NCBI GenBank assembly: GCA_027297435.1
Contig: JAPUIA010000156.1
Span: 1 to 38,023, forward strand
Length of the DNA stretch: 38,023 nt
Reading direction: 5' to 3'
Origin: Gammaproteobacteria bacterium
GTDB lineage: Bacteria > Pseudomonadota > Gammaproteobacteria > Pseudomonadales > Azotimanducaceae
Part shown: positions 1 through 38,023 of the stretch, one piece after another
How the letters are laid out: every line of letters starts with the position of its first letter
How positions within the stretch are numbered: the first letter of the stretch is position 1
Position numbers and translations under genes: made by a program
The notes under the pieces: model-generated
Seen by the model: the letters and a program-made list of their open reading frames with translations, nothing else
What the model was told of the DNA's origin: nothing
The model's database searches: none

Positions 1-847
1 CGCCGCTGAACGTTACCAGGTCGGCGCCGTCGTCGAGCACGTGCTGTGGCATGGGTTCGTAGGGCAAGCCGAATTTGCGTAGGTCGATCAACGTACCGCT
101 GCCGACGTCGATACACAGTGGACGTTGTTGATCGTTGGCCAGTTTGGCGAGTTCGGCGGTTGAGACGGCGTTGGTGAACCCGGTGATGTGATAGTTGCTT
201 GGATGCACCTTCAGAAACATTGCGGCATCGGTCGCGACCTTGGCGAAATCCTTGAGATGGGTGCGGTTGGTCGTACCGACCTCGAGCAGTTCGCAACCGG
301 CACGCTCCATGATGTCGGGCAGTCGAAAACTGCCACCGATTTCGATCAGTTCGCCCCGCGACACCGGTACCTTGCCTCCGAGCGCAAACGTGTTGAGCAC
401 CAACAGCAACGCGGCTGCGTTGTTGTTGACGACGGTTGCAGCTTCGGCGCCCGTCAAACGCACCAAGCGGTCTTCGACGACGGCGTCGCGGTCCCCGCGT
501 TGACCGCTCGCCAGGTCGTATTCGAGGTTCATGGCCTGGGTGACCAGGGGTTCGACCTCCTGCCACAGCGTGGCGCTAAGCGGCGAACGTCCAAGATTCG
601 TGTGCACGACCGTTCCGGTTAGATTGAAAACGGCCTGATAGCCTGAGCTGGTGAGCAGCGGTACGAGTTGCTCTGCATAACCCTTGGCCGTGCCCGCCCA
701 TTCGGGCACCTCGCCACGTGCGCGGAACCCACCTTGGATATCCCGCAAATGGTTCTTTATGAGTTCGGGTCCGTGGTGGGTCACAAGCGATTCCAGCTCG
801 TCGGCGTTCACCAGCGCGTCGATGGCCGGTAGATCGCGCAGCTGCAT
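1..847 (-). CDS. selA: L-seryl-tRNA(Sec) selenium transferase, C-terminus off the window
   Basis: SelA is a PLP enzyme that converts seryl-tRNA(Sec) to selenocysteinyl-tRNA(Sec) using selenophosphate. The minus strand from 847 is open to the window edge, giving 282 complete codons. It starts MQLRDLPAIDALV and contains the family blocks FNLTGTVVHTNLGRSPLS, VVNNNAAALLLVLN, SRGELIEIGGSFRLPDIM, EVGTTNRTHLKDF, KVHPSNYHITGFT and DVGSGTLIDLRKFGLPYEPMP. The frame leaves the window at LVTFSG, just before the GDKLLGGPQ segment that should hold the PLP lysine. A possible ribosome site (GGAAA) lies 8 nt upstream of the ATG. The start overlaps the stop of a 29-codon upstream ORF (TAATG). In known genomes selB usually follows; it would lie outside this window. 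Presence of selA implies that the organism makes selenoproteins. Confidence 0.93.
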   Translation of the reverse strand, partial: MQLRDLPAIDALVNADELESLVTHHGPELIKNHLRDIQGGFRARGEVPEWAGTAKGYAEQLVPLLTSSGYQAVFNLTGTVVHTNLGRSPLSATLWQEVEPLVTQAMNLEYDLASGQRGDRDAVVEDRLVRLTGAEAATVVNNNAAALLLVLNTFALGGKVPVSRGELIEIGGSFRLPDIMERAGCELLEVGTTNRTHLKDFAKVATDAAMFLKVHPSNYHITGFTNAVSTAELAKLANDQQRPLCIDVGSGTLIDLRKFGLPYEPMPQHVLDDGADLVTFSG

Positions 848-936
848 TACACGGCTTTCCGGTCGTCGCTTTCGAGGAGGAATATCCCTAGGCAGTCAGC
901 CGCCGGATAGAACGCCAGGTCATTGAAGGTGTTCAC
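847..936 (-). CDS. putative 29-aa leader ORF coupled to selA
   Basis: A short minus-strand ORF starts at a GTG (936-934) preceded by a purine-rich GAGGGGGGAAAC ribosome-binding stretch. It encodes VNTFNDLAFYPAADCLGIF... and ends DDRKAV. Its TAA stop shares one base with the selA ATG (TAATG at 849-845), the usual layout of translational coupling. A promoter-like pair lies just upstream at 965-994. I do not recognise the peptide. The same frame has a stop further upstream, so it is not the tail of a long gene. It may be a leader peptide or a small protein; expression is inferred only from the start context and the coupling. Confidence 0.45.
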   Translation of the reverse strand: MNTFNDLAFYPAADCLGIFLLESDDRKAV

Positions 937-964
937 GTTTCCCCCCTCGAGGATCGAGCGCAGC

Positions 965-994
965 AGTGTACCGCGGCCCGAACGAAGTGGCCAA
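965..994 (-). promoter_or_regulatory. candidate sigma70 promoter for the selA leader and selA
   Basis: On the minus strand TTGGCC (994-989) and TACACT (970-965) are separated by 18 bp. This puts a start site roughly 20 nt before the GTG of the leader ORF at 936. Both boxes are imperfect. Confidence 0.4.
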
Positions 995-1095
995 ACGTAG
1001 GTTGAGTTGCTCTAAGGCGAAGGTTTCGTCCGCGAGGCGCTCATCGGCTAGAATTATCGCTCCCGCTCAACATTCTCAAGCGAGGAGTTCCCGAC

Positions 1096-1968
1096 ATGTC
1101 GAACTACACAGTAGCGTTCATCGGCTTAGGTGTCATGGGCTATCCGATGGCCGGTCACTTGGCCGCCGCGGGCCATTCGATTCAAGTGTACAACCGCACC
1201 CCGGCTAAAGCAGACCAATGGGTGGCGCAACACGGCGGTGCTGCGTTTGCCACGCCTCGCGAGGCTGCAGAGGGCGCAGATTTCGTGTTCATGTGCGTCG
1301 GCAACGACGACGATGTGCGAGGTGTTAGTTTTGGCGACGCGGGCGCGCTGTCCGGCATGGCCAGCGGCAGTGTCTTTATCGATCACACCACCGTATCTTC
1401 CGAACTGGCCATAGAGTTAGCGGCGGCTGCGGGCAAGCGTGGCGTCGGGTTTCTCGATGCGCCGGTATCGGGTGGCCAGGCAGGCGCAGAGAATGGGCAG
1501 CTGACCATAATGGTTGGCGGTGAACAAGGCGACTACGATCGTACAGCCCCGGTCACGGATTGCTACGCACGCTTCCAACAGTTGATGGGCCCGGTCGGGG
1601 CTGGGCAACTGACGAAGATGGTCAACCAGATCTGCATTGCAGGGGTACTGCAAGGACTCAGCGAGGGGATCAATTTCGCTCAGCGCGTCGGGCTCGATCC
1701 GGACGCAGTGGTGGAGGTGATCTCCAAGGGTGCTGCCCAATCGTGGCAGATGGAGAATCGGGCCCACACGATGGCCGAAGGCGAGTTCGAGTTTGGCTTT
1801 GCGGTCGACTGGATGCGCAAGGACCTCGACATCACCCTGCGTACCGGTCGTGCCTATCAAGCCAGACTGCCGTTGACCGCGCTGGTCGATCAGTTCTATG
1901 CGGACGTCCAGGCGAAAGGCGGTAGCCGTTGGGATACTTCGAGTTTGATTACCCGCTTGTCGGACTAA
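1096..1968 (+). CDS. NAD(P)-dependent 3-hydroxyisobutyrate dehydrogenase-family oxidoreductase
   Basis: This 290-aa cytosolic beta-hydroxyacid dehydrogenase belongs to the family of MmsB, GarR and GlxR. The Rossmann glycine motif FIGLGVMGYPMAG is at residues 8-20. The substrate-binding block DAPVSGGQAGAENG is at about 121-134. The catalytic lysine motif GAGQLTKMVNQ places Lys174 and Asn178 in the expected positions. Length is normal. The start is supported by GAGGAG eight bases before the ATG, and a TAGAAT -10-like box lies at 1049-1054. The gene is divergent from selA and convergent with gltA (14 bp between stop codons). Substrate cannot be assigned: 3-hydroxyisobutyrate, tartronate semialdehyde or another short 3-hydroxyacid are all possible. 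Confidence 0.9.
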   Translation: MSNYTVAFIGLGVMGYPMAGHLAAAGHSIQVYNRTPAKADQWVAQHGGAAFATPREAAEGADFVFMCVGNDDDVRGVSFGDAGALSGMASGSVFIDHTTVSSELAIELAAAAGKRGVGFLDAPVSGGQAGAENGQLTIMVGGEQGDYDRTAPVTDCYARFQQLMGPVGAGQLTKMVNQICIAGVLQGLSEGINFAQRVGLDPDAVVEVISKGAAQSWQMENRAHTMAEGEFEFGFAVDWMRKDLDITLRTGRAYQARLPLTALVDQFYADVQAKGGSRWDTSSLITRLSD

Positions 1969-1982
1969 CCTCGGTAAGCGGT

Positions 1983-3281
1983 CTAGCGTTTGTCCATCGG
2001 GACGTAATCCCGTTTAGAGGGACCGCGATAGAGTTGCCGCGGCCGGCCGATACGGTAGGGGCTGCTGATCATCTCGTTCCAGTGCGCAATCCACCCTGGT
2101 GTGCGACCGGTGGCGAAGATCACGGTAAACATCTCGACCGGGATGCCAATCGCTTTCAGAATGGTGCCGGAATAGAAGTCGACGTTGGGATAGAGCTTTT
2201 TCTCGATGAAATACTCGTCTTCCAGCGCAATTTTTTCGAGTCGCTGGGCCATGCGCAGGGTCGGGTTGTCCTCGACCCCCAACTCTTCGAGCACGTCATG
2301 GCAGGTTTGCTGCATGACTTTCGCGCGCGGGTCGTAATTCTTGTAGACCCGATGGCCGAACCCCATGAGGCGGAAAGGGTCGTTCTTGTCCTTGGCCTTG
2401 GCGACATACTTGTCGATGTTTTTCTCATCCCCGATTTCGGCCAACATGTTGAGCACTGCTTCGTTGGCGCCGCCGTGGGCGGGCCCCCAAAGCGCGGCAA
2501 TGCCTGCGGCGATGCAGGCAAACGGATTGGCGCCGGTAGACCCGGCCAGCCGGACGGTCGATGTCGACGCGTTCTGCTCGTGATCGGCATGCAGCAAGAA
2601 GATGCGATCCATCGCCTTGGCGATGATCGGATTGACTTGATAGTCCTCACACGGCGTTGCAAACATCATGTGTAGGAAGTTTTCGGCATAACTCAGATCA
2701 TTGCGCGGATAGATGAAGGGTTCGCCTTGGGAGTATTTGAAGCTCATCGCGGCGAGCGTCGGCATCTTGGCGATCAGACGATATGCTGTGATGCGTCGAT
2801 GTTCTAAGTCGTCGATATCGAGCGAATCGTGGTAGAAGACCGATAGTGCCCCGATCACACCGCACATGATCGCCATGGGGTGGGCGTCGCGCCGAAACCC
2901 CTGGAAGAATGCCCGCAACTGTTCGTGCACCATCGTGTGGTGCCCAATCGTATCGACGAAACGATCTCTCTCGGCTGCACTCGGCAACTCTCCGTTCAAC
3001 AAGAGATAACACAGTTCCAGGAAGTTGGAGTGTTCGGCTAGCTGCTCGATCGGATAACCACGGTGCAGCAACACGCCGGCGTCGCCGTCGATGTAGGTGA
3101 TTTCCGAATCGCACGACGCGGTGGAAACGAATCCAGGGTCGTAGGTGAAGTAGCCTTGCCCCGTGAGTTTGCCCACATCGATCACGTCGGGACCTTCGCT
3201 ACCGCTGTACATGGGCAACTCGATCGCCTCGTTGACGCCATCTATCAAAAGTCGTGCAACCTTCCCGGTGGCGTCCGCCAT
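1983..3281 (-). CDS. gltA: citrate synthase (type II, hexameric)
   Basis: GltA condenses oxaloacetate and acetyl-CoA to citrate, the entry step of the TCA cycle. The 432-aa protein shows the catalytic triad of the family: His269 in [11 protein letters not shown], His310 in [15 protein letters not shown], and Asp368 in [16 protein letters not shown]. It also has the conserved [16 protein letters not shown] segment near the C-terminus. The frame is open four codons further upstream (ATG at 3293). I chose the ATG at 3281 because GGGAGGA lies about 5 nt before it and overlaps the upstream ATG. It is transcribed away from the sdh-suc block, sharing the 3294-3713 control region. Confidence 0.96.
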
Positions 3282-3333
3282 GAATCCTCCCATGCTGCCG
3301 GCTGTACTGCGCGGCTATCCGTTATTGTGGTTG

Positions 3334-3363
3334 AGCCTATTAAAGGGCGGCAGTCGTTGTCAA
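3334..3363 (-). promoter_or_regulatory. candidate sigma70 promoter of gltA
   Basis: The minus strand has a perfect TTGACA -35 (3363-3358), an 18-bp spacer and TAGGCT (3339-3334), about 50 nt before the gltA start. The -35 box is part of the gene-proximal GTCAATT repeat (read as AATTGAC on this strand), so a protein bound to the array would touch RNA polymerase. Confidence 0.5.
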
Positions 3364-3387
3364 TTAAGCGTCAATTACGAGTCAATT
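3359..3387. promoter_or_regulatory. three tandem GTCAATT sites at exact 11-bp spacing (OmpR/PhoB-type operator architecture)
   Basis: GTCAATT occurs at 3359-3365, 3370-3376 and 3381-3387, identical in all seven positions, with 4-bp spacers AAGC and ACGA. Seven-base direct repeats every 11 bp are the known layout of Pho boxes and of other OmpR-family response-regulator sites. The assignment to that class is inference; the repeat itself is directly seen. Confidence 0.55.
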
Positions 3388-3617
3388 CACAAGCTCGACA
3401 TTCCGCATCACGGCGCTTTGTCGGCTTGGCGACCAAAAGGCACCTCTGTCGACCTTATCGGTGTACTCAGAGTACGCGCAGCGCGCACTTTGTTGCGCCT
3501 CTTGCCGAGGGCACTGGCCATTACCTGCGATGCGTGGCGTGCATGCTTCGAATGCACCTAGCTGAATCAAAGATGCGGCCCCTTGCACCACGGGCCCGGT
3601 ACAAGCGCCCTGAGTAC

Positions 3618-3646
3618 GTGATAAGTTTATAGAGGTGCCTTAGAAT
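3618..3646 (+). promoter_or_regulatory. candidate promoter of the sdhCDAB operon
   Basis: GTGATA (3618-3623), a 17-bp spacer and TAGAAT (3641-3646) precede sdhC by about 67 bp. The -10 box matches consensus at five of six positions and the -35 at four of six. Confidence 0.4.
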
Positions 3647-3713
3647 CCCGATCCGGCCGCAAGCCCCTTGGCTGCCGGATTCGCTGCTTTCTTGCATTTC
3701 GGACCTTGTCGTT

Positions 3714-4094
3714 ATGAAGACCGAACGTCCAGTCAATCTGTCGCTTTCGCCAGCCAACTTTAGTTGGCCGGTGACGGCCATGGCGTCGATCGCACACCGC
3801 CTGACGGGCATGCTGTTGTTTGTGGGGGTCGGCTTTCTCTTATATATACTCGATATGGCGCTTGCTTCCGATGCCGGTTTTGCCGACGCGAGCGCTCTGT
3901 TGGGGCAACCGCTACCCAAAGTTGGGATGATCGCGGTGATGGCCACGTTGACCTTTCACCTGTTCGCCGGCGTCAAACATTTGTTGCTCGACCTAGGTAT
4001 CGGCGAGACCTTCGAGGCGGCAAGTCGTGCGGCCTGGCTGGTGTTCGGCTTGACAGCGGTGGTGACCGTAATTCTAGGGGCATGGCTTTGGTAA
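3714..4094 (+). CDS. sdhC: succinate dehydrogenase cytochrome b556 subunit
   Basis: SdhC is one of two membrane anchors of complex II and helps bind haem b and ubiquinone. The 126-aa product has the N-terminal RPVNLSLS segment, the quinone-site motif ASIAHRLTG (Ser25, Arg29) and three hydrophobic helices. The presumed axial haem ligand is His82 in FHLFAGVKHLLLD. Length matches the E. coli protein. There is no strong ribosome site; a GGA lies about 10 nt upstream. The gene overlaps sdhD by 13 bp and opens the TCA block. Confidence 0.94.
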   Translation: MKTERPVNLSLSPANFSWPVTAMASIAHRLTGMLLFVGVGFLLYILDMALASDAGFADASALLGQPLPKVGMIAVMATLTFHLFAGVKHLLLDLGIGETFEAASRAAWLVFGLTAVVTVILGAWLW

Positions 4095-4456
4095 CGAACG
4101 TCACTAGTCTTACGCGTAGCGGTCTGGCCGATTTTCTCATCCAACGAATTACCGCAGTAGTGCTTGCGCTTTATACGCTCTGCGTGCTCGGTTTCCTGCT
4201 CGTGACGGACAACCTCAGCCACGCCGCGCTAGTGGATTATTTTGGCTCCATGGGCATGCGGCTGTTTAGCACCATGGCGGTGCTGTCCACGGCCGCCCAT
4301 GCGTGGATCGGCATGTGGACCGTCGGCACCGACTACATCCGCCCGCATTATTTCGGTACAGGCGCAACTGTGTTTCGATTCGTTTACCAAAGTGGTTGCG
4401 TGCTGATCCTGTTCGTCTATGTGGCATGGGCATTACAGTTGTTTTGGTCCCTATAG
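4082..4456 (+). CDS. sdhD: succinate dehydrogenase hydrophobic membrane anchor subunit
   Basis: SdhD is the second membrane anchor of complex II. The 124-aa protein starts MALVTNVTSLTRSGLADF, aligning with the N-terminus of known SdhD. It carries HAWIGMWTVGTDYIRP, in which His73 is the expected second haem ligand and Asp84-Tyr85 belong to the quinone site. Three membrane helices are evident. The ATG at 4082 lies inside the last codons of sdhC (13-bp overlap), with AGGGG just before it. The frame is open further upstream, but that sequence is sdhC read out of frame. Confidence 0.93.
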   Translation: MALVTNVTSLTRSGLADFLIQRITAVVLALYTLCVLGFLLVTDNLSHAALVDYFGSMGMRLFSTMAVLSTAAHAWIGMWTVGTDYIRPHYFGTGATVFRFVYQSGCVLILFVYVAWALQLFWSL

Positions 4457-4502
4457 CGTTTTGATCCATTCAGATTAGGTAGAGAGGAATTACAGAGACC
4501 GC

Positions 4503-6275
4503 ATGCCAAGAGTACGTAAGATGGAATTTGACGGGGTCATCGTCGGCGGCGGCGGCGCCGGACTGCGTGCGTCGTTGCAGCTCGCTCAATCCGGGCTGAA
4601 AACTGCGGTCATTTCCAAGGTATTTCCGACGCGCTCGCATACGGTGTCTGCCCAGGGTGGCATTACCTGCGCGATCGGCAGCGACGATCCCGACGACGAT
4701 TGGCGTTGGCACATGTACGACACGGTCAAAGGGTCGGACTATATCGGCGACCAAGACGCCATCGAATACATGTGCAGCGAAGGCCCCCAGGCGGTCTTCG
4801 AGTTGGAACACATGGGCATGCCCTTCTCGAGAACCGAGACGGGACGCATCTATCAACGGCCGTTTGGCGGCCAATCCAAAGATTTTGGTAAGGGTGGGCA
4901 AGCGACCCGTACCTGTGCGGCCGCGGACCGCACCGGTCATGCGCTTCTACATACGCTTTATCAAGCGAATCTGAAAGCACGCACCACCTTCTTGAATGAG
5001 TGGTTTGCCGTGGACCTCGTCAAAAACCAGGACGGGGTTGTCGTCGGTGTCATCGCCATCGAGATCGAGACGGGAGAAGTGGTGTACGTTGCCTCGAAAG
5101 CCACCGTGCTCACGACCGGCGGTGCGGGTCGCATCTATGCCAGTACCACCAACGCGCTCATGAACACGGGCGACGGGATTGGCATGGCGTTACGCGCCGG
5201 ACTAGCCGTCCAAGACATCGAGATGTGGCAATTCCACCCAACGGGCATCGCCGGCGTGGGCATCTTGGTGACCGAGGCCTGCCGCGGCGAAGGCGGTTAC
5301 CTCATCAACAAGGACGGCGAGCGCTTCATGGAACGCTACGCGCCCACCGCCAAGGACCTTGCGGGGCGCGATGTGGTCGCTCGGTCGATGATCATCGAAC
5401 TGCTCGAAGGGCGTGGCTGCGGTCCGGAGGGTGACTACTTGATGTTGAAGCTCGACCATCTCGGTGCGGATGTGCTCAACAGTCGACTACCGGGCATCTT
5501 GGAGCTTTCACGCACGTTTGCCCACGTCGACCCCATCAAAGAACCGATACCCGTCGAACCGACGTGCCACTACGTGATGGGCGGCATTCCCACGCAGGTG
5601 AATGGACAGGCGCTGACCCAAGACGCAGCAGGCAACGATCAGCCCGTCGAGGGCCTATACGCGGCCGGCGAAGTCGCCTGTGTTTCGGTACATGGCGCCA
5701 ACCGTCTTGGCGGCAACTCGTTGCTGGATTTGATCGTGTTCGGGCGGGCAGCGGGCCAACGCATCGAGGAGCAGATGCGTGGCGGGGTCAGTTATCGGGA
5801 TGCCAGCGACTCCGATCTCGAGGCAGCGCTCTCGAGGCTCAACCGTTGGAACACATCGGCTGGCGGTGAAGCGGTCGCCGATTTGAGGAAAGAACTGCAG
5901 AATACCATGCAGGTCAACTTCGGCGTGTTCCGAACGGAACGAAACATGCGCGAAGGCATCAAGCAACTAGCCGAGTTGCGCGAAAGAATTGGTACTGCGC
6001 ACTTGAGCGATAAAAGCAACGCATTCAACACGGCGCGAATGGAAGCTCTCGAGTTGGATAACCTGTTGGAAGTGGCCGAGGCGACGGCGATAGTGGCGGA
6101 GGAACGCAGAGAAAGTCGAGGCGCGCACGCCCGAGATGACTACCAGGAGCGTGATGACGACAATTGGCTTTGTCATTCGATGTATTTCCCGGCCGACAAG
6201 CGCGTCGGTAAGCGATCCGTGAACTTCGAACCGAAAACCGTGGATGCCTTTCAACCCATGGAAAGAAAGTATTAG
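4503..6275 (+). CDS. sdhA: succinate dehydrogenase flavoprotein subunit
   Basis: SdhA oxidises succinate to fumarate using covalently bound FAD at the cytoplasmic face of complex II. The 590-aa protein has the dinucleotide motif [15 protein letters not shown] (about 12-26) and the flavin-attachment histidine His46 in [12 protein letters not shown]. It also shows [10 protein letters not shown], the substrate-site arginine segment [13 protein letters not shown], and [18 protein letters not shown]. The ATG at 4503 has GAGGAA about 13 nt upstream. A second ATG at 4521 ([10 protein letters not shown]) is possible but lacks a better site. A hairpin-rich element begins on the base after its TAG stop. 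Confidence 0.96.
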
Positions 6276-6404
6276 AAGCGGTCTCAAAAATCAGACCGCT
6301 TGTAGGGAGCGCAGGGATGCGCGACCATTTTCCGAAGGAAAATGGGAGGTTTTCGAAGAAAACCGTGGAGCAAAAATGCCACGACGGCATTTTTGAGACC
6401 ACTT
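6276..6404. repeat. hairpin-rich palindromic element (MITE/REP-like) between sdhA and sdhB
   Basis: This 129-bp non-coding insert has 16-bp outer inverted ends (AAGYGGTCTCAAAAAT, 15/16 identical) at 6276-6291 and 6389-6404. Inside are consecutive stems: AAGCGGTCT/AGACCGCTT (6276-6301, 8-nt loop), GCGCA/TGCGC (6309-6322), CCATTTTCC/GGAAAATGG (6325-6345, 3-nt loop), GGTTTTC/GAAAACC (6348-6364, 3-nt loop) and CAAAAATGCC/GGCATTTTTG (6371-6395, 5-nt loop). All arms are perfect. It begins on the base after the sdhA stop and ends 13 bp before sdhB. It has no transposase. Class is inferred; a family-wide repeat would have to be confirmed elsewhere in the genome. Confidence 0.75.
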
Positions 6405-6417
6405 ATAGAGAGAATCA

Positions 6418-7122
6418 ATGCAAGTCAGCGTTTACCGATATAACCCCGACGTCGACGAAGTGCCGCAGATGCGGGACATGTCCGTGGATCTGCCCGAAGG
6501 TAAAGATCTCATGGTGCTCGACGTGTTAGAGCTATTGAAAGGTCAAGATCCAACACTTTCCTACCGGCGCTCGTGTCGTGAAGGTGTGTGCGGATCGGAC
6601 GGTATCAACATGAACGGTAAGAACGGGCTGGCTTGCATCACGCCGGTGTCCGAGGTGGTCAAGCGGGGCAAGTTGGTACTGCGTCCGTTGCCCGGCTTGC
6701 CGGTAGTACGGGACCTGGTCGTCGACATGACCCAGTTCTACCGGCAGTTTGAAAAGGTGCAACCCTACCTTATCAACGACCAGCCGCCGCCCGCGCAGGA
6801 ACGACTTCAATCACCTGAGCAACGGGCGGAACTCGACGGGCTGTATGAATGTATTTTGTGTGCGTGCTGCTCGACGGCCTGCCCGTCGTTTTGGTGGAAT
6901 CCGGACAAGTTCATCGGGCCGGCGGGCCTGCTGCAAGCCTATCGCTTCCTGGCCGACAGCCGCGATTCCGCGACCGCCGAGCGTCTCTCGAAACTGGACG
7001 ACCCGTTTAGCGTATTCCGTTGTCGAGGCATCATGAACTGTGTCAGCGTCTGCCCTAAAGGCCTGAATCCGACGAGGGCCATCGGTAAGATCCGTTCGAT
7101 GCTATTGCACCAGGGCACTTGA
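6418..7122 (+). CDS. sdhB: succinate dehydrogenase iron-sulfur subunit
   Basis: SdhB passes electrons from FAD to quinone through three Fe-S clusters. The 234-aa protein shows the [2Fe-2S] ligands Cys53, Cys58, Asp61 and Cys73 in SCREGVCGSDGINMNGKNG and the following LAC. The [4Fe-4S]/[3Fe-4S] cysteines are in ECILCACCSTACP (Cys145-155) and CRGIMNCVSVCPKG (Cys202, 208, 212). WNPDKFIGPAGLL and the C-terminal NPTRAIGKIRSML are typical. The ATG has AGAGAGA about 5 nt upstream, just right of the inserted element. The sdhA-sdhB gap is therefore largely that element. Confidence 0.96.
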   Translation: MQVSVYRYNPDVDEVPQMRDMSVDLPEGKDLMVLDVLELLKGQDPTLSYRRSCREGVCGSDGINMNGKNGLACITPVSEVVKRGKLVLRPLPGLPVVRDLVVDMTQFYRQFEKVQPYLINDQPPPAQERLQSPEQRAELDGLYECILCACCSTACPSFWWNPDKFIGPAGLLQAYRFLADSRDSATAERLSKLDDPFSVFRCRGIMNCVSVCPKGLNPTRAIGKIRSMLLHQGT

Positions 7123-7144
7123 ATAGACGTCCGTTTACCGCGCG

Positions 7145-7164
7145 AGCGTTGCTCAGGGAACGCT
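7145..7164 (+). promoter_or_regulatory. apparent original sucA ribosome-binding region, in a small hairpin
   Basis: AGCGTT (7145-7150) and AACGCT (7159-7164) pair around the loop GCTCAGGG. The AGGGA at 7155-7159 is now about 290 bases from sucA. If the MITE and one TA copy are removed, it would sit 7 nt before the sucA ATG, the normal Shine-Dalgarno distance. Confidence 0.5.
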
Positions 7165-7453
7165 AGTGTCCTGTCCGGGTAATTCGCCGCATTTCAGAGC
7201 TCACACCACGCAACAGTGCAAGGCGCGCTCTGCAGTTAATATCGGGTATATTGACAAGGGGCGCAACAAAGTAATGGTGCGCGCTGTGAGCTCCCGAAGG
7301 GCGCGTCCTGCAAGGCTTCTGGCAGCGTTTGCGCCAGCGGACCTGCTTTGCAGGTCCGACCCAATAACGCCAGGTATACCCTTCGAGCCGGCGCCTTGCC
7401 AGAACCTTGCAGGACACGCTGACTGTGAACGAATTACCCGGACAGGACACTAG
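7163..7453. mobile_element. MITE-like element with 24-bp perfect terminal inverted repeats, flush with the sucA start
   Basis: The left end (7163-7186, CTAGTGTCCTGTCCGGG...) and the right end (7430-7453) are perfect reverse complements over 24 bp. The outer CTA/TAG fits a duplicated TA target, as made by IS630/Tc1-mariner transposases, leaving a 285-bp body at 7166-7450. No transposase is encoded. The interior also folds: GAGCTCACA/TGTGAGCTC (7197-7205, 7285-7293), GTCCTGCAAGG/CCTTGCAGGAC flanking a stem CGGACCTGC-TTT-GCAGGTCCG. A perfect TTGACA at 7251-7256 with AATGGT 16 bp later could act as an outward promoter. Similar ORFs on both strands merely reflect the inverted ends. Confidence 0.85.
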
Positions 7454-7456
7454 ATG
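7444..7456 (+). promoter_or_regulatory. sucA ribosome-binding site supplied by the MITE terminal repeat
   Basis: AGGA within the right inverted end (GGACAGGACACTAG) lies 6 nt before the ATG at 7454. No other purine-rich site is near, so the element end appears to have replaced the native site. Confidence 0.55.
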
Positions 7457-10288
7457 GCGGAATCATTCTTAGATCGTATGAGCAAGAGCTCGCCTCTCGC
7501 GGGTACCAACGCCGCCTATGTGGAAGGGCTTTATGAGACCTATCTTGCGGAGCCGGATAGGTTGCCGTCGGAATGGCAAAACTTTTTCAACGAGCTACCG
7601 GTGGTAAGCGGCGCAGTCGACATTCCCCATAGCGGGATCCTGCAGCACTTCGAACGCATCGGCCGCAACCGCCTCAAAGCGCGTCCCGAGAAAGCCAGTG
7701 CGGCAATCGAGAGCGAACACGAACGCAAGCAGATGCGGGTCTCGGAACTCATTGCCGCCTACCGGCACCGCGGTCACAAGAAGGCCAACATCGACCCCCT
7801 CGACATGATGGAACGCCCCAGCATGCCGGTATTGGACCTCGCCTACCACGGGCTTTCCCCTGCCGAACTCGAAGAGATCTTCAGTACCGGGACGTTGTTC
7901 TATGGCGAAAGCACTGCAAAGCTTCGAGAGATCGTCGATGTGCTCGAGCAAACCTATTGCGCGAGCATCGGCGCGGAATACATGCACATCGTGCAACCGA
8001 GCGAACAGCTCTGGGTACAACAACGGCTAGAATCTGTGCGCTCGAAACCGCCACTGTCAGCGTCCGACCGGCGCAGCGTACTCGAACGCTTGACCGCGGC
8101 CGAAGGGCTTGAGAAGTATCTGCATGGCCGCTACCCAGGCACCAAACGGTTCGGGCTAGAGGGTGCTGAATCGCTCATTCCCTGCCTGCACGAGATGTTG
8201 CAGCGGCTGGGCTATCACGGCGTGCTCGAAAGCGTCATCGGCATGGCTCACCGCGGCCGGCTGAACGTTTTGGTCAACATTCTCGGCAAGGATCCATGGG
8301 ATCTTTTCGAGGAGTTCGACGGCAAAGTGACGCAGGAAGAAGGCTCCGGCTCAGGCGACGTTAAGTACCATCAGGGTTTCTCGACCAACGTCATGACGCC
8401 CGGAGGTGAAATGCACCTGGCACTGGCGTTCAATCCGTCACACCTGGAGATAGTGAGTCCGGTTGTGGAAGGATCGGTGCGGGCTCGTCAGGATCGACGC
8501 CGCGACTACGCGGGTGATTTCGTGGTGCCAATCTCCATACACGGCGACGCCGCCTTTGCCGGGCAGGGTGTCGTGATGGAGACGTTCCAGATGTCACAGA
8601 CCCGCGGGTTCAAGACCGGCGGGACCATCCACATCATCTTGAACAACCAGATCGGTTTTACCACGCATCGTCAGGACGACGCGCGCTCTACCGAGTACTG
8701 CACCGAGATTGCGAAGATGGTACAGGCGCCGATCTTCCATGTGAACGCAGACGACCCGGAAGCGGTGATATTCGTAACCCAGTTGGCCGCCGACTATCGA
8801 ATGGAGTTTCGCAAGGACGTCGTCATCGATCTCGTCTGCTATCGCCGCCGTGGGCACAACGAAGCGGAAGAACCGATGAAGACGCAGCCGCTGATGTACA
8901 GAAAGATTCGCGCGTTGGCGACCACCCGAGAGCTGTACGTGGAACGACTCGTCAACGAAGACGTCGTGAGCGAGGCTGAAGCGGGCGAGATGGCGGAGCA
9001 GTATCGCAGCACTCTCGACAGTGGCGGGCATGTCGCGATGAGTATCGTCAGCGAGCCGAACGAAGCGTTGTTTGTCAATTGGCACCCGTACCTTGGCCAC
9101 GAATGGACTGCCGCAGCGGACACGCGGGTTCCGAGAACTCGCTTCGTCGATGTCGCGGAACGCGTGAATCGCGTCCCCGACGGCTTCGAGGTACAACGCC
9201 AAGTGCAGAAGGTGTTGGATGACCGGGCGGCCATGACCGCGGACGCTCAGCCGATCAACTGGGGTTATGCAGAAACCATGGCCTATGCGACGCTGATCGA
9301 CGAAGGTCACGGGATACGTCTGACGGGGCAGGATGTCGGCGTCGGCACCTTTTCGCATCGCCATGCCTGTTTATACAATCAGCGCGACGGCAAACGATTT
9401 ATCCCGCTCAATCACCTAGCGGAGAAAACCAACTTCGATATTTACGATACGTTGCTGTCCGAAGAAGCGGTATTGGCCTTCGAATACGGCTATGCGACGA
9501 CGACGCCGGACACGTTGATTATTTGGGAAGCCCAATTCGGCGACTTTGCCAACGGCGCGCAGGTCGTCATCGATCAATTCATCGCATCCGGTGAAATCAA
9601 GTGGCAGCGTTTGTGTGGGCTGACGCTGTTGCTACCGCATGGTTATGAGGGCGGTGGGCCCGAACATTCCTCGGCGCGCCTGGAACGTTACCTACAGCTT
9701 TGCGCCGAGCACAACATGCAGGTGTGTGTGCCAACGACGCCCGCACAGATGTTTCACATGTTGCGGCGTCAAATGATTCGACCCTTGCGCAAGCCGTTGA
9801 TCGCGTTGACGCCGAAGAGCTTGTTGCGTCACAAACAGGCGGTGTCGACGCTGGACGAGTTGTACGACGGAGAGTTTCATACCGTAATGGAGGAGGTAGA
9901 CGATCTCGATCCTAGAGCGGTGGACCGTGTCGTCCTGTGTAGTGGCAAGGTTTACTACGACCTGTTGGCAACGCGTCGGGAGACGGCCGTCGACAACGTC
10001 GCCATTGTTCGCATCGAACAGCTCTACCCGTACCCCGAGGCGGAACTAGAGCGAGTCATCAAACCCTACCGCAATCTCAAAGACGTCGTGTGGTGCCAGG
10101 AAGAACCCATGAACCAGGGCGCCTGGTATTCGAGCCAACATCACACGCGCCGGACAATCCTGCGACACGACGAGTCGTTGTACCTTGCATATGCGGGACG
10201 CGATGCGTTCGCCGCTACGGCAAGTGGCTACGTCCAAGTGCACAACGATCGGCAGCGACAACTGGTCAACGACGCTCTATTTGGATAG
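7454..10288 (+). CDS. sucA: 2-oxoglutarate dehydrogenase E1 component
   Basis: SucA is the thiamine-diphosphate-dependent decarboxylase of the 2-oxoglutarate dehydrogenase complex, which makes succinyl-CoA from 2-oxoglutarate with SucB and Lpd. The 944-aa product begins [17 protein letters not shown], followed by the typical [10 protein letters not shown]. It contains [31 protein letters not shown], the ThDP/metal-binding stretch [18 protein letters not shown] through [10 protein letters not shown] (about 363-400), and [10 protein letters not shown] with [19 protein letters not shown]. Its ATG follows the MITE TAG directly. sucB starts 4 nt after the stop. Confidence 0.96.
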
Positions 10289-10292
10289 CAAT

Positions 10293-12939
<2,647 letters not shown>

Positions 12940-12970
12940 CCAATCTTGAGTTGAGAATCGATAAGCCAAA

Positions 12971-14140
12971 ATGAACCTACACGAATATCAGGCCAAGGCG
13001 CTTTTTGCGGATTACGGCTTACCCGTATCCGAGGGCTACGCTGTCGACACGGCCGATGAAGCTGTGGCGGCGGCGGAAAAGCTCGGTGGGACACGCTGGG
13101 TCGTCAAAGTGCAGGTGCACGCTGGCGGTCGTGGTAAAGCCGGTGGCGTCAAACTCGCCGATACGTTGGATGAAGTTCGCGCGTTTGCCGACCACTGGAT
13201 CGGCAGGCATCTGGTCACGGTGCAGACCGATGCGAACGGCCAGCCGGTCTCCAAGATCTATGTCGAAAGCTGTATCGACATCGATCGGGAACTCTACCTC
13301 GGAGCGGTCGTCGACCGCGGATCGCGGCGCGTGGTGTTCATGGCTTCCACCGAAGGCGGTGTCGAAATCGAGCAGGTAGCCCAGGCGACGCCGGAAAAAA
13401 TTCTCCGCCAAGCGATCGATCCGTATGTCGGCGCGCAACCCTATCAGGGCCGCGAGCTTGCCTTTCAGTTGGGGCTGCAGGGCGATCAAGTCCAACAGTT
13501 TATGAATATTTTCCTAGGCTTGGCGAAACTATTTGAGGAATTAGATTGTTCGCTTCTCGAGGTCAATCCGCTCGTCATCACGGCTGCCGGTGACGTGCAC
13601 TGCCTTGACGCCAAGGTGACTATCGATGGCAATGCGTTGTATCGCCAAAAACGCCTGGCTGAATTGCGAGATCCCACCCAAGAGGACGCGCGCGAGCTGG
13701 AAGCGGCGGCCCACAATCTCAACTACGTCGCCTTGGACGGCAACATCGGCTGTATGGTCAACGGTGCCGGGTTGGCGATGGGCACGATGGATCTCGTCAA
13801 GCTGCACGGCGGCAATCCCGCTAACTTCCTAGACGTGGGTGGCGCAGCGACCGAAGAAGCCGTGTCTGAAGCATTCAAAATCATCCTTTCCGATAGCAAT
13901 GTGAAAGCGGTGTTGATCAACATCTTTGGCGGTATCGTCAGTTGCGCGACGATCGCCGAAGGGATTATCGGGGCCGTGCAAGAGGCCGGAGTCGAGGTAC
14001 CGGTGGTCGTGCGTTTCGAGGGCAACAGTTCGCGGCAGGGGCGGCAAATCCTACTCGACAGTGGGCTCAACATCATTGCGGCCACATCGCTCACTGAGGC
14101 GGCCGAAAAGTCGGTCGCTGCGGCGGGAGGTCAGGCATGA
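12971..14140 (+). CDS. sucC: succinyl-CoA synthetase (ADP-forming) beta subunit
   Basis: SucC, with SucD, converts succinyl-CoA to succinate with phosphorylation of ADP or GDP. The 389-aa protein starts [19 protein letters not shown] and has the ATP-grasp nucleotide region [18 protein letters not shown] (about 46-63). It also has [20 protein letters not shown] and [19 protein letters not shown]. The C-terminal ligase domain includes [17 protein letters not shown] and the usual [15 protein letters not shown]. It follows lpd by 31 bp and overlaps sucD by 4 bp (ATGA). Confidence 0.96.
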
Positions 14141-15012
14141 GCATACTCGTCAACAAAGACACCAAGGTGATCTGCCAGGGCTTCACCGGCTCGCAAGGCA
14201 CGCTGCATAGTGAACAAGCCATCGCGTACGGCACGCAGCTGGTCGCGGGTGTGACGCCGGGCAAAGGCGGCATTGAGCATCTTGGCCTGCCGGTGTTCGA
14301 CACGGTAGCAGCTGCAGTCGCCGCGACCGGGGCGACCGCCTCAGTGATCTATGTACCTGCACCGTTCTGCAAGGATTCGATCCTGGAGGCATTGGATTCG
14401 GGCATTCAGCTGGTCGTGTGCATCTCGGAAGGCATCCCGATACTGGACATGCTGGCGGTCAAAGCCAAGCTCGACACCACGGGGGCACGTTTGATCGGAC
14501 CCAACTGTCCGGGCGTCATCACGCCGGGAGAATGCAAGATCGGCATTATGCCGGGAGACATACACCTACCTGGTAAGGTGGGCATCGTCTCCAGGTCCGG
14601 CACATTGACTTACGAGGCGGTCAAACAGACGACGGATCACGGGTTTGGTCAGAGTACCTGTGTCGGCATTGGCGGCGATCCCATTCCCGGGACCCACTTC
14701 ATCGATATCCTGGCGCTGTTTCAGGATGATCAGGCGACTGAAGCCATCGTCATGGTGGGCGAGATCGGCGGCACGGCAGAAGAAGAGGCAGCGGCTTTCA
14801 TCGAAGCCAATGTGACGAAACCCGTGGTCTCCTACATTGCCGGCGTCACGGCCCCGCCCGGCAAGCGCATGGGTCATGCGGGCGCTATCATTACCGGCGG
14901 TAAAGGCACGGCGGCCGAAAAATTTGCCGCGCTCGAAGCGGCTGGCGTCAGAACGGTACGTAGCCTCGCGGAAATTGGCGATGCGCTGGCCGAGATAACC
15001 GGTTGGGATTAA
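14137..15012 (+). CDS. sucD: succinyl-CoA synthetase alpha subunit
   Basis: SucD binds CoA and carries the transient phosphohistidine of succinyl-CoA synthetase. The 291-aa product has the CoA-binding Rossmann start [20 protein letters not shown] and [20 protein letters not shown]. The phosphorylated His247 is in [18 protein letters not shown]. The ATG overlaps the sucC stop by 4 bp, indicating coupled translation of the two subunits. It is the last gene of the TCA block. Confidence 0.96.
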
Positions 15013-15042
15013 ATCCATGAACCGGGCCTTGAACGGGAGGGC

Positions 15043-15070
15043 CTTGAAAAAGCCGCGCTTCGCCGCAATC
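15043..15070 (+). promoter_or_regulatory. weak candidate heat-shock (sigma32-type) promoter before htpG
   Basis: CTTGAAA (15043-15049) matches the sigma32 -35 core. After 13 bp comes CCGCAATC (15063-15070), a poor match to CCCCATNT. It is proposed mainly because htpG is a heat-shock gene in relatives. Confidence 0.25.
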
Positions 15071-15103
15071 TTCGGATGGACCAACCGTGAGCAACTATGA
15101 CGT

Positions 15104-16993
15104 ATGAGTGATCAAGCCGAGACCTACGGCTTCCAAACCGAAGCCAAGCAGCTCTTAAAACTGATGATCCAGTCCTTGTACTCCAACAGGGAGATATTCC
15201 TTCGTGAGCTGATTTCCAATGCCTCCGATGCCATCGATAGACTGCGTTTTCGAGCCATCTCCGAGCCGGAGCTCTCAGCCGAGGACAGCGAGTACGCGAT
15301 CACGATCGGCTTTGACGCCGATGCCAAGACCCTGACGATCGAAGACAACGGCATTGGCATGACCCGAGAAGAGGTCATCGACAACTTAGGCACCATCGCC
15401 AAATCGGGTACGGCAGAGTTTCTTGATCAGCTCACCGGCGATCAGCAGCAAGATGCCACGTTGATCGGCCAGTTCGGCGTCGGCTTTTACAGTACCTTTA
15501 TCGTTGCCGATGAGGTCGAAGTCCTGACCTGTGGCGCCGGAACGGACCAAGGCACCCGCTGGGTATCGGCCGGCGAGGACGAGTTTACGGTGGAGGACGC
15601 GGATGCCGCCCGCGGCACCAAGGTGACGTTGCATCTCAAGGGCGACGCGCTCGAATTTGCCGACGGTTTCAGGCTGCGCGCGGTGGTACGCAAATACTCC
15701 GACCATATCGGCGTCCCGGTGCGCATGCCGAAAGAGGCCGGAGCCAAGGAGGATGGGGAGGCGGCGCCGGAGTCTCCGGAGTTTGAGACGATCAACGCCG
15801 CAACCGCGCTCTGGACACGTTCGCGCAGCACGGTCGAAGACGACGAATACAAGGCGTTCTACAAACATATCTCTCATGATTTTGAAGATCCGTTGTCGTG
15901 GAGCCACAACAAGGTCGAAGGCAAACTCGAGTACACAAGCCTTGTCTACCTGCCCAAGCACGCACCGTTCGACCTTTGGAACCGAGAATCGCCGCGGGGT
16001 TTGAAACTATACGTGCAACGCGTCTTCATCATGGATGAAGCCGACCAATTCCTGCCTATGTACCTGCGTTTCGTCAAAGGCATCGTCGATTGCAACGACC
16101 TGCCGCTCAACATCTCGAGAGAGATACTTCAGGAAGACGAGCGCGTGACGAGCATTCGCAACGCGCTGACCAAAAGAATCTTGTCGACGCTCGAGACAAT
16201 GGCCAACAAAGAGCCAGACCAATACCAGGCGTTTTGGGACGAGTTCGGCGAAGTCTTGAAAGAAGGGATGGGGGAGGACTTCAGCAACCGCGCGGCGTTG
16301 AGCAAGTTGTTGCGCTTTGCATCTACGCGGGAAGATGGCTCAGTCAAAAACGTTGCGCTGGACCAATACCTGGAACGCATGGTCGATGATCAGGATCAAA
16401 TCTACTACTTGGTCGCCGAGTCGTTCGAGAATGCCAAGGCTAGTCCCCACCTCGAGGTTTTTCGGGACAAAGGCATTGAGGTCGTGCTGCTGTTCGATCG
16501 GATCGATGAGTGGCTGATGGCCAACCTTGCGGAGTACGAGGGCAAGCGTTTTCAAGACGTGATGCGGGCCGATCTCAAACTACCTGGCGCATCCGAAGAA
16601 GACGATGCCGGCGACCAGCAGGACGAGGACGATCCGCTCACGAAGCGCATCCGGGATGCGTTAGGTGATCGCGTCGAGGGCGTGCGTCGCTCCAAACGCC
16701 TGACCGACTCTCCGGCGTGTTTGGTCATGAGCGAGTTTGCCATGGGCGCGCAGATGAAGAAGATCATGGAAGCGACCGGGCAAAAGGTCCCGGACAGCAA
16801 GCCATATTTCGAGTACAACGCCGAGCACCCGTTGCTCGTGCGTCTCGATGGCGAGTCCGACGAAGACCGCTTTGCCGATCTAGTGCTGGTACTGTTCGAT
16901 CAGGCATCGCTGGCCGAAGGCGGAACCTTGGTTGATTCGACCTCGTATGTGAATCGTATGAACCGTTTGCTGCTAGAGCTCTTGAACGATTAG
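15104..16993 (+). CDS. htpG: molecular chaperone HtpG (bacterial Hsp90)
   Basis: HtpG is a cytosolic ATP-dependent dimeric chaperone. The 629-aa protein shows the N-terminal GHKL ATPase motifs: [17 protein letters not shown] with the metal-binding Asn, then [19 protein letters not shown] and [11 protein letters not shown]. The middle domain includes [19 protein letters not shown] and [11 protein letters not shown], and a C-terminal dimerisation domain follows. An acidic linker ([14 protein letters not shown]) lies near residues 502-515. Length is typical. It sits 91 bp after sucD and may have its own promoter. Ribosome-site support for the ATG is weak, but the N-terminus aligns with the family. 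Confidence 0.96.
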
Positions 16994-17114
16994 CATTGCT
17001 GCAAGGAAGTGGCGCTCGTCGGGCGGTAACTACGGTTTGAGGCCGACAGGTTCATATTAATGAGGGCCAACGGGCTGATGGGAAGTTTGCTGAGCCCGTG
17101 GAATGGAGTAGCCG

Positions 17115-18017
17115 TTGAGATTTTGGTGGGTGTTATTGTTATTCGCGACCTGCTACCCGGCAAATGCAGCCGAAGACGTTGTAGGTTCTGCCGATCCGCA
17201 AGATGTCGCGCGCTTTCCGCGCGCATGGATCGTCAACTACGAGCAAGATAGCGTTGCCTCACCCCGTGAGTTTATCGTCAGTGGGGTCGAAAAGATTCGC
17301 CGCGAGCTACGCATCGATCGGAAGTTACGCATTGCCGCTACCGAGGAACGTGTCACCTACCAGATTCCGTCCGGCACGCCGCTCGGTGAGGTAATCGAGC
17401 ACTATCAGCGAGTGTTGGGCCCGGCTGCGTTATTCGAGTGTCGCGGTCGCGATTGTGGACGCAGCAACGGTTGGGCCAACCAGGTATTCGAGCTGGCGGT
17501 GTTGTTCGGTCCGGATCGCAACCAATTCTACATTGCTGCCGAACTCGGAGACCGGTTGATCTCCGCGTACGTGATTGAACGCGGCAATCGTCGCATCTAT
17601 GCACATGTGGAAGTGTTGCATCCGACTGAGGCCATCGAAGCCTTGACCAATGCCCAGTTGACGGAAGATCTTGCCGGCGATGGGTTTGTCGTCATCGATG
17701 GTGTGCAGCCACGCAGGGATGGCTCGCTACCGGATGCAAGCGTGGAGGTGCTCGAGGGTCTCGGACCGCGGTTGCGCATCTTTGAACGACAGACGGTATT
17801 CGTGGTTTGTCACTTGTACGGTCCTGAGGAAACGACGGCCCTAGTGGAGCGTTCTGATCAATGTGGGCGTTCGGTGATCGAGGTATTAGCGAATGCGATC
17901 GGCCCGGGTGCAGGACCTGAGTTGGTCGCTTTCGGTGCCGGACCCCTGTTGCCCCGGGCCGGGAGTACCGGTTCACGCGTCGAACTCGTGCTGCCGCATC
18001 GCCGACACCGTGGCTAG
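17115..18017 (+). CDS. DUF4892-like exported protein with OmpA-like C-terminal motif
   Basis: This 300-aa protein has a clear signal peptide (MRFWWVLLLFATCYPANA, cleavage near residue 18). The mature start DVARFPRAWIVNYEQD and the block LFECRGRDCGRSNGWANQVF match my recollection of DUF4892 proteins of gammaproteobacteria. The C-terminal GAGPLLPRAGSTGSRVELVL resembles the end of OmpA-type peptidoglycan-binding domains. It is probably periplasmic or envelope-associated; no function is known to me. The start is TTG, supported by GGAG (17105-17108) six bases upstream. It overlaps prmB by 8 bp, which suggests coupled translation. Confidence 0.8.
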   Translation: MRFWWVLLLFATCYPANAAEDVVGSADPQDVARFPRAWIVNYEQDSVASPREFIVSGVEKIRRELRIDRKLRIAATEERVTYQIPSGTPLGEVIEHYQRVLGPAALFECRGRDCGRSNGWANQVFELAVLFGPDRNQFYIAAELGDRLISAYVIERGNRRIYAHVEVLHPTEAIEALTNAQLTEDLAGDGFVVIDGVQPRRDGSLPDASVEVLEGLGPRLRIFERQTVFVVCHLYGPEETTALVERSDQCGRSVIEVLANAIGPGAGPELVAFGAGPLLPRAGSTGSRVELVLPHRRHRG

Positions 18018-18909
18018 ACTTGCACGGGTATTGCGTGACGTGCATGAGCGCTTCACGGCAGCGCCATTGCACTACGGTCATGGGACGGACAATGCGTGGG
18101 ATGAAGCCGTCGCACTGGTGCTCGGGGTTTCGGAGCTTGCCGATATCGAAGCGTCTCTCGAGGTAGAACTCGACGAGGCGTGCGCCGTTTCGATTCGTGC
18201 GCTCGCCAAACAGCGCATAGACGAACGATTGCCACTCGCATACTTGCTCGGTAAGACCACCTATTGTGGCGATACGTTACACGTGACGCCCGGCGTGGTT
18301 GTGCCACGTTCTCCGCTGGGGCCGTGGTTGCGCGACGGCTTGTCGACCTGGCTCGTGGATCCGCCGAGACGCATCCTCGACTTGTGCTGCGGGTGCGGGG
18401 CAATCGGCATCGTCGCAGCCAAGGTTTTTGTCGATTCACAGGTGCTTCTCGTCGATCTGGACTCGCTGGCCGTCGAGACGGCTCGAGAAAACGTTGCGCG
18501 CCAGCGGCTCAGCGACCGGGTGGACGTCGTGCGCTCCGATCTATTCGGTTCCCTACCGTTGCAGGCCTTCGATGTGATTCTATGCAATCCACCCTATGTC
18601 GATGCGTCGGACATGGAAGCGCGACCACTCGAATACCGCCACGAACCGGAACTTGGTCTCGCGGGCGGTGGCATCGATGGCCTGGGATTGGTCAAGCGCA
18701 TATTGAAGGATGCGGGCGAGTACCTGTCGGAAACCGGTTTGCTGGTTTGTGAAGTGGGGAACAGTGCGCGGCATCTTGTGGCCGAGTATCCAGACGTGCC
18801 GTTCATCTGGCCGGACCTTCCCGAAGGCGGTGAGGGGGTGTTTCTAGCGAAGCGTAGTTTGCTTTTCCAACTGCGCGAGTGCCCTGTCATTTCTGGAACA
18901 GCACGCTAG
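18010..18909 (+). CDS. prmB: ribosomal protein uL3 glutamine methyltransferase
   Basis: PrmB uses S-adenosylmethionine to N5-methylate a glutamine of ribosomal protein L3. The product has RFTAAPLHYGHGTDNAWDEA, the SAM-binding motif LDLCCGCGAIGIVAAK, and the catalytic NPPY at residues 193-196 (NPPYVDASDM). EYRHEPELGLAGG and LVCEVGNSARHL follow, all as in E. coli PrmB. The frame is open to 17893, but that part is the DUF4892 gene out of frame. GTG at 18010 gives 299 aa, close to the family length, and overlaps the previous stop. The gene leads into aroC, a common neighbour. Confidence 0.92.
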   Translation: MARLARVLRDVHERFTAAPLHYGHGTDNAWDEAVALVLGVSELADIEASLEVELDEACAVSIRALAKQRIDERLPLAYLLGKTTYCGDTLHVTPGVVVPRSPLGPWLRDGLSTWLVDPPRRILDLCCGCGAIGIVAAKVFVDSQVLLVDLDSLAVETARENVARQRLSDRVDVVRSDLFGSLPLQAFDVILCNPPYVDASDMEARPLEYRHEPELGLAGGGIDGLGLVKRILKDAGEYLSETGLLVCEVGNSARHLVAEYPDVPFIWPDLPEGGEGVFLAKRSLLFQLRECPVISGTAR

Positions 18910-18933
18910 CAACAGGCTGTTAGAATACGCGGC

Positions 18934-19998
18934 ATGTCCGGTAACACGTTCGGCACGCTTTTCACGGTCACGACCTTTGGTGAAAGCCACGGCATTGCGC
19001 TGGGGGCCATCATCGATGGTTGTCCGCCCGGTATGCCCTTGACCGAGGCAGATCTGCAACCGGATCTGGATCGCCGGCGTCCAGGCCGTTCCAAGTACAC
19101 GGCCCAACGCAAGGAGCCGGATCAGGTCAAGATCTTGTCCGGTGTTTTCGAGGGTAAGACGACCGGCACGGCCATTGGCCTCGTGATCGAAAACGAGGAC
19201 CAGAGAAGCAAGGACTACGACGACATCAAGAACCTGTTTCGGCCCGCCCATGCCGATTTTACCTACCATCACAAGTACGGTATCCGTGACTACCGCGGCG
19301 GTGGTCGCGCTTCTGCTCGAGAAACCGTCATGCGAGTCGCGGCAGGCGCCGTGGCCAAGAAATATCTGCGAGATTTCGCGGGTATCGCGGTGCGGGGCTA
19401 CCTGTCAAGGATCGGGGCTATCGCACCGACGTTCGGATCCTGGGAGGTCGTTGAAGACAACCCGTTTTTCAGCCCCGATGCGGACAGCGTCGACGCTATT
19501 GCCGCGTTGATCGACCAGCTGCGCCGGGATGGGGATTCCATCGGTGCCGAAATCACCGTCGTTGCAAGCGGTGTGCCGGTCGGGCTGGGCGAACCGGTGT
19601 TCGCGAAGCTCGACGCTGAACTTGCGGGCGCGTTGATGGGCATCAATGCGGTCAAAGCGGTTGCCGTCGGGGACGGGTTTGACGTCGTTGAACAGCGCGG
19701 TACCCAGCACCGCGACGAAATGTCGTCAAAAGGGTTCTTGAGCAACCATGCGGGCGGCGTGTTGGGCGGCATCTCGTCCGGTCAAGACATCGTGACCCGC
19801 ATTGCGCTGAAACCGACGTCGAGTCTCACGACGCCGGGCAAAACGATAGACACCGAAGGCGTCGAGACCGAAGTCGTCACGAAGGGTCGACACGACCCTT
19901 GTGTCGGCATCCGCGCAACCCCCATTGCCGAGGCGATGGTCGCACTCGTGCTGATGGACCATCTATTGCGACATCGAGGTCAGATCGGCAGCCCGTAA
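18934..19998 (+). CDS. aroC: chorismate synthase
   Basis: AroC is the FMN-dependent enzyme converting 5-enolpyruvylshikimate-3-phosphate to chorismate, the branch point to tryptophan, phenylalanine and tyrosine. The 354-aa protein begins [20 protein letters not shown], the family signature. It has [39 protein letters not shown], the signature [20 protein letters not shown], and [17 protein letters not shown] near the C-terminus. It lies 24 bp after prmB. It converges with the serine hydrolase gene, with 27 bp between stops and no clear terminator. Confidence 0.96.
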
Positions 19999-20025
19999 TG
20001 GCTTTAGATTAAGTAGAGCCGGCCT

Positions 20026-21393
20026 TTACTCGACGATGGCCTGATAGGTCAGGTTTTTGAAGTCCGAGCCGAGCCGCGTGCGGTGCGGAATACTCTGCAC
20101 CATGAAGATGCCGATGAGCTGTTCTTCGGGGTCGATCCAGAAACGTGTACCCGCAGCGCCGCCCCAGTTGTATTCACCTGCGGAACCGAGCTCTCCGATG
20201 CGACCCTGATCCAAGGCCACGGCGAAGCCGAGCCCAAATCCCACCCCACGTCGTCCGAACCCCATCCGAATGTCACCCAGGTGATTGATGGTCATAAGCT
20301 CCACCGTTTTGGGAGACAGGATGCGCGCTCCGTCGAGTTCACCGCCGTTCAACATCATCTGGCTGAAGCGCATGTAGTCGCGCACCGTCGAGACCAGTCC
20401 GCCGCCGCCGCTTTCGAAGGTTGCTCCTTCCCTATAGCCGTCGTCTATGACTGCCGGGGATACTACAAGTTTTGAAGAGGTGATGGGCGTCATGAAGACG
20501 TTGGATCCCCATTCCATTCCTTCTGGGCTATAGATCTGTGCGAGGCGATCGAATTTTGCTTGCGGCACGGTAAAGCTCGTGTCCTTCATATCCAATGGCT
20601 CGAAGAGGCGTTTTTGAAGGAATTCGCCGAAACGCATCCCCGATACCGCTTCGACCAGACGACCCTGAACGTCGACCGATACGCTGTAGTGCCAACGCGT
20701 ACCGGGATCGTATTGCAGCGGAATTTTCCCCAGTTGCGTCACGAACTTCTCTAACGTGTCGCCGCTTTGCATCAGTTCGGTTTCGCGGTACTGCTTGTCG
20801 ACTTCGGTGTTGCCAAAAAATCCGTAAGTGAAGCCCGCGGTGTGCGAGAGCAAGTCTCGAATCGTCGGCTGCCGGCTCGGCTTGCGCGTTTGGCCCTGTT
20901 TGGATTCATCACCTTTGCCGACGGTGCGGCTGGTGGTGCCGTCCGAAACGGCGGTGGTTTCCCCATCGGCGGTCGAGGTGGCAACCACGAGGTTGGCGAG
21001 TTCCGGGATGTATCGAGCGACCGGTTCGTGCAAGAAGAAGTGACCTTCTTCGTACAACATCATGACGGCGACGCTGGTAATCGGTTTGCTCATCGAATAG
21101 ATACGAAAGAGGTTGTGTATCGCCATCGGCTTGGCGGCATCGCGATCGGTGTGTCCGTAGGTTTCTTGGTAAACGACCCGGCCGTTGCGTGCGATCATGC
21201 CCAATCCGCCGACCATGACGCCTTCTTCGACGGCTTGCTGCATGTGATCGGTCAAGCGTTGCAGCCGCTCGGAAGACATCCCCACTCGCGCTGGCAGCGC
21301 GGTGGGTAGTTCGCGGCCGAAAGTATGAGGCACGGCCAAAACGAGTAAAACGACGGACAAAAAGGTCTTGACGACCCTGAATCGGGTTGACAT
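20026..21393 (-). CDS. exported serine hydrolase of the beta-lactamase (class C/EstB) family
   Basis: This 455-aa protein has a signal peptide (MSTRFRVVKTFLSVVLLVLAV, cleavage about residue 26) and the serine beta-lactamase fold. The SxxK nucleophile motif is Ser100-Lys103 in RIYSMSKPITS. HYSVSVDVQGRLVE holds the Tyr-x-Ser motif, and LLSHTAGFTYGF is typical of the esterase/beta-lactamase group. A polar insert around residues 139-175 is unusual. The frame is open 32 codons upstream, but the ATG at 21393 gives the signal peptide and has GGAG nearby. It probably acts in the periplasm as an esterase or peptidase. It follows the LysR gene by 43 bp, likely as one transcript. Confidence 0.88.
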   Translation of the reverse strand: MSTRFRVVKTFLSVVLLVLAVPHTFGRELPTALPARVGMSSERLQRLTDHMQQAVEEGVMVGGLGMIARNGRVVYQETYGHTDRDAAKPMAIHNLFRIYSMSKPITSVAVMMLYEEGHFFLHEPVARYIPELANLVVATSTADGETTAVSDGTTSRTVGKGDESKQGQTRKPSRQPTIRDLLSHTAGFTYGFFGNTEVDKQYRETELMQSGDTLEKFVTQLGKIPLQYDPGTRWHYSVSVDVQGRLVEAVSGMRFGEFLQKRLFEPLDMKDTSFTVPQAKFDRLAQIYSPEGMEWGSNVFMTPITSSKLVVSPAVIDDGYREGATFESGGGGLVSTVRDYMRFSQMMLNGGELDGARILSPKTVELMTINHLGDIRMGFGRRGVGFGLGFAVALDQGRIGELGSAGEYNWGGAAGTRFWIDPEEQLIGIFMVQSIPHRTRLGSDFKNLTYQAIVE

Positions 21394-21436
21394 GTGGACG
21401 GCTCCGGGAAGTTTAGTTGCGGAAAAACCGCGCAGG

Positions 21437-22351
21437 CTAATCGGTTCCGGGCTCTCGTGCAATGTCGCGATGCGCCGGCGCGTCCGCATGCCGCGCGAGC
21501 ACCTGCAGAAACGCCTTGGCGGCGTTGGACAGGGTTCGGTTTGGGTGTGTCACCGTGCCGAGCACGCGATGCATCGGTGGCGCGCCGCAGTCGAGCCTCA
21601 CGACACCTTCCCCAATCAAACTCTTCGGCAAAACGCTCCAACCGAGACCCGCGCCGACGAGCATGCCGATGGTTTCCAAGTAGTTGGTCGACATGGTCGG
21701 GCGTAGTTCAAGCCCTCGGTCGCGGAACACATCCACGACGATGCGACCGGTATAGGTACCCATACCGGGCAGTACGGCGGGTTCGTCTACCAGCTGGGCG
21801 AGCGGGATGGATGTCGCTCGTGCCAGCGGGTGTTCCTTAGCGACCACGAAAAGCAAAGCATCGTACCAAATGGGCTGATACTCGAGTTCATCCGGCCCTT
21901 CGGGATTCAACGTCACCACCGCAAACTCGGCTGCCCCGGAACGAACCAGATCGTGGGCCGCTTCCGAATCTTCGAATTGAATCTCGAGTTGCACCGCCGC
22001 GTGTTCGACGTTGAAGGATTTGAGGACCGGCGCAAGACGGTGCAGCCCGACATGATGCGAGGTTGCCAAATTGAGCGTTCCGTCGACCTGCGTGTGTAGG
22101 TTTCTAAGCAGGCGTTGGGTGTCGTCGATCTCCGCGAGTAGCGACTCCGCCCGGGGCTCGAGCAGCGAACCGGCATCGGTGAGGTAAACGCGTTTGCCGA
22201 CCCGATCAAATAGCTTCAGTCCCAGATCTCGTTCCAGGTTCCCGATACGTTTGCTGATCGCCGGCTGGGTCAGGTGAAGGCTCTCGGCCGCGCCGGAAAA
22301 CGAGTTGGCGTGTGTTACCGCGAGAAATGCGCGTAAATCGTTCATTCGCAT
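21437..22351 (-). CDS. LysR-family transcriptional regulator
   Basis: This 304-aa regulator has the N-terminal winged helix-turn-helix (residues 5-64, LRAFLAVTHANSFSGAAESL then HLTQPAISKRIGNLE) and a C-terminal effector-binding domain beginning near LNLATSHHVGLHRLAP. GAGGAA lies 8 nt before the ATG at 22351. It is divergent from leuC across 129 bp containing a T-N11-A palindrome. The position, also seen in Pseudomonas as I recall, suggests control of leucine biosynthesis and autoregulation. The ligand is unknown; a leucine-pathway intermediate is plausible but unproven. Confidence 0.92.
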   Translation of the reverse strand: MRMNDLRAFLAVTHANSFSGAAESLHLTQPAISKRIGNLERDLGLKLFDRVGKRVYLTDAGSLLEPRAESLLAEIDDTQRLLRNLHTQVDGTLNLATSHHVGLHRLAPVLKSFNVEHAAVQLEIQFEDSEAAHDLVRSGAAEFAVVTLNPEGPDELEYQPIWYDALLFVVAKEHPLARATSIPLAQLVDEPAVLPGMGTYTGRIVVDVFRDRGLELRPTMSTNYLETIGMLVGAGLGWSVLPKSLIGEGVVRLDCGAPPMHRVLGTVTHPNRTLSNAAKAFLQVLARHADAPAHRDIAREPGTD

Positions 22352-22385
22352 GATCAGGCTTCCTCGACAGGCATTGATAAGTATA

Positions 22386-22404
22386 TTTTATCTATAAGAT
22401 AAAA
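22386..22404. promoter_or_regulatory. LysR-type operator between the regulator and leuC
   Basis: TTTTATC-TATAA-GATAAAA is a perfect palindrome with 7-bp arms. It contains the LysR T-N11-A core (22389-22401). It lies just upstream of the leuC -35 box and about 35 bp before the LysR start, the expected place for an activator that also represses itself. Confidence 0.6.
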
Positions 22405-22413
22405 ATAATGAAT

Positions 22414-22442
22414 TTGTTTTATTCTTGGTGGATCCCTAGACT
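22414..22442 (+). promoter_or_regulatory. candidate promoter of leuCDB-asd
   Basis: TTGTTT (22414-22419), a 17-bp spacer and TAGACT (22437-22442) lie 9 bp right of the LysR palindrome. The predicted start site near 22450 favours the TTG start of leuC over the ATG at 22460. Confidence 0.5.
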
Positions 22443-22480
22443 GCGTCTCCTTTTAGCAGATGCTAGATTGGGAGCCCGGA

Positions 22481-23890
22481 TTGGCGACGCTATACGATAA
22501 AATCTGGGACGATCATCTCGTCGGGCGGCGCTCGGACGGCGTTTGTCTGCTGTACATCGACGCACACCTCTTGCATGAAGTGACATCACCGCAGGCATTT
22601 GAGGGTTTGCGATTGGCCGGGCGGAGCGTTTGGCGGGTGGCAGCCAACCTGGCTACGCCGGATCACAATGTCCCCACCGAAAATCGTGCCGCAGGCATCG
22701 GTGGTATCAGCGATCCGGTCGCGCGGGAGCAGGTCGTCACGCTGGATGCGAACTGCAAGCAGCACGGTATTACCCAGTTCGATATTCACGACATCCGTCA
22801 GGGCATCGTGCACGTTGTCGGTCCCGAACAGGGTGCTACGCTGCCGGGCATGACCGTTGTCTGCGGAGATTCCCATACCTCTACCCATGGTGCATTTGGC
22901 GCTCTGGCCCAAGGTATCGGCACAAGCGAGGTCGAACACGTGCTCGCAACGCAGTGTTTAGCCCAGAGCAAGGCCCGAAACATGGCGGTCCGGGTCGACG
23001 GGGCGTTACCGGATGGGGTCTATGCCAAAGATCTGGTTCTGGCGATGATTGGCATGACGGGGACCGCCGGCGCAACGGGCCACACCATCGAATACACAGG
23101 CGCTGCCATACGGGCATTGACCATGGAAGGGCGGATGACCGTTTGCAACATGTCGATCGAAGCCGGCGCGCGGGCCGGGCTGATCGCGGTGGACGACATC
23201 ACACTCGAGTTTGTGCACGGGCGCCCGTTCGCGCCGGTTGGCGCGGCATGGAATGCAGCGGAAACCTATTGGCGCACGTTGGAAAGCGATGCGGACGCAC
23301 AGTTCGACAAAGAGATCGTGCTACAGGCGGAGCGATTGGTGCCTCATGTAACCTGGGGAACGTCCCCGGAAATGGTGGTCGGCGTTGACGGTTGCGCGCC
23401 GGATCCGGCGGACGCGGCAAACGAGATACAGGCGGACAGCGTCGCCCGGGCTCTGCATTACATGGGCTTGTCGGCCAACCAACCGGTAACCGACATTGTG
23501 CTGGACCGCATCTTCATCGGTTCTTGTACCAATGCGCGCATCGAAGATCTGCGCGTCGCCGCGAGTATCGTCGCGGGTAAGCGTGTGGCTAAAAGCGTGA
23601 AACAGGCGTTGGTGGTGCCGGGCTCGGGCCTGGTCAAAGCGCAAGCCGAACGCGAAGGCCTGGCCGACATTTTTTTACAAGCCGGTTTTGAATGGCGCGA
23701 TCCGGGTTGTTCCATGTGTCTTGCCATGAACCCGGACAAATTACTGCCCGGAGAGCATTGTGCCTCCACCTCTAATCGTAATTTCGAAGGTCGCCAAGGT
23801 CATGGAGGCCGTACCCATCTCGTCAGTCCGGCGATGGCGGCTGCCGCCTCGATTGCGGGTCACTTCGTCGATGTTAGAGAATGGATATGA
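22481..23890 (+). CDS. leuC: 3-isopropylmalate dehydratase large subunit
   Basis: LeuC, with LeuD, isomerises 2-isopropylmalate to 3-isopropylmalate in leucine synthesis and binds a [4Fe-4S] cluster. The three cluster cysteines are in [14 protein letters not shown] and [33 protein letters not shown] and the tail [20 protein letters not shown] are also typical. The frame opens at ATG 22460 ([14 protein letters not shown]). I prefer TTG 22481, giving [14 protein letters not shown] like other LeuC proteins, because GGGAG lies 6 nt before it and none precedes the ATG. That gives 469 aa. It overlaps leuD by 10 bp. Confidence 0.94.
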
Positions 23891-24528
23891 AGGCGTTCGG
23901 CGTCGAATCGGGGGTTGTCGTGCCTTTAGATAGAGCCAACGTCGATACCGATCAGATCATTCCGAAACAGTTCCTGAAGTCGATTCGGCGCACCGGATTC
24001 GGCGACAACCTGTTCGATAGTTGGCGGTTTCTCGATGAGGGCGATATTGGGGTCACGCCGAACGAGCGCCAGATCAACCATGATTTCGTGCTCAACCTCC
24101 CGCGCTATCAGGACGGGGGCGTTTTGCTTGCACGGGACAATTTCGGCTGTGGATCGAGTCGCGAACACGCAGTTTGGGCGTTGATGGAATATGGCTTCAA
24201 AGCGGTCATCGCGCCGAGTTTTGCCGACATATTTTATAATAATTGTTTTAAGAATGGCTTGTTACCAATTGTTTTAAAAGAAGAAAAAATTGATGAACTG
24301 TTCCAGCTCGTAGCGCGAGAGCCGGGCTTTACGCTAACCATTCGCCTTCCAGATCAACGTATCGAACTAACGGACGGCACCCACGTCGATTTCGAGATAG
24401 ACGCGATGCGCAAACGCAAGTTGCTTGAAGGTCTTGACGATATCGACCTCACGTGGGCCCATACCGACGCTATTCGACGCTTCGAGGTGGGTTATCGGAC
24501 CCGTCGCAGTTGGTTATTTAAAGATTAG
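23881..24528 (+). CDS. leuD: 3-isopropylmalate dehydratase small subunit
   Basis: LeuD is the swivel-domain partner of LeuC. The 215-aa protein has [19 protein letters not shown], the substrate-loop region [19 protein letters not shown], and [19 protein letters not shown]. The start overlaps the leuC stop; ATG 23887 (MKAFGVESG) is an alternative two codons in. A stretch at 24231-24300 is strikingly AT-rich (15 G/C in 70 bases by my count) with A/T-ending codons, unlike the rest of the gene, although the protein stays conserved there. Confidence 0.95.
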
Positions 24529-24541
24529 ATAAGTTTCATAA

Positions 24542-25672
24542 ATGACTGATATAAAAGATATTTTAGTATTGAGCGGTGATGGCATCGGGCCCGAGGTGGT
24601 ACCGGTGGCATGTGCGGTGATGCAGCAAGCGGTTGCCGCGCACAGTGTCGAGATCAATTTCTCACAAGCCTTGGTGGGCGGAATCGCCATTGAGGCCACC
24701 GGAGGACCGCTACCCGAGGCAACCTTGGCGAAAGCCCACGCCGCCGACGCCGTGTTGCTCGGCGCCGTCGGTGGTCCTCAATGGGAAGACCGACCCATGG
24801 ACCAAAGACCGGAGAAAGGTCTGTTGGGTCTGCGTGCCGGGCTCGAGTTGTTCGCCAACCTGCGCCCGGCGCTGCTGTTTGCCCCGCTTGTGGAAGCTTC
24901 GTCGCTGAAGACCGAACTGGTCGAGGATTTGGACATCCTGATCGTGCGGGAACTCACTGGCGGAATTTACTTTGGCGAGCCCCGCGGGGTCACCATCGAG
25001 GACAACGAACGCGTCGGGGTGAACAGCTATGTCTATCGGGAGCACGAGATTGAGCGCATCGCGCGCGTCGCCTTCGACCTGGCGTCGAAGCGCAACGGCC
25101 GTTTGTGCTCTGTCGACAAGGCCAATGTGCTGGAGGTCACACAATTGTGGCGCGATGTCGTCATCGAGGTTGCGGCGGATTATCCCGGTGTAGAGCTATC
25201 TCACATGTACGTGGACACCGCCGGTATGCAACTGGTTCGAGCGCCAAAACAGTTCGACGTCGTCGTAACCGGCAACCTGTTCGGTGACATTCTCTCTGAT
25301 GTGGCCGCCATGTTGACCGGCTCGCTCGGCATGTTGCCGTCGGCGTCGTTGGCCGCCTCCGGTAAAGGCTTGTACGAACCCGTGCATGGCTCGGCCCCGG
25401 ATATCGCCGGACAAGACAAGGCCAACCCGCTTGCGACCATTTTGTCCACGGCGATGATGTGCCGTTACAGCCTGGCCTTGCCGGATGCAGCGGATGCCAT
25501 CGAGGCTGCCGTCAATCGCGTTCTCGAAAAGGGTTTGCGCACGGCGGACATATACCAAGACGGTCATGCAGACGGGCTACGGCTAGTCGGCACTCGCGCC
25601 ATGGGCGACGCGGTCTTGAACGCCTTGGAGGAGGGCCAAGGCCACCCGGAGCAAGGCCAGGAGGCGTCATGA
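24542..25672 (+). CDS. leuB: 3-isopropylmalate dehydrogenase
   Basis: LeuB oxidatively decarboxylates 3-isopropylmalate to 2-oxoisocaproate with NAD+. The 376-aa product shows [32 protein letters not shown], the substrate-binding [13 protein letters not shown], and [16 protein letters not shown]. Metal-site aspartates are in [20 protein letters not shown], and [20 protein letters not shown] contacts NAD. It begins 13 bp after leuD in a short AT-rich stretch without a strong ribosome site. It overlaps asd by 4 bp (ATGA). The C-terminal tail ([14 protein letters not shown]) is polar and not conserved. Confidence 0.96.
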
Positions 25673-26691
25673 AGGCTAAGGTAAACGTCGCGATCGTAGG
25701 CGCCACGGGCGCGGTCGGTGGGGTGCTGATCGAACTTCTCGGAAAGCGTGACTTTCCCGTCGATCAGGTGTTCTTGTTGGCTAGCGAGCGATCCGCGGGC
25801 AAACGCCTGCAGTTTCGCGGTAAATCCGTGCGCGTTGAGCTACTCGAGGAGTTCGACTTCGCACAAGTGCAGATCGGGCTTTTCTCGGCAGGCGGTGACA
25901 TATCGGCAGAGTATGCACCGAAGGCGGCTGCCGCGGGTTGTGTGGTGATCGACAACACCTCGCAATTTCGCTATGACGAAGACGTTCCACTCATCGTGCC
26001 CGAAGTGAATGGGCATCGCATAGTGGAACACAAGCAACGCAACATCATTGCCAATCCAAACTGCTCGACCATTCAGATGGTGGTGGCGCTGAAGCCTATC
26101 TACGATGCCGTAGGCATCGAGCGTGTGAACGTCGCAACCTATCAGGCGGTTTCGGGCGCAGGCGCGCGCGCCATACGAGAGTTGGCGGGTCAGACCGCCG
26201 ACTTATTGAATGCGAAACCCGTCAAAGTGGATGTACTGCCGACGCAGATTGCCTTCAATGCCATTCCGCACATCGATCAGTTTCAGGAAAACGGCTACAC
26301 CAAAGAGGAGATGAAGCTGGTGTGGGAGACACGCAAGATTTTTGAAGACGATTCCATTCAAGTGAACCCGACCTGCGTGCGCGTGCCCGTGTTTTTCGGT
26401 CATTCGGAGGCGCTTCACATTGAAACCGGGGCGCCGATCACGGTTTCAGAGGTACGCAAGCTAATGCGCAAAGCGCCCGGCGTGGTGCTTATGGATGCGG
26501 CGCAAGACAACGGCTATCCAACCGCGGTGGGGGATGCCGCGGGTAACGATGCGGTATACGTCGGACGTATTCGGCAAGACATTTCACATCCCAGAGGCAT
26601 CAACCTATGGGTCGTTTCAGACAACGTGCGTAAGGGCGCGGCCCTCAACAGCGTGCAAATTGCCGAAGATCTGCTGCAGTCCGGTGGGTAA
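25669..26691 (+). CDS. asd: aspartate-semialdehyde dehydrogenase
   Basis: Asd reduces aspartyl phosphate to aspartate semialdehyde, feeding lysine, diaminopimelate, threonine and methionine synthesis. The 340-aa protein has the NADP motif [18 protein letters not shown] (7-24), the catalytic Cys132 in [13 protein letters not shown], and the active-site histidine in [16 protein letters not shown]. Both key residues are present, so it is a true enzyme rather than an inactive Usg-like paralogue. AGGAGG lies 4 nt before the ATG at 25669, and the start overlaps the leuB stop. The frame extends upstream only as leuB out of frame. Confidence 0.93.
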
Positions 26692-26901
26692 GTAACCCTT
26701 TCCGTCGGCGAATTACCTGCCATAATTGGTACTTACTGCAAATTTTGGGCGTCTCTTCTAGGTTATCTTCACTAATCAGACGTCTTGCTGACATGGATTT
26801 GAGTCATCGTGCATAGGACGGCGATAACGTGCTCACCAACGGGCGATGTGGTCGAAGGCCATCCGCTCGGAACGACAATCTCATCAACGAGGGGCTTGCC
26901 T

Positions 26902-29487
26902 ATGGTCAGGAATTTACTGTGTTTTAGTAGATCTTGGGCACAAATTGCCTTGCTCGTCGGCTTCGGCATATCGAGCAGCCACGGTTGGGCGCTTGGTTTA
27001 GGAGAGATCGAACTCAGCTCGGCGTTGAATGAGAAATTGAACGCTCGAGTCGAGTTGATAGAGGCGGTCGGCATGTTGCCGACGGAAATCCTTGTGACCC
27101 TTGCATCACGTGAAGATTTCGAACGCGTAGGTGTGGAGCGGTTTTTCTATCTGACCTCGCTCCAATTCGAGGTTGTCCTGCAAGGCAACCGAGCCTGGAT
27201 CAATGTGACGAGCCGGAAGCCCATTGCAGAACCCTACCTCAACTTCTTGGTGCAAGTGCACTGGCCCAATGGGCGGCTGCTCAAGGAGTACACGCTGTTA
27301 TTGGATCCACCCACCTATGGCCAGGCCGCGGCGCCCAGTGTGTCCGCACCGCAGCAGGAAGCTGCGGTGGGCCAGACAACCGGTAGGATTGAGCGCCCTG
27401 CAGCGGCGCAAACGGCACCAACCCCCCGCACGGCGGGCACGCAAGTCGACCTGGCACCCCGAACCACAGAGCGAGCGTCCATGCCGGCAGGCGAAGGCGA
27501 GTTCCGCATGACGGATCGCAACGATACGCTCTGGAAAATCGCCTCGACGACGCGGCGCTCAGACCGCATCAACATGCAACAGCAAATGCTGGCCCTTCAG
27601 CGAATCAATCCCGAGGCGTTCATTCGCAACAACATCAACCTGCTGAAGGCGGGCTACATTTTGCGCATACCGACCGAGAGCGAGGCTCTTAGCCTGTCGC
27701 GCAGCGACGCGGCGCTCGAAGTCGCGGTGCAAAACGAGGCGTGGCGCAATCCGGAAAGGGTCGCGTCGTCTTCAGCGCTGCCGTCATCGGAAGCGTCACA
27801 ACTGCGCAGTCAGGTAGATGCTACCCGAGACGCAGAAAGCCCGGCAGCTTCTGCCGAACAAGGGGAAGGGCAGCTGCGTATCGTTGCAGGTGAGGGTGAC
27901 AGCGTGGTGGGTAGTGAAACCCCCCAAGTGGATAGCCAACAAGTCGCCGCAGCACTTGAAGAACGGGATCGTCTGACTCGAGAGGTCGATGAACTGACCT
28001 ATCAGCTCGATCGCCAACAGGCATTGTCGACCAATCAACTCGAGGTCAAAGACCGTCAGCTCGAGGTGCAAAATCAGCAGATAGCTGAACTGCAAGCGCA
28101 GCTTGCAAGCACACAACAAGCGGCAGAAGCCGCGGCTCAGCAGGCTCAAAACCAAAGCGCAGCAACTCCGGAAGCGGAACCGTGGTGGCAATCCACTCCG
28201 GTTCTCGGTGGCGCAGCGGCCGTTTTGGTTTTGGGTTTGGTCGGTGGTCTCGTGACCGCGAGACGTCGCAGGACCGAGGAAGTTTACGAAGAGGCCTACC
28301 ACGACGAGTCGGATGCGACTGACGTTGAGGCAGAGCTTGCCGTGTTGAACGTCGATGCCGATGACGCGGTCGATGAGGTGGATGCAACAGCAACCGACGA
28401 GGACACGTATGGTTTGCAGGTAGATGATCTCGAGGACGACGAGGCAGAAGACGTCGTGTCCGAGGATGTGTTGGCCGACGAGGGCGAAGAAGTTCTTACC
28501 GGGTCACAGACGGGGGATGTCATTGGCGAAGCCGACATCTACATTGCCTATGGGCGCTACCCCCAAGCCATCAGCCTGCTGCTCGGCGTGCTGGACGAGG
28601 ATTCCGGCCGCAATGATGTTCGGCTCAAGCTGTTGGAGTGCTACGTCGAAACGACGGACAGAGCTGGCTTCGATACTCAGATGACGGGGTTCGTCGAGTC
28701 CTGTGAGGACGAAGAAGCGTTGCTGACGGCACGTGAACTCGAGAGCCGACTGAGTGAATCTGAAATCGTCTCCGGTTCGGATACCGAATCGACAGCGCCT
28801 GCAACCGTGGACGAAAGCCTGGATGACTTGAGTTCGGTCGAGGAATTCGATCTCAAGCTCGATGAGTTGGAACCTGCTGAAGAATCAGAACCAGAATCAG
28901 AATCAGAACCAGAACCAGAACCAGAACCAGAATCAGAATCAGAATCAGAAACGGAACCGAGTACTTTCACCACCAGCGGTTCCACCAGCACGAGCGGGCT
29001 CGAGTTCGAGCTAGAGCTTGACGAGCAACCGCTGGAGTCCGACGAAGCGGTCGAATCCGAAGAAGGTATGGGTGATGATCTAGGCGGCGACCTCGGCATG
29101 GATTTCGATCCGGATGCCGCACCCGCGGACGTCACCGAGGCTACAGCTGAGGTAGAGGCTGCTGCCGATGCGGAAACGGATGGTTTGACCCTAGAGGCGA
29201 CGACGAGCACCGATAGCGACTCTGCGGAGGAGGCGGAAACGCCCGAAATCGACGATGGCTTCTCACTCGACGATCTTGACGTAGACGAGGATGCAGACTC
29301 CGGCGCAGATGAGAGCGACTTCGATTTCGAAGAAGAAGGCGACAGCGCCAGCACCAAGCTCGATCTTGCCAGGGCCTATATCGATATGGGCGATGAAGCT
29401 GGTGCACGCGACATCCTGAGTGAGGTGCTTAGCGAAGGCAACGATACCCAGCAACAACAAGCGCAAGAATTGCTCGACCAGATCTAG
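26902..29487 (+). CDS. fimV: FimV/HubP-family polar inner-membrane protein
   Basis: FimV-type proteins bind peptidoglycan and organise the cell pole, supporting type IV pili and twitching. The 861-aa protein has a signal peptide (MVRNLLCFSRSWAQIALLVG, cleavage near residue 30) and the FimV N-terminal domain GLGEIELSSALNEKLNARVE. A LysM-like domain (about 199-260) and a coiled coil (about 350-420, EERDRLTREVDELTYQLDRQ) follow. One membrane helix lies at about 433-452, then TARRRR and a long acidic cytoplasmic region with a TPR-like segment. The C-terminal FimV motif is KLDLARAYIDMGDEAGARDI. I chose ATG 26902 for GAGGGG 7 nt upstream and the signal peptide; GTG 26809 also opens the frame. Confidence 0.9.
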   Translation: MVRNLLCFSRSWAQIALLVGFGISSSHGWALGLGEIELSSALNEKLNARVELIEAVGMLPTEILVTLASREDFERVGVERFFYLTSLQFEVVLQGNRAWINVTSRKPIAEPYLNFLVQVHWPNGRLLKEYTLLLDPPTYGQAAAPSVSAPQQEAAVGQTTGRIERPAAAQTAPTPRTAGTQVDLAPRTTERASMPAGEGEFRMTDRNDTLWKIASTTRRSDRINMQQQMLALQRINPEAFIRNNINLLKAGYILRIPTESEALSLSRSDAALEVAVQNEAWRNPERVASSSALPSSEASQLRSQVDATRDAESPAASAEQGEGQLRIVAGEGDSVVGSETPQVDSQQVAAALEERDRLTREVDELTYQLDRQQALSTNQLEVKDRQLEVQNQQIAELQAQLASTQQAAEAAAQQAQNQSAATPEAEPWWQSTPVLGGAAAVLVLGLVGGLVTARRRRTEEVYEEAYHDESDATDVEAELAVLNVDADDAVDEVDATATDEDTYGLQVDDLEDDEAEDVVSEDVLADEGEEVLTGSQTGDVIGEADIYIAYGRYPQAISLLLGVLDEDSGRNDVRLKLLECYVETTDRAGFDTQMTGFVESCEDEEALLTARELESRLSESEIVSGSDTESTAPATVDESLDDLSSVEEFDLKLDELEPAEESEPESESEPEPEPEPESESESETEPSTFTTSGSTSTSGLEFELELDEQPLESDEAVESEEGMGDDLGGDLGMDFDPDAAPADVTEATAEVEAAADAETDGLTLEATTSTDSDSAEEAETPEIDDGFSLDDLDVDEDADSGADESDFDFEEEGDSASTKLDLARAYIDMGDEAGARDILSEVLSEGNDTQQQQAQELLDQI
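28882..28947 (+). repeat. hexanucleotide microsatellite (GAAYCA)11 inside fimV
   Basis: Eleven consecutive units of GAATCA or GAACCA encode an alternating Glu-Ser/Glu-Pro tract (about residues 661-682 of FimV). The unit is a multiple of three, so changes in copy number alter linker length but not frame. Confidence 0.9.
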
Positions 29488-29492
29488 TTTCC

Positions 29493-30290
29493 GTGAACAT
29501 AGCGCTTGGCGTTGAGTACGACGGCGCCGCCTATTCCGGTTGGCAACGTCAAAAACACGCGCCTTCGGTGCAAGCGGACCTCGAAAACGCCATCAGCCAG
29601 GTTGCGAATCATCCGGTGCGGGTTGTCGCGGCCGGGCGTACCGATACAGGCGTTCACGCCACCCAGCAAGTCGTAAGTTTCGCCTGTCGTGTAGAACGAC
29701 CGCTGAAGGCGTGGCGCGATGGGGTGAACTCGTTGACGTCGAAAGGCGTCAAGGTGCGCTGGGCGGCGGCGGTTCTGGACAACTTTCATGCTCGATACTC
29801 GGCCACCTCTAGACGCTACTTGTATCTGTTTCGGATCTCGGGCGCGCCGGCGCCTTTGAGCGATTCGCTCACGTGGCGGGTCGATGGTCTGGATGTGGAT
29901 GCCATGCACCGTAGCGGCCAAGGCCTAATAGGCGAGCACGATTTCACGACGTTTCGAGCCGCAGGCTGTCAATCGGCATCGGCATTTCGTTGTATCCATC
30001 GTCTTAGCGTGCAGAGGTTCGGCGAGATCGCGATATTGGACGTACAAGCGAACGCTTTTCTTCTGCATATGGTGCGTAACATCGCCGGGGCATTGGTCGA
30101 GGTTGGCCGTGCGAAACGAGATCCCGCGTCGATCACCGAGTGCTTGCTTTTGAAAGACCGGTCCAGCATTGGTAAAACCGCACCGCCCCAGGGCTTGTAC
30201 CTCGTCGATGTAACCTATCCAGGTCAATCGTTTCCATCGGGTACGCTACCTCCACCAATCCAAGGCCTCGGAAGCTTGGATCGATTGTAG
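29493..30290 (+). CDS. truA: tRNA pseudouridine(38-40) synthase
   Basis: TruA isomerises uridines 38-40 in the tRNA anticodon arm. The 265-aa product has GVEYDGAAYSGWQRQ and the catalytic Asp51 in AAGRTDTGVHATQQVVSF. It also has ARYSATSRRYLYLFR, GEHDFTTFRAAGCQS and FLLHMVRNIAGALVEVG. The start is GTG, 5 bp after the fimV stop, as in other gammaproteobacteria. Near the 3' end an ATCCAAG/CTTGGAT hairpin (30258-30281) overlaps a promoter-like -35 for trpF. Confidence 0.95.
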   Translation: MNIALGVEYDGAAYSGWQRQKHAPSVQADLENAISQVANHPVRVVAAGRTDTGVHATQQVVSFACRVERPLKAWRDGVNSLTSKGVKVRWAAAVLDNFHARYSATSRRYLYLFRISGAPAPLSDSLTWRVDGLDVDAMHRSGQGLIGEHDFTTFRAAGCQSASAFRCIHRLSVQRFGEIAILDVQANAFLLHMVRNIAGALVEVGRAKRDPASITECLLLKDRSSIGKTAPPQGLYLVDVTYPGQSFPSGTLPPPIQGLGSLDRL

Positions 30291-30305
30291 AGACTCCGCT
30301 AGACT
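30276..30305 (+). promoter_or_regulatory. candidate trpFBA promoter
   Basis: TTGGAT (30276-30281), an 18-bp spacer and TAGACT (30300-30305) straddle the end of truA. The -35 half lies in the 3' arm of the ATCCAAG/CTTGGAT inverted repeat. The start site would be about 45 bp before trpF. Confidence 0.4.
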
Positions 30306-30356
30306 ACGCCGCCCCTATGTGGATCAGGCTTGATAGCCGTAGGCGACCCACCCGAC

Positions 30357-30983
30357 ATGGTCAAAATCAAAGTGTGCGGAATTACCCGCGAGGAGGATGC
30401 GGAACTTCTCGTCGGGTTGGGCGTCGATGCGATGGGGTTGATGTTCTATGAAAATAGTCCCCGGTGGATTTCGCTCGAGCAGGCTAGGACACTCTCCGCG
30501 TACGTCGTGGGTCGGGTGCTCCGCGTGGGGGTATTTGTCAACGAATCTCGAGCGCGTGTTCGAGAGCTTATCGATGGTGTTGGATTGGACGTATTACAAT
30601 TCCACGGCGAGGAAGACGACGCGGACTGTGCATCGTTTGGTTTGCCGTATCTCAAGACCGTAAGAGTGCGCGGGCCCGTTGACGGTGTCGAATTGCAAGC
30701 GAGGTTTCCCAACGCCTGCGCTCTGCTGCTCGATACCTATGTCGAGGATCTGCCAGGCGGGACTGGCAAGGCGTTCGACTGGTCCTATTGGCCGCAACCT
30801 TCGACCGGCAAATTCATGTTGGCCGGGGGACTGACCCCGGACAATGTTCGGGGCGCGATCGAGACGGTCGCGCCGTGGGGTGTGGATGTGAGCGGGGGCG
30901 TGGAAGGCACGACGCGGGGTCAGAAAGATGCCGAAAGGGTTGCGCGATTTGTCGAGGAGGTACGCCATGTCGAACCGCGGTAG
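30357..30983 (+). CDS. trpF: phosphoribosylanthranilate isomerase
   Basis: TrpF catalyses the Amadori rearrangement of phosphoribosylanthranilate in tryptophan synthesis. The 208-aa TIM-barrel protein starts [15 protein letters not shown] with catalytic Cys7. It has the acid Asp126 in [20 protein letters not shown] and the phosphate-binding [10 protein letters not shown] and [10 protein letters not shown]. The frame is open to a TTG at 30330, but ATG 30357 matches the family N-terminus. It overlaps trpB by 17 bp. Confidence 0.95.
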
Positions 30984-32178
30984 CAACTATTCGCAACCTA
31001 GCCCGTCAGGTCATTTCGGCCAACACGGCGGACGTTTCGTGGCCGAAACCCTCATACACGCGTTGGATGAACTCGAGGCATTGTATGCGACCGCCAAGAC
31101 GGATCCTGAGTTTAGAGCCGAGTTGGCTGACGACTTGACCCACTACGTTGGCCGACCCACGCCCCTCTATTTTGCCAAGCGTCTAACCGCTGAGCTGGGC
31201 GGCGCGCAAGTCTATCTCAAGCGTGAAGATCTGAATCACACAGGCGCGCACAAGATCAACAACTGCGTCGGTCAGATCCTTCTGGCTATGCGAATGGGAA
31301 AATCCCGAGTCATTGCCGAGACGGGCGCGGGCCAACACGGCGTAGCGACGGCTACGGTTGCTGCACGCATGGGACTCGAATGCCAGGTTTACATGGGCAC
31401 CGTAGACATTGAGCGGCAAGCATCGAACGTCTATCGCATGAAGCTGTTGGGCGCGGATGTGGTGCCCGTACACTCAGGATCGCGGACACTGAAGGATGCT
31501 TTGAATGAAGCTCTACGCGATTGGGTGACCAACGTCGATAATACTCACTACATCATCGGCTCTGTCGCGGGGCCGCACCCCTACCCAATGATCGTCCGGG
31601 ATTTTCAATCGGTCATCGGTCAAGAAGCGCGCAGCCAATGTCTGCAACAGGCCGGTCGTCTGCCTGACATTCTGGTCGCCTGTGTTGGTGGCGGTTCCAA
31701 CGCCATGGGTTTGTTTTATCCGTTCGTGGACGATGTCGATGTACGCATGGTTGGTGTCGAGGCAGGTGGCCTGGGTTTGGCTACGGGTCGGCACGCGGCA
31801 CCGCTCAATGACGGGGTGGTTGGAGTACTGCATGGCAATCGTACCTACCTCATGGAGGACGACGACGGTCAGATCATCGAAACGCACTCCATCTCGGCCG
31901 GCCTCGACTATCCGGGCGTCGGCCCTGAACACAGCTACCTCAAGGACATTGGACGGGCCGAATACGATGCTGTTACCGATGAAGAGGCGATGGCGGGGTT
32001 TCGCTTGTTAAATCGTACGGAAGGCATCATCCCGGCGTTGGAGTCGAGTCACGCGATCGCCTGGGTGGCGAAGCACGCCCACGATTTGCCCGAAGAACAG
32101 ATTGTGATCGTCAACTTGTCGGGTCGCGGTGACAAAGACATTCACACCGTAGCGAGCATCGACGGAATCACGTTGTGA
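30967..32178 (+). CDS. trpB: tryptophan synthase beta subunit
   Basis: TrpB joins indole and serine to form tryptophan using PLP. The 403-aa product has [26 protein letters not shown], and the PLP lysine Lys96 in [33 protein letters not shown], the phosphate loop [34 protein letters not shown] and [10 protein letters not shown] are also typical. The ATG at 30967 has GAGGAGG 6 nt upstream, a strong ribosome site inside trpF. It overlaps trpA by 4 bp (GTGA), matching tight coupling of the two subunits. Confidence 0.97.
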
Positions 32179-32978
32179 CGCGCATATCGGATCGGCTAGC
32201 GCTGCTTCGGAAGCAGACTCGAACCGCCTTGGTGCCGTTCATCACCGCTGGCGACCCGAATTTGGACGTCACCGTACCATCGCTACACGCGTTGGTGAGG
32301 GGCGGGGCCGACATTCTGGAGATCGGCATTCCTTTCAGTGACCCTGAGGCCGACGGACCCGTCATCCAGGCCGCCTCGGAGAGAGCGTTGGCAAATAACG
32401 TGCGGCTCGCCGACGTGCTGGACATCGTTGCTGGATTTCGTGGAGAAGACGCAGATACGCCGATCATCTTGATGGGTTATCTCAACAACGTGCTGCGCAT
32501 GGGTTTCACGACGTTCACCGAGCGCGCGGCTGCAGCGGGCGTGGACGGTCTCATCATGGTCAACCTGCCGCCCGAAGAAGCCGGGGAACTCAAGCGCGCA
32601 CTCGAAAGCCGCAACATGGACCTCATCTTTCTCATCGCGCCGACGACGACGGATGAGCGTATGAGGTTGATCGATCGGATGGCGAGCGGATTTATCTACT
32701 ACGTTTCGTTGAAAGGCACGACCGGGGCCAACCATATTTCCCTCGACTCCGTTGCCGAGAACGTCACGCGACTACGCCAGCACACCCAACTTCCCTTGCT
32801 GGTCGGTTTCGGCATCAAAGACGGACCGACCGCCAGAGCGGTCGCCGAACACGCAGACGGCGTGGTGATCGGGGCGGTTCTCGTCAACCGCATGGGTGAA
32901 CTCGCCGACTCGCCCGACGACATACCTGAGGCGTTGTACCATCGCCTCGTTGAAATTCGCCAAGCACTCGATGCGTAG
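32175..32978 (+). CDS. trpA: tryptophan synthase alpha subunit
   Basis: TrpA cleaves indole-3-glycerol phosphate and channels indole to TrpB. The 267-aa TIM barrel has the catalytic Glu49 and Asp60 in [20 protein letters not shown], at the classical positions. It also has the loop [16 protein letters not shown] and the phosphate site [16 protein letters not shown]. The GTG start overlaps the trpB stop. The 3' end overlaps folC by 8 bp. In several gammaproteobacteria accD lies between these two; it is absent here. Confidence 0.96.
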
Positions 32979-34242
32979 TTCTAGCCAGACCGCCCCGGCG
33001 CGCAATCTCGATCAGTGGCTCGAATACATCACGGCGACTCATCCCAGTGAGATCGAAATGGGCCTGGCACGGGTTCGATCGGTCGCGGCACGCATGCAGC
33101 TCCTGAAACCGGCCCCACGCTCGGTGATCGTCGCGGGCACCAACGGCAAGGGCACGACCTGCGTGTGCCTGGAACAAATTCTGGTGGCTGCCGGATTGCG
33201 GGTAGGTTGCACGCTGTCTCCCCACGTGCATGCGTTCAATGAACGAGTGCGCATCAACGGGCGTGACCTTGACGACAGTCCTTTGTGCGCAGCTTTTGAG
33301 GCGGTCGAGTTCGCCCGCGAAGATACGCCGCTCACCTACTTCGAATTTACGACGTTGGTAGCATTGTTTGCCTTTCGGGAAGCCGAGGTCGACATCGCGA
33401 TCTTGGAAGTGGGTCTTGGGGGCCGGTTGGATGCGTTCAACGTTGTCGATGCGGACGTCGGGATCATCACCAGCATCGGCATCGATCACACCGAGTATCT
33501 CGGGGACAACGTCGAGGTGATCGGAGGCGAGAAGGCGGGCGTGTTACGTAGCGGTCAGCATATCGTTTTGGGGCCGGGGTTGCCGCAAAGCGTGTTACGA
33601 AGAGCCGCCGAGTTGACCGACACGGTGTCAGAACTGGATCGCAACGTTTTCTACGCACGCGCTGCCGATTCGGCATGGAGTTTGCGTTTTCAGGACCAAC
33701 TATTCGACGACTTGCCGGTTGCCCGGTTGCCGCTTGGCAATTGTGCGCTGGCCATCGTCGCAGCCCACAGTCTCACGACGATCGATCACGTCACTGTCAG
33801 CCGCGCGCTTCGCAACGCGTGGTTGCCGGGCCGATTGGAGTCTTTCGATGCGTATGATCGGACATGGCTGGTCGACGTAGCGCACAACCCGCTCGCTGCG
33901 CAATTCCTGCAGAACGAGCTCGCGTTGCGTGGCCTAGGGCACAATGTGGTGGCGGTTTTCGGGGCGTTGCGTGACAAGGATGTGAGCGCGATGCTCAGCG
34001 CGCTCGACACGGTCGTCAGGGATTGGGTCGTGGTCGACGCACCTTCAGCGCGGGGGTTATCGGCGAGCGAGTTGGCGGTTCACTTTGAGGGCTTGTCTGC
34101 GACGATGGCCGGTTCGCTCGACAACGGGTTTGAAGTTGCGAGGTCGCTGACCGAGTGCGGCGATGTTATCCTCGTCTTTGGCTCGTTCGGGATTGCGGGG
34201 AGCGCACGTCGTAGTTTGGCACTGGTGACTAGAGATGAATGA
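32971..34242 (+). CDS. folC: bifunctional dihydrofolate synthase/folylpolyglutamate synthase
   Basis: FolC adds glutamate to dihydropteroate and extends the polyglutamate tail of folates. The 423-aa Mur-ligase-type protein has LDQWLEYITATHPSEIEMGL, the ATP-binding GTNGKGTTCVCLEQIL (P-loop 56-62), and TLSPHVHAFNERVRING. It also has ILEVGLGGRLDAFNVVDADV, SIGIDHTEYLG with EKAGVLR, and DVAHNPLAAQFL. The ATG at 32971 overlaps the trpA stop. The upstream extension of the frame is trpA out of frame. It overlaps the next gene by 8 bp. Confidence 0.94.
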   Translation: MRSSSQTAPARNLDQWLEYITATHPSEIEMGLARVRSVAARMQLLKPAPRSVIVAGTNGKGTTCVCLEQILVAAGLRVGCTLSPHVHAFNERVRINGRDLDDSPLCAAFEAVEFAREDTPLTYFEFTTLVALFAFREAEVDIAILEVGLGGRLDAFNVVDADVGIITSIGIDHTEYLGDNVEVIGGEKAGVLRSGQHIVLGPGLPQSVLRRAAELTDTVSELDRNVFYARAADSAWSLRFQDQLFDDLPVARLPLGNCALAIVAAHSLTTIDHVTVSRALRNAWLPGRLESFDAYDRTWLVDVAHNPLAAQFLQNELALRGLGHNVVAVFGALRDKDVSAMLSALDTVVRDWVVVDAPSARGLSASELAVHFEGLSATMAGSLDNGFEVARSLTECGDVILVFGSFGIAGSARRSLALVTRDE

Positions 34243-34765
34243 GCAGACTCGGTACCGGGTCACGGGCAGTTTGTTCCTCTTGGCGGTCGCTGTGATCACG
34301 TTGCCCATGCTGTTCGACGGAGACGGCGTTCCCAGCGTCGAACTCGAGCCCATCGATTCCGATTTCAGGCCCCCGAAAGTACAGCGACTGGAAGACGTAG
34401 CGCCCGCTAGCGATTTTAAAGAACGCGTTGCCGAATTGCGCGCACAGATCGATGACGACGGCTTTCACCGGGATACCCAGACCCGCATAGGTGAACCGGT
34501 GCTGTCCACGCCGGATGAATTCACCGAAGTCTGGGCGATACAGTTGGCGAGTTTCGCCGAAGAGGGCAACGCACGCGCCCTTAGAGATCAGCTGCGCCAG
34601 GATGGTTACGAGGCTTTCTTGACCAGCTACAAGCCAACGGGGTCTCAAGTATTGAATCGTGTCGCCGTCGGTCCGGTGTTGAATCCCACACGCGCTCTGA
34701 GGTTGCAAGATGAGTTGTCGAGCCGATATGAGGTTCAGGCGCGTGTGATGGAGTTTGGTAACTAG
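34235..34765 (+). CDS. dedD: SPOR-domain membrane protein (DedD-like)
   Basis: This 176-aa protein has a short cytoplasmic N-terminus and one membrane helix (about 10-28, TGSLFLLAVAVITLPMLF). A charged periplasmic linker leads to a C-terminal SPOR domain (about 98-174, VWAIQLASFAEEGNARALRD ... GSQVLNRVAVGPV). SPOR domains bind denuded septal peptidoglycan, and DedD supports cell division in E. coli. The folC-dedD-cvpA-purF order is conserved in relatives. It overlaps folC by 8 bp. Confidence 0.88.
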   Translation: MNEQTRYRVTGSLFLLAVAVITLPMLFDGDGVPSVELEPIDSDFRPPKVQRLEDVAPASDFKERVAELRAQIDDDGFHRDTQTRIGEPVLSTPDEFTEVWAIQLASFAEEGNARALRDQLRQDGYEAFLTSYKPTGSQVLNRVAVGPVLNPTRALRLQDELSSRYEVQARVMEFGN

Positions 34766-34785
34766 TGCTTAGGGGCGACTAACTA

Positions 34786-35289
34786 GTGGCCGACTTCGCG
34801 ACGCCCGACATCATCATGTTGATCGTGATCCTACTGTCCGCGCTGATCGGTCTAGCGCGCGGTTTGATCAAAGAGGTGTTGTCGCTTGCATCCTGGGCGT
34901 TAGCCTTTATTCTTGCGCTGTATTTCGCGCCGCTGGTCGGAAATTGGCTGAGTGCTGACCTCGCAAACGCTCGTCTTGTCATCGGATTTGCCCTGGTATT
35001 CGTTGCCGTGCTCATCATCGGTGCGATCGTACAGTGGCTGGTCCGTAAGCTCGTCGAAACGACCGGTTTGACGGGCACTGACCGTTTCTTGGGTTTTTTG
35101 TTCGGTAGCGCGCGCGGCGTGTTGGTCTGTATCATTGCGCTCATCGTGCTGAGACCGTTTGCTGAAGACACGGATTGGTGGCACGCCTCATTGATACGAC
35201 CGGAGCTTGCCGCTTTCGAAGAAGACGTCGTGCAGCTCATGGACCGTGCCCGCGACGTGATCTCAAACGTCGGTGGAAGACTTCTCTAG
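34786..35289 (+). CDS. cvpA: CvpA family membrane protein
   Basis: CvpA is named for its role in colicin V production; in several gammaproteobacteria it affects envelope and bile-salt tolerance. The 167-aa product has four predicted membrane helices, starting TPDIIMLIVILLSALIGLAR and continuing through SLASWALAFILALYFAPLVG, VIGFALVFVAVLIIGAI and FLGFLFGSARGVLVCIIALI. The TGTDRFLGFLFGSARG segment is the family's conserved core. The start is GTG with AGGGG about 11 nt upstream. It precedes purF by 44 bp, the usual arrangement. Confidence 0.92.
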   Translation: MADFATPDIIMLIVILLSALIGLARGLIKEVLSLASWALAFILALYFAPLVGNWLSADLANARLVIGFALVFVAVLIIGAIVQWLVRKLVETTGLTGTDRFLGFLFGSARGVLVCIIALIVLRPFAEDTDWWHASLIRPELAAFEEDVVQLMDRARDVISNVGGRLL

Positions 35290-35333
35290 TGTCGAATTCG
35301 CGAAGTAATCCTTGAATCACATAGGACCCTAGC

Positions 35334-36860
35334 ATGTGTGGCATCGTCGGGATCGTCAGTAACCACTCCGTCAATCAGCAGATGTACGATGCGTTGACCG
35401 TACTGCAACACCGCGGACAGGATGCTGCCGGCATGACCACAAGTGATGGGAAGAATCTTCACTTGCGCAAAGGTAATGGTCTGGTGCGCGACGTGTTTCA
35501 ACAACAACACATGCAACGCCTCGTGGGTGGCTTTGGTATCGGCCACGTGCGTTACCCTACTGCCGGAACGTCGAGTTCGGCCCAGGCACAACCGATGTAC
35601 GTAAACTCCCCTTACGGCATCACCCTTGCACACAATGGCAATCTAACCAACGCGGACAGTCTGCAGGCAGATCTATTCCGACTGGATCTGCGCCACGTCA
35701 ACACGACGAGTGATTCGGAGGTGTTGCTCAACGTGTTTGCCCACGAACTGCAGATGATTCGCGCCCACGAGCCGCAACCAGACGACATCTTCAAAGCGGT
35801 GGAAGGCGTGCATGCGCGATGCCGCGGCGCTTATGCCGCGGTGTCGATGATCATTGGTGTTGGCATCGTCGGCTTTCGCGACCCGTTCGGCATTCGTCCG
35901 TTGGTGTATGGACGCCGCGAAAACGCCGACGGTTTGGAATACATGATCGCTTCCGAGAGCGTGGCGCTCGACATTCTTGGCTTCGAACTCATCAGGGACG
36001 TCGCGCCGGGCGAGGCGGTGTTCGTCTCCAACGACGGCGAGCTTCACACCAAGGTCTGCGCCCGCAAGACCGAGCTGGCGCCGTGTATCTTCGAGTATGT
36101 CTATCTGGCGCGCCCTGATTCGATCATGGATGAGGTTTCCGTTTACAAATCGAGACTGCGCATGGGTGAATACCTCGCCGAACGGATCGTCGAGCGCTAT
36201 CCCGCGCACGATCACGATATCGATGTCGTCATTCCCATTCCGGATACTGGACGCACCGCGGCGATACCTCTGGCCCACCGGCTCAACGTCAAATACCGCG
36301 AAGGTTTCATCAAGAACCGGTATATCGGTCGCACGTTCATCATGCCCGGCCAGAGCCAGCGGCAAAAATCGGTGCGGCAGAAACTCAATGCGATCGAGTT
36401 GGAATTCAAGGGCAAGAACGTACTGCTCGTCGATGATTCCATAGTGCGTGGTACCACGACCGGCCAGATCGTCCAGATGGCGAGAGACGCTGGGGCGAAA
36501 AAAGTGTACATCGCCTCGGCAGCGCCGGCATTGCGGTATCCCAACGTGTACGGCATCGACATGCCGGTCGCTGACGAATTCGTGGCCTTTCAACGCACGG
36601 ACGAAGAAATTGGCAGGATCATCGGTGTCGATTGGCTGATCTATCAACGGTTGGAGGACCTCATCATGAGCGCGAGAGAGGGCAATCCGGCGATTTCCGG
36701 CTTCGAGTGTTCGGTTTTCGACAACGAATACGTGACCGGCGACATAGACGAGGCCTACTTGGAGCGTCTATCGTTGAATAGAAGCGACAAGATGAAGCAA
36801 CGCCGTGAAGCCGAGCTCAACGCTGACCAAACGGTCATCGAGCTACACAACCACGCCTGA
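35334..36860 (+). CDS. purF: amidophosphoribosyltransferase
   Basis: PurF commits PRPP to purine synthesis by replacing pyrophosphate with ammonia from glutamine. The 508-aa protein begins MCGIVGIVS, with Cys2 as N-terminal nucleophile after methionine removal. It has [59 protein letters not shown] and the PRPP loop [22 protein letters not shown] lies 7 nt before the ATG. Length matches E. coli PurF. No PurR-like operator is obvious upstream. Confidence 0.97.
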
Positions 36861-36861
36861 T

Positions 36862-37782
36862 GTGAGGGAACAGATCCAGGCGCTCATTGCGGCGCTGAAT
36901 ACGGTTCTCCTGGGTAAAGAAGATCAAATCAAGTTGGCCCTGACGTGTCTCTTCGGCCGTGGTCACCTATTGATTGAAGATCTACCGGGCATGGGTAAGA
37001 CGCTGTTGGCGCACGCGCTGGCCCGCGTGCTGGGCTTGAGCTACAACCGTATCCAGTTCACCAGCGACCTGCTGCCAGCCGATATCATCGGCACATCAAT
37101 CTTCGACCGCGCGAGCAACGCGTTTCGCTTCATCGAAGGGCCCCTTTTCGCCCAAGTGGTACTCGCGGACGAAATCAATCGCGCCACACCGAAAAGCCAG
37201 AGTGCGTTGTTAGAAGCCATGGAAGAGCGGCAGGTAACCGCAGAGGGGGTAACCCGACCGTTGCCGGCGTCGTTCTTTGTTATCGCGACGCAAAACCCGA
37301 CCACGCAGACTGGCACGTTCCCGCTGCCCGAGTCGCAATTAGACCGGTTCTTGATGCGGATAGAGCTTGGTTATCCGGGACCGGATGCGGAGCGGGAGCT
37401 GCTGAAAGGCGGCGATCGTCGGGTAGTGCTTGAAAGTCTCGAACCGGTTGGAACCGTAGAACGCCTAACTCACATCCAGACGGCAGTCACGCAAGTTCGA
37501 ATTTCGGACCCGCTCATCGAGTACGTCCAACGCCTTGTGGGATTTAGCCGACAAGCCTCAGAGTTTGCGTTTGGCCTTTCTCCACGTGGCGCTCTGGCTC
37601 TGCTGCACAGCGCCAAGGCATGGGCGCTCGTTCACGATCGTCGGCACGTGATTCCGGAAGACGTGCAGGCCGTGCTGCCGAGCGTCGTAGAACATCGCTT
37701 ACGTGAAGCGGCGGATTTCGCTGGCCACGGTGGTGGCGCGCTCGCGCAAAAGCTGCTGACCAGCGTCGATGTGGTTGGCTAG
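36862..37782 (+). CDS. MoxR-family AAA+ ATPase
   Basis: MoxR ATPases are cytosolic AAA+ proteins that often act as chaperones for cofactor insertion or complex assembly, commonly beside DUF58 and VWA genes. This 306-aa form has LGKEDQIKLAL, Walker A EDLPGMGKTLLAHALA (Lys46), and the conserved IQFTSDLLPADIIG. Walker B VVLADEINRATPKSQSALLE, the sensor ATQNPTTQTGTFPLPESQLD and the C-terminal SPRGALALL follow. I chose GTG at 36862, just after the purF stop, since VREQIQALIAALNTVLLGKE matches family N-termini; a GTG at 36805 inside purF also opens the frame. Any partner genes would lie beyond the window. Confidence 0.9.
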   Translation: MREQIQALIAALNTVLLGKEDQIKLALTCLFGRGHLLIEDLPGMGKTLLAHALARVLGLSYNRIQFTSDLLPADIIGTSIFDRASNAFRFIEGPLFAQVVLADEINRATPKSQSALLEAMEERQVTAEGVTRPLPASFFVIATQNPTTQTGTFPLPESQLDRFLMRIELGYPGPDAERELLKGGDRRVVLESLEPVGTVERLTHIQTAVTQVRISDPLIEYVQRLVGFSRQASEFAFGLSPRGALALLHSAKAWALVHDRRHVIPEDVQAVLPSVVEHRLREAADFAGHGGGALAQKLLTSVDVVG

Positions 37783-37996
37783 CCTGCATATCTCACCGAT
37801 TTCCTACTGCGGACGCCGATACGCTCGCCGTGCGTCGCCTTCGCAGAAGGCGCGGCGTAACTCCCTCCGGCCGGCTCAACGTAGCGTCAACTACGCCTTC
37901 ACCGTCCTCCAGTCCGTGCACCCCGGCACGCGCCCGTGCGTAGCAGGGGACCGTCTCAGACGCCCTCGCTACGTAAACCGGTGAGATATGCAGGCT
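37781..37996. repeat. palindromic MITE-like element after moxR
   Basis: A perfect 18-bp inverted repeat, AGCCTGCATATCTCACCG at 37781-37798 and its complement at 37979-37996, bounds a 216-bp non-coding segment. The match continues inward with one mismatch then TTT/AAA. Internal stems include CGCCTTC-GCA-GAAGGCG, CGTAG-6nt-CTACG and CGTCTCAGACG. The left end overlaps the TAG stop of the moxR gene. No transposase or credible gene is present, and the last 27 bases of the window show nothing recognisable. Confidence 0.75.
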
Positions 37997-38023
37997 GAGC
38001 AGCGAACCTCGGGTGCGGTCGAG

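Follow-up and report, generated by a model that had tools for sequence, protein, structure and literature searches.

The insert between sdhB and sucA in the window (the whole stretch of 38,023 nucleotides that was analysed) is a non-autonomous transposable element of the MITE type, belonging to an element family that inserts at CTAG. At single genes, an element that has entered a stop codon supplies the last letter of that codon with its own first base. Taken as a whole, the observations are quite probably explained by a CTAG-inserting MITE that is tolerated directly before sucA and that finds a harbour in stop codons. That the family favours CTAG sites, among them CTAG stop codons, is an addition of the present analysis to an earlier note on this DNA.

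Structure of the element at sucA

The two arms of the inverted repeat (7163-7186 and 7430-7453; Table 1) comprise 24 nt each, are 100% complementary and are separated by 243 nt. Measured between its TA flanks, the element spans 285 bp (7166-7450), or 283 bp (7167-7449) if the duplicated target is CTAG. The native sequence CAGGGAACG adjoins the left CTAG on its left side, while the sucA start codon (7454-7456) follows directly after the right CTAG. Within the right end, GGACAGGA (7440-7447) stops 6 nt short of this ATG. According to the ORF list, the element contains 0 open reading frames of at least 100 amino acids; it is too short for a transposase. These data bear out what the earlier note had described, namely perfect 24-bp inverted ends bounding 285 bp with TA flanks and an ATG of sucA on the base after the right TAG, and they support its reading of a MITE-type insertion between the native Shine-Dalgarno (SD)-like AGGGA and the sucA ATG, inside the sdh-suc operon. 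The note had also restored the empty site by removing the element and one TA; the inferred empty site remains the same, but a CTAG duplication fits equally well. Since a 2-bp TA and a 4-bp CTAG duplication give an identical inferred empty site, and identical junctions at CTAG sites, the length of the duplication is not readable from the sucA copy.

Table 1 Features of the sucA element and its neighbourhood in the window.
Feature	Position	Strand or context	Basis
Left inverted end including CTAG flank	7163..7186	+	Inverted-repeat comparison
Right inverted end including CTAG flank	7430..7453	-	Inverted-repeat comparison
MITE	7166..7450	no strand	Inverted ends, 91% second copy and the genome's end family
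Left target TA	7164..7165	within CTAG 7163-7166	Sequence reading; TAG counts of the end family
Right target TA	7451..7452	within CTAG 7450-7453	Sequence reading
Native SD-like AGGGA	7155..7159	+	294 nt before ATG in sequence; base of predicted hairpin
GGACAGGA of element end	7440..7447	+	AGGA 6 nt from ATG; inside predicted stem
sucA (2-oxoglutarate dehydrogenase E1)	7454..10288	+	ORF and Pfam; start conserved in relatives
sdhB, operon gene upstream	6418..7122	+	ORF and Pfam

The SucA protein begins with MAESFLDRM, and same-genus relatives without the element begin with, for example, MAESYLERM. The start at 7454 is taken as right because these relatives start at the corresponding codon. The gene forms an open frame of 944 amino acids, with its domains present (ORF and Pfam). 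The sdhB-sucA gap, which holds the element, measures 331 bp in the window; in the eight other same-genus genomes, all of which lack the sucA element at this gap, it measures 12 bp (G002, G003, G006 and G008), 48 bp (G005), 51 bp (G001), 73 bp (G004) or 152 bp (G007). The ends of sdhB were located in 19 of the 21 loci compared. A comparison with relatives, which the earlier note had proposed, therefore yielded element-free genomes but no exact empty site among the same-genus relatives, whose intergenic regions are too dissimilar. Elsewhere in the window, the region 11504-12939, which we take to be lpd (dihydrolipoyl dehydrogenase), holds two frames whose overlap is the GTGA at 12058-12061, close to a stretch of G; either a split gene or a sequencing frameshift would account for them.

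Copies and spread of the element family

A search of the genome for other copies of the element end, likewise proposed earlier, recovered a second full copy (91%) at C251:27669-27953. Furthermore, the genome has 13 exact matches to the 14-base end GGACAGGACACTAG, a number that rises to 34 when one mismatch is allowed, against 0 matches for a reversed-pattern control. Given the second copy and these 34 ends, the sucA inverted repeat is not a product of chance. With the 312-bp stretch as the query, 14 places in this genome were matched, including the stretch itself and its own ends, with partial relatives among them.

In a sample of 100 genomes from the taxonomic family, we counted 265 exact 13-base ends against 5 control matches; this end is present in 19 of the 100 genomes, and the element body was matched in 5 of 38 (the own genome is included in each count). 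Across the order (390 genomes), the exact 14-base end was found in 6 genomes, again including the own one, at 32 places versus 5 control matches in 5 genomes. It exceeds chance in G027 (6), G327 (3) and G447 (8), while the single matches in G210 and G376 are at chance level, as the control itself gives 5 matches in 5 genomes.

Where an end is paired with its nearest partner, the two enclose about 50 to 406 bp. The few longer pairings (1.2-3.2 kb) either extend over two copies or have no more than 12-13 bases in common. For many ends, termed solo, no nearby partner was found (the G001 loci and the G447 loci L334, L341, L344, L349 and L350). Solo ends are probably decayed copies, and decay and one-ended events both fit. 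A minimal copy in G447 (L346) consists of two ends placed back to back in about 40 bp. An internal module, TATTGGCAAGGGNCGCAAC, is common to elements with different ends (18 of 331 loci), and these elements look mosaic in their sequence. The inner repeat parts match within copies better than when permuted, with a mean of 5.5 versus 6.7 mismatches of 17 (50 elements, 0 of 5000 permutations as good). This within-copy matching was rejected as evidence of RNA selection, since subfamilies explain it. A single Rfam match lies far below its gathering score, and a scan for promoters and terminators found none.

CTAG target preference and class membership

From G000, G001, G004 and G007 we gathered 153 ends whose 11-base core carries no more than one mismatch. 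The matches listed as its basis numbered 40 of the 49 places in G001 and, in G007, 40 of 41, of which one (C62) is outside the sample; the G001 end L220 entered only via the ATG pattern, and the G004 copies were gathered by body similarity. TA lies outside 126 of the 153 ends, and 108 of these 126 read TAG. In G021, which represents another genus, TAG is present at all 41 TA ends read, from a listing of 40 of its 82 places. As both ends read this way, the target of the family is CTAG.

The sucA element displays features of a MITE: it is short, has inverted ends, is too short for a transposase and has multiple copies in the genome. Its family shares CTAG insertion with the IS5 group and with MITEPsy1. 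In the available excerpts of the respective accounts, IS5 duplicates YTAR, mostly CTAG (15 of 24 listed sites; PMC5493358), and MITEPsy1 duplicates CTAG or YTAA (PMC3189936). The YTAR, mostly CTAG, target that characterizes IS5-group MITEs is thus present here at 108 of 126 ends, and at 41 of 41 in G021. In contrast to the IS5 group, the family is without a matching transposase in the loci examined in eight genomes: no DDE_Tnp_1 (PF01609) transposase with both ends was found at 30 of the 31 matches, from 7 of the 8 genomes. One PF01609 locus, L259, carries one perfect end, not two. A DDE_3 (PF13358) transposase sharing the ends, as in IS630/Tc1-mariner elements, was likewise not found at 4 loci from 4 of the 8 genomes. 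MITEPsy1 also differs in its terminal repeats, which are unlike those of the sucA element in the excerpted description (PMC3189936), and stop-codon rebuilding is absent from the available parts of the IS5 and MITEPsy1 accounts (PMC5493358, PMC3189936).

By its description, the Chunjie MITE of Geobacter uraniireducens is a further close known system. In a review on prokaryotic MITEs, the terms stop codon, Shine, ribosome and CTAG do not occur in the main text (PMC10969869), and the available excerpts of four further papers hold no MITEs that rebuild stop codons or supply SDs (PMC3119063, PMC6382973, PMC5756416, PMC2229807). Among the matches listed for the open-licence literature no such report was found, although one may exist elsewhere.

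Stop-codon junctions

At each junction, the outside TA and the first G of the element together read TAG. We scored 240 nt outside each end in six frames, using a codon table from seven window genes; this frame scorer selected the right frame in 104 of 104 windows of four of its own training genes. TAG forms the in-frame end of the best coding frame at 23 of 107 occupied CTAG ends, compared with 39 of 712 unoccupied CTAG flanks (p = 4e-7), the latter being drawn from the fetched stretches and the window rather than from whole genomes. Over five score thresholds, with L220, L221 and L222 dropped, p ranges from 9e-7 to 0.006. Divided by structure, stop-codon junctions make up 8 of 59 partnered ends (the partner lying no more than 600 bp away), 13 of 44 solo ones and 2 of 4 that were undecidable, giving p = 0.02 for partnered and 2e-6 for solo ends against the unoccupied sites. 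Complete copies therefore show the excess only modestly, and the association with stop codons is statistically clear for all ends together and weaker for complete copies. With its own three-gene codon table, G021 gave 6 of 41 versus 1 of 41 stop-codon junctions, which is not significant (p = 0.11). An earlier histogram, with 32 of 63 at the junction, was dropped as inflated by antisense ORFs, and the six-frame test was used instead.

We consider it fairly likely that the link to stop codons would arise from the choice of CTAG combined with the loss of in-gene insertions and slow decay, with no active stop-codon targeting. CTAG duplication is known from the excerpted descriptions of IS5 (PMC5493358) and MITEPsy1 (PMC3189936), and solo ends, which are probably decayed, show more of the excess than paired ends do. 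Against this reading, the excess survives the removal of sites inside coding frames (23 of 87 versus 39 of 421, p = 4.5e-5), although the gene-interior class used for the removal is crude.

Genes at stop-codon junctions

A Pfam scan of 22 of the 23 junction ORFs gave 18 with matches above the cut-off, one with a match below it and three with none. In ribosome recycling factor, ribosomal protein L18, the CysS C-terminal domain, SpoIIE and an amidohydrolase, the match reaches the end of both protein and profile, which argues that the ORF ends at these junctions are native and not truncations. Partnered junctions include those of frr, an arginyl-tRNA-protein transferase, a PhyH protein, a luciferase-like protein, a B12-binding protein and a TonB receptor. 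The end at cysS is solo, and at ssb and rplR the sequence breaks off at N or at a contig end. The frr gene, which carries a 54-bp paired copy, keeps its ortholog length and stops at the same codon position as its orthologs; the eight other same-genus genomes have TGA there.

Stop codons of ssb were identified across loci by the C-terminal motif. In G007 the ssb stop reads TTC-TAG-TGTCCTGTCC, while G002 has TTC-TAG without the element. At the sdhB stop of G007, another inverted-repeat insert lies directly at the codon, its right flank being TT, not TA; G002, G003, G006 and G008 are without an insert at this stop codon. For both sdhB and ssb, filled and empty relatives were found. A different imperfect palindrome of ~38 bp (by eye) is located in G008 (L317), at the same ssb stop codon as the G007 end. 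At L235 (C255 of the own genome), an element seems to complete the stop of one frame and is followed by an ATG start that breaks off after 29 codons; this short frame has no Pfam match, and its start resembles a glyoxalase.

Start-codon junctions

An ATG follows the element's TAG directly at 9 of 108 ends, against 11 of 763 in the comparison. Among the ATG junctions, only those of sucA, a PilZ-domain gene of the own genome and mutM (G004) look like true starts. The scorer passed 4 of 107 occupied ends versus 3 of 720 unoccupied sites (p = 0.007); one of the four (L106) opens only a 16-aa frame, and one of the three is lpxA behind another element family. As the signal is small, the start-codon excess was set aside as an argument. 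This other family, found at L007 (own genome, C19), has ends like GGGAGNCTCTGATTAATT, with relatives at L003-L005, and lies directly before an ATG, also at CTAG; the gene that follows is presumably lpxA. At L344 in G447, which represents another taxonomic family, GGACAGGACACTAG forms a solo end, and the start of a transporter permease gene adjoins it.

Translation initiation at sucA

The MITE would have jumped into a CTAG that lay between the SD-like AGGGA of sucA and its ATG, as its ends, its copies and the family's preference for CTAG suggest. This CTAG was no stop codon but a site just before a start codon. On entering a C-TAG stop codon, an element starting with G rebuilds TAG from TA and its own first base. 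The sucA coding sequence is untouched and, to judge from conservation, translation would still start at 7454.

As the earlier note had anticipated, the leader is highly foldable: the fold of 7123-7500 reaches -184.5 kcal/mol (z = -7.9 versus 100 shuffles). Of the stem pairs, sampled every third, those from the fourth inward have a probability of 1.0, and those at the base 0.67-0.87. In four fold windows, GGACAGGA is unpaired with probability 0, as it lies in the predicted stem, while the native AGGGA is on average about 0.6 unpaired (single bases 0.14-1.0); the A of the AUG reaches 0.87-0.99, and its U and G 0.32-0.69. Native AGGGA and AUG are situated on opposite sides of the predicted stem base, both only partly open. 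As predicted RNA, the element would thus hide its own AGGA and bring the native site near the AUG.

On this prediction, sucA initiation would most likely take place with the element folded as one long hairpin, the stem base then lying between the native AGGGA, at a distance of 3 nt, and the AUG; when the stem is open, the AGGA within the element end might serve as a weak back-up. That the folded element joins AGGGA and AUG, so that ribosomes still bind at the original site despite the insertion, is a tentative model to which we give somewhat less than an even chance. The largely open AGGGA (about 60%) and A of the AUG (87-99%), flanking the predicted stem, are consistent with it, as is a precedent in T4 genes 38 and 25, where, according to excerpts of PMC3014915, RNA structure between SD and AUG gives a working distance. 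These T4 structures are far smaller, however, with spacings of 22 and 27 nt that were tested by mutation, compared with a 285-nt mobile element and a predicted fold here. In addition, the uneven opening of single AGGGA bases (0.14 to 1.0) and of the U and G of the AUG (0.32-0.69) speaks against bridging, which would leave an effective spacing of 3 nt plus the end of the helix.

The earlier note had proposed that the element end replaced the ribosome-binding site, and sucA would then be translated from GGACAGGA with the stem open. The AGGA of the end does lie 6 nt before the ATG, but its pairing is no better than that of shuffled sequences and GGACAGGA is buried in the predicted stem, which makes a swap rather unlikely. 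With the 16S tail, the element end pairs at -4.1 kcal/mol (spacing 6; 37% of shuffles as good) and the native site at -5.1 kcal/mol (spacing 6; 51% of shuffles as good). Both are as weak as the sites of five other operon genes (-3.1 to -6.0 kcal/mol), a likeness that favours the swap, as does the same end directly before the ATG of mutM (G004), the PilZ-domain gene (own genome) and the transporter permease gene (G447). Being a property of the terminal repeat itself, however, the motif is not site-specific.

A further reading, which we regard as similarly doubtful, holds that the insertion reduces sucA translation or breaks its coupling and is tolerated as such, with no specific initiation trick. 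In G002, G003, G006 and G008, sucA follows the sdhB stop by 12 nt, with weak pairing where computed (-4.2 in G006, -4.2 in G003 and -6.7 in G008), which suggests a coupling between sdhB and sucA that a 331-nt gap would lose. The strong SDs of G001 (-11.6) and G005 (-12.4) argue that such coupling is not general in the genus, and the still open 944-aa frame with its domains also counts against this reading. We find it improbable that the family is a translation-compatible transposon, whose ends would combine a self-restoring TAG upstream, an SD-like AGGA downstream and a stem bridging the native site, so that neither operon gene is stopped.

Implications

Where genes are densely packed, a mobile element depends on sites at which its insertion does no harm. 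An element that is specific for CTAG and begins with G finds such a refuge in C-TAG stop codons, including those of frr, rplR, ssb and cysS, which we take to be genes usually regarded as essential. We think that the family persists in compact genomes through CTAG sites that lie outside coding frames or that form C-TAG stop codons, and through its initial G, which rebuilds TAG in the latter. If the translation-compatible design were true, such an element could sit between two operon genes, even between SD and ATG. In the sucA copy, nature itself has set up a test of whether initiation can proceed when a 285-nt hairpin separates SD and AUG.
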